Under the pieces are notes generated by a model. The model saw only the letters and a program-made list of their open reading frames with translations, was not told where the DNA came from and did no database searches. A program made the translations under genes and the position numbers. This document shows, piece after piece, positions 1 through 40,300 of a stretch of 40,300 nt of DNA (the stretch's first letter is position 1; every line of letters begins with the position of its first letter). The DNA lies in IMG/VR virus record IMGVR_UViG_3300038461_000263, positions 1 through 40,300 of that record; one strand, 5' to 3'. Source of the DNA: a virus.

Positions 1-56
1 CTAAATCGTGCAAATAAGGCAAGAGGAGTTTCAGTTAGCCGGAAATTCAGGCAGAC

Positions 57-278
57 TCAATACATCCATTCATGATCTAATTCAGCCGACCCATATTTGA
101 ATCTTAGAGTCTGCATCACTGGCATGTTAAACGACTTATTTTTTTTCCTAAAAGGTTTTTCATCAGCAGGACCGTTCACATAATCCCACATTTCGCTACA
201 GTTCTTACAGCAGAATAGTTCATTATGTTTAGGAATGTAATTATTATTACAGTACTTACACTGCTTTAAACCAATCAT
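57..278 (-). CDS. Small zinc-knuckle protein, function unknown
   Basis: A 73-residue protein. The N-terminal half carries CKYC at residues 7-10 and CCKNC at residues 23-27, the spacing of a small zinc ribbon or knuckle. The C-terminal half is basic and has no recognised domain. Its ATG lies four bases from the stop of the upstream RHH gene, with only a weak Shine-Dalgarno, so translation is probably coupled. It is the last gene of a three-gene leftward operon whose promoter is near 1173-1201. A nucleic-acid-binding role is inferred only from the cysteine pattern. Confidence 0.7.
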   Translation of the reverse strand: MIGLKQCKYCNNNYIPKHNELFCCKNCSEMWDYVNGPADEKPFRKKNKSFNMPVMQTLRFKYGSAELDHEWMY

Positions 279-279
279 G

Positions 280-564
280 TTATAATTCTTTTTCCCACTC
301 TTCTTTTAATCTGTTCAAGGCTGCTTCAACTTTCTCTTCTCTAACATGCAGAAATTTCCCGCCAAAGATGTTATCAATATGTCTTAATCGATTGTTAATC
401 ATTCCTTGGCATAGAATGGCTTCATTTCTATACAGGTGTCCATCTATAGCCTCTCTAATTAAAACAGCTACAGGTCTTGTTAGATAGCTTGAGAGAAGTT
501 TTAGGTTATCATACTGCTCTTCAGTTAAACGGAGTTTTATAGGCTTAAATTTTTGTTTTTTCAT
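280..564 (-). CDS. Ribbon-helix-helix (CopG/Arc-type) DNA-binding protein
   Basis: A 94-residue basic protein. Residues 8-45 read like a ribbon-helix-helix fold: a short strand (IKLRLTEEQY) followed by two helices, the second being RPVAVLIREAIDGHL. The remaining half is charged and helical. RHH proteins bind DNA as dimers and usually repress their own operon, so this is a candidate regulator of the leftward operon or of the divergent portal operon. It lies 15 nt after the P-loop NTPase gene and is coupled to the zinc-knuckle gene. No cI-like repressor was recognised in the window, so this and the other RHH proteins are the best repressor candidates (inference). Confidence 0.72.
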   Translation of the reverse strand: MKKQKFKPIKLRLTEEQYDNLKLLSSYLTRPVAVLIREAIDGHLYRNEAILCQGMINNRLRHIDNIFGGKFLHVREEKVEAALNRLKEEWEKEL

Positions 565-579
565 TCCACATCCATTCGT

Positions 580-1149
580 TTACAAAAAATCTCTAATTCT
601 ATCGTCATGTTCGACGATTCTCACCAAAACCTCATAAAGGGGTTGTGTGCAAACGTCGTCAGATTTAAGTTTATAAATATTTGTATTCAGCGAGTTTTTA
701 AAGTACTCTTCAAGATAAAGATCGAATTGCTTATCAATTTGTTCCTGAAACTCGTAATATTCATCTGTATGAGCGTCATCAAATTTATGAGAAGTGATAT
801 AGAAAATCAGATCGTAAGTGCGCATCCAGTTATTTGCTAGGTTCCTCAAATCATCATAGGGTTGCTTGATTTTTCTTAAGTTTAGATAAAGGATAGGATC
901 GATCGCTGAGCTAAAACAAATAATATTATCAAATGAAAACGCCTTCGCCTCTTGCTCACGAGCTATTTGGTGGCAGACAAGAAAATAAGCTGAATCTAAA
1001 GCCATTTGGTTAAAAGCAGGATAGGGCGAGTAATAAGCAATATCTTCAAGAATACAGTTTGATTGCTGATTCTGTTCTGAATTGGCTGCCATTCTATAAC
1101 CAAGAGCCGTTTTGGCAGTTCCGAAGGCCCCTATGATAGCTATCTTCAT
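580..1149 (-). CDS. P-loop NTPase/kinase-like protein (AAA_28-like)
   Basis: A 189-residue protein that starts directly with a strand and P-loop: GAFGTAKTAL at residues 8-17 is a Walker A variant with Ala in place of the usual Gly before Lys-Thr. The size and early P-loop fit the small NadR/thymidylate-kinase-like group often found in phages. A YDLIFYIT strand at about residues 112-119 could be the Walker B or sensor strand. The start is supported by an AGAGGA Shine-Dalgarno and a good promoter upstream. It is the first gene of the leftward operon. The substrate cannot be read. A nucleotide or nucleoside kinase is plausible; a polynucleotide 5'-kinase acting with the RNA ligase at 24377-25081 is speculative. 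Confidence 0.75.
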   Translation of the reverse strand: MKIAIIGAFGTAKTALGYRMAANSEQNQQSNCILEDIAYYSPYPAFNQMALDSAYFLVCHQIAREQEAKAFSFDNIICFSSAIDPILYLNLRKIKQPYDDLRNLANNWMRTYDLIFYITSHKFDDAHTDEYYEFQEQIDKQFDLYLEEYFKNSLNTNIYKLKSDDVCTQPLYEVLVRIVEHDDRIRDFL

Positions 1150-1172
1150 TGGATCCTCTTGCTTTTTGTCTT

Positions 1173-1201
1173 TCTATAATTAAAGAAAAATATAAAGACA
1201 A
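1173..1201 (-). promoter_or_regulatory. Sigma70-like promoter for the leftward operon 57-1149
   Basis: On the minus strand, a TTGTCT -35 box (1196-1201) and TATAGA -10 box (1173-1178) are separated by exactly 17 bases, about 25 bases upstream of the ATG at 1149. The element lies in the 122-base divergent gap before the portal gene. No equally good rightward promoter is visible there. Confidence 0.55.
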
Positions 1202-1271
1202 GAATTTTGTTGCATGAAAAAAAATATGGTTAAGGTGTAATGTAAAGAAAATACTTCAAAAGGATGTTACT

Positions 1272-3302
1272 ATGTCACTTTATCCCGCTTTAACAGACGC
1301 CTATTATGTCGATGATGATCAGGACATTAAGAAATATGCTGAGTACTGTTATGAGAAAAATATTGTTATCAATCAATCTTATTGGTCTGAGGCTGATATT
1401 GATTTAAGATTCATTTGTGGCGATCAAACGATAATGTCAGAAGTTTTTGGTAATCTGCCTCTTTTTAGAAAACGACAATTCAGTTTCAATCGTATTAAGC
1501 GAATAATTAATATGATCACAGGATATCAGCGGCAGCATAGGAAGTCAACTGCCGTTACTCCCTTGCACACACAGAATCAAGCTACAGCTGATCAATTCAC
1601 CAAGCTTATCTACCATGTCAACACTCATGGGAATATCCTAGAAACGATATCTGAGGCGTTTGAAGGTGCTGTTGGTGTTGGAATGAACCTGTTAGCCACT
1701 TACATGGATTATCGAACAGATCCGGTGAATGGCGATATCAAGGTTGACAATGTTGCTTATAACTCTTACATGATCGATAGCTACTTCAAAAAAGCAGACC
1801 TTTCAGATTGCAATTTTATACGTACACGAAAATTCTTATCTCGTAATCAAGTAAAAACTCTACTTCCAGGTATGGATGATGACATAAATAATTTAAGTGG
1901 ACTTGGAAACAGAGATGGAAAATTTCAATTTATGCCGGAGTCATACGGGTATGCCCAACAAGATTTAATTTTATATGATGAGTTTTGGTATCAATCGACA
2001 AGAAAGCAAAAGATGCTTGTAGATGTACAGTCAGGTGAATGTACTGAATGGCGCGGGCATGATGAAGATCTAGCCGATTTCCTCCACTTTTATCCCGAGA
2101 TTATGGTAATTGATCAAGAGATTCCAACAGTTAAGTTGGCAGTGATGGTTCAAGGAAAGGTTATGTATCATGGCCAAAATCCTCTTGGAATCGACAGATA
2201 CCCATTTGTGCCTGTGTGGGCATACTACGAACCTAATTTACCTTATTATCCTTGGAGAATTCAAGGAGTTGCTAGACAACTCAGGGATGCTCAATATTTG
2301 TATAATAGGCGCAGGTGCATAGAACTCGATATTCTTGAGAGCCAAATTAATTCTGGGTTTATTTACATTGAAGATGCCCTCATAAATCAAAAAGATATAT
2401 TTATGGCAGGCCAAGGAAAAGGTTTGGCATGCAGAAGAGGTACTAATATTGCAACAGATGTTGTGCCAATACAAGCACCACAGATTCCACCATCAATGAT
2501 CCAGCTCTCAGAGCTTCTAGGACAGGAATTAAATCAAATTTCAGGCGTTAATGAAGAACTACTTGGCGCGGCTGATGATGATAAGGCAGGAATTCTATCT
2601 ATGCTACGACAAGGAGCTGGACTTACAACCCTGCAAGTCTTATTTGACCATCTAGACCAAGCCCAGAAGCTATTAGGCAAAATTCATCTTGAAATGATAC
2701 AGGCCAATTGGACGCCAGGCAAAGTCCGCCTCATCACAGAAGAAGAGCCTTCACAAGAGTTCTACAACAGAGCTTTTGGTAAATATGATGCTATTGTTGA
2801 AGAAGTGCCTTTGACCTCAACTCAAAAGCAATTAGCTCTCCAGCAGAAACTCTACCTACGTGAGATGGGCATCCCTATTCCTATTGAGAGCATAATGGAA
2901 GAGGCTAATTTCCAAGGTAAGGATAAGTTAATCAAGCAAATGCAGCAGCAAGAGCAAGCTCAACAGAAACAACAAGAAATGATGGCTCAATTGCAAATGC
3001 AGCAAATGCAAGTCGACAATGAGACTAAAATCAGCTATGCAGAGGGCCAGAAAGCTCTCGCAGCCGAACGAATTAATAAGACCAGACTAGATGCAGCTCT
3101 ATCAGCCGAACGCATCAAGAGGGCCGACGAAGACCGTACTGGAGCGATTCTGAATTTGGTAAAGGCTGCTAAAGAGATTCAGTCGATGGATATTGAGCAA
3201 CTTGAGAGAGCGATTAACATAGCTAAGACTATAGGCGCAGAGGAAGAAGAAATTCAAGGGCCTAAAACACAACAAACTCAACCACAAATGACCAATATGT
3301 AA
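1272..3302 (+). CDS. Portal protein, P22-like
   Basis: A 676-residue protein close in size to P22 portal (725). It forms the dodecameric vertex through which the terminase packages DNA and to which the tail attaches. The N-terminal region has family-type stretches such as RQFSFNRIKRIINMITGYQR (about 67-86), and the middle has the conserved QISGVNEELLGA segment (about 422-433) leading into the crown/barrel helices. The last 150 residues are Gln/Glu/Lys/Ala-rich coiled coil with a Q-rich patch at about 556-580. It begins after AAAAGGA and heads the rightward virion cluster, followed by scaffold and coat as in P22. An 11-residue stretch is copied in the small protein at 39142-39348. Confidence 0.93.
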   Translation: MSLYPALTDAYYVDDDQDIKKYAEYCYEKNIVINQSYWSEADIDLRFICGDQTIMSEVFGNLPLFRKRQFSFNRIKRIINMITGYQRQHRKSTAVTPLHTQNQATADQFTKLIYHVNTHGNILETISEAFEGAVGVGMNLLATYMDYRTDPVNGDIKVDNVAYNSYMIDSYFKKADLSDCNFIRTRKFLSRNQVKTLLPGMDDDINNLSGLGNRDGKFQFMPESYGYAQQDLILYDEFWYQSTRKQKMLVDVQSGECTEWRGHDEDLADFLHFYPEIMVIDQEIPTVKLAVMVQGKVMYHGQNPLGIDRYPFVPVWAYYEPNLPYYPWRIQGVARQLRDAQYLYNRRRCIELDILESQINSGFIYIEDALINQKDIFMAGQGKGLACRRGTNIATDVVPIQAPQIPPSMIQLSELLGQELNQISGVNEELLGAADDDKAGILSMLRQGAGLTTLQVLFDHLDQAQKLLGKIHLEMIQANWTPGKVRLITEEEPSQEFYNRAFGKYDAIVEEVPLTSTQKQLALQQKLYLREMGIPIPIESIMEEANFQGKDKLIKQMQQQEQAQQKQQEMMAQLQMQQMQVDNETKISYAEGQKALAAERINKTRLDAALSAERIKRADEDRTGAILNLVKAAKEIQSMDIEQLERAINIAKTIGAEEEEIQGPKTQQTQPQMTNM

Positions 3303-3379
3303 AAGATGTTTGTAAAAAATTGTTTAGAAATATAAGATCAAAATTGTAAAGAAAAAACATTCCTATAGGAGGAATTTAC

Positions 3380-3562
3380 ATGGGTACACCAAAGTTTTCA
3401 CAAAAAGCCGGACATGCTGGCCTGCCTGATGAAGTAATCAGAAAAGATTATCCAAAGTGTGATTATATGACGAGTGATTATAATGACACTATGGAAGGAA
3501 TTGATGCAAATAAAGATAAAACAGTTTCAAAAGCTAAAAAGCATCAAGCTCCTCACAAATAA
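3380..3562 (+). CDS. Small conserved-looking virion-cluster protein, unknown
   Basis: A 60-residue hydrophilic protein, Lys/Asp rich, with no recognised domain. An excellent TAGGAGGA Shine-Dalgarno precedes the ATG. It lies between portal and scaffold with four further small or lysine-rich genes and is probably co-transcribed with them. A minor head protein or DNA-associated factor is possible, but this is inference from position and charge only. Confidence 0.7.
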   Translation: MGTPKFSQKAGHAGLPDEVIRKDYPKCDYMTSDYNDTMEGIDANKDKTVSKAKKHQAPHK

Positions 3563-3570
3563 GGCTAAAG

Positions 3571-3702
3571 ATGGTCATGATTCGCCCAAAGGGCAAGGCA
3601 CGAAATATTGCTGAAATGATACTAAAAGGTAAGGGCGTCAAGCTCATGGATTCCAAAAGGAAGGAAAAAATGAAGCTTGATGTCCCCTATTCGAAAAAAT
3701 AA
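3571..3702 (+). CDS. Short lysine-rich protein
   Basis: A 43-codon ORF starting with ATG and ending at TAA 3700-3702, eight bases after the previous stop. About a third of the residues are Lys/Arg. The internal segment RNIAEMILKGKGVKLMDSKR predicts an amphipathic helix. The Shine-Dalgarno is weak (AAGG), so translation is probably coupled. It fits the tightly spaced string of small basic genes after the portal. No family was recognised. Confidence 0.5.
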   Translation: MVMIRPKGKARNIAEMILKGKGVKLMDSKRKEKMKLDVPYSKK

Positions 3703-3710
3703 GGAAGAAA

Positions 3711-3887
3711 ATGAAAAAGCACGTAGATGTAGCGGAAGATAAGAAATTGATATCAAAAATGATAGCAAAGAAATCGCCTGTCAAGAAGGTTTCGTCTCAT
3801 TTAAAAAAAGATATCAAAGAATCTCATAAGAGCATTGCTGAAGACAAAAAGCTCATGAAAGGAATGAAGAAAGGCAAGTCTTATTAA
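3711..3887 (+). CDS. Short lysine-rich protein
   Basis: A 58-codon ORF with a good AAGGAAG Shine-Dalgarno 3 bases before ATG. The product is very basic (about 22 Lys) and predicted helical, with the repeated element AEDKKL at residues 8-13 and 43-48. The repeat suggests an internal duplication of a roughly 35-residue unit. The nature of the protein is unknown; basicity suggests DNA or RNA contact in the head. Its 3' end overlaps the next ORF, which has no ordinary start codon, so a frameshifted extension is possible (see findings). Confidence 0.55.
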   Translation: MKKHVDVAEDKKLISKMIAKKSPVKKVSSHLKKDIKESHKSIAEDKKLMKGMKKGKSY

Positions 3888-4179
3888 AGAGAAAAAGGTT
3901 CTAAAGGCTAAGCCAAAAGCTTTTCCTGAGAATTCCCCAAAATTTCAGGCTGCTAATAGATATGCGAGCAAAGCAGAGAAGAAAAAGTATCCAAAAGGTT
4001 TTAAGGAGCTTGAGAAGATTGATAAAAAGCTCCCCTCAGGTGAAATCCTAGGACATGTCACCAAGAAAGGTGACATTACTACCTCCAAAAAGGTCCCAAA
4101 ACGCCTTAGAGGGGAGGTTAAATTTCATGAAAATGTAGAACGCGTGAGGATACTTGGACTTGGTAAAAAGCGTAGATAA
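3883..4179 (+). CDS. Basic protein lacking ATG/GTG/TTG start; start uncertain
   Basis: An open frame from 3868 to TAA 4177-4179 encodes a coherent basic protein (PKAFPENSPKFQ near the start, KKLPSGEILGHVTKKGDI in the middle, GLGKKRR at the end). It contains no in-frame Met codon, and the only GTG is near its end. The best initiator is ATT at 3883, with an AAAGG about 9 bases upstream, overlapping the preceding gene by five bases. Otherwise it is read by +1 frameshifting from the preceding gene. The stop overlaps the next gene by 26 bases. The lack of stops over about 100 codons, plus sensible composition, supports coding. Confidence concerns the ORF, not its start. Confidence 0.5.
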   Translation: MKEKKVLKAKPKAFPENSPKFQAANRYASKAEKKKYPKGFKELEKIDKKLPSGEILGHVTKKGDITTSKKVPKRLRGEVKFHENVERVRILGLGKKRR

Positions 4180-4660
4180 ATACGACTACAATCGATTTGG
4201 TTCAAAAGGTAAAAGGGTCGGACAGGCTGTCGTCGATATCCTCGCGAATAACCCTGCACCTCAAACGGTTGAAGAAACCATAGAGGCTTTTGGCCCTGAT
4301 TTTGCTAAAGAGCTTGAAAAGACAATAGAAAATAACAGACACAAATATACTTCTCCATTTTATGTATTCGTTCTCACTAAAAAAGAAATGTGGGCTTGTA
4401 ATGTTTTAAGGAACCTTTTCATTGCTAGACAGACTGACCCATTACCAGAAAAAATGGTTATAGAATATCCAAATTATCTTAAAACACTTTACAAAGTGAA
4501 TCCTGAAAAAGGACATGTTGAACCACTGTGGTCAATACCAGGCCATCAAGAATGTATCTCTATATCTAAACATCCTGAAATGTGCGATCCACAATTAGTT
4601 AAATGGATCGACGATACCTATAACAAGATCCGTAAAAATTTCTTTCAATCTTTAAGATAA
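4154..4660 (+). CDS. Hypothetical protein in portal-scaffold interval, TTG start
   Basis: A 168-residue protein. Initiation at TTG 4154 is supported by GAGGA three bases upstream, and no in-frame ATG gives a sensible protein. The sequence has a mixed alpha/beta composition, with YTSPFYVFVLTKKEMWACNV in the middle and a conserved-looking tail with Trp and His. No catalytic motif was recognised. It overlaps the upstream basic ORF. The position between portal and scaffold suggests a structural or assembly function, but I do not recognise the family. Confidence 0.7.
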   Translation: MDLVKSVDKYDYNRFGSKGKRVGQAVVDILANNPAPQTVEETIEAFGPDFAKELEKTIENNRHKYTSPFYVFVLTKKEMWACNVLRNLFIARQTDPLPEKMVIEYPNYLKTLYKVNPEKGHVEPLWSIPGHQECISISKHPEMCDPQLVKWIDDTYNKIRKNFFQSLR

Positions 4661-4702
4661 CACACTCCTAACTTTCTTATCAACTATTTTTTTACATATG
4701 TA

Positions 4703-4785
4703 TTGACAAAATAATATTTGAACTGCTAACGCATAGATATGGATTCAAAAATATCGTTGACACACGTTAGTTGTCTGAGAATTCA
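4703..4785 (+). promoter_or_regulatory. Possible promoter region upstream of the scaffold/coat genes
   Basis: Two perfect TTGACA hexamers (4703-4708 and 4757-4762) lie in the 174-base gap before the scaffold gene. Neither has a strong -10 box at 17 bases: AATTCA is at 4780 for the second, and TAACGC at 18 bases for the first. CTAACG and CGTTAG form a distant inverted repeat around them. Extra transcription of scaffold and coat would make sense, but the -10 evidence is weak. Confidence 0.3.
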
Positions 4786-4806
4786 TTCATAAACCTATCG
4801 CGTAAG

Positions 4807-4821
4807 GGATTTCGCAAATCC
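4807..4821 (+). promoter_or_regulatory. Hairpin adjacent to the scaffold Shine-Dalgarno
   Basis: GGATTT-CGC-AAATCC is a perfect 6-bp stem ending one base before the AAGGAG Shine-Dalgarno (4822-4827) of the scaffold gene. It could stabilise the mRNA 5' end or present the ribosome site. The pairing is seen in the sequence; the role is inference. Confidence 0.4.
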
Positions 4822-4834
4822 AAGGAGTGTGTAC

Positions 4835-5557
4835 GTGTCTGATGAAGAAAAATCGAATGTAGAGACGGTAATAGATCAACCAGCTCAGGAAGTCGTTCAA
4901 TCCACTGACTCAGATGAAACTCACAACGATCGTCAAGAAGAAGCACAGCCAAGTCAACAATCGCGACGTACGGATGTAGACTATAACTGGGCAGAAGCTA
5001 GGCGAAAGATGCAAGAACTTGAACGTAAAGCGGCGGAGCAAGATGTGCTGATCGCTCGATTGTCAAGACCTGCACCTGTTGAAGACGACCTCGAAAAACT
5101 TTCGGATGATGACATTATTACAGTCAAGCAGCACAAACAGATGGCTGCAAAAATAGCGAAGCAAGTTGCCGAGGAAGTAGTAAAACAGCGTGAGGCTGCG
5201 ACAATGGAGGAAAGGTTAGCCACCAAGTTCCCTGATTATGATCAAGTTGTTACTGCAGACTCAATTGAACTTTTAAAAAAATCCGAACCAGAGTTAGCAC
5301 TATCCTTGCAATCCTTGGGGCATGATCCATATGCGCAAGCAGTCGCAGCGTATAAACTGATGAAGAAAACAGGAATTGGCCTTCCAAAAACAGATGAAAA
5401 GAAAAGAGCAATGGAAAATATCAAGAAACCTGTTTCCGTTCAGACAGTTGCTAAACAATCAGCTATTGGTTCTGCACACGCATTTGAGAATGGTCTCACG
5501 CCAGAGATGAAAAAACAACTCTACGCTGAGATGCAACAAGCAGCAAGATTAGGTTAA
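4835..5557 (+). CDS. Scaffolding protein, P22-like position and composition
   Basis: A 240-residue protein from GTG 4835, chosen because AAGGAG sits seven bases upstream; the GTG at 4829 is too close. It is acidic at the N-terminus, then has a heptad-rich coiled coil (NWAEARRKMQELERKAAEQD at about 49-68), helical middle segments and a basic C-terminal helix with LTPEMKKQLYAEMQQAARLG. Scaffold proteins drive procapsid assembly with the coat protein and leave before or during packaging; their basic C-terminal helix contacts coat. Placement directly between portal and coat genes matches P22. No protease motif was seen, so an intact-release scaffold is likely. Confidence 0.82.
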   Translation: MSDEEKSNVETVIDQPAQEVVQSTDSDETHNDRQEEAQPSQQSRRTDVDYNWAEARRKMQELERKAAEQDVLIARLSRPAPVEDDLEKLSDDDIITVKQHKQMAAKIAKQVAEEVVKQREAATMEERLATKFPDYDQVVTADSIELLKKSEPELALSLQSLGHDPYAQAVAAYKLMKKTGIGLPKTDEKKRAMENIKKPVSVQTVAKQSAIGSAHAFENGLTPEMKKQLYAEMQQAARLG

Positions 5558-5588
5558 CTCTAGTTCATAACTAGAGGTAATTAAAGTA

Positions 5589-5870
5589 ATGTCTATTACG
5601 ACTACTACAACTTTACCAGCTCCTCTGCAAGCTAGTTTCTCAATGAAACTTCTTTCAGTTCCGACCCCATATCTTGTTCACAAGATTCCGGCCGATCTGA
5701 AAACTATGCCGAGGAATGGCGGTACAACTCTCAGGATGAGACGGTACAACCAACTGGCGACAGCTATGGTACCATTAGGGAATAGTGGTGTAACTCCACC
5801 TCCCCAGAACCTTACTGCTGTGAACGTGGATGCGGCGATGTCATTTTACGGTTTTAAAGAGGCTGCTTAA
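5589..5870 (+). CDS. Major capsid protein, N-terminal exon (exon ends about 5852)
   Basis: This is the N-terminal part of a P22/N4-gp56-like coat protein. Family-like text runs through IPADLKTMPRNGGTTLRMRR and PLGNSGVTPPPQNLTAVNVD to SFYG (codon GGT 5850-5852). The frame then runs into FKEAA and TAA at 5868-5870, which do not belong to the family. The expected continuation, TYILMNEQV, resumes in the same frame at 5907-5932 and then TLQAQDPVLNEA from 6643. Joining 5589-5852, 5907-5932 and 6643-7300 gives a clean 316-codon frame (315 residues). The gene is therefore interrupted twice. The segment after 5852 is an intervening sequence, not coat. Confidence 0.88.
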   Translation: MSITTTTTLPAPLQASFSMKLLSVPTPYLVHKIPADLKTMPRNGGTTLRMRRYNQLATAMVPLGNSGVTPPPQNLTAVNVDAAMSFYGFKEAA

Positions 5871-5906
5871 GCAGAAAAGTGCCGTATATGTTCATCAACC
5901 TCAATG
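5853..5906 (+). other. 54-nt intervening sequence with group I P1/P10 ends but no core
   Basis: This segment separates coat codons GGT (Gly) and ACT (Thr) and holds an in-frame TAA, so it must be removed or bypassed for a full coat protein. The upstream exon end TACGGT pairs with GCCGTA (5881-5886), leaving a U-G pair at the junction as in a group I P1. The preceding AGT (5878-5880) pairs with the downstream exon ACT, as in P10. The last base is G, like the omega-G. A CTGCTTAAGCAG palindrome lies in the P1 loop. Fifty-four bases cannot hold P3-P8. It could be a deleted intron remnant, a substrate of the neighbouring intron core, or an assembly collapse. Confidence 0.6.
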
Positions 5907-5932
5907 ACTTATATTTTGATGAACGAGCAGGT
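5907..5932 (+). CDS. Major capsid protein, 26-nt mini-exon
   Basis: Encodes T-Y-I-L-M-N-E-Q plus the first two bases (GT) of a Val codon, in the same frame as exon 1. Related coat proteins read SFYG-TY..INEQV.LQ.QDPVLNEA at this point, from my knowledge of the family, so the stretch fills exactly the gap between the other two exons. It is bounded by the 54-nt insertion and by the group I intron, whose 5' splice site follows GAGCAGGT. Confidence 0.72.
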
Positions 5933-6642
5933 AGACCGCAAGAATTGCCTGCTATAAACTTTTGGTAATTTACTGGAAAGCCTAAATGATGTATGATCTA
6001 TGCGGAACATATAACACAAGGTAACCAGATGGAAGGCGAGAAATTGGCTTATATAGCCGGAATAGTAGATGGTGAAGGATCAATAATGATACAAAGAGAT
6101 ATGTCAATATCTTTCATGAGGCAAAGGCTTGAGAGAGGTTCTACAGAACCACACTATCACGCTTGCGTCAGAGTCGGAATGAACGATCCGTCTGCTGTTA
6201 ATTTTATACATGAAGTAACTGGATATGGAAAAGTTGTAAAAGAAAAACCATATCATCATAAAAAACCTATGTATAGATGGACTATAAGAAGAAGAGATGA
6301 AATAGTTCCTTTTTTGAGACTGATTTTGCCTTATTTATTGGTAAAAAAAACACAAGCTGAACTTGCTATTAAATTCATGGATGAATGGGTAAGTTCAAAT
6401 GGTATCCGACTTACTGATGGAATAAGAAAAAACAGAGAAAACGCGTGGTTAAAAATGAGAGAACTTAATGGAATCGTCCCGCCGCCAGCAACGACTAAAC
6501 CCAGAAGCACTGGGGGTAGAGACAAATCTATTCCCTTTGAATCGATAGTCTGATCTGCTTTGAAAATTGCAGAGGGAGGAATAACAAGACTCCCCGCCAG
6601 AAACTTGAATATCACGTAACTGGTCAATAAAGTAACAGAATG
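5933..6642 (+). ncRNA. Group I intron in the coat gene, encoding a LAGLIDADG endonuclease
   Basis: A 710-nt intron. P1: exon AGCAGGT pairs fully with intron GCCTGCT (5947-5953), with U-G at the splice site. A P-like element is AATTTACTGGAAAGCCT (5967-5983). An R-like element, CAACGACTAAAC, starts about 6489, and an S-like element, GATAGTCTGAT, about 6544. P7 is GACTA (6493-6497) with TAGTC (6546-6550). A P9-like hairpin GGGAG/CTCCC follows. The intron ends ...AATG, so G6642 is the omega-G. Splicing restores GTA-ACC-TTG-CAG (V-T-L-Q) in the coat frame. The endonuclease ORF extends through R and stops inside S. Self-splicing group I RNAs use external guanosine; this one is IA-like by its R element (tentative). 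Confidence 0.85.
6029..6553 (+). CDS. LAGLIDADG homing endonuclease, intron-encoded
   Basis: A 174-residue protein from ATG 6029 (AAGG seven bases upstream; an in-frame ATG at 5993 has no Shine-Dalgarno). The LAGLIDADG motif is LAYIAGIVDGEGSI at residues 6-19. A single motif is seen, so the enzyme probably acts as a homodimer, or the second domain is divergent (VPFLRLILPYLLVKKTQ at about 93-109). These enzymes cut intron-less alleles, here of the coat gene, so that the intron is copied in; some also act as maturases. The C-terminal 25 residues are Pro/Thr-rich and overlap the R and S elements of the ribozyme, so the same bases serve both protein and RNA core. Confidence 0.88.
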   Translation: MEGEKLAYIAGIVDGEGSIMIQRDMSISFMRQRLERGSTEPHYHACVRVGMNDPSAVNFIHEVTGYGKVVKEKPYHHKKPMYRWTIRRRDEIVPFLRLILPYLLVKKTQAELAIKFMDEWVSSNGIRLTDGIRKNRENAWLKMRELNGIVPPPATTKPRSTGGRDKSIPFESIV

Positions 6643-7300
6643 AACCTTGCAGGCGCAAGATCCTGTTCTTAACGAAGCCTCAATACGTTTAGGCGTATCG
6701 CTTCGTATGACGGAAGATCAGCTCATGAGAGATATGCTGGCTTCTACTAGTGCGTTTGTAAATTGTACAAATGGGGTTGATGGCGACAACCCAACTGAAA
6801 TTACACGATCAGATATTGATCTTGTAATTAGAAGTTTGAGAAACAACAATGCCATGCCATTCATCACTGGAATTGAAGGTGAGAATAAGTTTGGCACAAG
6901 TCCTGTAAGAGACGCATTTTTTGCATTAGGCCATACAAATTTGATCGGACAAATTGATCAATGTACTGGTTTTAAACAAAAGTGGGAATATCCGAATCAG
7001 CAATCCACATTGGAAGCTGAACATGGTGCAGTAGCCAACTTTAGATTCCTTTTGTCTAGCGTTGGATCTATCACGCCAACAGCTTCTATGCTGGGAGCAG
7101 ATATTTACAACATATTCTGCTGCGGTAAAGAGGCGTTTGCAGCTGTAGAAATGGATCAATATAGTGCGCAATTTATCTATTTGCCACCTATCTACAGTGG
7201 ACCATTAGCTCTTAACGCAAGCCTTGGGTATAAGTTTGCCGAAGTACCCAGATTGTTGCAAGATTTATGGTGTATAAACCTAAGAGCCACATTGGCATAA
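6643..7300 (+). CDS. Major capsid protein, C-terminal exon
   Basis: This exon continues the coat protein with TLQAQDPVLNEASIRLGVSL, then MTEDQLMRDMLAST, GDNPTEITRSDIDLV, KFGTSPVRDAFFAL, YNIFCCGKEAFAAVEMDQYS and PPIYSGPLALNASLGYKF. These are hallmark stretches of this HK97-fold coat family. The first A (6643) completes the Val codon begun by GT at 5931-5932. Read alone, the frame could start only at TTG 6647, with no Shine-Dalgarno, which again argues for splicing. The final TAA is followed by AGGAGG for the next gene. About 70% of the coat protein is here. Confidence 0.92.
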
Positions 7301-7312
7301 GGAGGAAAAACT

Positions 7313-8284
7313 ATGACTAGCCCACTTCATGCCCAAATTTCTGGGTCTTTTACTACGCCAGCGACCCTGGTGCCTGTCTATCTATCAATTCCTTCCGGAT
7401 ATGATAAAGTAGAACTTCTCAACGTAACGGATTATATAGCTCATGCAGCTACTGTAATTAAAGCAGTAGGACGTGCTTCTGCTCCAGCAGGATCAGCCTA
7501 TCTTTCTACAGGTAGCGGAGCCAATCCAAACGTTATGACGGACACTATTCTGCTTACAGCTGGTTTTACCTTCTTAGCAGATAGCGGAGATCAAACTCCT
7601 GGTCCAGCAGTTGTGAACGCAGCTGGTATCACAGCAGCAACACCGGCAGTAGCCTCAACCACTACGCCTCTTGCTGTTGGAGATATAGCTAGAGTCTATA
7701 ACTCGACTGGGATGCTTCAAATCAGTATGGATTTCACCGTGACTGCGATTGCAGCTGGTGTTTCTCAAACCTATGGCTTTCTGCCTGCAGCAGGATTTGC
7801 TGCTCCAGCAACTGCCCATACATTTAGGAAGATTCCATTCGATGCGAGATTTTATCCTCGACGAAGATTCATCACTGCAATTTCTGCGGCCAACCCAGCT
7901 GTAATTCAGCTTTCTGTGCTGCATGATTTAGTTGTTGGTGAACAAGTAAGAATCTATGTACCTGCAGCATTTGGAATGACACAGATGGATGGGCAATTAG
8001 CCACTATCACTGCCGTTACCAATACTATCGGTACAGGGACAAACTCGATTACAGTCAACGTTGATTCGACTGCATTTACTGCGTTTGCATTCCCGACGTC
8101 TGCAGTTGCTGCCACTGGGATTACATTCCCACAAGTAGTTCCTGTAGGAGAATCAGCCACTTATCAAAGCTCGTTTGATGATGCGACCTTAAATAAGTCG
8201 GTCACAGGCGTTAAGATTGATACTGGTGTTTTGGTTGCTTCTAAGGTTTATTCTTGGATAGCTACCAAAGGGACTGCTATTTAA
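7313..8284 (+). CDS. Capsid decoration or cement-like protein with FCCH-like beta domain
   Basis: A 323-residue, Ala/Thr/Val-rich, beta-strand protein with few charged residues. It starts after a perfect AGGAGG directly downstream of coat. Residues about 188-275 form a beta domain (ITAISAANPAVIQLSVLHDL, GEQVRIYVPAAFGM, DGQLATITAV, then VNVDSTAFTAF). It closely resembles the following gene and a domain in the 781-residue tail protein. Such domains are often labelled E1-FCCH-like in phage annotations. Position and composition suggest a head-surface protein; the exact role is inferred. The C-terminus (TYQSSFDDATLNKSV) also aligns with the end of the next protein. Confidence 0.75.
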   Translation: MTSPLHAQISGSFTTPATLVPVYLSIPSGYDKVELLNVTDYIAHAATVIKAVGRASAPAGSAYLSTGSGANPNVMTDTILLTAGFTFLADSGDQTPGPAVVNAAGITAATPAVASTTTPLAVGDIARVYNSTGMLQISMDFTVTAIAAGVSQTYGFLPAAGFAAPATAHTFRKIPFDARFYPRRRFITAISAANPAVIQLSVLHDLVVGEQVRIYVPAAFGMTQMDGQLATITAVTNTIGTGTNSITVNVDSTAFTAFAFPTSAVAATGITFPQVVPVGESATYQSSFDDATLNKSVTGVKIDTGVLVASKVYSWIATKGTAI

Positions 8285-8305
8285 GTAAATATGTAAGTAT
8301 GTAAT

Positions 8306-8331
8306 GGAAAGCCTCAGCAATGGGGCTTTCC
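8306..8331 (+). terminator. Probable rho-independent terminator or attenuator after the decoration gene
   Basis: GGAAAGCC and GGCTTTCC form a perfect 8-bp stem around a 10-nt loop, followed by TATATTTTA. The U-tract is imperfect, so partial termination between the coat/decoration genes and the next gene is more likely than a full stop. Confidence 0.5.
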
Positions 8332-8349
8332 TATATTTTAAGGGGAAAT

Positions 8350-8697
8350 ATGACTAATGAATTTTATCCTGTAAGTTATCTAATTACAGCTATAACAAAT
8401 GCACAGCAAGCTACTATAACTACATCTATAGACCATACATTGACTGCTGGTCAGGAGGTCAGAATTCTTGTACCACAAATATTTGGAATGTATCAGATTA
8501 ATGGTACAGCCACTGACATTGTCTCTGTGCCCACATCAAATTCTATGGTTGTGGATGCAGATACCACAAATTTTGATGCTTTTGTGGTTCCTATTGCAAC
8601 AAACATCACTCCGGCTCAGTTGATTCCAATTGGTCAAGATGCGTTTGATGGATCAGCGAATCAATACGACGATGCCACAAGGAACATCCTTCCATAG
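8350..8697 (+). CDS. FCCH-like single-domain protein, paralog of the preceding gene
   Basis: A 115-residue protein from ATG 8350 with AAGGGGA upstream; an in-frame ATG at 8320 lies inside the terminator hairpin. Its core (YLITAITNAQQATITTS, GQEVRILVPQIFGMYQINGT, VVDADTTNFDAF) mirrors the C-terminal third of the decoration-like protein at 7313-8284, including the closing QYDDATRN, so the two arose by duplication. It may bind the same capsid surface or tail interface. The terminator upstream suggests it is made in smaller amounts. Confidence 0.72.
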   Translation: MTNEFYPVSYLITAITNAQQATITTSIDHTLTAGQEVRILVPQIFGMYQINGTATDIVSVPTSNSMVVDADTTNFDAFVVPIATNITPAQLIPIGQDAFDGSANQYDDATRNILP

Positions 8698-8741
8698 TTT
8701 CAATTTTTTTCTTGCACTATATACAAATTTATTGACAATAA

Positions 8742-8763
8742 GGGTTAACCAGGAGGTTAGCCC
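8742..8763 (+). promoter_or_regulatory. Ribosome-site hairpin directly before the ATG at 8764
   Basis: GGGTTAACC-AGGA-GGTTAGCCC is a 9-bp stem (one G-U) with a tetraloop. It ends exactly one base before the start codon. The Shine-Dalgarno AGGAGG (8751-8756) is split between the loop and the stem. The fold should strongly limit initiation unless opened. Confidence 0.6.
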
Positions 8764-9306
8764 ATGTCAAGACAAAAAAAGAAGAATACATTAGTTGAAG
8801 AGCCGGTTAAAGAAGAAAATAAGGTTCAAGAGTCTAAGTTAGAAAAAGTAAAAGAACCAGAAGTAGAGATAGATCTTAGCAATATCAAAGTAAAAAAGAC
8901 AAAGAAAGAAGAATCTGATGAGTTTCTAGATAAATTCATCAAGGAAGAAACGAAGCTTGTTAAAGGCAAGTTCAGAAATTTCGAGATCCCAGGCGCATCT
9001 CAGCGCATTTTTTATAAGAAATATCCTCATCCAGTCCCTGTTTTCGACAAGGTAATGCATGATGGTGAAATCTATGAAATCCCTCTTTATGTAGCCAGGC
9101 ATTTGAATGGAATAGATGTTACAGCTAAAGGAATTAACGGAAAGATCAATAGCTGTGCCTATCCAACTCATGGTTTCAAGATGGATCCATCCAAAGGAAT
9201 ACCTGAAAGTCGAGAAGAAGGAGGAATCATTATGCCATCCAGTGTTCCGACTAAATGGACCAGGCGTTATGGGTTCGAATCCCTTGAATTTAATTCACCA
9301 ATTTAA
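8764..9306 (+). CDS. Virion-cluster protein with charged N-terminus, unknown
   Basis: A 180-residue protein. Residues 1-55 are a Lys/Glu-rich, low-complexity, probably disordered arm. The rest is a compact domain with FRNFEIPGASQRIFYKKY, GEIYEIPLYVARHLNG and a C-terminal TRRYGFESLEF. The hairpin at 8742-8763 covers its ribosome site. It lies between decoration-like genes and the connector. I suspect a head or neck component but do not recognise a named family. The C-terminal coding region by chance resembles a tRNA T-arm (see rejected). Confidence 0.72.
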   Translation: MSRQKKKNTLVEEPVKEENKVQESKLEKVKEPEVEIDLSNIKVKKTKKEESDEFLDKFIKEETKLVKGKFRNFEIPGASQRIFYKKYPHPVPVFDKVMHDGEIYEIPLYVARHLNGIDVTAKGINGKINSCAYPTHGFKMDPSKGIPESREEGGIIMPSSVPTKWTRRYGFESLEFNSPI

Positions 9307-9317
9307 GGATTAATTTT

Positions 9318-10463
9318 ATGACAATGCCTCTTGCAACCTCTCAACTACAGAATATCAGAGCAACTGTTCGTAGAATAACTGGGCGAACTTCTCCATCAAC
9401 TATTCTAGATTCACAGATTGATAACTATATCAATACTTTTTATGTCTACGACCTTCCCGAGCATCTGAAACTAGAAACTCTCCGTATTAACTATCAATTT
9501 CTCACATCTGCAAATCAAGCAATATATGATTTTCCAATGGAGTATTATTTGAATAATATGCCCCCAGTTTATATTGCAGGGTATCAATCGTATATGACGC
9601 AGAGCCGTGAGAACTTCTATCGGGTAAATTCGACATTTCAATATCAACAGAATTCAGTTGCAATTGGCAATGGTTCAACAGGCCCTTATAGTGGCATACT
9701 ACCTACAACTTATGTGCTTCAGGGATATAAGCCTAATCCACCTGGAGCCTACGCTGTCCCACCAGCAGGATTAGATGTATTACCAAAAAATATAGTATGG
9801 GGCATTACTTTTTCGGGGAAGGCGCAAGCTTCTGCTACAAGTGGTATAGCTCAGTCAATCTCTTTGATAGATGATGGGCAAGGCAATCTTTTTGATATCA
9901 ATGATTTGGATAGCAATCCTACAGCAGCTGCGCCAGACGTAATCAATCCTCATATTGGTGCTAGAGGATCAATAAATTATTTAACTGGGGCATTTCAGAT
10001 ATTTGGGCCAACTAATGCTTTTGGTCAAGTGACGGGATTTAAAACACCTATAGACGTTGGCCAGCCAATTAATGCTCAATATGTAGCTTATAAGGCGTCG
10101 CGTCCTCAATCAGTTCTGTATTTCAATAATCAATTCTTTGTATTTCCTATACCAGATCAAGCTTATGTAGTTTCATTTGAAGCATTTCAATATCCGACTG
10201 CATTCATTTCAACAAATCCAACATCCACGCCTCTTTTATCTGAATGGTGGCAACTTTTGGCTTATGGAGCTGCACTCAAAATATTTTCAGATAATGCAGA
10301 TTTTGAAAATTACATGAAATTTAGACCTTTATTCGAAGAACACATGAGACTTGTTCAGCGCAGAACTATCAATCAGTACTCAAGCGAGAGAACAAGTTCT
10401 ATTTATACTGAACAAACACAATTTGCACAATTCCCATTTGGGAATATGTTTGGAGGAATTTAA
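9318..10463 (+). CDS. Head-tail connector/adaptor-like structural protein
   Basis: A 381-residue protein. The N-terminus (LQNIRATVRRITGRTSPSTI, then DSQIDNYINTFYVYDLPEHL) is a helical segment of the kind seen in podovirus neck or adaptor proteins. The rest is beta-rich, with aromatic residues, and ends in an EEHMRLVQRRTINQYSSERT helix. AAGGA precedes the ATG. The stop overlaps the next start (TAATG), so the tail genes form a coupled string. Comparison with P22 gp4-type adaptors is by position only. Confidence 0.65.
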   Translation: MTMPLATSQLQNIRATVRRITGRTSPSTILDSQIDNYINTFYVYDLPEHLKLETLRINYQFLTSANQAIYDFPMEYYLNNMPPVYIAGYQSYMTQSRENFYRVNSTFQYQQNSVAIGNGSTGPYSGILPTTYVLQGYKPNPPGAYAVPPAGLDVLPKNIVWGITFSGKAQASATSGIAQSISLIDDGQGNLFDINDLDSNPTAAAPDVINPHIGARGSINYLTGAFQIFGPTNAFGQVTGFKTPIDVGQPINAQYVAYKASRPQSVLYFNNQFFVFPIPDQAYVVSFEAFQYPTAFISTNPTSTPLLSEWWQLLAYGAALKIFSDNADFENYMKFRPLFEEHMRLVQRRTINQYSSERTSSIYTEQTQFAQFPFGNMFGGI

Positions 10464-11047
10464 TGACATATCAACCTAATATACCTAATGCTGGCGATAG
10501 GCCATCAGATTCACAATTAGACATTTATAATAATTTTACTGCATTGAATACGATATTTGCAGAAAACCATTATGAATATGTCTTCGCAACAGTTGGAAAT
10601 CGAGGAAAGCATAAATTTTGTTCTTTTGTAAGTCAAGCACCTGGTCCAGCAACTGATACACATGAAGGCGCAGTTTATTGTAAGGACGTAGGTGGAAGGC
10701 CGACACTATTTTTCAGAAGAGAAAATAGTGGAACAGAAATACAGATTGGATGTTTGCATTCTCCAAACAATTCATCTGATGGCAGTACCTTTTTACCTGG
10801 AAACATACTGATTCAATGGGGATCAGATAATTATCCATCTGGAGAAAGTGGTGCGATTAGCTATGATAACGCTTTTAGTGCTCCTCCCTACAGTATTGTT
10901 GTGACAGCGAGACGGTCTGATGATCTTTCAAATCATGATCCGATGTATGTAAGCACAGACCATCCCCCTACTGCTTCAACATTTAGAATAGTGAATACAG
11001 CTACTAGCGGACATACGGGTTTTTGGATTGCAATAGGTCCAGCCTAA
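10463..11047 (+). CDS. Tail fibre/receptor-binding-like protein with gp53-like C-terminal domain
   Basis: A 194-residue protein. The N-terminal 75 residues are an attachment segment (SDSQLDIYNNFTALNTIF). The C-terminal half resembles the fibre-tip domain often called gp53-like: ILIQWGSDNYPSGESGAISY, a FSAPPYSIVVTARR strand and a GFWIAIGPA end strand. Such domains trimerise and contact the host surface. It overlaps the upstream stop by one base and precedes the 781-residue tail protein. An internal beta-sandwich tail accessory is the alternative. Confidence 0.65.
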   Translation: MTYQPNIPNAGDRPSDSQLDIYNNFTALNTIFAENHYEYVFATVGNRGKHKFCSFVSQAPGPATDTHEGAVYCKDVGGRPTLFFRRENSGTEIQIGCLHSPNNSSDGSTFLPGNILIQWGSDNYPSGESGAISYDNAFSAPPYSIVVTARRSDDLSNHDPMYVSTDHPPTASTFRIVNTATSGHTGFWIAIGPA

Positions 11048-11060
11048 TAAGGGGGAATAA

Positions 11061-13406
11061 ATGACCTTTCAACCACATTATCTCTCAAATTTCGATGAAG
11101 ACTCAGGCTTGCAGACCTATTATGAACCTTTCCTATTACCAGAGAAAGCATTCCCTATTCTTGAAAATGCTTATGTTTGGCGTGGAAAAGTAAAAAAGCG
11201 TGAAGGATTCACATTTCTTGGCCGATTGCGTCGAGATTTAACTTTATTACCATTGAATCAACAGGCGACAGGGGCAAGTTGTACAATTGCTGATGTATTA
11301 AATGATCCAGCTATTGACTTAAGAGCCCCTATTTCTGGAGTTCCAGAAACATATGCAGAGATCCAGCCTACTACTGTTAGCGTTCAACTTCATCAAGGGA
11401 TAGGGCCAATAACAACTCTTACAGATCCAGCAGGAGACGGCATCTTAACTGATGGAGGTACAAATACTGGAATAATATATTATAGTTCAGGAAAAATTGT
11501 TCTTAATTTCGTTCCTGCTTTAGTTGGATTATATGATATTAAAGTTGATTTTTTCTACTATCCTGCTCTTCCATGTATGGGTCTTAAACGTCAAGAAACT
11601 GATATTATAAACGAAGATGACTTAATCGCTTTTGATAGAAAGTATGCTTATATTTATTCTGCGCCTGATTTTCAAGAACTTAATGCAATTACTCCGACAA
11701 CTTGGGGCGGAAATGATTATGAATTTTTCTGGACAACGAATTATTATCGAGATACAAGCGGCAGAAAACTTTTTTGGGCAACTAATTTTAGTCGAATAGC
11801 TCCTGATCCAATTTATTATTATGATACAACTGATTGGATTGTTTTCAATCCTATTACAGCAGCTGATAATGCAGCGACTCCCTCAAGATTAGTTCAGGCT
11901 AGAATTCTTCTTGCTTATAAAAATCGTCTTATTGCAATGAATACATATGAAAGTGATACTACCGGTTCAGTTAAAAGGTATCCAAATAGAATTCGTTTTT
12001 CTCAGAATGGAACTCCATTAACTATTGGCGTAGTAGGAGCCGGTCCAGTTTGGACAACAGTTGGTGCATGGGCTTCAGATCTACCAGGATATGGCGGATG
12101 GATTGATCTGCCCACTTCAGAGCAAATTGTGACCGCTGAGTTTATAAAAGATGTTTTACTTGTCAAATGCGAAAGATCATCATACAAATTAATTTATACA
12201 GGGATACCTTCAGTTCCATTTATCTTTGAGAAAATCAATACAGACTTTGGAGCTGAATCGACATTCTCACAGGTTGCATTCGATAACGCCGTTTTAACTG
12301 TTGGGAATACGGCCATTACTCAAGATGATTCAATCAATGTTATAAGAATTGATCAGAAAATTCCAGATTTAGTTTTTGATATAGAGAATAAAAATCATGG
12401 GACAGAAAGAGTTCATGGTGTTCGTGAATTTGCTAAAGAATTAGTGCTATGGACATATCCAAATACCGGTGATCCAGAAGATAATACGACTATTTTTCCA
12501 AATAAAATGCTTATATATAATTACCGAAATAATAGTTATGCTATTTTTGATGATTATTTCACTTGTCTAGGATACTTCCAGCGACCATCAGATTTAACAT
12601 GGGCAACTATTCCTTACCAAACATGGTCAGACTGGCAAGATTATTGGGATAGTGGAGCTGCTGAGGCCTGGTATACCAGCGTTGTAGGCGGAAATCAGCA
12701 GGGTTACGTTGAGGTTTTATTTGGCGAGAGTAATAATGATATTTCTCTATCTATAACAGCTATGTCAGGAACATCAATTACAGTACCAAATCACAACTTA
12801 CCAAGTGGTTCTTTTGTCTTACTCAGCGGAATTTTATCTACCGGTCTCCCTGATTTAACAGTTTTTAATGGTATTATATATAAAGTTTTATCAATTGATT
12901 ATAATACAATTAAGTTATTATCGTCTGATGGCATAACTTTAGTAAATGTTGGCGCAGGAACAAACTACATAGGAAATGGCCATCTAACTGTAAAAAATAA
13001 TCTCACTATTACTACAAAGATCTTTGCTCCTTTTTACGAACAAGCTTCTCAGCTGAGATTGGGATATGTAGATTTCCTCATAGATAAAACCACAAAAGGA
13101 GAAGTTACCGCAGATATATTGATCAATGAGTGTTCCAGCCTATCAGAGACAGATCCAACAACTACTATTGGAAATCTTGGTTCAAATATTCTGCTTACTC
13201 GACCAGAAGATACAACACTTATTCCATATCAACCTCTACAGAAAAAGATCTGGCATAGGAAATATGTAGAATCTGTTTGTCAAAATTTTCAAATTGCTCT
13301 CTCAATGACTGATGCGCAGATGTTTGATAAAAATATCACAGATTCAGATTTTGTATTACATGCAATGATTTTCCACTTATCAAAGAATGCGAGATTAATT
13401 CAATGA
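11061..13406 (+). CDS. Large tail/stabilisation protein, P22 gp10-like in position
   Basis: A 781-residue beta-rich protein beginning FLLPEKAFPILENAYVWRGK, then VKKREGFTFLGR, a start typical of podovirus hub or packaged-DNA stabilisation proteins. An FCCH-like insertion lies at about residues 570-645 (ISLSITAMSGTSITVPNHNL, then VFNGIIYKVLSIDYNTIKLL), related to the domains in 7313-8284 and 8350-8697. The Shine-Dalgarno is AGGGGG. Its end overlaps the next start (ATGA). It probably forms part of the short-tail tube or hub under the portal; the gp10 comparison rests on order and size, not alignment. Confidence 0.7.
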   Translation: MTFQPHYLSNFDEDSGLQTYYEPFLLPEKAFPILENAYVWRGKVKKREGFTFLGRLRRDLTLLPLNQQATGASCTIADVLNDPAIDLRAPISGVPETYAEIQPTTVSVQLHQGIGPITTLTDPAGDGILTDGGTNTGIIYYSSGKIVLNFVPALVGLYDIKVDFFYYPALPCMGLKRQETDIINEDDLIAFDRKYAYIYSAPDFQELNAITPTTWGGNDYEFFWTTNYYRDTSGRKLFWATNFSRIAPDPIYYYDTTDWIVFNPITAADNAATPSRLVQARILLAYKNRLIAMNTYESDTTGSVKRYPNRIRFSQNGTPLTIGVVGAGPVWTTVGAWASDLPGYGGWIDLPTSEQIVTAEFIKDVLLVKCERSSYKLIYTGIPSVPFIFEKINTDFGAESTFSQVAFDNAVLTVGNTAITQDDSINVIRIDQKIPDLVFDIENKNHGTERVHGVREFAKELVLWTYPNTGDPEDNTTIFPNKMLIYNYRNNSYAIFDDYFTCLGYFQRPSDLTWATIPYQTWSDWQDYWDSGAAEAWYTSVVGGNQQGYVEVLFGESNNDISLSITAMSGTSITVPNHNLPSGSFVLLSGILSTGLPDLTVFNGIIYKVLSIDYNTIKLLSSDGITLVNVGAGTNYIGNGHLTVKNNLTITTKIFAPFYEQASQLRLGYVDFLIDKTTKGEVTADILINECSSLSETDPTTTIGNLGSNILLTRPEDTTLIPYQPLQKKIWHRKYVESVCQNFQIALSMTDAQMFDKNITDSDFVLHAMIFHLSKNARLIQ

Positions 13407-13888
13407 CATATGCTCCAGATAATGTCCAAGGCCCGTTTCTTCAAGGATCGGATTTTTTCTCTCTTAATGAAGACGATCTTAGAACTCGATTGACAACGAT
13501 GTATTCAAAGATTGCAAACTCGGTTAATGCTAAGGAAATTGCCATATATGATTTAAGCGAAACTTTGAATGGGCAGCAATTTTACAACCCTAAAAATGTT
13601 CAGGAATTGAGGCCAGATTTTAGGAAAGTATTTACTTTCGATGCTATTTTATCTGGAGCTACCTTAACTTTTGCTCATAACATCAAGGGTTTTACTCAAT
13701 TCACAAGAATTTATGGGACAGCATATGACGGAACTTATTGGAAACCCGTTCCATACGCTGCCATTACTATTGATTATCAAATTGATATTTATGTCTCATC
13801 TACAGATATCATCATAAAAAATGGAACTGCTCCCACAGCTCCTGGTATTACTAACGGGTATGTAGTGCTCGAATATCTAAAGAATTAA
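13403..13888 (+). CDS. Small beta-rich tail component
   Basis: A 161-residue protein overlapping the previous stop by four bases. The N-terminus is helical (LNEDDLRTRLTTMYSKIANS). The C-terminal 80 residues form a beta domain with aromatic strands (FTQFTRIYGTAYDGTYWKPV, then YQIDIYVSSTDIIIKNG). The design of a short helical anchor plus a beta head resembles small fibres or tail-tip proteins. It is always in the same transcript as the hub protein here. No specific family was recognised. Confidence 0.65.
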   Translation: MTYAPDNVQGPFLQGSDFFSLNEDDLRTRLTTMYSKIANSVNAKEIAIYDLSETLNGQQFYNPKNVQELRPDFRKVFTFDAILSGATLTFAHNIKGFTQFTRIYGTAYDGTYWKPVPYAAITIDYQIDIYVSSTDIIIKNGTAPTAPGITNGYVVLEYLKN

Positions 13889-13946
13889 AATATTTCCTTA
13901 CAAAAAACTCAACAGGTGATAAGATAAAGAAAAAGTGAGGTAACTT

Positions 13947-14693
13947 ATGGCTTGGATTGCTCCAGCAATTATGGCTGGCTCAGCACTTTACGGTGCTTAT
14001 AATTCTTCTAAAGGATCTAGTTCAAAATCCCATGGATCGCATGGTAGCTTTTGGGGTGGATCTGATCCCTATCTTCAGAAATATGAAACGATGACTCATG
14101 GCGAAAAGAGCAAATATAAGGATTTATTGAAAAGAATAAACCCTAAATCTGTTGATATTCAAAATTCTCCTCTTTTCCAACAGGCTTCTAAGTATTATCA
14201 AGGAATTTTAGGAGGAGATACTGGGGCCTTCGAAAAGCCTCTCATGAGCCAGTTTCAGCAAGAGATTGCTCCTGGAATAGCAGAACGTTATGCCGGAGCT
14301 GGTGCAATGAATTCCTCAGGATTTCAGCAGGCTATGGGTGCAGCAGGTTCTAATTTAACAGAACGCCTTGGAATGCTCAGGGCGCAATTACAAAGTGGTG
14401 CCGCCGGAAATCTTGCAAACATGTCACAGATGCAGACAGGTAACATGATGAATTTAATTCAACAGCTTTTTTCAACACCATCTTTTGGATATGCAAACAT
14501 GGCGGGACAACCTGGCTTTGGGCAAGGCCTAGCCCCAGGAATAGGTCAGGGTATAGGCAGTTATGGAACGATGAAGGCCTTGCAAGGCTTAGGTGGATGG
14601 GGTGGTGGTGGCGGTGGTGATAATACTACAGTTGGAAGTGGAATTAATTATTCTTCATATAGACCTTCACAAGAAGAAATGAGGGGTTGGTAA
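13947..14693 (+). CDS. Ejection (pilot) protein, Gly-rich, first of three
   Basis: A 248-residue protein that starts with a hydrophobic stretch (WIAPAIMAGSALYGAYN), a Ser/Gly/His linker and a helical Gln/Met-rich middle (FQQEIAPGIAERYAGAGAMN, then MSQMQTGNMMNLIQQLF), and ends in Gly runs. This profile and its place after the tail hub fit the small ejection proteins of P22-like phages (gp7 class), which leave the virion with DNA and help it cross the envelope. It precedes two larger proteins of the same kind. The assignment is by composition and order. Confidence 0.68.
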   Translation: MAWIAPAIMAGSALYGAYNSSKGSSSKSHGSHGSFWGGSDPYLQKYETMTHGEKSKYKDLLKRINPKSVDIQNSPLFQQASKYYQGILGGDTGAFEKPLMSQFQQEIAPGIAERYAGAGAMNSSGFQQAMGAAGSNLTERLGMLRAQLQSGAAGNLANMSQMQTGNMMNLIQQLFSTPSFGYANMAGQPGFGQGLAPGIGQGIGSYGTMKALQGLGGWGGGGGGDNTTVGSGINYSSYRPSQEEMRGW

Positions 14694-14697
14694 TTTT

Positions 14698-16110
14698 ATG
14701 CCACTAGGATCAATAATTAACATGCAGCCTAAACCATCTTTCGGTGCAGCGTTTGGAGCTGGAATTGGGGAGGGTATAGGACAGACAGGCCAGATGATGG
14801 TCAACCAAAAGCTAACTGAAATGTTACAACAGAAACAGTTAGCGATGCAACACGCAGAATGGCATAACCAAGGTCAGAGTATAGCTAATTTGATGACTAA
14901 AGATCCTGAGCAACGAAAAATGATAGCGGCGGATATAGGTGCTGTAGGGCCAGATAATTGGATGAAAGTTATGGAGATGTTTGGGGACACGCAAGCGAGC
15001 AGAACTTCCGGAGCGACTGTACCGACTTCTAAAACCTCAGCCAAGGCATCTAAAACGCCACAGGCTGAACAGCAACAGTTTATACCAGGCATCACCTCGC
15101 CTGAATATGCACAAGGCCAAGGAGGTCAAGCAAATGCGTTGGCAGGGCCACAAGTGCCGAATATAATGGGGTTACCGAATCGTGGCGTGGGTGGGCAGCC
15201 TATGCCAGGCGCAGGACAACAGATGCCTGAGCCTGAAGTAACTGAACCACGAGGCAGACAACTCGAGCAAGGAAAATACGTAGCGCCGCAGTTGACAGAT
15301 GCGGAGTTTGAGGCGAGTCTTGCTGGGTCTACGAATAAACAGAAGGATGCTGCAAGGAAGGAAAGAGATAGGAAAATAGCATTAAATATTGCAGAAAGAA
15401 AAGCAGCAACAGGTGAAAGGGCTTTGGCAGGAAAGGAAGAAGCGAGAGAAGAAGAAAAAATTAAAGAATATTCAAAAGATATCGAAACTAAAAGAGATAA
15501 ATCTTTTCGAACTGGTGAATATTTGAACTTAATGGAAAAAGCTGTTAGAGAAGGAGATACTGATAGTCTTGTTCAATATTGGGCAGAAAGTCGCAATGCT
15601 GATCCGCTGAAATCGTCTGCGTCTTCTATTCTAGCAACAGTAAAAAAGGAATTAGTAGTAGATACTGCTAAAAAAATTGGATCAAAAGGAGTTAACCAAT
15701 ACATTGAACAAATGACCTCTGGAATGTTGCCAACAATTGGCAGAACTAAAGAAAATAATTTACAAGTTGTAGAAACTATGCGATACCTTAACGATCTCGA
15801 TATAGAAGAAACGCGATTATTTGATAAACTCAGAGGAACTGTTCCAAATGAAATATTAAAAAGCGAAGTATATAAACGTCTTGGAGATTTTGCTGAAGTT
15901 AGAAAAGAAGGATATGCAAAGAAATTATCAGAGATTCAAGATGAATTCGCATCAAATCAAGATCTAATGTCTCTTAAAGAACCATATCCAGGAAAATATC
16001 TTACACCAGCAAGGGCACAAGCTTTAAAAAGACGGTTTAAGGGAGATGAGCGAAAAGCTCAGGATAAAGCTATAGAACTTGGTTATAAATTGCCAAGAGT
16101 TGAGGAATAA
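14698..16110 (+). CDS. Ejection (pilot) protein, second of three
   Basis: A 470-residue protein. The N-terminal Gly-rich helix GAAFGAGIGEGIGQTGQMMV is followed by a Gln-rich helix, a Pro/Gly/Gln low-complexity section (about 110-190), then a long charged helical region (AERKAATGERALAGKEEARE) and a globular C-terminal half. Four bases separate it from the preceding stop. Low-complexity N-termini and helical bodies are typical of injected virion proteins that form a trans-envelope conduit. No lytic transglycosylase motif was seen. Confidence 0.66.
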   Translation: MPLGSIINMQPKPSFGAAFGAGIGEGIGQTGQMMVNQKLTEMLQQKQLAMQHAEWHNQGQSIANLMTKDPEQRKMIAADIGAVGPDNWMKVMEMFGDTQASRTSGATVPTSKTSAKASKTPQAEQQQFIPGITSPEYAQGQGGQANALAGPQVPNIMGLPNRGVGGQPMPGAGQQMPEPEVTEPRGRQLEQGKYVAPQLTDAEFEASLAGSTNKQKDAARKERDRKIALNIAERKAATGERALAGKEEAREEEKIKEYSKDIETKRDKSFRTGEYLNLMEKAVREGDTDSLVQYWAESRNADPLKSSASSILATVKKELVVDTAKKIGSKGVNQYIEQMTSGMLPTIGRTKENNLQVVETMRYLNDLDIEETRLFDKLRGTVPNEILKSEVYKRLGDFAEVRKEGYAKKLSEIQDEFASNQDLMSLKEPYPGKYLTPARAQALKRRFKGDERKAQDKAIELGYKLPRVEE

Positions 16111-16112
16111 CA

Positions 16113-17975
16113 ATGACGCCTATCCATCCATATTTCAAAACTCCAGATCAAAATCAACCAACCAATCAAGAAAAAGAATTAGCACCTTTACATCCATATT
16201 TTAGTGGAAATTATACAAAAGAAGCAAAAGCGGCAAAAGAAGCAGAACAACCTTCAATTGGTATAATTGGTAATGCTTTAGCAGGGGCGATGAGTACTGT
16301 TGACTGGCCTTTAGATGCTGCTAAGCTGGCTTTAACAACTTACGGTAAATTCGCTTTAATGGAACATTCTATAACAAAAGAAGGTAAAGAATTAAGCCCG
16401 GAAGAAGCAAGTCGTCAAATAGCTGAAAATCCTTTAATCAAATATTTTCCAACTCAGGAATTAGGCGAAAAATTGGCCGAGCAAGCCACTGGAATTCGTT
16501 TTCAGCCTAAAACAGAAGGTGAGCAATTTGCTAGAAAAGCGGCAAGTTTTACATCTCCATGGAATATAGTAAAAGGCGGAGTAAAACAAGGGGCAAAATA
16601 TTTAGCTAAAAAAGCAGCCATAAATGTTGGTGCTGGAATTGCAGGTGCTGGAGCAGAAAAAACAGCAGAAGCTTTTGGAGTTAATCCACATGTGGCAGGT
16701 CTTATTGGTGGTTTAACCGCTGGTGTTGGAGAAGTTGGGGCAAATTTCCTTACACGTGAGGGTGAAGCATTACTATCAAAAGAAGGTGAGCAGATTAAGA
16801 AACTAGCTTCTGAACATAAACTTTATGAAGCACCTTATTTATATAAAGATAAATCATCTATAATCGGTAAAGGTATTATTTCAAAAGTAAGAAAAGAAGA
16901 AACAGAGAGAAAAATTGGTGTAACTTCATCTGAAGCAGTTAAGAAGATTTTTGAAGAACAAAATCCTATTTCTAAACTTGTTAAACAAGGTAAAGATTTG
17001 GATGAAATGGGAGTGGATTTATTAAATGAAGTATCTATCAAAGCTAGACAAGTAAAAAAACCATTATCATTAAAACCAATTGTGCAAAAAATCGACGCAA
17101 GGATAAAAGAAATAGAATCCTCTGTTCCACATTTATCTGCTAATGATGAAAAAGAATTGCAAATATTAAAAGATATAAAAAAAGATTTTGTTGAAGTAAT
17201 ACCACCTCCTAAAACTCCTATATTAGATCAATATGGGAAGCCAATTGGGCCTACTAAAGCTACAAGAAAAGCTAAAAAAATAACTGCCACAACATATGTT
17301 GATCAATATAGAAAATTAAATGATGATAGAAAAGTTCTTTATAAGCAGCCTGAAATGTCAGGGTTACAATCCGCTGCTGATGATGCCTATGATCTTGTAA
17401 CTAAAGCGATGACAGAAAATATTGGAGCCAGCGGACATCATGAATTTTCTTCAGCCTTTAAGACAGCGAATAAATTTCATTTTGCAAAAAAGAATTATCA
17501 ACGAACCTCATCAATTCTAGAACCATTCTTTGAGTCAAATAATCCAGCTGATTTGAGGAAAATATTAAAAAATAGAAAACAATACTTATATTTAAAAAAG
17601 AACTTAGGCCATGAAGGAATTAATCAAATTCAAGATATTGGAAAATATACAAAAATAGCTCAAGATAAATTAGTAGATTATTTTCATATTTCTGGAGATT
17701 CATTCGTTGATTTAGCTAAACAAATTGGTAATGTATCTTTAATGGCACTTCTAAGCCCTAAAGGAGCAGGATTATTAGGATTAGGGATGGCTTATGGACA
17801 TATTAAAGGTATGATATTAACATCACCAGGCCTTCGTCATGATGTATTAAATTTAACTAAAGCGTTTGCTAGTGGTGGAGAGAAGGCTATTCGTCAAACT
17901 ACTCTAAAATTAAATAAAGATTTTGAAGATATGTATGGCGATCCAAATCAATATCTAAAAGATGATGAAGAATAA
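16113..17975 (+). CDS. Ejection (pilot) protein, third of three
   Basis: A 620-residue protein starting after GAGGAATAACA. It opens with two near-repeats, PIHPYFK (3-9) and PLHPYFS (24-30), the second perhaps a docking motif. A Gly/Ala-rich amphipathic region at about 170-210 (INVGAGIAGAGAEKTAEAFG, then LIGGLTAGVGEVGANFL) and a second near 545-570 (SLMALLSPKGAGLLGLGMAY) could insert in membrane. Between them is a long helical, Lys-rich body. Size and order match a P22 gp16-type ejection protein. Its end marks the last rightward gene before the minus-strand insert. Confidence 0.66.
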   Translation: MTPIHPYFKTPDQNQPTNQEKELAPLHPYFSGNYTKEAKAAKEAEQPSIGIIGNALAGAMSTVDWPLDAAKLALTTYGKFALMEHSITKEGKELSPEEASRQIAENPLIKYFPTQELGEKLAEQATGIRFQPKTEGEQFARKAASFTSPWNIVKGGVKQGAKYLAKKAAINVGAGIAGAGAEKTAEAFGVNPHVAGLIGGLTAGVGEVGANFLTREGEALLSKEGEQIKKLASEHKLYEAPYLYKDKSSIIGKGIISKVRKEETERKIGVTSSEAVKKIFEEQNPISKLVKQGKDLDEMGVDLLNEVSIKARQVKKPLSLKPIVQKIDARIKEIESSVPHLSANDEKELQILKDIKKDFVEVIPPPKTPILDQYGKPIGPTKATRKAKKITATTYVDQYRKLNDDRKVLYKQPEMSGLQSAADDAYDLVTKAMTENIGASGHHEFSSAFKTANKFHFAKKNYQRTSSILEPFFESNNPADLRKILKNRKQYLYLKKNLGHEGINQIQDIGKYTKIAQDKLVDYFHISGDSFVDLAKQIGNVSLMALLSPKGAGLLGLGMAYGHIKGMILTSPGLRHDVLNLTKAFASGGEKAIRQTTLKLNKDFEDMYGDPNQYLKDDEE

Positions 17976-18041
17976 GTTAATCAGAGAACATCTCCCAAAA
18001 GAAAATAAAAACAAATATATAGCAAATAGAATTTAACATAA

Positions 18042-18248
18042 TTATTCCTTCTCCATCTTCTTTCTTTCCTCAATCGCACAAAGCTTACCATGAAAATCTT
18101 TCATTTCTTTATGTATTTCAAGAATCCAATTTTCTATTTTAATAATTTGTGCATTTGTTTCAGATATAGACCATAAAAACATATACCAATTTGCCACTAC
18201 AATAGCTAAAATTGCTCCTACGATCGTAAGTACTTGAGTCCAATCCAT
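18042..18248 (-). CDS. Small single-span membrane protein with coiled coil
   Basis: A 68-residue protein with a transmembrane segment at residues 5-26 (VLTIVGAILAIVVANWYMFL), then a charged helical tail predicted to be coiled coil. It lies four bases after an equally built gene. Two adjacent small membrane proteins after the ejection genes suggest a holin/antiholin or spanin-type lysis pair, but there is no endolysin beside them, so this is only inference. Transcription is probably from the promoter at 18656-18684. Confidence 0.65.
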   Translation of the reverse strand: MDWTQVLTIVGAILAIVVANWYMFLWSISETNAQIIKIENWILEIHKEMKDFHGKLCAIEERKKMEKE

Positions 18249-18251
18249 AAG

Positions 18252-18440
18252 TTAACCTTTGATTTTGTATTCTAATGTTATAATTTTCTTTTCCAGTTGA
18301 TATATTTTATTTTCATATTTATCTTCTGATCTTTGAACATTTCTCTCTAATTTAGTATATAGAACAAAGCCTAAAAAAAACATCCAAAAAAGGATCATAA
18401 TTAACCAATATGCATTTATATTTATTTGTGTGTCTGTCAT
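18252..18440 (-). CDS. Small single-span membrane protein with coiled coil
   Basis: A 62-residue protein with a hydrophobic, Trp/Phe-rich span at residues 11-29 (YWLIMILFWMFFLGFVLYT), followed by a charged heptad-like tail (ENKIYQLEKKIITLEYKIKG). The topology is probably N-out with a cytoplasmic or periplasmic coiled coil, the build of an inner-membrane spanin or a small holin. It lies 2 bases after the antitoxin-like gene. Its function is not established. Confidence 0.65.
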   Translation of the reverse strand: MTDTQININAYWLIMILFWMFFLGFVLYTKLERNVQRSEDKYENKIYQLEKKIITLEYKIKG

Positions 18441-18442
18441 AC

Positions 18443-18634
18443 CTACTCCTTCAACGTCCTCTTTTCATCATTTTCCCTAATCATCTCTTCAAACATCTTC
18501 CAGTCATCCCATGAGATCAGTACGCCAACAGGTTTGAAATTCCTTGTCACCACATATCGTTCATTGCAGTACTTAACCTCTATCATAACCTCTCCCATGG
18601 TTTTCCTTAAAACCTCCATGCCTATCTTCTTCAT
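18443..18634 (-). CDS. Phd/YefM-like antitoxin, no toxin partner seen
   Basis: A 63-residue protein. The sequence VLRKTMGEVMIEVKYCNERY then VVTRNFKPVGVLISWDDWKM follows the Phd/YefM pattern: an N-terminal DNA-binding half with a strand-turn-strand 'rypvaVlis' core, then a short acidic C-terminal helix that would clasp a toxin. GGAGG precedes the ATG and a near-consensus promoter lies upstream. The genes that follow are membrane proteins, not Doc, YoeB or RelE toxins. It may be an anti-toxin decoy against host or prophage toxins, a repressor of its own operon, or a remnant of a TA pair. Confidence 0.68.
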   Translation of the reverse strand: MKKIGMEVLRKTMGEVMIEVKYCNERYVVTRNFKPVGVLISWDDWKMFEEMIRENDEKRTLKE

Positions 18635-18655
18635 CCTCTACCTCCATTTGCTTAG

Positions 18656-18684
18656 ATTATGCCATTCTTCACTATTTACGTCAA
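18656..18684 (-). promoter_or_regulatory. Strong sigma70-like promoter for the 18042-18634 operon
   Basis: On the minus strand, TTGACG (18679-18684) and CATAAT (18656-18661) are separated by exactly 17 bases, placing the start about 15 bases before the antitoxin-like gene's ribosome site. One of the best promoter matches in the window, so this operon is likely to be host-polymerase driven and independent of the surrounding rightward genes. Confidence 0.62.
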
Positions 18685-18798
18685 CAGGTCCTGTAGTTCT
18701 GTAAGTATTATTTTCATATAATGTAAATTTTAATTTGTCGATTTCATCAATCCTTGCTACCGTAAGATTAAAAGATAAACTTTACAAAAGGACACTTT

Positions 18799-19620
18799 AT
18801 GGCACATCTTAAACCCCAGGCAGAATCCCTTTATGGGACACCATCTGGGCTTGTTTCTCAATTTCCTGCACCAGTTCCTTCACCAAGAGACCCAACAACC
18901 TCTGACACCGGTTATAAGTTAGGGCAAATATGGGTAAACAAGGTTAGCGGGAACATCTTTGGGTTAGGTGCGATTGGCGCTGGGGTAGCGACCTGGACCA
19001 CTCTTGGTTCCGTCTCCTCTACCTTCACAACCATCACAGCAGCAACCTTCCAAACATCCACGGCAGCAACCGCAATCACTCTTTCCGGCGGAAACGTTTT
19101 CACAGGAACGGGTACTAATGCAGCTGTAGGGTTCACATTTACCCCGAAAGGTGTTGGTGGGCTGACTTTGACAACAGGTGCCCTTACACTATCTTCAGGA
19201 AACCTAGTACTTACTTCAGGTAATGCCACCTTAACTTCCGGAAACCTGACATTGACCCTTGGCAATGCAGTCCTGACATCTGGAAACCTGACCTTGACAT
19301 CTGGCAATGCCACCTTGACAAATGGAAACTTGCTTTTTGGTACAGCTGGAAATGGCTTGTCGATCAAGTCTGGTGCTAATGCAAGGATAGGGCGAGCGAC
19401 TTTGGCATTAGGCACATCTATCGTTGTAAACACATCAGTTACAGCTAACACAAGATTCATTTTAACAAGATCTAGCATCAATGGATCTGTTGCTTTAGGT
19501 GTTTTCGAGGCAGTTGCTAACCCAGGCGTAGGATTCACAATCAACGCTCGTAACGCCGCTGCTGCTGTTGAGGTGGCCGACCTATCAATCGTCGATTGGA
19601 TTTTAGTAGAGTCAGCTTAA
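18799..19620 (+). CDS. Tail-fibre-like protein with seven-residue beta repeats
   Basis: A 273-residue protein with AAAGGA upstream. The N-terminus (LYGTPSGLVSQFPAPVPSPR) and GYKLGQIWVNKVSG look like a virion attachment domain. The middle, about residues 125-180, consists of tandem seven-residue units of the form LTSGNAT and LTSGNLT, expected to build a beta-solenoid or triple beta-spiral shaft. The C-terminus has a compact domain (VGFTINARNAAAAVEVADLS). It heads a run of six fibre-like genes, five with Gly/Thr/Ser-rich composition. It is likely a host-contact fibre. Confidence 0.75.
   Translation: MAHLKPQAESLYGTPSGLVSQFPAPVPSPRDPTTSDTGYKLGQIWVNKVSGNIFGLGAIGAGVATWTTLGSVSSTFTTITAATFQTSTAATAITLSGGNVFTGTGTNAAVGFTFTPKGVGGLTLTTGALTLSSGNLVLTSGNATLTSGNLTLTLGNAVLTSGNLTLTSGNATLTNGNLLFGTAGNGLSIKSGANARIGRATLALGTSIVVNTSVTANTRFILTRSSINGSVALGVFEAVANPGVGFTINARNAAAAVEVADLSIVDWILVESA
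19160..19340 (+). repeat. Tandem 21-nt coding repeats in the fibre gene
   Basis: About eight imperfect 21-base units (core TCTGGAAACCTGACCTTGAC and variants alternating with GGCAATGCCACC) encode the seven-residue fibre repeats. In-frame repeats like these can change number by slippage and so alter shaft length. Confidence 0.7.
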
Positions 19621-19633
19621 AAGGAGGCTTTCA

Positions 19634-19966
19634 ATGACTAGCTTACAAACTAGAGTTAAGTTCGAAGCCTTAAGGTCGATAAACTCTGCTACCTTCACTG
19701 GTGCTTATCAAGCGATAGGTTCAGCTACAGCACATGAATCATTTCTTATCAAAATGGTCAACATTAGCACTGTTCCAGTAATTGTTTCAGTTGATGGGAT
19801 CATAGACCATGACATATGTCCTGCAGGTTCTTTTTGGCTTTATGATGAACAAGCAAATTCATCGAGAGAAGGTGGCTTGAAAATACCGAAAGGAATTCAA
19901 GTTTATGTTAAAGGTGCAGCTGGAGTAGGAAGCGTTTATGTAGTTGTACAGTACCAAGGAGTCTAA
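19634..19966 (+). CDS. Small fibre-associated beta protein
   Basis: A 110-residue protein after a strong AAAGGAGG. It reads as one beta-sandwich: AYQAIGSATAHESFLIKMVN, TVPVIVSVDGIIDHDICPAG, SFWLYDEQANSSREGGLKIP and VGSVYVVVQYQGV. Similar small domains occur as capsid or fibre accessory proteins in many phages. It lies between two fibre-like genes with only 13 and 2 base gaps, in the same transcript. The role as fibre cap or accessory is inferred from the context. Confidence 0.7.
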   Translation: MTSLQTRVKFEALRSINSATFTGAYQAIGSATAHESFLIKMVNISTVPVIVSVDGIIDHDICPAGSFWLYDEQANSSREGGLKIPKGIQVYVKGAAGVGSVYVVVQYQGV

Positions 19967-19968
19967 CC

Positions 19969-20484
19969 ATGTCTCAAGCTGGGATTATTAATGCAAGCGG
20001 GATGCCCACTGTACCAACAACATTTGTTACAAATTCAGGAAATGCTGTTCCTGCTCTGAATGTTTTGAATGTCTTGGGAAGTGGAACTATTACAACCAGC
20101 GGTGCTGGAAACACGATCACAATAAGTCCTAAAACAGGATTTCAAGGCACAGGATCGACCATTGGAGCTGTAACCTCAGATATTGTTACATTGCCGTTGG
20201 GTGCTGTTCCTGGGGTCTACACGTTTGATGTAAGGATATCTGGGTTTGATGTGGCTGACAACCTTGGCGTTGGATACACGCTAGTAGGTGCCGTAAGGAC
20301 AACTGGTGCGGCAGCAACTTTACTTCCAGGGCAAAATCTTGATGAATTCGAGGAAAACGCAACGATTGATCCTGCGACAGTAGACCTTGTCATTAGCGGA
20401 AATTCCGCAATAATTCGCGTTACAGGCGTCGTGGCTTTGACTATCGATTGGTCTGTCGCTGGCGTCTATGTACTAGCAACTTAA
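19969..20484 (+). CDS. Tail-fibre-like protein
   Basis: A 171-residue Gly/Thr/Val-rich beta protein. The N-terminus (VLNVLGSGTITTSGAGNTIT) is the small repeated motif common in trimeric phage fibres. The C-terminal part is a beta-sandwich (YTFDVRISGFDVADNLGVGY, then IIRVTGVVALTIDWSVAGVY). It starts two bases after the preceding stop. It is one of the tandem fibre set and shares the GSGTI element with the next gene (NGSGTITISA). Confidence 0.68.
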   Translation: MSQAGIINASGMPTVPTTFVTNSGNAVPALNVLNVLGSGTITTSGAGNTITISPKTGFQGTGSTIGAVTSDIVTLPLGAVPGVYTFDVRISGFDVADNLGVGYTLVGAVRTTGAAATLLPGQNLDEFEENATIDPATVDLVISGNSAIIRVTGVVALTIDWSVAGVYVLAT

Positions 20485-20493
20485 GGAGATAAT

Positions 20494-21033
20494 ATGGCTG
20501 GATTTTCTAATGACACGATGCACGCGATTAATGTCGACTTCACTGGAAATGCACATGTGCAGCCTCAGGTAACAGCTAATGGACAATTGCTCATTGGTTC
20601 GACCGCTGCTCCATACATACGTGTTGGTACACTTACCCCAGGTGCTGGAATAGGAATTTTAAATGGTTCAGGTACCATCACGATAAGCGCCCTAACTGCT
20701 GGATTTGCTTGGAATGAAGTAACGTCGGCAACTAACCCAAATTCTATTGTCAAAGAAAATGGTTACATACCCAAAGGTGCTGGAGTAGTCACATTTGTTT
20801 TGCCAGCCACAGCTGCACAAGGGGACTGTTTCAAGATTGCTGGATATGGAAATTTATGGACTTTGACCCAGAATGCTCTTCAATCAATCAGTCTTGGGGC
20901 GCAGACATCAGCTGTTGGTGTATTGGGAAGAGTTTCTGCTTCTCAAGTAAGAGACACCATCGAATTGGTTTGCGTAACAGCTAACACAGAGTTCCAAATC
21001 GTGAATTCTGTTGGAAATTTAACTTTTGCTTAA
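20494..21033 (+). CDS. Tail-fibre-like protein, paralog A
   Basis: A 179-residue protein. Residues 28-65 read VTANGQLLIGSTAAPYIRVG then LTPGAGIGILNGSGTITISA, the classic phage-fibre linker. The C-terminal domain (WNEVTSATNPNSIVKENGYI, VVTFVLPATAAQGDCFKIAG, NSVGNLTFA) aligns along its length with the next gene. This indicates a duplication followed by divergence. AAGGAG precedes the ATG. The C-terminal heads are probably alternative or co-assembled receptor-binding tips. Confidence 0.72.
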   Translation: MAGFSNDTMHAINVDFTGNAHVQPQVTANGQLLIGSTAAPYIRVGTLTPGAGIGILNGSGTITISALTAGFAWNEVTSATNPNSIVKENGYIPKGAGVVTFVLPATAAQGDCFKIAGYGNLWTLTQNALQSISLGAQTSAVGVLGRVSASQVRDTIELVCVTANTEFQIVNSVGNLTFA

Positions 21034-21044
21034 AGGAGTAAAAA

Positions 21045-21635
21045 ATGCCTACAAACAATGCTATAAACCTTAATGGAACAGGAATTGCCAAATATGATGG
21101 AGCGGGAACTTTCAGCGCCGTCACCACAACTATTCATTGCCCACTTGTAGGTGCTGCATCGAACGGGATCACAAGTGCAGGACCGCTTACGAATGGACAA
21201 TTGATGATTGGTAATACAGGGGCCGATCCTACCGCAGCCACGATTTCAGTAGGTACTGGTCTTTCTATAACAAATGGGGCTGGTTCAATTCAGCTAGATA
21301 CTGTTGGTGGTGGAATGACGTGGACTGTCGAAACAGGCGACACCAACATGGCCGTGAACAATGGTTATGGTTCAAACAAAGCTGGCGCAATTGCATTCAC
21401 ATTGCCTGTAACTTCGGCTGTAGGAGCAAAAATTGCTATATCTGGAATGCAAGGATCATGGAACGTTGTGCAAGCAGCAGGACAAAAGATATTCATAGGA
21501 AGTTCGGCTTCAACCTTGGGTGCGACCGGATCTATAGCAAGTACAAACGCTTTTGATGCCGTGACCTTAGTTTGTTTAATCGCAAATACTTTTTGGTACG
21601 CGACAAGCGTGCAAGGAAATATAACGATCGCTTAG
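21045..21635 (+). CDS. Tail-fibre-like protein, paralog B
   Basis: A 196-residue protein built like the preceding one: LTNGQLMIGNTGADPTAATI, LSITNGAGSIQLD, then the head domain WTVETGDTNMAVNNGYGSNK, AIAFTLPVTSAVGAKIAISG and SVQGNITIA. Shared positions with paralog A include the NGYG/NGYI turn, the FTLP/FVLP strand, a Trp at the same place and LVCLIANT/LVCVTANT. AAAGGAG is upstream. The tandem placement and clear homology point to fibre-tip diversification by gene duplication. Confidence 0.72.
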   Translation: MPTNNAINLNGTGIAKYDGAGTFSAVTTTIHCPLVGAASNGITSAGPLTNGQLMIGNTGADPTAATISVGTGLSITNGAGSIQLDTVGGGMTWTVETGDTNMAVNNGYGSNKAGAIAFTLPVTSAVGAKIAISGMQGSWNVVQAAGQKIFIGSSASTLGATGSIASTNAFDAVTLVCLIANTFWYATSVQGNITIA

Positions 21636-21659
21636 GCTTGAAGTTACTAAGGAGACAAT

Positions 21660-22280
21660 ATGCCAACAATTAATGCCTGGAATAGCAACATTCCCGTGGA
21701 GATAAGCAAAGGGGGGACGAATGCCAGCTCAATGACAAACACAGACGGGGTTTGCTATTTTGATGGGACAAGCATATTGACCACAACTGTTGGGACTGCA
21801 GGACAGGTTTTAAAATCAAATGGCGTAGCTGTTGCTCCAACATTTCAAGAAGGTTTGCGTTTTGCAAAAACAATTTTAACATCTCAACAAATTAAAACTT
21901 TGCATGCATCACCAATAACAGTTATATCCGCTCCAGGCCCAAAGAAGATGATTTCTGTATCAGCTTTAAATGCATATTATTCATATGGTGGTTCAAATAT
22001 CTTTACTGCTGCTGCTTCACAAATAGTATCCTTGAACTATGTGGGAAATGGAGGTAAAATTATTGGTACAGTTTTTTCAAATTACACACTAACTAATGCA
22101 GAAAATAAATATACTATAAGACCTGGAGCTGCCGCAGGATTATCAGACGTAGTAACTGGCTTGATAGATAATCAACCGATAACTTTATGTAACGATGTAG
22201 CGACTGAGATATCTGGAAATGCAGCCAATGATAATACAATTACAGTCTTGTTAGCATATGTTATCATTGATTTTAACTAA
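21660..22280 (+). CDS. Tail-fibre-like protein, last of the set
   Basis: A 206-residue protein. The N-terminus IPVEISKGGTNASSMTNTDG then TAGQVLKSNGVAVAPTF is the widespread phage-fibre anchoring pattern (KGGTNASS, G.VL.S). The C-terminal domain (KTLHASPITVISAPGPKKMI and onward) differs from its neighbours and may be a distinct binding head. AAGGAG lies upstream. It ends the fibre cassette. The gap that follows holds an imperfect inverted repeat (GTTAG/CTAAC, then T5) that could be a weak terminator. Confidence 0.74.
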   Translation: MPTINAWNSNIPVEISKGGTNASSMTNTDGVCYFDGTSILTTTVGTAGQVLKSNGVAVAPTFQEGLRFAKTILTSQQIKTLHASPITVISAPGPKKMISVSALNAYYSYGGSNIFTAAASQIVSLNYVGNGGKIIGTVFSNYTLTNAENKYTIRPGAAAGLSDVVTGLIDNQPITLCNDVATEISGNAANDNTITVLLAYVIIDFN

Positions 22281-22386
22281 AAGAGGATCAAAAGACAAAA
22301 GTTGTTAGCATAACAGGTACGGCTCATACTAACTTTTTCTCTGGTGTTCTTTTAACTTAGTTTGTTAACTTAAGGATAAATGTCTT

Positions 22387-22599
22387 ATGAAAGAAAACAT
22401 TAAACTGTTGATGCCAATATCTTTCCTATGGGTTGTAATGTTAGTTGGTATGTCATCTATTTTATTAAACGGATGTACACTAAGTTACACAGTTACGCAA
22501 GCCCATGGCTCAGGTTCAGATATCGTAGATGAGGATCAAAAGACAGATGCTAAGCCAAACTTCACAATCCCAAATCCTTTAAATGTCCTAAAAACTTAA
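22387..22599 (+). CDS. Small lipoprotein, outer-membrane type
   Basis: A 70-residue protein with a signal sequence (KLLMPISFLWVVMLVGMSS) and lipobox LLNGC, giving a lipid-modified Cys at residue 30. The mature 41 residues are hydrophilic, with GSDIVDEDQKTDAKPNF and a Pro-rich end. Lys-less +2 position Thr would favour outer-membrane sorting. Phage lipoproteins of this size act as outer spanins in lysis or in blocking superinfection; either is possible. It implies a Gram-negative-type envelope. It is co-oriented with the next membrane protein. Confidence 0.7.
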   Translation: MKENIKLLMPISFLWVVMLVGMSSILLNGCTLSYTVTQAHGSGSDIVDEDQKTDAKPNFTIPNPLNVLKT

Positions 22600-22609
22600 C
22601 GAGGTTAGT

Positions 22610-22912
22610 ATGAATGTAATTTTTATTTCAGCAATAGTCTGCGGGGCTGCATTAATTGGCTACGTAAGCTATTTAGTTATGGGTCCAGACAACAAGGTAG
22701 AGCAGGAATGCGAACAAGTTATCAAAATGGAAACTGGGACAACAGTCGATCTATCGCCCAATACGTCTGCAACTGGTGCTACAGCAACAAACGGACCTTC
22801 GATACCTGCGTTACCAAACGCGAGTATCACCGTTGTATTGGCGCAGCCAACAGCTACAGACATATCCGATGCGAAACTTGTTGAACCAGGACCTACAGGA
22901 TCTAAATCATAA
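22610..22912 (+). CDS. Small membrane-anchored protein, Pro/Thr-rich tail
   Basis: A 100-residue protein with an N-terminal membrane span (residues 3-24, FISAIVCGAALIGYVSYLVM), then GPDNKVEQECEQVIKMETGT, and a Thr/Ala/Pro-rich low-complexity tail. The segment after the span recalls small membrane proteins seen in phages and mobile elements (recollection, not checked). Eleven bases separate it from the lipoprotein, so the two may work at the envelope together. It overlaps the convergent glycosyltransferase gene by six bases at the end. Confidence 0.65.
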   Translation: MNVIFISAIVCGAALIGYVSYLVMGPDNKVEQECEQVIKMETGTTVDLSPNTSATGATATNGPSIPALPNASITVVLAQPTATDISDAKLVEPGPTGSKS

Positions 22913-23791
22913 AGGCCTATCGTTTGTTACCACGGCGTCCATCAGACCATATACGTGGATGCCAGGTATAAGCAGGATTTCTTTATCGAATGGTACAAAG
23001 AAATGGTAGGTATGGTAATAGTCTAAAATGACCTTCATACCATGCCTACTGAGTATAAAGCTATATGCTCCCGATCTTAAACCTATCCCAGAAAAATCTC
23101 CAATAGGTTGATCTCTGTTAATGTATTGTTGTATATCACCAAACGATATATCTGGCCTGTTTAAATTAAATGCCTCAAGATCATCTTCATGCGAACCCGT
23201 TTCGAGTTTAGCCTGCACGTCTGTGTAAAGGATGTCCCAAGCTGGATCAGCCTTATCAAGTTGTGTTAAACGTGAGGTAAGGACAGACGGATCCTGATTG
23301 ACTTGCACATTGTCTTCCATCACCCAAATACAATGCTTATTGTTCTTATAGCCGTCATATATCACGCTGAGATAATCAAGGTTTCTGGCAATCTTCTTGA
23401 ATGTCATTATTGGTGAAAAATAGGTCCTTGCGCCATCGTCCATAATGGAAGCTTTTAGGCTTGGATGAAACCATCCCTTCTTCAATCTCAATGCTGCGAA
23501 ATCAGATCGTGTGTTAATCATTTTCACTCCCAACGTGGAAAGGGTTTTGTAGCTCATAGCCTTTGGATTAACAGCATCGAACCTGTAGGGGACAACGTCA
23601 TAGTCAGAAAAATCTTTCTTGATTTGTCGAAAGATCTTCAAGTTTTTCTTGGAATTTATGACATAGATCATGTCAATACCCAGGATACTGTGATTGTCAC
23701 GCTTGTGCTTAGCCTTCTTGAAACAATCCTCGAACGAACCCCCATATGCTATGCTCGATATACTTATAAGCAAAAGAACCAATATCTTCAT
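22907..23791 (-). CDS. Secreted glycosyltransferase family 25-like protein
   Basis: A 294-residue protein from ATG 23791, chosen because GGAGG lies five bases upstream; an in-frame ATG at 23806 lacks this. A signal peptide (MKILVLLLISISSIAYGG) precedes a GT25-like domain: MIYVINSKKNLKIFRQIKKD near the start, then KASIMDDGARTY and CIWVMEDNVQV, the acidic motif expected for metal/nucleotide-sugar binding. GT25 enzymes add sugars to LPS or collagen and normally work in the cytoplasm, so an export signal is odd. It could remodel the cell surface to exclude other phages, or be a host-derived gene. Transferase activity is inferred. Confidence 0.72.
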   Translation of the reverse strand: MKILVLLLISISSIAYGGSFEDCFKKAKHKRDNHSILGIDMIYVINSKKNLKIFRQIKKDFSDYDVVPYRFDAVNPKAMSYKTLSTLGVKMINTRSDFAALRLKKGWFHPSLKASIMDDGARTYFSPIMTFKKIARNLDYLSVIYDGYKNNKHCIWVMEDNVQVNQDPSVLTSRLTQLDKADPAWDILYTDVQAKLETGSHEDDLEAFNLNRPDISFGDIQQYINRDQPIGDFSGIGLRSGAYSFILSRHGMKVILDYYHTYHFFVPFDKEILLIPGIHVYGLMDAVVTNDRPL

Positions 23792-23802
23792 ATAACCTCC
23801 AT

Positions 23803-24135
23803 TCATGCGTGATCGAAAAATCTATCAGCTTCATCCTTTTTCTCCAAAACCTTTTCCAGAAAATCTGCTAGCCATGGTTCAAAAAAACACATTATGTCTA
23901 GGTCCTCAAATGCTTTTGGCTCGTTGTAGATGGAGAAGTTTTTGTTCAGCCCATACAGGAATCTGCTCAAATCTGCCATCAGAAAACTGAAGTTGGTGGT
24001 GCTATATTTTCGTATATCAAAGCTTAGCCTTAACAGCAGTTCAGCTGACCGATTATTGTAGAAAATGCTCATGATCTGACTTCGCACATCTGTGTGGGTA
24101 TAGTCCACGGTGTCATAGTTTTTCATCGATAGCAT
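23803..24135 (-). CDS. Hypothetical alpha-helical protein
   Basis: A 110-residue protein from ATG 24135 (AGGAGG upstream; a longer frame to 24177 is unsupported). The sequence is helical with many aromatics (LLRLSFDIRKYSTTNFSFLM, then FFEPWLADFLEKVLEKKDEA). No known domain was recognised. The stop lies 12 bases before the glycosyltransferase ATG, so the two genes are one operon, driven by a promoter overlapping one for the opposite strand. Confidence 0.65.
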   Translation of the reverse strand: MLSMKNYDTVDYTHTDVRSQIMSIFYNNRSAELLLRLSFDIRKYSTTNFSFLMADLSRFLYGLNKNFSIYNEPKAFEDLDIMCFFEPWLADFLEKVLEKKDEADRFFDHA

Positions 24136-24182
24136 AAAACCTCCTAATTTCGTGAAATGAGAAAAAGGTTGTAGCATTAAGC

Positions 24183-24217
24183 TAAATTTTGTACAAGAAG
24201 GAAAAAGTCAAAATAAT
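24183..24217. promoter_or_regulatory. Overlapping divergent promoters
   Basis: Plus strand: TTGTAC (24189-24194), 17 bases, AATAAT (24212-24217). Minus strand: TTGACT (24206-24211), 17 bases, AATTTA (24183-24188). The two promoters face in opposite directions and share bases, so only one can be occupied at a time. The plus one would give a very short leader before the ATG at 24230. Confidence 0.42.
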
Positions 24218-24229
24218 ACTGGAGCAAGT

Positions 24230-24376
24230 ATGTCATTTGGGCAGGTTTTAGGTCATTTTGCCTATCAGGCAATGACTATTTTTACATGGGGATTTTTTGG
24301 AACATTTGGGGTGCTATGGGCGATCTATCTGTTGGCGAAAATATCTGGGTACGTAGACGATGAAGTCTATATTTGA
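24230..24376 (+). CDS. Small membrane protein (48 aa)
   Basis: An ATG preceded by GGAGCAAGT opens a 48-codon frame. Residues 15-37 (AMTIFTWGFFGTFGVLWAIY and on) form one hydrophobic span rich in Trp and Phe, flanked by a short amphipathic N-terminus and an acidic C-terminus (YVDDEVYI). It ends on the base before the convergent RNA ligase gene. Its own promoter is likely. Small spans of this type include holins and membrane toxins or inhibitors; nothing more can be said. Confidence 0.6.
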   Translation: MSFGQVLGHFAYQAMTIFTWGFFGTFGVLWAIYLLAKISGYVDDEVYI

Positions 24377-25081
24377 TTAATTAAATTCCTTACACTTCAA
24401 TTTCCACATAATTCTATTTCCATCTTTATTAAAAATATATGGTTCAGTCCTCGCAACAACTCCTTCCATTGTCATTTGCTCGATAGAGCATCTGCTTGGT
24501 GGTTTAGATTTAACAAAATCAACTATTTCATCCTCAGTGAATATACCTAGATTTGGTACAACTGGTATCGAAAGATTGTTGGCGATCTCTTCAACACATT
24601 CCCTTGGCATCCACCGCCTATTTAGCTGAACGTCGAAAAGTATAAAACCGGCATCTTTCCTATATTTTGGTCCTGCTGATTGAATAGTCTTTCCGTAACC
24701 CTCGCCATATAGCACGAGCTCTTCTGCTGCTGTTGATGGGCATTCACTTGTGACCATCGGGAATATTTTATCAAAATTCTCCCATGTTGCAAGGCCATTT
24801 AGCACGGTGAGTAAACATGCCTGTACACTAGAATCCGAGGTTCTGCCAAGAATAGTCGGTACCGTCTTGTTTCCAAAGACCTTTGTGAAGAAGATCCTTA
24901 TGTTTGTTCCATCGACTTTTTCCTCAATACGCCATTTCTTGATCAGGCCAAATTCTGGAGCAGCATAGTCACCAATTATAAAAGATTGACGGCCTTTCTG
25001 ATAATCCGGAGATTTCTTCTTATCTTGATCAAAATACCATCCCTCTCTTTTATATAAAGAGTTTATTTTAGGATATTCCAT
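24377..25081 (-). CDS. RNA ligase (ATP-dependent, Rnl family)
   Basis: A 234-residue nucleotidyltransferase from ATG 25081, with GGAGGC seven bases upstream (the longer frame to 25132 runs into the tRNA-like gene). Motif I is KVDGTN at 55-60, with Lys55 the adenylated residue. YGEGYG (125-130), FILFDV (146-151), EGVVAR (206-211) and WKLKCKE (226-232) are motifs III, IIIa, IV and V. All catalytic motifs are intact; no separate C-terminal OB or tRNA-binding domain is present. RNA ligases seal broken RNAs, typically tRNAs cut by host anticodon nucleases. A tRNA-like gene with a 71-nt insertion is immediately upstream on the same strand. Confidence 0.9.
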   Translation of the reverse strand: MEYPKINSLYKREGWYFDQDKKKSPDYQKGRQSFIIGDYAAPEFGLIKKWRIEEKVDGTNIRIFFTKVFGNKTVPTILGRTSDSSVQACLLTVLNGLATWENFDKIFPMVTSECPSTAAEELVLYGEGYGKTIQSAGPKYRKDAGFILFDVQLNRRWMPRECVEEIANNLSIPVVPNLGIFTEDEIVDFVKSKPPSRCSIEQMTMEGVVARTEPYIFNKDGNRIMWKLKCKEFN

Positions 25082-25099
25082 TTGCGCCTCCTTTTTTAT

Positions 25100-25242
25100 C
25101 TCCCGAAGATGGAATCGAACCACCGGCCTCAAACCATAGGCAACATTCTGTCATTAAAATAACATTGATATTCAATGTGGGGATTTTAACCACCAACCTT
25201 TGCCATCATCATGTTTGCGCTCTACCATTGAGCTACTCGGGA
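25100..25242 (-). tRNA. tRNA-like gene with a 71-nt insertion in the anticodon loop
   Basis: Read on the minus strand: acceptor TCCCGAG (25236-25242) pairs with TTCGGGA (25101-25107). The D-arm is GCTC-AATGGTA-GAGC. The anticodon stem is CAAAC (25213-25217) with GTTTG (25130-25134). The variable loop is AGGCC, and the T-arm is GGTGG-TTCGATT-CCATC. Without the insert it would be a 72-nt tRNA of normal form. The stem closes on 78 nt instead of 7. If the first seven (ATGATGA) form the loop, the anticodon is GAT (Ile), and the flanks resemble bacterial tRNA-Ile. The insert has its own stems: GGCAA/TTGCC, GTGG/CCAC, ACATTGA/TCAATGT. It may be an intron, a broken tRNA or a tRNA-like RNA. Confidence 0.65.
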
Positions 25243-25595
25243 ATTGCTGGCAAGTATTTGTGATACTTTTCCAAAACTGCTTTACTTCCCAAAAGCAAAG
25301 TTTCTTTACATACCTTGCATCGTGCTGTCCTTCTAGGCGAAACCTGAATTGGAGAATCATCTGTTACCATCTTTAGATCGTAAAACTCGTAGGTGTCCAT
25401 TCCAAAATGGTGGGTATGTCCGCATTTGCACGGAAGGTCGTGCAGTTTAAACAGTTCAGCCAGTGCCATTGGATCTCCCTTGAGGTTTATTTCCCAACTA
25501 TCATTAACCCAAGGGCAAGAAGAACTGGATTGAAAGAGTTCAACCCTTTTACCCAGTTGTAATGGTCCATTGGTGATACGATCGCTCATCGTCAT
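25233..25595 (-). CDS. Zinc-binding hypothetical protein
   Basis: A 120-residue protein with GGAGG eight bases upstream of ATG. Cys/His pairs at about residues 55-64 (PCKCGHTHHFG) and 93-96 (CKVC) probably make a zinc site. The region between has acidic and aromatic residues. Its last codons and TAG stop overlap the first ten bases of the tRNA-like gene, so that RNA must be cut from the same transcript or have its own promoter. The preceding 108 bases hold only a 25-codon ORF (25592-25669) that ends in ATGA overlap with this start; its coding status is doubtful. Confidence 0.66.
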   Translation of the reverse strand: MTMSDRITNGPLQLGKRVELFQSSSSCPWVNDSWEINLKGDPMALAELFKLHDLPCKCGHTHHFGMDTYEFYDLKMVTDDSPIQVSPRRTARCKVCKETLLLGSKAVLEKYHKYLPAIPE

Positions 25596-25703
25596 TTAGT
25601 TTTCCTCCTTGTTTCTCCTAGGTTAATCTTGTTTAGCAAATTTGCCACTTTAAAGCCTCTTGGCTGCATTTTCTTTTTGTGCTGTATGGTTGCCCATATC
25701 CCT

Positions 25704-25889
25704 TCAGGATAATTCAACTGGTAGGCTTTTAAGTGCATCTAGATCAATTCTTTCGAGAATATGTTTAATCTTTTCCAACCCAAATTCTTTTTCATATTCC
25801 TTTAAGAAGTTAGGTCTTTTCTTTATAACTCTAATAGTTAGATCGACAAGATAATCATCATAAAGATCTTTCGGTGTTTTAATTGTCAT
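25704..25889 (-). CDS. Small hypothetical protein
   Basis: A 61-residue charged, helical protein (LYDDYLVDLTIRVIKKRPNF, then LKEYEKEFGLEKIKHILERI). It follows the DnaB-type gene by five bases, with a weak Shine-Dalgarno. No family was recognised. Its place directly behind the helicase suggests a replication accessory, without further support. Confidence 0.55.
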   Translation of the reverse strand: MTIKTPKDLYDDYLVDLTIRVIKKRPNFLKEYEKEFGLEKIKHILERIDLDALKSLPVELS

Positions 25890-25894
25890 TTTTT

Positions 25895-27250
25895 TTATTC
25901 CTTGGCAACCGGCTTATAAATAGTAGGTACAAAACGAGAAATTCCGAATTCATGAGTAAAAATAAGTTCCCCAGTCATTCCTCGTCTATTTTTCGCAACC
26001 ATTAGTTTTGCTAAGCCAGGTTTGTCAAATTTTTGAGTAGCATCTTCCCTGTGAAGGAATAAAACAATATCAGCGTCTGCCTCAAGGGATCCACTGTCTT
26101 TTAAATCACTAAGAATTGGCGTTGCTTTGGCACGTTCGTCTATTCTTCTGTTAAGTTGAGCTAGACAAACAACGGGGATATTAAGCTCTCGTGCTAGTCT
26201 TTTCAGAGCTCCTGAAATCTCTGTAACTTCATGGTATCTGTCTTTATGAAATTTATTTCCGCTTTTCAGCAAGCCAAGGTAGTCTATGAAAAGAACTTTA
26301 ATATCATGCTTTTCTTTCTCTCTTATTGCTATTGATCGCAATAGTGGTAAACTTATTTCGGATCTAGTATTAATTAGATTTAGATAATCTTTCTTCAAAA
26401 ATGGAACTATTTCTTGAAATTCCTCTCGTGTAATAGATCTGTCCCTTACCCTTCCATATGGAATACGACAATGTGCGCTTATTAATTTTTCCACAATATC
26501 TGCGCCATTCATTTCCAATGCGATGAACAATGAGGGAAGATTTTCTTTTATGGTTATGTGCTCCCACATATTCAATGCAAGTGTCGTTTTTCCCATGCCT
26601 GGCCTTGCAGCAAGTAAAATTAGGTTTCCACGTTGCAGTCCACAGATTATTTTATCAAGTTCTTCAAAACCAGTGCTTATGCCAATAACAGAAGATTTGT
26701 CGGGTGAGTTTTGGACTTTTATCACATCATCTATGTACGATTTACCATCAAAACCGGTTCTGGCGATATCCTGAGCTGTTTTTGTTTCTTCCATATTTGA
26801 TCTTGATTCAAGCGCGTAAATCTTGCTTCTCATTTCTTCCAGGGCATCTGATGAAGTAATTTCGAACTTTTTCGCTTTATCGGCCATTGTCTCGCAAAAT
26901 GTGACAATCTCTCGCTTAATTGCCTTTTCTTTTAAAATCTCTATGTAAGAATTTAATTCAAAATCATACGCTTGGTGGGTTAGTATTTTCATTAGGGCCT
27001 GGAGACCACCAACCTTATCCAAAACATTCTTGTCTTTTGCCTTTTGACAAACCAATGTAAGGGAAATCGTCTCTGTTTCTTTGTAAATTTCACTTAAGAG
27101 AAGAAAAATATTTTGATGTTCTTGGTAGTGAAAATCGGTTGCATGGAGGTTTTGGACCATCGTACAAAGTACATTAAAATTGCTTATAGAGGCAGCCAAT
27201 GCTTTTCTTTCAATGTCTTCTGAAAATAAGATCTGATTTTCATTACCCAT
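25895..27250 (-). CDS. dnaB: Replicative DNA helicase, DnaB family
   Basis: A 451-residue protein of full DnaB length. The N-terminal domain (ERKALAASISNFNVLCTMVQ, DFHYQEHQNIF) is the primase-interacting helical bundle. The RecA-like motor has Walker A ARPGMGKTT (about 215-223), Walker B KVLFIDYLGLL (318-328), the LAQLNRRID sensor (363-371) and SDLKDSGSLEADADIVLFLH (381-400) near the C-terminus. It unwinds DNA at the phage fork as a hexamer. Its start overlaps the end of the putative initiator gene, the usual initiator/loader-helicase pair. No phage primase or polymerase was recognised, so host enzymes are probably used. Confidence 0.93.
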   Translation of the reverse strand: MGNENQILFSEDIERKALAASISNFNVLCTMVQNLHATDFHYQEHQNIFLLLSEIYKETETISLTLVCQKAKDKNVLDKVGGLQALMKILTHQAYDFELNSYIEILKEKAIKREIVTFCETMADKAKKFEITSSDALEEMRSKIYALESRSNMEETKTAQDIARTGFDGKSYIDDVIKVQNSPDKSSVIGISTGFEELDKIICGLQRGNLILLAARPGMGKTTLALNMWEHITIKENLPSLFIALEMNGADIVEKLISAHCRIPYGRVRDRSITREEFQEIVPFLKKDYLNLINTRSEISLPLLRSIAIREKEKHDIKVLFIDYLGLLKSGNKFHKDRYHEVTEISGALKRLARELNIPVVCLAQLNRRIDERAKATPILSDLKDSGSLEADADIVLFLHREDATQKFDKPGLAKLMVAKNRRGMTGELIFTHEFGISRFVPTIYKPVAKE

Positions 27251-28262
27251 CCGGTGTTTCCTTTTCTATGATTTTTTCAAGGACCTTGGTAAAATTCTCG
27301 TCGTCAATTGTACCGCTGTAACGTTTTTTCTCATACCAAAATTGAGTCCAGTGGCCATCAAAAAAGAATCTTTCTATTTTATTACCAGAGCCTAGTGTTG
27401 AAACTTTTGTTAATAACTTTTTGTTGTTATTTTTTATTTTATCTATGTAATCAAGTTGTTTTTGCCTTTCTCTTTCACCATGTTTTTCTGAGATGAGTTT
27501 GATCGTCTTCCTGCTTTTAGATATTTTTATGCACCACTCGCGAACCTTTTTGACGATATCTTTTCTAGTGAACCTAACCTTGGGATTTGCTTTCCTCTCT
27601 TTGTCTAGCCAATCATTCATTCCTTGAAGGCCTAGATCAAGTAGATCTTTCCCTAGCTCTTTTCCTAGTTGGCTGTATTCCTCTAGCGTTAGCCCTGTCT
27701 CTCCTATTTTCATATAAAAAATAATAGCCGACGAAGGAGGCGTTGGTTTCTTTGTATTATTTCTATCTGTACTATTAGGTATTCTTAATAGCGGGACGGG
27801 ATTACCGCGAACGGTTATGCCGTCTCTGGCAAACATTTTTTTAATCAAAGGTTTTTTATGTACTTTATAAATGAATCTACGCAGACCATTCAAAGAATAA
27901 TATGACTTTGATAGGTATCCATTTTGTTCGGCCTCTTTTGCTAATCTACGAATATAATCTCTTCCTTTTTCTCTCTTGTATGGGATATCGAAAACATTGT
28001 TTTGGATCATTTTTAGATTGATTTTGAAGCCAGGCTTATGAGAGAAAAGATACGCTAAAAATCCACGGCATGCAAATGACAATTTCCCGTTTCGTGAAAA
28101 TAGATGAGTTAACCATTGGCCTTGATCTTCCTCTAACTCTTCTTCCATTTCAAAAGAAGTTCCGGAAAAATTTTCTTCTTCTTTATCAACTATTTCCTTT
28201 TTGGAATGTGTTGCGATTTTACTTGTTTCTTTTTTAGAAGGTTTGGTATAAACTTGGGGCAT
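27243..28262 (-). CDS. Putative replication initiator/helicase loader
   Basis: A 339-residue protein after AAAGGA. Residues about 45-135 look like a winged helix: WLTHLFSRNGKLSFACRGFL, FDIPYKREKGRDYIRRLAKE and EQNGYLSKSYYSLNGLRRFI. The C-terminal half is Lys-rich and helical, with a Trp-containing end. Phage O-type initiators have the same order of wHTH plus a helicase-contact tail and sit directly before DnaB, as here (8-base overlap). The N-terminus MPQVYTKPSK is nearly copied by the small upstream ORF at 28287-28433. The origin, if inside the gene as in lambdoids, was not located. Confidence 0.65.
   Translation of the reverse strand: MPQVYTKPSKKETSKIATHSKKEIVDKEEENFSGTSFEMEEELEEDQGQWLTHLFSRNGKLSFACRGFLAYLFSHKPGFKINLKMIQNNVFDIPYKREKGRDYIRRLAKEAEQNGYLSKSYYSLNGLRRFIYKVHKKPLIKKMFARDGITVRGNPVPLLRIPNSTDRNNTKKPTPPSSAIIFYMKIGETGLTLEEYSQLGKELGKDLLDLGLQGMNDWLDKERKANPKVRFTRKDIVKKVREWCIKISKSRKTIKLISEKHGERERQKQLDYIDKIKNNNKKLLTKVSTLGSGNKIERFFFDGHWTQFWYEKKRYSGTIDDENFTKVLEKIIEKETPDG
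28238..28262 (-). repeat. 25-nt direct repeat, copy 1 (start of initiator gene)
   Basis: Covers the ATG and first eight codons of the initiator gene; matches 28409-28433 at 22 of 25 bases. Both copies begin a reading frame (MPQVYTKPS and MPLSYTKPS), so the repeat encodes the same peptide start twice. Confidence 0.75.
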
Positions 28263-28279
28263 AACAAGTCCTTTGGTTG

Positions 28280-28312
28280 GAGAGCCTTAAAACTTGCCGT
28301 TGTGGGGCTCTC
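28280..28312 (-). promoter_or_regulatory. Leader hairpin before the initiator gene
   Basis: GAGAGCC and GGCTCTC form a 7-bp stem with a 19-nt loop, 18 bases before the initiator ATG. The stop of the 48-codon ORF lies at the edge of the loop. A similar GAGCC...GGCTC hairpin precedes that small ORF, so leader and start appear duplicated as a unit. Confidence 0.45.
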
Positions 28313-28433
28313 TAATTTCTACTATTTCCCAAACATTACATTCCTCGGCCTTAAATTGCAAAATGTCTTTGGATGATTCTTTTTCATAAAAATGCTTGCG
28401 GGAAAGGGAAGGTTTGGTATAAGATAGGGGCAT
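28287..28433 (-). CDS. Small ORF sharing its N-terminus with the initiator
   Basis: A 48-codon frame, MPLSYTKPSLSRKHFYEKES and onward, ending EPHNGKF. Its first nine residues match the initiator (MPQVYTKPS) at seven positions, and the DNA matches at 22 of 25. The rest is unrelated and has one Cys and one Trp. The Shine-Dalgarno is weak (AGAG). It may be a decoy or regulatory peptide carrying the same short interaction motif, or a leader created by duplication of the start region. Either is inference. Confidence 0.5.
   Translation of the reverse strand: MPLSYTKPSLSRKHFYEKESSKDILQFKAEECNVWEIVEIREPHNGKF
28409..28433 (-). repeat. 25-nt direct repeat, copy 2
   Basis: Second copy of the repeat at 28238-28262, covering the start of the 48-codon ORF. 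Three mismatches. See that entry. Confidence 0.72.
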
Positions 28434-28448
28434 AGTGTTGCTCTTTAA

Positions 28449-28487
28449 GAGCCTGGCTTACTATGTTTGGCAAACCAGGCTCTTTTT
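28449..28487 (+). terminator. Rho-independent terminator, plus-strand orientation
   Basis: GAGCCTGG and CCAGGCTC (8 bp, extending to 10 with AA/TT) around an 18-nt loop are followed by TTTTT on the plus strand. All neighbouring genes are on the minus strand, so it would stop antisense transcripts. On the minus strand the same stem lies in the leader of the 48-codon ORF. Confidence 0.58.
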
Positions 28488-28549
28488 ATTGGTTCATAAA
28501 AACCTAATCCTACACCAGACCAAATCAAACTTCCACTAAATTCCTTCCA

Positions 28550-29260
28550 TCAAGCGGTCGCTCTCTGAACTTCTGTTCCGCTGATTTTTACAATAGGATT
28601 TTTGAAAGTGTTCTTGGCCTTGCTTCTTGTGTACTTTGCGATTGTGTCTTCTGGGTTCGCTATACAACGCTTAAGCTCATCGCAAAATGATTCACCTTCT
28701 GCATCGCAATACTTCTCCTTCCTGTCAAGTATTTCAATGAATTCTGGTTCGGAAATTCCGCAAACAGACATAAGCTTGAGCCTCAATTCAGCCCTGATTT
28801 TTCGATCTTCAATCTGTTCGGCGGGTTTTGGATCTTGCTTTTTAACTTCTTCCAAATGCTTCTTGGTTGGCTTGCAAGCCTCTTCTCCATCATCATCCTC
28901 ATCAGGCGACACTCCAAACGCTGACGACAAGCTATACTTCTTAGCATACGTTAATCCCGAGCCATATCCTTGAGCGTCATTTTTGCTCACCGGCACCGAA
29001 ACAATCCCGCAAGACAACTTCTCGCCTGAACTATGCATGATCACAGTCTCAACGGCTGCAAAACCAGGTACGGAATGGATAATCTGATAGAACCATAGTC
29101 CATATTTTGTGATTGCAGGCTTGATTGCCTCTATGATACTGCTAAGGCTTGCATATTTATATCGCAAGTGCCCATTTTCCTTGTCCTTTTCAGCACCTGT
29201 AATTTCGCAAAAAGCCTTTGCCATTGCTGCCGAAAGCTCTTTTATCGATTCTGTACTCAT
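28550..29260 (-). CDS. ERF-family single-strand annealing protein
   Basis: A 236-residue protein. The ERF signature covers residues 30-125: YKYASLSSIIEAIKPAITKY, GLWFYQIIHSVPG, VIMHSSGEKLSCGI, KNDAQGYGSGLTYAKKYSLS and GVSPDEDDDGEEA. The C-terminal 100 residues are charged and less conserved. ERF proteins anneal complementary single strands during phage recombination and genome circularisation, alongside an exonuclease, which is encoded nearby (30362-31048). RusA at 31504 would resolve the products. One base separates it from the preceding gene. Confidence 0.9.
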   Translation of the reverse strand: MSTESIKELSAAMAKAFCEITGAEKDKENGHLRYKYASLSSIIEAIKPAITKYGLWFYQIIHSVPGFAAVETVIMHSSGEKLSCGIVSVPVSKNDAQGYGSGLTYAKKYSLSSAFGVSPDEDDDGEEACKPTKKHLEEVKKQDPKPAEQIEDRKIRAELRLKLMSVCGISEPEFIEILDRKEKYCDAEGESFCDELKRCIANPEDTIAKYTRSKAKNTFKNPIVKISGTEVQRATA

Positions 29261-29261
29261 A

Positions 29262-29882
29262 CTACCTACTCCTTAACTGTGTTACAGTTTCTTTATAAAT
29301 TCTTAGCCCAGGAATATCTCTAAGGCCGTTTTTGATTGCCAGCTTAACGCTGTTGTCAGCTATCTCAAGGTAATCAATTGGCACCTCGAAAATATCCTTC
29401 ACTTCATATTTCCAAATATCACGCTCAAAAGCTGTGCAGTTCGCCGCTCTAACTTTTGAGTTATCTTGGATGGTGATAGACATTTCCTCGCCACTTTCCA
29501 GTGCTGCTGATATATCCACCGCGGACATCTTTTTAGTTTCTTCTTGTCTCCAGATTGTGATTTTGGACTCTACAATTTCACTCACCTTGTCCAATCGCTC
29601 GGTGTACTTTTTGGCCAGACTATTGATCTCGCCGACAAAATCTCTGTATGGCTCTGTGATCTTTAACCTTGTCCCGTCAATCCGCTTCTGCATTTTCCTT
29701 GCTTCTCCAGCAAATGATATAGCCTCTTCAGCGGATAGTTGGTCTGCAACATTGATCTGCAATGCCATGGATAAAGTCTTCTCGACATGAGTTTCATACG
29801 TTGATAATTGACCCCTCACACTATTGGAGAGGACAGGAAGAAAACTTTCTTCCTCTATTTCTTGTTTTTCTGCTAATGACAT
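29262..29882 (-). CDS. Coiled-coil protein of phage recombination operons
   Basis: A 206-residue protein. The first 110 residues are helical (DQLSAEEAISFAGEARKMQK, then LKITEPYRDFVGEINSLAKK) and likely coiled coil. The C-terminal part, VKDIFEVPIDYLEIADNSVK and LAIKNGLRDIPGLRIYKE, is the recurrent tail of phage proteins found beside ERF/RecT genes (recollection of family pattern). It probably assists annealing or exonuclease activity. It lies one base upstream of the ERF gene and is co-transcribed. Confidence 0.75.
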   Translation of the reverse strand: MSLAEKQEIEEESFLPVLSNSVRGQLSTYETHVEKTLSMALQINVADQLSAEEAISFAGEARKMQKRIDGTRLKITEPYRDFVGEINSLAKKYTERLDKVSEIVESKITIWRQEETKKMSAVDISAALESGEEMSITIQDNSKVRAANCTAFERDIWKYEVKDIFEVPIDYLEIADNSVKLAIKNGLRDIPGLRIYKETVTQLRSR

Positions 29883-29909
29883 GATTCACCTCTTTTTTTA
29901 TTTGATTTA

Positions 29910-30095
29910 CTAAAATTCCTTGATAATGTCGAATGTTTCTTTTTCCTGATCCAGAAGCTCGTTTTTCGCCTCTACGAGCCGTCTTAGATAAAAACTGTAG
30001 TTGCTAATCTCTTGATCAATGACTTTTAGCTTCTCGTACGGCGAATCATCTTCCGAAAAAAAGAAGTGATCTGATAAGTTTTGAAGTGCAGACAT
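29910..30095 (-). CDS. Small acidic helical protein
   Basis: A 61-residue protein from ATG 30095 (CGGAG seven bases upstream; the longer frame to 30143 lies within the terminator-bearing leader). The sequence is helical: SALQNLSDHFFFSEDDSPYE, KLKVIDQEISNYSFYLRRLV, EAKNELLDQEKETFDIIKEF. A coiled coil is likely. Between replication-recombination genes, its partner is unknown. Confidence 0.6.
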   Translation of the reverse strand: MSALQNLSDHFFFSEDDSPYEKLKVIDQEISNYSFYLRRLVEAKNELLDQEKETFDIIKEF

Positions 30096-30136
30096 ATTTA
30101 ACTCCGTGTTGTGTGTCTGTATTGTTGTTATTCTAG

Positions 30137-30164
30137 CCCCCACTTATCCGAGTGGGGGTTTTTT
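30137..30164 (+). terminator. Strong rho-independent terminator, plus-strand orientation
   Basis: CCCCCACT-TATCCG-AGTGGGGG, an 8-bp GC-rich stem with a 6-nt loop, followed by six T on the plus strand. The U-tract is only on that strand, opposite to the operon around it. It overlaps by two bases the stop end of the gene at 30163. Confidence 0.75.
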
Positions 30165-30384
30165 AGTTTACAAATTTGGCACCAAGTTCCACTAGTGCTG
30201 GGTGTTTCTTGCCCTTATACTCAAAATCAAAAACCACGCTTAGTACCTTCAAGGCCCTGGGACTTAAGCATGTCTGATTTAAGAGATCTGCCAAACATTG
30301 AGAAATTTTACAATCTGGGTAGATGTAGTCCTTGCCTCCTGCAGGACTGTGAACCTCTAGTTTAAGTGTTGCTATCTTTTGCAT
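30163..30384 (-). CDS. Small hypothetical protein
   Basis: A 73-residue protein from ATG 30384 with GGAGG four bases upstream. The mixed alpha/beta sequence (ATLKLEVHSPAGGKDYIYPD, then LKVLSVVFDFEYKGKKHPAL) has two Cys. It starts inside the end of the nuclease gene (23-base overlap), so translation is coupled. No family was recognised; the neighbourhood suggests a recombination or replication accessory. Confidence 0.62.
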   Translation of the reverse strand: MQKIATLKLEVHSPAGGKDYIYPDCKISQCLADLLNQTCLSPRALKVLSVVFDFEYKGKKHPALVELGAKFVN

Positions 30385-31048
30385 TGGTCCTCCAATTTTT
30401 TTTGTTTGCTTTAACTTTATCCTCAAAATCCTTAACCATTTTGTAAGCTGTTATCATACCTCTTTCTTCTGGCACAGCGTCCTTGCCGAATTTTTCCTCA
30501 TGGCGGTGTACCATCATGGTAGCTGTTACCATGCCCTTGAGATAGTTTGTTATCTCGTATTCTTTTTGCACTGCTTCTCCTCCGTGTTTGTCAAGCTTGA
30601 GATATAATACTTTGGGGGCTACTTGAACCAATTCGTTGACGCCAACAAGATGGTGGTAAAACGCTCCTTTGAGTGGCCAGATATCATTATCAACTGACGA
30701 GCTTGTCTTCCAGTCGACGATCATTGCCCTGTTAATGCTGAAATGTATAATACCGTCAATAGCCCCAGTGAGCTTCCATTTGTCGCAGTACATACGCGTT
30801 TCTTCATGGGTAACAGCTGGCATGCCAATGAGCTCGTACCATTCTATCCACGACTCAAAATAAGGACGGGCTTCTTCACTTAATATAACCGGAACATCGC
30901 AGAGGAAGCCTCTTATTCCTGCGTGAACCTCTGTTCCTATATCAGCCCTATGCTGTAGGTAAGCTGGGTCCACTGACCCAAAATCCTCATATCGTGAGCA
31001 GAAGTCTGATACCCGTGTATAGCCAGGCTTGATTTTTTCTTCAGTCAT
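30362..31048 (-). CDS. PD-(D/E)XK nuclease (RecB/Cas4-like exonuclease)
   Basis: A 228-residue protein with the nuclease core in order: GTEVHAGIRGFL with His42, an acidic residue near 82-83 (THEETRMY), GAIDGIIHF with Asp98 and MIVDWKTSS with Asp112-Trp-Lys114. These are the metal-binding residues of the PD-(D/E)XK fold. With ERF and the coiled-coil protein it makes a complete exonuclease/annealing set that would process DNA ends into single strands. The C-terminal 60 residues are charged helix. The start is supported by GGAG upstream. Confidence 0.85.
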   Translation of the reverse strand: MTEEKIKPGYTRVSDFCSRYEDFGSVDPAYLQHRADIGTEVHAGIRGFLCDVPVILSEEARPYFESWIEWYELIGMPAVTHEETRMYCDKWKLTGAIDGIIHFSINRAMIVDWKTSSSVDNDIWPLKGAFYHHLVGVNELVQVAPKVLYLKLDKHGGEAVQKEYEITNYLKGMVTATMMVHRHEEKFGKDAVPEERGMITAYKMVKDFEDKVKANKKNWRTNAKDSNT

Positions 31049-31094
31049 CTTCAGTTCCCTCCATAAATTGAGAATCGCCTTCTTTTCTTGTCAT
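31041..31094 (-). CDS. Possible 17-codon mini-ORF coupled to the nuclease gene
   Basis: ATG 31094 follows GGAGG and opens a 17-codon frame (MTRKEGDSQFMEGTEDD) that ends in TGA overlapping the nuclease start by eight bases. The Shine-Dalgarno of the nuclease gene lies within it. It may be a real micro-peptide or a coupling leader; length prevents a stronger statement. Confidence 0.3.
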   Translation of the reverse strand: MTRKEGDSQFMEGTEDD

Positions 31095-31095
31095 T

Positions 31096-31356
31096 TTATG
31101 CCTCCGCTATCTCTGGTAAACAACTACGAATAAAGCTAATACGCTCACGTGCATGCTTGCGTGCCATTTCTTCTATCGAATCTCCCTCCATGATTTTACG
31201 CCAGTCAGATTTCCATGGAGCTCCCCACGGATATTTTCCCTCTTTATCGTATACATCAAAAGGAAGCTCCTTATAAAAAGTTTCCATAAAAAGTTTCTTT
31301 TCCTCTTCTGTTAACAGTCCAGCAAACCTTTCTCTAATCCCTTCTTCATTCAACAT
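31096..31356 (-). CDS. Small hypothetical protein, first gene of the leftward operon
   Basis: An 86-residue protein with GGAAGGAATAA before ATG. The sequence is helical and charged: RERFAGLLTEEEKKLFMETF, then YPWGAPWKSDWRKIMEGDSI and EEMARKHARERISFIRSCLP. The Trp-rich centre suggests a folded domain, but I recognise no family. As the first gene after the operator-promoter it is probably expressed early. Confidence 0.65.
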   Translation of the reverse strand: MLNEEGIRERFAGLLTEEEKKLFMETFYKELPFDVYDKEGKYPWGAPWKSDWRKIMEGDSIEEMARKHARERISFIRSCLPEIAEA

Positions 31357-31398
31357 TTATTCCTTCCCTCGGCTTTCGCCTCTTTGTGTTTCGTTCTG

Positions 31399-31433
31399 CT
31401 ACTACTATAGTTGTAGTAGGACATATAACGCAA
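31399..31433 (-). promoter_or_regulatory. Leftward promoter with operator-like inverted repeat over the -10 box
   Basis: Minus strand: TTGCGT (31428-31433), 18 bases, TATAGT (31404-31409). An inverted repeat CTACTAC (31399-31405) / GTAGTAG (31413-31419) covers the -10 box, as a repressor site would. It drives the replication operon starting at 31356. Confidence 0.52.
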
Positions 31434-31503
31434 GCACTTTTCTGAAAAAAATGTTGTGAAATATTAGTTTAACGATTATCTGATCGATTATAGAGGTAAT
31501 CGC

Positions 31504-31992
31504 ATGATAATCTTGACTGTAGATGGAGAGCCCACGGCATGGATGAGGCCAGGATATAACCACAAAACAGGGGCTGTTTACGATCAGCAAAAGAAAGAAA
31601 AGGAACAGGTAAGGTGGCAATTGCGTGCTCAAATGAAAGAAAACCCTCTTTCAGTGCCTCTTGAGCTTGATTTTATCTTTTATTTTGGTGTACCAAAGAG
31701 TACTTCCGCGCCAAGAAGAAAAGATATGCTTCAAGACAAGATACATCATATGATCAAGCCCGATAATGACAATTGCCAGAAATACCTTCTAGATTGCATG
31801 ACAGGGGTTATTTATGTGGACGATTGCCAAGTAGTGGATATCCACGCACGCAAAGTTTATGGAGATAGTCCAAGGACAGTTATTTGTGTACGTCCATTGA
31901 GTAGCTGTACGTATAAAGGTAATGAGAAATTTGAAGGATTGCCATTATTTGAAGAGGGTGAGGAATGGCCAGGAGATGGAGATAAAGTATGA
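31504..31992 (+). CDS. rusA: RusA-family Holliday junction resolvase
   Basis: A 162-residue protein; GAGG precedes the ATG. The RusA core is KPDNDNCQKYLLDCMTGV followed by IYVDDCQVVDI, giving catalytic Asp87, Asp89 and Asp106/107 and the Lys93 position of the family. The N-terminus VDGEPTAWMRP and the strand ELDFIFYFGVP also match. It cuts four-way junctions as a dimer, resolving recombination intermediates before packaging. The C-terminal 35 residues are an acidic extension. It is the first gene of the rightward packaging cluster, divergent from the recombination operon. Confidence 0.92.
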   Translation: MIILTVDGEPTAWMRPGYNHKTGAVYDQQKKEKEQVRWQLRAQMKENPLSVPLELDFIFYFGVPKSTSAPRRKDMLQDKIHHMIKPDNDNCQKYLLDCMTGVIYVDDCQVVDIHARKVYGDSPRTVICVRPLSSCTYKGNEKFEGLPLFEEGEEWPGDGDKV

Positions 31993-32165
31993 TTGTTTTC
32001 AAGGAAATCGTTGATGAAGATAAGTATCTAGAAATTATTTTAAGCCACCATGAGAACATGGTGCTTGAGAAGTTTGGCGCAGTGTTTGGAAAGCAGGTTG
32101 TTGATGGAGAAGTAACAAATCTCGCAGTACGTATTGACAATTTTGAGAAGAATAATGTAAGTTAA
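31989..32165 (+). CDS. Small acidic protein (58 aa)
   Basis: ATG 31989 overlaps the RusA stop by four bases (ATGA), so translation is coupled. The 58-residue product is acidic and mixed alpha/beta (MIVFKEIVDEDKYLEIILSH, FGAVFGKQVVDGEVTNLAVR). No domain was recognised. The tight overlap with RusA makes it very probably real. Confidence 0.6.
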   Translation: MIVFKEIVDEDKYLEIILSHHENMVLEKFGAVFGKQVVDGEVTNLAVRIDNFEKNNVS

Positions 32166-32191
32166 AATTTAATGTGGACAAAAGAGGATTT

Positions 32192-32365
32192 ATGAAGAAA
32201 GCAAGTAAAGGTAAAGCCAAAGTAGAAAAAGTAATGCATGAGTGGAAGGAAGGCACATTACACAGTGGCTCAAAGAAAGGGCCAGTCGTGAAGAATAAAG
32301 CCCAGGGAGTAGCAATAGCTCTTTCTGAGGGACGTAAAGCAGGCGCGAAAATACCCAAAAAATAA
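32192..32365 (+). CDS. DUF6496-like small basic protein
   Basis: A 57-residue protein from ATG 32192 (AGAGGA upstream; an in-frame ATG at 32174 lacks one). The sequence KVEKVMHEWKEGTLHSGSKK then GPVVKNKAQGVAIALSEGRK is the DUF6496 pattern, common in phage and mobile elements near packaging genes (family recalled). Strongly basic; DNA contact is likely but unproven. Confidence 0.78.
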   Translation: MKKASKGKAKVEKVMHEWKEGTLHSGSKKGPVVKNKAQGVAIALSEGRKAGAKIPKK

Positions 32366-32373
32366 AGGAGTGT

Positions 32374-32592
32374 ATGCAACCAAGTCAACCAACAATAGAA
32401 AGAAAACCACCTCCGACAGTTGAGGTGTCAATGAATTATTTGAGCTGGAGTGTGAAGGATCTAGTTAAAGTAACCACAGCAAACCATGACATGCAATCTA
32501 GGCTGGTAGCTCATATGGCCGATACCCTAGATAAGATACAGATCACTCTAGATAAGCTTCTGGTTGTCAAATCAAAGGATACACCGTTTTAG
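32374..32592 (+). CDS. Small helical protein, unknown
   Basis: A 72-residue protein with AAAGGAG before ATG. The N-terminus is Pro-rich (QPTIERKPPPTVEVSM). The rest is an amphipathic helix (VKDLVKVTTANHDMQSRLVA, HMADTLDKIQITLDKLLVVK) suggesting oligomerisation. It lies eight bases after DUF6496 and five before the small terminase. It may belong to the packaging apparatus, but there is no direct evidence. Confidence 0.65.
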   Translation: MQPSQPTIERKPPPTVEVSMNYLSWSVKDLVKVTTANHDMQSRLVAHMADTLDKIQITLDKLLVVKSKDTPF

Positions 32593-32597
32593 GTGTT

Positions 32598-33014
32598 ATG
32601 AGAAACGTAAAACGTAGAACTGGAGAAGCGCATCGTCCTCTTATTCCTATCGACTGGAAACAAGTTGATGAATGGATAAAACGTGGTTCTTTAGGCACAC
32701 ATATAGCTGCATGTCTTGGTATATGCTCAGACACACTTTATGATCGTTGTCAACAAGAACACGGAATAGGATTCTCCGAATATTTAGCACAAAAGAGATC
32801 AGTAGGCGATACAGGTCTATTAGGTAAGCAATATGATGAAGCGATGAATGGGAATACTACTCTTCTAATATGGCTTGGAAAAGTACGCCTTGGGCAGAAA
32901 GAGACTGAACCTGACGACCAAAACAAAAAGGGTACTGTTCAAGAGCTTTGTTCAAGCATGAAAGAAGTAGCAGACGCTCTTAACTCTAATATAAAAGATA
33001 AAAAGCCTTCTTAG
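32598..33014 (+). CDS. terS: Terminase small subunit-like protein
   Basis: A 138-residue protein. Residues 18-60 form a helix-turn-helix (DWKQVDEWIKRGSLGTHIAA, CLGICSDTLYDRCQQEHGIG). The end, AMNGNTTLLIWLGKVRLGQK, is typical of phage small terminase or terminase-associated HTH proteins. These bind the packaging start site (pac or cos) and hand DNA to the large subunit, which is 1 kb downstream. An HNH endonuclease gene and a zinc-finger gene lie between the two subunits. Confidence 0.78.
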   Translation: MRNVKRRTGEAHRPLIPIDWKQVDEWIKRGSLGTHIAACLGICSDTLYDRCQQEHGIGFSEYLAQKRSVGDTGLLGKQYDEAMNGNTTLLIWLGKVRLGQKETEPDDQNKKGTVQELCSSMKEVADALNSNIKDKKPS

Positions 33015-33026
33015 ATTAAGTCAAAG

Positions 33027-33044
33027 GGCATTTATGATAATGCC
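33027..33044 (+). other. Hairpin between terS and the HNH gene
   Basis: GGCATT-TATGAT-AATGCC, a perfect 6-bp stem with 6-nt loop, 13 bases after the terS stop. It has no U-tract. It may mark the boundary of the inserted HNH unit or be part of a packaging site; neither can be shown here. Confidence 0.3.
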
Positions 33045-33148
33045 AAAAATAGCATATTCAATTGTGAAACAGCTTGTTGCATAAATCTCTAGATTAAATA
33101 AATCAAATTTGATATGTAGGCAGATTCTATTTTAATGTGGAGGTTGCT

Positions 33149-33700
33149 ATGGAGGTTGTGGTTAAGAATCCTGTGGTTGGTATGAAAACTCATGGGATGG
33201 ATTATGTGGAAATAGATGGGGTGAAATTCAAGAGGACAAAAGATAATAATTTTTGTCATTATCTTTCCCTACATCAATATTTAATAATAAAAGCTTTTGG
33301 TTCACTTCCTAAAAATATGGATATTCACCATAAAGATTTTGATAAAGATAACAATTTTCTTTCTAATTATGAAATATTAACAAGAAAAGAACATATAGAA
33401 AAACATAATTTATTAGATAAAGTTGAAATAGAATGTAGTATCTGTAGAAATAGATTAACTAGAAGAAGATCAATTGCTTATGTGGATGGAATAAATAAAT
33501 ACTGCAGTGAAGAATGTCGGAGGTTAGGTTCAGAAAAGAAAAAAAAAGAATGGGTAGAAATAAATAGAGAGAAGGTATTAAAAAGTTATAGAGATTATTA
33601 TAGTAAAAGGGATAAATCTAAACTTGATAGTAAAAGACGAGCAAAACGCGCCCGCAAAAAACTCCTCGTCCAACCCCAACCAACCCAAGTCCCAACATGA
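33149..33700 (+). CDS. HNH homing endonuclease, free-standing
   Basis: A 183-residue protein from ATG 33149 (GGAGG five bases upstream; GTG 33137 is less likely). The HNH core is YLSLHQYLIIKAFGSLPKNM, then DIHHKDFDKDNNFLSNYEIL and EHIEKHN, with the His-His pair and Asn. A zinc-finger follows (CSICRNRL, YCSEECRR), then a Lys/Arg tail. The body is far more AT-rich and Asn/Lys-rich than the genes on either side, consistent with a mobile gene inserted between the terminase subunits. It would cut a terminase-region site in related phages. The C-rich last 50 bases look like the flanking gene's leader. Confidence 0.88.
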   Translation: MEVVVKNPVVGMKTHGMDYVEIDGVKFKRTKDNNFCHYLSLHQYLIIKAFGSLPKNMDIHHKDFDKDNNFLSNYEILTRKEHIEKHNLLDKVEIECSICRNRLTRRRSIAYVDGINKYCSEECRRLGSEKKKKEWVEINREKVLKSYRDYYSKRDKSKLDSKRRAKRARKKLLVQPQPTQVPT

Positions 33701-34026
33701 AACCACAATCTTTCCAATTCACCAAAAAAACAGAGAGTCTATTCCTAAAACTAGAACCTGGGACAACTTATTTCCAGCACTCTTCATCTCCATCCATAAC
33801 CAACGATGAATTTCTTTCTCGTCTCAACCTAAAGATTGAAGACTTTTACCATTGGGAAGGTCCACTCAATTCCCGCGAATGGCATGAAGTTGACGTCTGT
33901 CCTATCTGCAAAAAGTCTGTAAAAATCTATAGGCATAATAAAGCACTTTGTGCTCATATATGCCAAAACCAAGAAGCAGTAGACAGAGCTGTTAAAAAGG
34001 CATTGAAGAATGAAAAAGCTAAATGA
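33697..34026 (+). CDS. Zinc-finger hypothetical protein coupled to the large terminase
   Basis: A 109-residue protein. ATG 33697 overlaps the HNH stop, and its end overlaps the large-terminase start by 17 bases. CPIC at about residues 68-71 and CAHIC at about 84-88 probably form a zinc finger. The N-terminus has DEFLSRLNLKIEDFYHWEGP, which may be a protein-contact segment. Coupling to the terminase suggests a packaging accessory, possibly bridging the subunits separated by the HNH gene. Confidence 0.68.
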   Translation: MKPQSFQFTKKTESLFLKLEPGTTYFQHSSSPSITNDEFLSRLNLKIEDFYHWEGPLNSREWHEVDVCPICKKSVKIYRHNKALCAHICQNQEAVDRAVKKALKNEKAK

Positions 34027-35305
34027 TGTTCTTAGTCTGTTCTCAAGAAAGCAAATAGACTCAATTAATGAAAGCACTGCCCGTATCAACATATGGGAGG
34101 GCGCAGTAAGGAGTGGAAAAACTTATGCATCCCTGTGGAGATTCCTTTTCGAGCTTGCAAATGGTCCTGCGGGCGATTATGCCATCATTACACGTACATA
34201 TGACACCTTTAGGCGTAATATTCTAGATCAACTTATGACAAATGTAGGAGCTGATGTTCAATACTATGCTGGACGTCGTGAGATCAATCTGTGGGGTAAA
34301 ACAGTCCATGTGATAGGTTGCGATAATGAAAGAGCCGAGGCCAAAATTCGAGGAGCCAGTTTCTGCGGGTCGTATGTTGACGAAACGACGATTATACCAG
34401 AGTCAGTATTCAAGCAGCTAATCAGTCGCTGCGTCATGGGTGAAGCCAAGATATTTGCAACTACCAACCCAGATAGTCCATATCACTGGCTTAAGCGTGA
34501 TTATATCGACGGCAACCCAGACGTTAAGAGCTGGCAATTTGTGCTTGAGGATAACCCAGAGCTAACTCAAGAAAAGATTGACTACTTAAAGAGACAATAC
34601 AAAGGCTTGTGGTATCAACGCTTCATACAGGGCTTATGGGTTCAGGCTGAGGGGGCAATTTATGATTTCTTTGATCCAAGTATCCATTGCATTGATTTTG
34701 CGCCTCCTATGGCTGAGTATTATATTTGTGGCGTGGATTATGGTACAACTAATCCAACCGCTTTTACGCTTATAGGCGTCAATCGCAATATCTATCCTAA
34801 CATGTGGGTGGAGTCGATTTACTATTATGATAGCAGGATCAAGCAGCGCCAGAAAACAGACACTGAATATGCAGACGATCTAAAGAAATTCCTTCAAGGT
34901 AGACATGTTAAAGCCGTCTATATTGACCCTTCAGCCGCAAGTTTCAAGCTTGAATGCCAACGAGAGGGTATAAACAATCTTTTTGAAGCTAAGAATGAAG
35001 TGCTGGACGGCATTAGGCAGGTGGCTAAGTACCTTAATAATGGTACGCTGAAGATCTGCAGGTGTTGTGATGAGCTTATCAAGGAGTTTCAATCATATGT
35101 CTGGGATCCTAAATGCGCTATGACTGGGATTGATAAGCCGTTGAAGCAATCAGACCATCTACTTGATTCCTGCCGTTACGCTATCTACAGCCACTTCTTT
35201 GAAAGCGATGGCAAGCACATGACATCTCAAGAGCTTGACAAGAACTACTTTGACTCAATGGGCTATGATCCTAACAATCCTTTCATGGGGCCTATGGGGA
35301 GATAG
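34010..35305 (+). CDS. terL: Terminase large subunit (packaging ATPase/nuclease)
   Basis: A 431-residue protein. ATPase: Walker A GAVRSGKT (31-38), an arginine-rich TRTYDTFRRN (61-70), Walker B SYVDE (121-125) and coupling motif TTNP (151-154). Nuclease: GVDYGTTNP with Asp243, VYIDPSA with Asp306 and DHLLDSCRYA near 385-394, the three acidic groups of the RNase H-like fold. It pumps DNA into the procapsid through the portal and cuts the concatemer. The protein is full length and intact. It overlaps the zinc-finger gene, so it is expressed in the same transcript. Confidence 0.94.
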   Translation: MKKLNDVLSLFSRKQIDSINESTARINIWEGAVRSGKTYASLWRFLFELANGPAGDYAIITRTYDTFRRNILDQLMTNVGADVQYYAGRREINLWGKTVHVIGCDNERAEAKIRGASFCGSYVDETTIIPESVFKQLISRCVMGEAKIFATTNPDSPYHWLKRDYIDGNPDVKSWQFVLEDNPELTQEKIDYLKRQYKGLWYQRFIQGLWVQAEGAIYDFFDPSIHCIDFAPPMAEYYICGVDYGTTNPTAFTLIGVNRNIYPNMWVESIYYYDSRIKQRQKTDTEYADDLKKFLQGRHVKAVYIDPSAASFKLECQREGINNLFEAKNEVLDGIRQVAKYLNNGTLKICRCCDELIKEFQSYVWDPKCAMTGIDKPLKQSDHLLDSCRYAIYSHFFESDGKHMTSQELDKNYFDSMGYDPNNPFMGPMGR

Positions 35306-35306
35306 A

Positions 35307-35396
35307 CTACCTTCCCAACCCCAAAACATAGTACATAGCCATAGCCCCTACGAAATGCCAGCTAACGAACAACATTACCCATTGATGCTCTGTCAT
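35307..35396 (-). CDS. Tiny membrane peptide (29 aa), antisense to neighbours
   Basis: A 29-codon frame on the minus strand with AGGA before ATG 35396. The product MTEHQWVMLFVSWHFVGAMA and on is one hydrophobic span ending GLGR. Its stop is one base from the terL stop, so the two genes converge. It fills the 160-base gap almost exactly, which supports a real gene; otherwise it would be the only function seen there. A tiny holin or membrane regulator is possible. Confidence 0.45.
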   Translation of the reverse strand: MTEHQWVMLFVSWHFVGAMAMYYVLGLGR

Positions 35397-35465
35397 AATC
35401 TTTCCTAGACTTTATTTTTACCTTACTTTATCTATATGTTAAGATCAATATGTAAAGGAGATTTT

Positions 35466-35804
35466 ATGGAAGATAAGATCATAGAAGGTGACTTCACAGC
35501 CCAGCCAGAGGCTGATTTGAACGTAAAAGAGAAGGTAGAAATAACGCCAGTAAATGAGTTTCTTGGACGATTGTTTGAGTTCGTGAAGCAGTCTGTTTCA
35601 GAATACAAAGATTTTCCTCTAGCAGACTTGCTCAATGCATTGAATACAGTTTCCCTTGCATACCTTGTAAGCATCCCAAGTACAGACGAGCAGAAACGTT
35701 ATCTTGAATGGATTTACAAGTCATGCCTTGCAGAGGTGGAGAGACTAGAGGAAGTAAAGAAAAAACAAAAAGACGTTGCAGAAACACCTCCCATTGCTCA
35801 ATAA
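35466..35804 (+). CDS. Hypothetical acidic helical protein
   Basis: A 112-residue protein from ATG 35466 (AAAGGAG upstream; the in-frame ATG at 35436 has no ribosome site). Acidic N-terminus (IIEGDFTAQPEADLNVKEKV), then a helical domain with LFEFVKQSVSEYKDFPLADL, LLNALNTVSLAYLVSIPSTD and a basic tail. No family was recognised. Behind it lies the SD-covering hairpin of the next gene. Confidence 0.65.
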   Translation: MEDKIIEGDFTAQPEADLNVKEKVEITPVNEFLGRLFEFVKQSVSEYKDFPLADLLNALNTVSLAYLVSIPSTDEQKRYLEWIYKSCLAEVERLEEVKKKQKDVAETPPIAQ

Positions 35805-35811
35805 TGAATGC

Positions 35812-35869
35812 GCCCCTTGGGCATATTTTGTGTTAAATCTAACATCTCTTCCTTAACTTCTCAAGGGGC
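35812..35869 (+). promoter_or_regulatory. Long-range hairpin covering the ribosome site of the gene at 35874
   Basis: GCCCCTTG (35812-35819) pairs perfectly with CAAGGGGC (35862-35869) over a 42-nt loop. The second arm is the Shine-Dalgarno AAGGGG (35863-35868), five bases from the ATG at 35874. Pairing would block initiation. The first arm is eight bases after the previous stop, so a ribosome finishing that gene could open it. Confidence 0.55.
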
Positions 35870-35873
35870 TTCT

Positions 35874-36233
35874 ATGTCGCTTGTTTGCGCAAATTGCCAG
35901 ATGGTTTTTTCTCCTCGAATAAGTGATGACGCAACGATGTGCTGTTACTGCAATACAGAGTACCAAAACCACCTACTTACCCAAACATGCAATGGCATTG
36001 AGCAATTCCTAAAGGACAAGCCACTAAGAGATTTTGCAATGAGATATGGTGTTAGGGAGGACCTTGCACGTTCTATCCTTGACCGCAAGTTTGAGAAACT
36101 ATCTGTAGACGATCTTTACATGGCTATCGAGATATTCAGGAAGATAAGGGTGGGCAATGCCCCCATGCTCATTCAGGAGTGTTTCAGGTGTATCTATGCT
36201 AAATCCCAAAAGGCCCTTGACTCCATCGTCTAA
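35874..36233 (+). CDS. Zinc-ribbon hypothetical protein
   Basis: A 119-residue protein from ATG 35874 (AAGGGG upstream; the longer frame to 35808 crosses the regulatory hairpin). The N-terminus has CANC (residues 5-8) and CCYC (23-26), a zinc ribbon of the MVFSPR-type. The C-terminal part is helical (LKDKPLRDFAMRYGVREDLA, VDDLYMAIEIFRKIRVGNAP) and looks like a DNA-contact or regulatory domain. Its last five codons lie within the tRNA-Glu gene, so its 3' end is cut off when the tRNA is processed. Confidence 0.7.
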   Translation: MSLVCANCQMVFSPRISDDATMCCYCNTEYQNHLLTQTCNGIEQFLKDKPLRDFAMRYGVREDLARSILDRKFEKLSVDDLYMAIEIFRKIRVGNAPMLIQECFRCIYAKSQKALDSIV

Positions 36234-36290
36234 TGGTTAGGACGTCAGACTTTCGCTCTGAAGATGTGGGTTCGAATCCCGCTGGGGCCA
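36219..36290 (+). tRNA. tRNA-Glu (anticodon TTC)
   Basis: Acceptor GACTCCA / TGGGGCC with an A-C mismatch at the second pair and one G-U, discriminator A and no encoded CCA. The D-arm is GTCT-AATGGTTA-GGAC, the anticodon arm TCAGA-CTTTCGC-TCTGA, and the T-arm GTGGG-TTCGAAT-CCCGC. All arms fold. The mismatch is unusual for a working tRNA, but such changes occur when a phage copy also serves as an attachment site. A small serine recombinase follows 115 bases later. The 5' end overlaps the stop region of the zinc-ribbon gene. Confidence 0.88.
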
Positions 36291-36320
36291 TATCCTTACA
36301 TTCCCATGTGCGATTTTCGT

Positions 36321-36332
36321 ACATGATCATGT
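36321..36332. promoter_or_regulatory. 12-bp perfect palindrome upstream of the recombinase
   Basis: ACATGATCATGT is a perfect dyad between the tRNA and the recombinase promoter. It could be a repressor site or a recombinase crossover region; size and symmetry fit both, and no second copy was found in the gap. Confidence 0.35.
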
Positions 36333-36353
36333 CAATATTTATTTCTGTTAATT

Positions 36354-36382
36354 TTGACTAAAAATCCTGCCTAACCTATACT
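36354..36382 (+). promoter_or_regulatory. Near-consensus promoter for the recombinase operon
   Basis: TTGACT (36354-36359), 17 bases, TATACT (36377-36382). One mismatch in each box. The start is about 15 bases before the AGGAGG of the recombinase. One of the strongest rightward promoters in the window. Confidence 0.68.
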
Positions 36383-36404
36383 TTTCCTTCAAATAGGAGG
36401 AATT

Positions 36405-37118
36405 ATGCGTATAATAGCGTATCTTAGGATTAGTTCAGATCAACAAGTCAAAACAGGTTACGGCCTTTCTGGTCAGCGCACGGCTTGCGAAGAATTTGCA
36501 GCAAGAAATGGATGGACAATATCAGAATGGTTCGTTGATGAAGGAATAAGCGGGAAGTTAGGATTGCACAAGCGTCATGGTTTGGATTCAGCACTTAAAT
36601 CTCTTAAGCGTGGTGACGTTTTGCTTTGCACTAGTAGGGATAGGATAGCAAGAAGTGTGGAATTGCTCATTGACATAGGCAAGACCATCAAAAAGAAGAA
36701 AGCGAGCATAGTTACTTGCGATGGAATGGGGGCTGGCGAAATGAATGCAAGCAATTGGCTTGCTGTCATCATGTGCGATGCAGTAAGTGAATTCGAACGA
36801 ATGAATTGTGGCGAACGTACCCATCGTGCTTTAATGGACAAAAAAGCTAAGGGTTTGGTATATGGTGAAATACCGTATGGATACAGGAAGGCAAGTGATG
36901 GGATTCACTTGGAGAAGGATGAACGGGAACAAGCAATTATAGACGAGATTCTAAGGATGAACGAGGATGGCATAGCTATAAGGAAGATCTGCTGTATTCT
37001 GAATGATCGGGGAATAGCCACAAAGAAGGGCGGGACATGGGGTAAGACTAACTTGGGTTATATTATGAAGAGGATGAGAGAAGAGGGAGAAAAAGGACAT
37101 GGAAGTTTGGGAAAGTAA
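36405..37118 (+). CDS. Small serine recombinase (resolvase/integrase type)
   Basis: A 237-residue protein. The catalytic domain has AYLRISSDQQ with Ser10 as likely nucleophile, GLSGQRTACEEF, CTSRDRIARS (75-84) with the conserved arginines, and EFERMNCGERTHRALMDKKA. The C-terminal region, GEIPYGYRKASDGI and EILRMNEDGIAIRKICCILN then DRGIATKKGGTW, is the recombinase DNA-binding/HTH part, much shorter than in large phage integrases (450 residues or more). It may integrate the phage at a tRNA-linked site, invert DNA, or resolve dimers. AGGAGG and a strong promoter precede it. Confidence 0.88.
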   Translation: MRIIAYLRISSDQQVKTGYGLSGQRTACEEFAARNGWTISEWFVDEGISGKLGLHKRHGLDSALKSLKRGDVLLCTSRDRIARSVELLIDIGKTIKKKKASIVTCDGMGAGEMNASNWLAVIMCDAVSEFERMNCGERTHRALMDKKAKGLVYGEIPYGYRKASDGIHLEKDEREQAIIDEILRMNEDGIAIRKICCILNDRGIATKKGGTWGKTNLGYIMKRMREEGEKGHGSLGK

Positions 37119-37341
37119 TAAACATGTTATAATTGAATTTAGATTGTCTAAAAAAAGTTATAATAAAATTAAAAAAGAATATGAGAAAAAAGAAATGGAT
37201 TTAGACGGGCTTATGTTTGATGCCGTTCGTGATTGGCTGAATGAGTACGGATTGGAGATCTGTGATAAGGGAGAATATGGAGATGGAGAAACATATAAGA
37301 AAATTAATTCCGTCAATGATGAGGAAAAGTTTAAGAAATGA
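37099..37341 (+). CDS. RHH-like small DNA-binding protein
   Basis: An 80-residue protein that starts inside the recombinase end (20-base overlap, AAAGGAC upstream). Residues 8-45 (KHVIIEFRLSKKSYNKIKKE, then LDGLMFDAVRDWLNEYG) read as a ribbon-helix-helix fold, followed by an acidic tail. Overlap with the recombinase suggests a control factor, for example an accessory or directionality protein (inference). Confidence 0.65.
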   Translation: MEVWESNKHVIIEFRLSKKSYNKIKKEYEKKEMDLDGLMFDAVRDWLNEYGLEICDKGEYGDGETYKKINSVNDEEKFKK

Positions 37342-37511
37342 AGATTCTTGGGATGGATCTTGAGGAATTTATGAAGTTATGTGAGAAGGATATAGAAGAT
37401 CAGATTGACATGGAATTGATAGCTCAGTCTGAAAAGGAAATAGCCGAACATGGGACTATATCGCTTGAGGAATGGGAGAAGAGAATAAACAAAAGAAAGG
37501 AAAAGATATAA
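37338..37511 (+). CDS. Small acidic helical protein (57 aa)
   Basis: ATG 37338 overlaps the preceding stop (ATGA) and its TAA overlaps the next ATG (TAATG). The 57-residue product is acidic and helical (MDLEEFMKLCEKDIEDQIDM, then ISLEEWEKRINKRKEKI). The double overlap is strong evidence for translation. No family was recognised. Confidence 0.62.
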   Translation: MKILGMDLEEFMKLCEKDIEDQIDMELIAQSEKEIAEHGTISLEEWEKRINKRKEKI

Positions 37512-38473
37512 TGAGTAAAATTTTTACATTACATGAAGCTTCAAAATATTTAAGGGTTAAACACAATATTCTAACAAGTCAATTAAAATCAAATAATGTT
37601 CCTCATTTTTATTTATTGGGAGAATTGCGTTTTAAAAAGGAAGAATTAGATAAATGGTTGAAAGACACGTTAAATATATCAATAGATCCGGTTCCCTTGC
37701 CAATAGATAATGAACAGGTAGATGAAGAAGATGAAGAGGAAACTATTGAAGAAGAAATAGATGAAGATATTAAGGAAATTAGTGATAAAGAAAATGGGGA
37801 AAATGAACATGAGGTGGAACGTAAAACTTCTCAAATTTGTTGTAAAGTCACTGATGAAGAATATTCTGTTCTCGAAGAACTTACTGTGATAGCTACCAAT
37901 CAAGTTGGAAAAGGAATTAATATCGCTTCTGTAATTCGTTCTTTGATAGAATTCGGTAAAGAAAATAAAGAAAGATTAAAATTTTCATCTATGAAAGAAA
38001 ATGATTTATCAGTGGTAAAAAAAATAGAACTTAAAGAAATTTTTGATATGCCAAAATTCGTTTTGCCAATTTCTGATCTAGAAGTTAAGGGAAAATTAAC
38101 AGAAAAACCAACTCTATATTTAACTGAACATCAATATGATATCTTACAGTCAATAAAAGGAATATTCGATGAAAAAGATCCAGATGATTCTATATGTAGT
38201 CTTATGATCTCCGGATCAACAGAAACAGAGAGAAGCGGAAATATGGATGAATCTGCAAAAATAGAAAGAAAACAACATAGGAATTTTCCAGTTGTTGGTT
38301 TTACAATTTCTATAGAGAATCATAAAAGATTAGAAGAAATGCAATTATTTTTTACTAATAAGTTTAAAAGAATTATAGGAAAATCTGAATTAATGAGAAT
38401 GATGATAAGATTTTCTTATAAACATAAAGATAAATTAATTGATTTTATTGACGAAGGATGCAATGAAGAATGA
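37511..38473 (+). CDS. Multi-domain DNA-binding protein: excisionase-like HTH plus RHH-like modules
   Basis: A 320-residue protein from ATG 37511. Residues 4-50 are a MerR/excisionase-type HTH (FTLHEASKYLRVKHNILTSQ, FYLLGELRFKKEELDKWLKD). Then comes an acidic linker (about 57-95, nearly all Glu/Asp). An RHH-like unit follows at about 106-155 (CCKVTDEEYSVLEELTVIAT, INIASVIRSLIEFGKENKER), a possible second strand-helix at about 196-220 (TLYLTEHQYDILQSIKGIFD), and a third RHH-like unit at about 265-315 (VVGFTISIENHKRLEEMQLF, GKSELMRMMIRFSYKHKDKL). Excisionase HTHs normally stand alone, so the fusion is uncommon. It may control recombination direction and operon expression. Confidence 0.68.
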   Translation: MSKIFTLHEASKYLRVKHNILTSQLKSNNVPHFYLLGELRFKKEELDKWLKDTLNISIDPVPLPIDNEQVDEEDEEETIEEEIDEDIKEISDKENGENEHEVERKTSQICCKVTDEEYSVLEELTVIATNQVGKGINIASVIRSLIEFGKENKERLKFSSMKENDLSVVKKIELKEIFDMPKFVLPISDLEVKGKLTEKPTLYLTEHQYDILQSIKGIFDEKDPDDSICSLMISGSTETERSGNMDESAKIERKQHRNFPVVGFTISIENHKRLEEMQLFFTNKFKRIIGKSELMRMMIRFSYKHKDKLIDFIDEGCNEE

Positions 38474-38547
38474 CAGTTGATAAAAAAACTCGAAATGAAT
38501 TTTATATAAAGCTTAAGAAAAATCCAGAAATTGGAGGATATCAGAAT

Positions 38548-38769
38548 ATGACAAAACAACGAGAAACAAAATCCACCCCTCTTAGCGGAAATAAAGTCAA
38601 TTTCGACTATAAATCAGTCCTCGTATTTGACCATGACAAGAATATTGGCACGTTTAATATTCCACCTGAATTATATGAAAAGATTCATAAGGTTTGCAAA
38701 AGAGAAAAAATAACTGTCTGCGATTTTATATACAACCTCATGAAGAATTATATTGAAATGCATGAGTAA
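38548..38769 (+). CDS. RHH-like small protein
   Basis: A 73-residue protein from ATG 38548, with GGAGG seven bases upstream; an in-frame ATG at 38470 that overlaps the previous stop lacks this. The C-terminal part (NIGTFNIPPELYEKIHKVCK then REKITVCDFIYNLMKNYIEM) is an RHH-like strand-helix-helix. The fifth RHH-like protein of the window. The N-terminal arm is basic and probably flexible. Confidence 0.62.
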   Translation: MTKQRETKSTPLSGNKVNFDYKSVLVFDHDKNIGTFNIPPELYEKIHKVCKREKITVCDFIYNLMKNYIEMHE

Positions 38770-38944
38770 AACCAAGTCCGATGCACAGAAAGCGATTGAC
38801 ATCCTAGCTAAAATTAAAAAAGGCTGTAAGGAAAAAGGTATTGATCTGGATGATCCAGATTTAGATATGGAAAAAGCTAAACCAATATTGGAATCATTGG
38901 GCGTTAAGCCATATAAATTCAAGCCTAAGGACTTATTAGGATGA
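38762..38944 (+). CDS. Small charged protein
   Basis: A 60-residue protein from ATG 38762, overlapping the previous gene's end. Helical (DAQKAIDILAKIKKGCKEKG), then LDDPDLDMEKAKPILESLGV and a basic end. The end motif (PYKFKPKDLLG) resembles the end of the next protein (ITIKFKPKD), a shared C-terminal feature. Function unknown. Confidence 0.58.
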   Translation: MSKTKSDAQKAIDILAKIKKGCKEKGIDLDDPDLDMEKAKPILESLGVKPYKFKPKDLLG

Positions 38945-39126
38945 GCAAAGAATTTGACAAAGCAAAATTAAACAATGAAACTAAAAGATATCAACTTAAT
39001 AAATCTCCTAAAATAGAATTAGATGAAGTTTCGGAAATGTTATTTGAGCTTACTATTGATCCTATAACTTGGGGAATTGATAATGAAGAAGATGCTATCA
39101 CTATAAAATTCAAGCCCAAGGACTGA
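38941..39126 (+). CDS. Small acidic protein
   Basis: A 61-residue protein whose ATG overlaps the preceding stop (ATGA). SPKIELDEVSEMLFELTIDP and WGIDNEEDAITIKFKPKD suggest a small beta-containing acidic fold. It shares the FKPKD ending with its neighbour. Unknown. Confidence 0.58.
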   Translation: MSKEFDKAKLNNETKRYQLNKSPKIELDEVSEMLFELTIDPITWGIDNEEDAITIKFKPKD

Positions 39127-39141
39127 GGCAGGACAAAAAGT

Positions 39142-39348
39142 ATGATTAATGAATGCTTTACAAATACCAAAAAAAATGAGGAAATATTACCCATAATTCC
39201 GCCACCCGAAGGGAAAGGCGGATGGTGGAGAGGTTACAAGAATCGAAGAACAAGACTTTTGAATAAAATCAAGTCTATATCTGGAGTTAATGAAGAGTTG
39301 CTTGGAGCATATGAACCACCAAAGGAGAAAAATGACAAAAGATTGTAA
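39142..39348 (+). CDS. Small protein carrying an exact portal-protein motif
   Basis: A 68-residue protein with AGGAC upstream. The first half has PIIPPPEGKGGWWRGYKNRR. Residues 46-56, ISGVNEELLGA, are identical to portal residues 423-433, yet 8 of 33 bases differ, each synonymous. Outside the motif the two proteins do not align. The Trp-Trp and Arg patch could be a membrane- or protein-contact surface. A role in binding the portal or its partners, for example blocking packaging or superinfecting phage, is inferred; a shared partner-binding motif is equally possible. It overlaps the next gene by 17 bases. Confidence 0.6.
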   Translation: MINECFTNTKKNEEILPIIPPPEGKGGWWRGYKNRRTRLLNKIKSISGVNEELLGAYEPPKEKNDKRL

Positions 39349-39667
39349 TTATGATTATATGATGACCGAGAAAGAAATGGAGGAAGGTGCAAATATTGCT
39401 AGAGTAATAATAAATTCTATGCAGGAAAAATATACTTATCACAATATAAGCGAAACGGCTATACTTTTCTTTGCAATGCATATTGTTGTTATTGAAATGA
39501 TTAACTGTATTCCACTTAAAAAAAGAAGAGAGGAATTTTATATGTTTTTTGAACAACTATCAAAAGAATCATTTAAATTGATTGAGGAGGAAAATGCCCA
39601 AAATAGCCAAAAACCTCAAGAAATTGCCCCCCAAAACAGCCAAACCAGAATTGATGGCGAACAATGA
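39332..39667 (+). CDS. Hypothetical protein with hydrophobic helix
   Basis: A 111-residue protein from ATG 39332 (AAAGGAG upstream). Residues about 45-63 (SETAILFFAMHIVVIEMINC) are hydrophobic and may be a membrane or buried helix. The rest is charged and the end is Gln/Asn-rich. Its start lies in the end of the portal-motif gene and its last 74 bases overlap the next gene in another frame. Confidence 0.58.
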   Translation: MTKDCNYDYMMTEKEMEEGANIARVIINSMQEKYTYHNISETAILFFAMHIVVIEMINCIPLKKRREEFYMFFEQLSKESFKLIEEENAQNSQKPQEIAPQNSQTRIDGEQ

Positions 39668-39815
39668 CCTTCTTCACGAACTAACTTCTCTTCATGGAGA
39701 CTGGTATCTTTACCCTGCCGCTCAAGCTATTGCTAAGGAAGTGATGCTTAGGCTTTTCGAGGATTATTGTTTAAGGATAAGTTATGATTTATCGAAAATA
39801 CAGACGTATGACTGA
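39594..39815 (+). CDS. Small protein starting inside the previous gene
   Basis: A 73-residue protein from ATG 39594 with GAGGAGG three bases upstream, out of frame inside the previous gene. The N-terminus is basic (KIAKNLKKLPPKTAKPELMA). The C-terminal part is LLHELTSLHGDWYLYPAAQA and a helix to the end. A shorter form from ATG 39657 (MANNDLLHE) would avoid most of the overlap but has no good ribosome site. Confidence 0.52.
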   Translation: MPKIAKNLKKLPPKTAKPELMANNDLLHELTSLHGDWYLYPAAQAIAKEVMLRLFEDYCLRISYDLSKIQTYD

Positions 39816-39999
39816 TGAAGAAATGGAAGAAAAATCTAAAAGATTAAAAATAGAATCACCAAAACAAATGTTTGAAAAAGGATTGTTTTTGGGTGATATA
39901 AGATATGAATTATTATGGATAACACATGACGATTTTACAGAGGAAGAAGCTAAAGATTTGATCAAAAAAACGAACTCTTCGGAAAAACCTAATAGTTGA
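39784..39999 (+). CDS. Small acidic hypothetical protein
   Basis: A 71-residue protein with AAGGATAAGTT before ATG. The sequence is charged and helical (MTDEEMEEKSKRLKIESPKQ, ELLWITHDDFTEEEAKDLIK). It overlaps the previous gene's last 32 bases. No domain was recognised. Confidence 0.58.
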   Translation: MIYRKYRRMTDEEMEEKSKRLKIESPKQMFEKGLFLGDIRYELLWITHDDFTEEEAKDLIKKTNSSEKPNS

Positions 40000-40003
40000 A
40001 ATT

Positions 40004-40234
40004 ATGAAATGCAATTGGATTCCTGTCCAAAATTCATTGCCAGATGAAGAAGTGTTTGTTCTGATCTTCACCAGAAAATGTGCAAGCGGTATCACTGTAG
40101 GTTGTTATGCTGAAGGCGAGTGGTCAGTCATGGTTCCAAATGAAGATTACGCTGTAAATGTTGAAGGCGTTGAATTTTGGGCCTATTTACCAAACTATCC
40201 ATTTGAAGACAAAGATCCTACGATTGAATTATAG
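40004..40234 (+). CDS. DUF551-like protein
   Basis: A 76-residue protein. CNWIPVQNSLPDEEVFVLIF at the start and VEFWAYLPNYPFED at the end match the DUF551 pattern (W-PV---LP---E-VLV --- H/FW--LP--P), a small beta domain frequent in phages (family recalled). It follows the previous stop by four bases. The last gene in the window; the final 66 bases hold no supported feature. Confidence 0.75.
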   Translation: MKCNWIPVQNSLPDEEVFVLIFTRKCASGITVGCYAEGEWSVMVPNEDYAVNVEGVEFWAYLPNYPFEDKDPTIEL

Positions 40235-40300
40235 AAATTGAGTAGATGTCAAATTGTCACCGACTGATGAAATAGCCCAGGGAAATCTAACCATTGCGTT

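What the first reader, a model, noticed from the sequence alone, without database searches (positions are those of the whole stretch)
5853..5932. 54-nt group-I-like insertion without a catalytic core, 26 nt from a complete group I intron
Seen directly: the coat frame reads ...SFYG, then 54 nt with an in-frame TAA, then TYILMNEQ+GT in the same frame, then a 710-nt group I intron, then A-TLQAQDP. The 54-nt piece has the end pairings of a group I intron. Exon TACGGT pairs with GCCGTA, with U-G at the cut (P1). AGT before the guide pairs with exon ACT (P10), and it ends in G. It cannot hold P3-P8. One testable idea is that the intact core of the next intron acts on both P1/P10 modules, making a two-site or split group I system. 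Others are a remnant with a dead gene, translational bypass, or an assembly collapse of two similar introns.
Basis: partly seen in the sequence, partly recalled or inferred. Interest (0 to 1): 0.85.

Follow-up and report, generated by a model that had tools for sequence, protein, structure and literature searches.

The report
Core-less mini-introns carrying removable degradation tags
In these phages the major coat gene carries tiny inserts that have the splice signals of a self-splicing intron but no catalytic core; each appears tied by base pairing to the next complete intron, which probably cuts it out first, and until it is removed it puts a stop codon and a degradation tag on the unfinished coat protein.

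Summary
The 54-nt insert (5853-5906) is absent from intronless relatives, whose coat proteins keep TYIL(L/M)NEQV. Core-less inserts of 30-68 nt recur in more than 50 related viral contigs at about six sites in the same major-capsid family. All have P1 with U.G at the cut, P10 and a terminal G. P10 position 3 shows all four Watson-Crick combinations (42/42 paired). No insert was found without a complete group I intron downstream; 96 distinct coat genes have neither. A third helix ("alpha") joins the insert, just after its guide, to exon sequence ending 7-9 nt before the 5' splice site of that downstream intron, even when it lies 96-102 nt away (a weaker 5-bp version at 168 nt). I infer one unit: the downstream core excises the mini-intron first, then itself. 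Read in frame, the mini-introns end in ...AA/VA-stop (40/41 distinct), like ssrA tags. Other late introns of this gene also do so (39/47 in frame, 1/94 in other frames), except those behind a mini-intron (0/42). Two introns of unrelated mycobacteriophages, shown by RT-PCR to splice, do likewise. The mini-intron looks like a removable stop-plus-degron cassette. No RNA or protein experiment has been done.

The parts
5589..5852 (+). Coat (major head protein) exon 1, codons 1-88; last 6 nt TACGGT (5847-5852) are the 5' strand of the mini-intron's P1
5853..5906 (+). Core-less 54-nt mini-intron
   Evidence: absent from intronless relatives; P1, P10, terminal G
5853..5870 (+). In-frame degron-like reading of the unspliced RNA: F-K-E-A-A-stop
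   Evidence: conserved AA/VA-stop in 40/41 distinct mini-introns
5877..5880 (+). P10 strand AAGU, pairs with exon ACUU 5907-5910
   Evidence: P10 covariation
5881..5886 (+). Guide (IGS) GCCGUA of the mini-intron, pairs with exon UACGGU 5847-5852
5889..5898 (+). Alpha helix 5' arm UGUUCAUCAA
5906..5906 (+). Terminal (omega) G of the mini-intron
   Evidence: G in 41/41 distinct mini-introns
5907..5932 (+). 26-nt micro-exon TYILMNEQ+GT, kept in intronless coat proteins
5916..5925 (+). Alpha helix 3' arm UUGAUGAACG, flush with P1 of the main intron
5926..5932 (+). Main intron P1 5' strand AGCAGGU (exon)
5933..6642 (+). Complete 710-nt group I intron (main)
5947..5953 (+). Main intron guide (IGS) GCCUGCU
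5993..6553 (+). Homing-endonuclease ORF inside the main intron (LAGLIDADG-like motif YIAGIVDGEGSI; PHROG label HNH)
6438..6593 (+). Region of the main intron matched by the 3' half of the group I core model (5' half matched at 5955-6115; both overlap the ORF)
6643..7300 (+). Coat exon 3 (A-TLQAQDP...)

Best explanation
The 54-nt insert is a core-less group I mini-intron and the upstream part of a two-step composite intron. (Shown by comparative sequence) It has its own P1 and P10, and a helix (alpha) that starts 1-5 nt after its guide and ends flush with the P1 of the next complete intron, with its 3' splice site in the alpha loop. (Inferred) From the core's side the order is P1(mini)-alpha-P1(main)-P3...P9, so alpha plus P1(main) stand where P2 normally is; the downstream core docks P1(mini) first, excises the mini-intron with guanosine and joins exon 1 to the micro-exon, then docks its own P1 and excises itself. 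(Shown) Translated unspliced, the mini-intron ends the coat fragment with a stop preceded by Ala-Ala or Val-Ala. (Inferred) Truncated coat made from unspliced RNA is thereby marked for ClpXP-type proteolysis and ribosomes are kept out of the downstream intron until its core has folded and removed the gate. Introns without a mini-intron solve the first problem by coding the same tail inside the intron.
For: P1 with U.G at the cut 42/42, terminal G, P10 position 3 paired 42/42 with all four Watson-Crick types (shuffle mean 18) and position 4 42/42 (one of the 42, L198, is a duplicate of L190 cut off at a contig end, so 41 distinct, about 24 sequence groups). P1 compensations TAC/TTC/TTT with GTA/GAA/AAA; one search's scan did not include the 5' exon. 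Unbiased retrieval: mini-intron with downstream intron 14, without 0; no mini-intron 17 with and 96 without. Core model hits in 42/42 mini-intron loci against 1/78 intronless-coat loci, that one apparently outside the coat gene. Alpha ends within 5-10 nt of the downstream 5' splice site as best helix in 33/41 with exons of 26-102 nt; shuffled-tail null 4%; minimum-energy folds give the flush helix for L178 (6 bp, 96-nt exon) and, only 5 bp, for L170 and L207 (168-nt exons). Twelve further mini-introns, mostly at new sites: P1 and P10 12/12, alpha 5-11 nt away in 11/12 (boundaries set by hand, loci chosen for AA/VA tails). Tail AA/VA-stop in 40/41. Other late introns 39/47 in frame against 1/94 in the other two frames. 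First downstream intron has its own tail in 0/42 with a mini-intron and 14/17 without. Where the unspliced frame runs into the exon, the exon is worded to read xAA/VA-stop out of frame in 19/19; 0/10 when the stop is inside the mini-intron; 1 of about 60 genes without one.
Against: No RNA, protein or read data. Which core acts is inferred from co-occurrence and alpha. Exceptions: late introns L067, L074, L077 and L184 (codon 66) have neither tail nor upstream mini-intron; L087 lacks the tail (1-nt difference from its sister L082); alpha is weak or displaced in L177, L233, L304 and 5 bp in L170/L207; L233 has a mini-intron and also an intron-borne tail. L188 was missed by the automatic parse. 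Hosts and their proteases are unknown. How the core would exchange P1(mini) for P1(main) was not modelled and P9.0 was not analysed. Counts are not corrected for phylogeny.
Confidence: 0.8

Rival explanations
1. Mini-intron spliced by group I chemistry, but by a core in trans (another intron copy, an excised intron) or with a protein's help; alpha only presents the 3' splice site or hides it from ribosomes.
For: P1/P10 covary without a core of their own. Trans action of group I ribozymes on supplied substrate helices is established in vitro (own knowledge).
Against: No mini-intron without a core downstream in the same gene; upstream introns alone do not go with mini-introns; alpha is registered to the next intron's P1 over 26-102 nt.
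Confidence: 0.12
2. Programmed translational bypass (a hop over 54 nt, as in T4 gene 60) with no RNA splicing.
For: Stop codon and hairpin just after a Gly codon; coat resumes after the gap.
Against: Four-way P10 covariation and invariant terminal G; lengths 30-68 nt; no landing codon matching GGU; stop often outside the insert; strict co-occurrence with a downstream intron.
Confidence: 0.02
3. Dead remnant of a group I intron that lost its core, or an assembly artefact.
For: It lacks P3-P8; a complete intron lies 26 nt away.
Against: Recurs in more than 50 related contigs at about six sites with compensatory changes and a conserved reading-frame end.
Confidence: 0.01
4. The AA/VA-stop ending is a side effect of RNA structure or of a preferred stop context, not a degradation signal.
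For: In some mini-introns the GCNGCN codons lie in a small hairpin or in alpha.
Against: Ala codons vary synonymously; only the coat frame shows it, 39/47 against 1/94; different reading paths end alike; exon wording follows insert length; same ending in unrelated LittleE and Baka introns; absent where the fragment is short or a mini-intron lies upstream.
Confidence: 0.1

Closest known systems
Group I introns (subgroup IA-like) of phages
   Same: U.G at the 5' splice site, P1, P10, terminal G; the downstream partner has a covarying P3-P9 core and may carry a homing-endonuclease ORF
   Different: The mini-intron has no P3-P9; one core seems to serve two P1/P10 pairs in sequence
Exon-skipping group I introns of phage Twort orf142 and Coxiella 23S rRNA (described in PMC10136302)
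   Same: Two group I splice units around a very short exon (23 or 34 nt)
   Different: There both introns are complete and the short exon is sometimes lost; here the upstream unit is core-less and the micro-exon must be kept
Split or trans-splicing group I introns; P1 supplied in trans to a core in vitro (own knowledge)
   Same: P1 is not contiguous with the core that would act on it
   Different: Split introns rebuild one core for one intron; here a complete intron also acts on a second, smaller one, tethered by alpha
Euglena group III introns and twintrons (own knowledge)
   Same: Core-less mini-introns thought to need catalytic parts from elsewhere; sequential excision
   Different: Those derive from group II; no group I counterpart turned up in the searches made
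ssrA (tmRNA) degradation tag / ClpXP degron (PMC7652416)
   Same: C-terminal Ala-Ala, often Leu-Ala-Ala, on an incomplete protein
   Different: Here coded in the intron or mini-intron and added by ordinary translation of unspliced RNA, without tmRNA
T4 gene 60 bypass (own knowledge)
   Same: About 50-nt gap with an early stop codon
   Different: No matched take-off/landing codons; P1/P10 covariation points to RNA splicing

Membership tests
Group I intron (applied to the 54-nt insert alone) | U.G pair at the 5' splice site in P1 | tested here: met
   42/42; 12/12 in further mini-introns
Group I intron (applied to the 54-nt insert alone) | P10 and terminal G at the 3' splice site | tested here: met
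Group I intron (applied to the 54-nt insert alone) | Own catalytic core P3-P8 | tested here: not met
   32-68 nt long (30-68); core model hits only the downstream intron
Group I intron (applied to the 54-nt insert alone) | Guanosine-initiated self-splicing | not testable with these tools
   needs RNA experiments
Group I intron (the downstream 710-nt intron) | Covarying P3, P4, P5, P6, P8, P9 | tested here: met
   fold of 13 sister introns; window match E 2e-6; P7 is a pseudoknot and was not scored
Composite unit of mini-intron and downstream intron | Mini-intron always accompanied by a downstream core in the same gene | tested here: met
Composite unit of mini-intron and downstream intron | Alpha helix registered to the downstream P1 | tested here: met
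   33/41 as best helix, 11/12 in further mini-introns; some weak or displaced
ssrA-like C-terminal degron | C-terminal Ala-Ala (or Val-Ala) on the incomplete product | tested here: met
ssrA-like C-terminal degron | Degradation by ClpXP | not testable with these tools
   host unknown; Ala-Ala importance taken from PMC7652416
Translational bypass element | Matched take-off and landing codons | tested here: not met
   GGT against NNG before ACN

The most novel reading that the evidence does not exclude
A phage-wide quality-control system: group I introns in structural genes carry coding tails that tag the products of unspliced mRNA for proteolysis, and where an intron does not, a detachable core-less mini-intron excised by the neighbouring ribozyme supplies tag and stop and enforces the order fold, splice, translate.
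Probability: 0.7. Interest if true: 0.95.

Novelty: categorically new. Interest (0 to 1): 0.93.

Why it matters
If true, one ribozyme core naturally excises two introns in a fixed order, the first of which has no core, a form of group I splicing for which I found no precedent in the library searched. It would also answer how phages with introns in highly expressed structural genes avoid poisoning assembly with truncated subunits when transcription and translation are coupled: the intron carries a degradation tag. Both claims are cheap to test with RNA made in vitro and reporter fusions in E. coli, and both affect gene calling, because such coat genes look broken to annotation programs.

Tried and rejected
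Dead remnant, assembly collapse and bypass (see rivals). Rfam RF00028 is too weak for these introns, so an own model was built. Genome contigs pattern scan: no hit, so no prophage or host link. One viral scan was wasted by an off-by-one pattern. The clade-B coat has no relative in the named phages collection at E<=1e-5; clade A only four at 20-30% identity. P9.0 at the mini-intron's 3' end was looked at by eye (bases before the terminal G vary) and not pursued. Literature searches for intron-encoded degrons and core-less group I introns found nothing relevant; the library lacks most subscription papers and preprints, so absence is weak evidence.

Full report
WHAT IS IN THE WINDOW. The window is a virus record of 40.3 kb with a P22-like portal and a split major-head-protein gene of family phrog_1357. 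The coat frame runs 5589-5852, is interrupted by 54 nt (5853-5906), resumes for 26 nt (5907-5932), is interrupted by a 710-nt group I intron (5933-6642) and ends at 7300. The large intron is weak in Rfam, but a covariance model from 13 short sister introns, whose P3, P4, P5, P6, P8 and P9 covary, finds its two halves on either side of a LAGLIDADG-like ORF.

THE INSERT IS NOT CODING AND NOT UNIQUE. Of 78 relatives at mostly 65-75% amino-acid identity, the intronless ones join ...FYG directly to TYILLNEQV, exactly 18 codons shorter. Others carry inserts of the same design. Pattern scans and a second coat clade (about 42% identical to the window's) gave 42 entries: 41 distinct mini-introns of 32-68 nt in about 24 sequence groups, plus L198, a cut-off duplicate of L190. 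A later look at coat reading frames ending in Ala-Ala or Val-Ala found 12 more, 11 of them at about five other positions of the gene, with unrelated P1 and P10 sequences. In those 12 I set the splice borders by hand from P1/P10 and reading frame, so their P1/P10 agreement is partly by construction.

GROUP I SIGNATURE WITHOUT A CORE. P1 pairs 42/42 with U.G at the cut; exon TAC/TTC/TTT is matched by guide GTA/GAA/AAA. P10 pairs 42/42 at positions 1-4; position 3 is the free third base of a Thr codon and shows all four Watson-Crick types (T-A 21, G-C 9, A-T 7, C-G 5; shuffled mean 18). The last base is always G. Selection on an exon-intron duplex across the splice junction is hard to explain except by splicing.

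LINK TO THE DOWNSTREAM INTRON. In the unbiased retrievals (distinct full-length genes) 14 mini-introns all have a downstream intron, against 17 with and 96 without a downstream intron among genes lacking one; pattern-found genes give no counterexample. The core model hits all 42 mini-intron loci and 1 of 78 intronless-coat loci, and that hit (L101) lies upstream of the coat gene by its coordinates. The segment 1-5 nt after the mini-intron's guide pairs with the exon (mean best helix score 8.7, shuffled 5.4). The exon arm ends within 5-10 nt (7-9 in practice) of the downstream 5' splice site in 33 of 41, although the intervening exon is 26, 39, 48, 96 or 102 nt (null 4%). Of the other eight, L054 is at 11 nt; three site-100 introns are at 14-15 nt, two of them folded, with a longer P1; L178, L170 and L207 show the flush helix in their minimum-energy folds (6 bp for L178, only 5 bp for the two with 168-nt exons); L177's best short helix is elsewhere, but its fuller one (TAACTTGT:ACAAGTTA) was not checked for register. 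Eleven of the twelve extra mini-introns have it 5-11 nt away. Alpha is thus flush with P1 of the downstream intron and encloses the mini-intron's 3' splice site. I infer one composite unit, P1(mini)-alpha-P1(main)-core, spliced in that order, because the core leaves with the second step.

WHAT IT IS FOR. In frame from the exon, 40 of 41 mini-introns end in AA-stop or VA-stop, 22 of them LAA (the exception L087 differs by one base from L082). Ordinary introns of the gene do the same at codon 60 or later: 39/47 in the coat frame, 1/94 in the other frames of the same introns; early introns 3/17. Of the eight exceptions, three (L184, L190, L210 at codon 122) lie behind a mini-intron and one (L065) is a parsing error; L067, L074, L077 and L184 at codon 66 remain. 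The first intron behind a mini-intron has its own tail in 0/42, those without a mini-intron in 14/17. Mini-introns whose unspliced frame runs into the next exon are followed by an exon worded to read xAA/VA-stop out of frame (19/19), those with an internal stop are not (0/10), and about 1 in 60 genes without a mini-intron reads so by chance. A scan for one intron-borne version of the tail over 2.9 million viral contigs gave 113 stretches, nearly all in coat genes and in the coat frame. Outside this family, the capsid intron of mycobacteriophage LittleE and the minor-tail-gene intron of Baka, both shown to splice by RT-PCR (PMC3706429), read ...VATAAA-stop and ...DDLAAAAA-stop; the Tuc2009 head-protein intron, at codon 55, stops at once. 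The terminal Ala-Ala is the most important part of the ssrA degron for ClpXP (PMC7652416). The simplest account is that truncated coat from unspliced mRNA would poison assembly and is tagged for destruction. Degradation itself is untested.

LIMITS. Everything is comparative; no RNA or protein was measured. Hosts are unknown. Related sequences are not independent, so the p-values (about 1e-10) overstate. Several analysis choices (tail defined as AA or VA, early/late cut at codon 60, alpha distance window) were made after seeing the data. The exchange of P1(mini) for P1(main) in the active site was not modelled.

Noticed in passing
L319:351-2592 (LittleE) and L321:2-2000 (Baka): Introns shown by RT-PCR to splice in a capsid and a minor tail gene of mycobacteriophages read in frame to ...VATAAA-stop and ...DDLAAAAA-stop, so intron-borne degrons may be general in phage structural genes.
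   Followed up: partly
L296:2637: One of the few degron-intron hits not matching the coat references: MTTIKKAIKG...RDQSFYLGRIVAQNKVSLIDLELLAA-stop, perhaps a portal protein by eye; no PHROG match.
   Followed up: partly
L189, L204, L054, L074, L177: Single coat genes with two to six introns; the gene is an intron hotspot with more than 15 insertion sites.
   Followed up: partly
window:5993-6553: Intron ORF matches PHROGs labelled HNH endonuclease but has a LAGLIDADG-like motif and weak matches to LAGLIDADG enzymes in the PDB.
   Followed up: yes
window:5933-6642: Rfam RF00028 scores this intron far below its gathering cut-off; such coat genes will look truncated in automatic annotation.
   Followed up: yes
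L087:11131-11214: Mini-intron one base shorter than its near-identical sister L082, which destroys the degron frame; real mutation or sequencing error.
   Followed up: no
L101:3205-3675: Group I core hits upstream of an intronless coat gene, probably in a neighbouring gene.
   Followed up: no
window:36218-36291: Phage-encoded tRNA-Glu (anticodon TTC).
   Followed up: no
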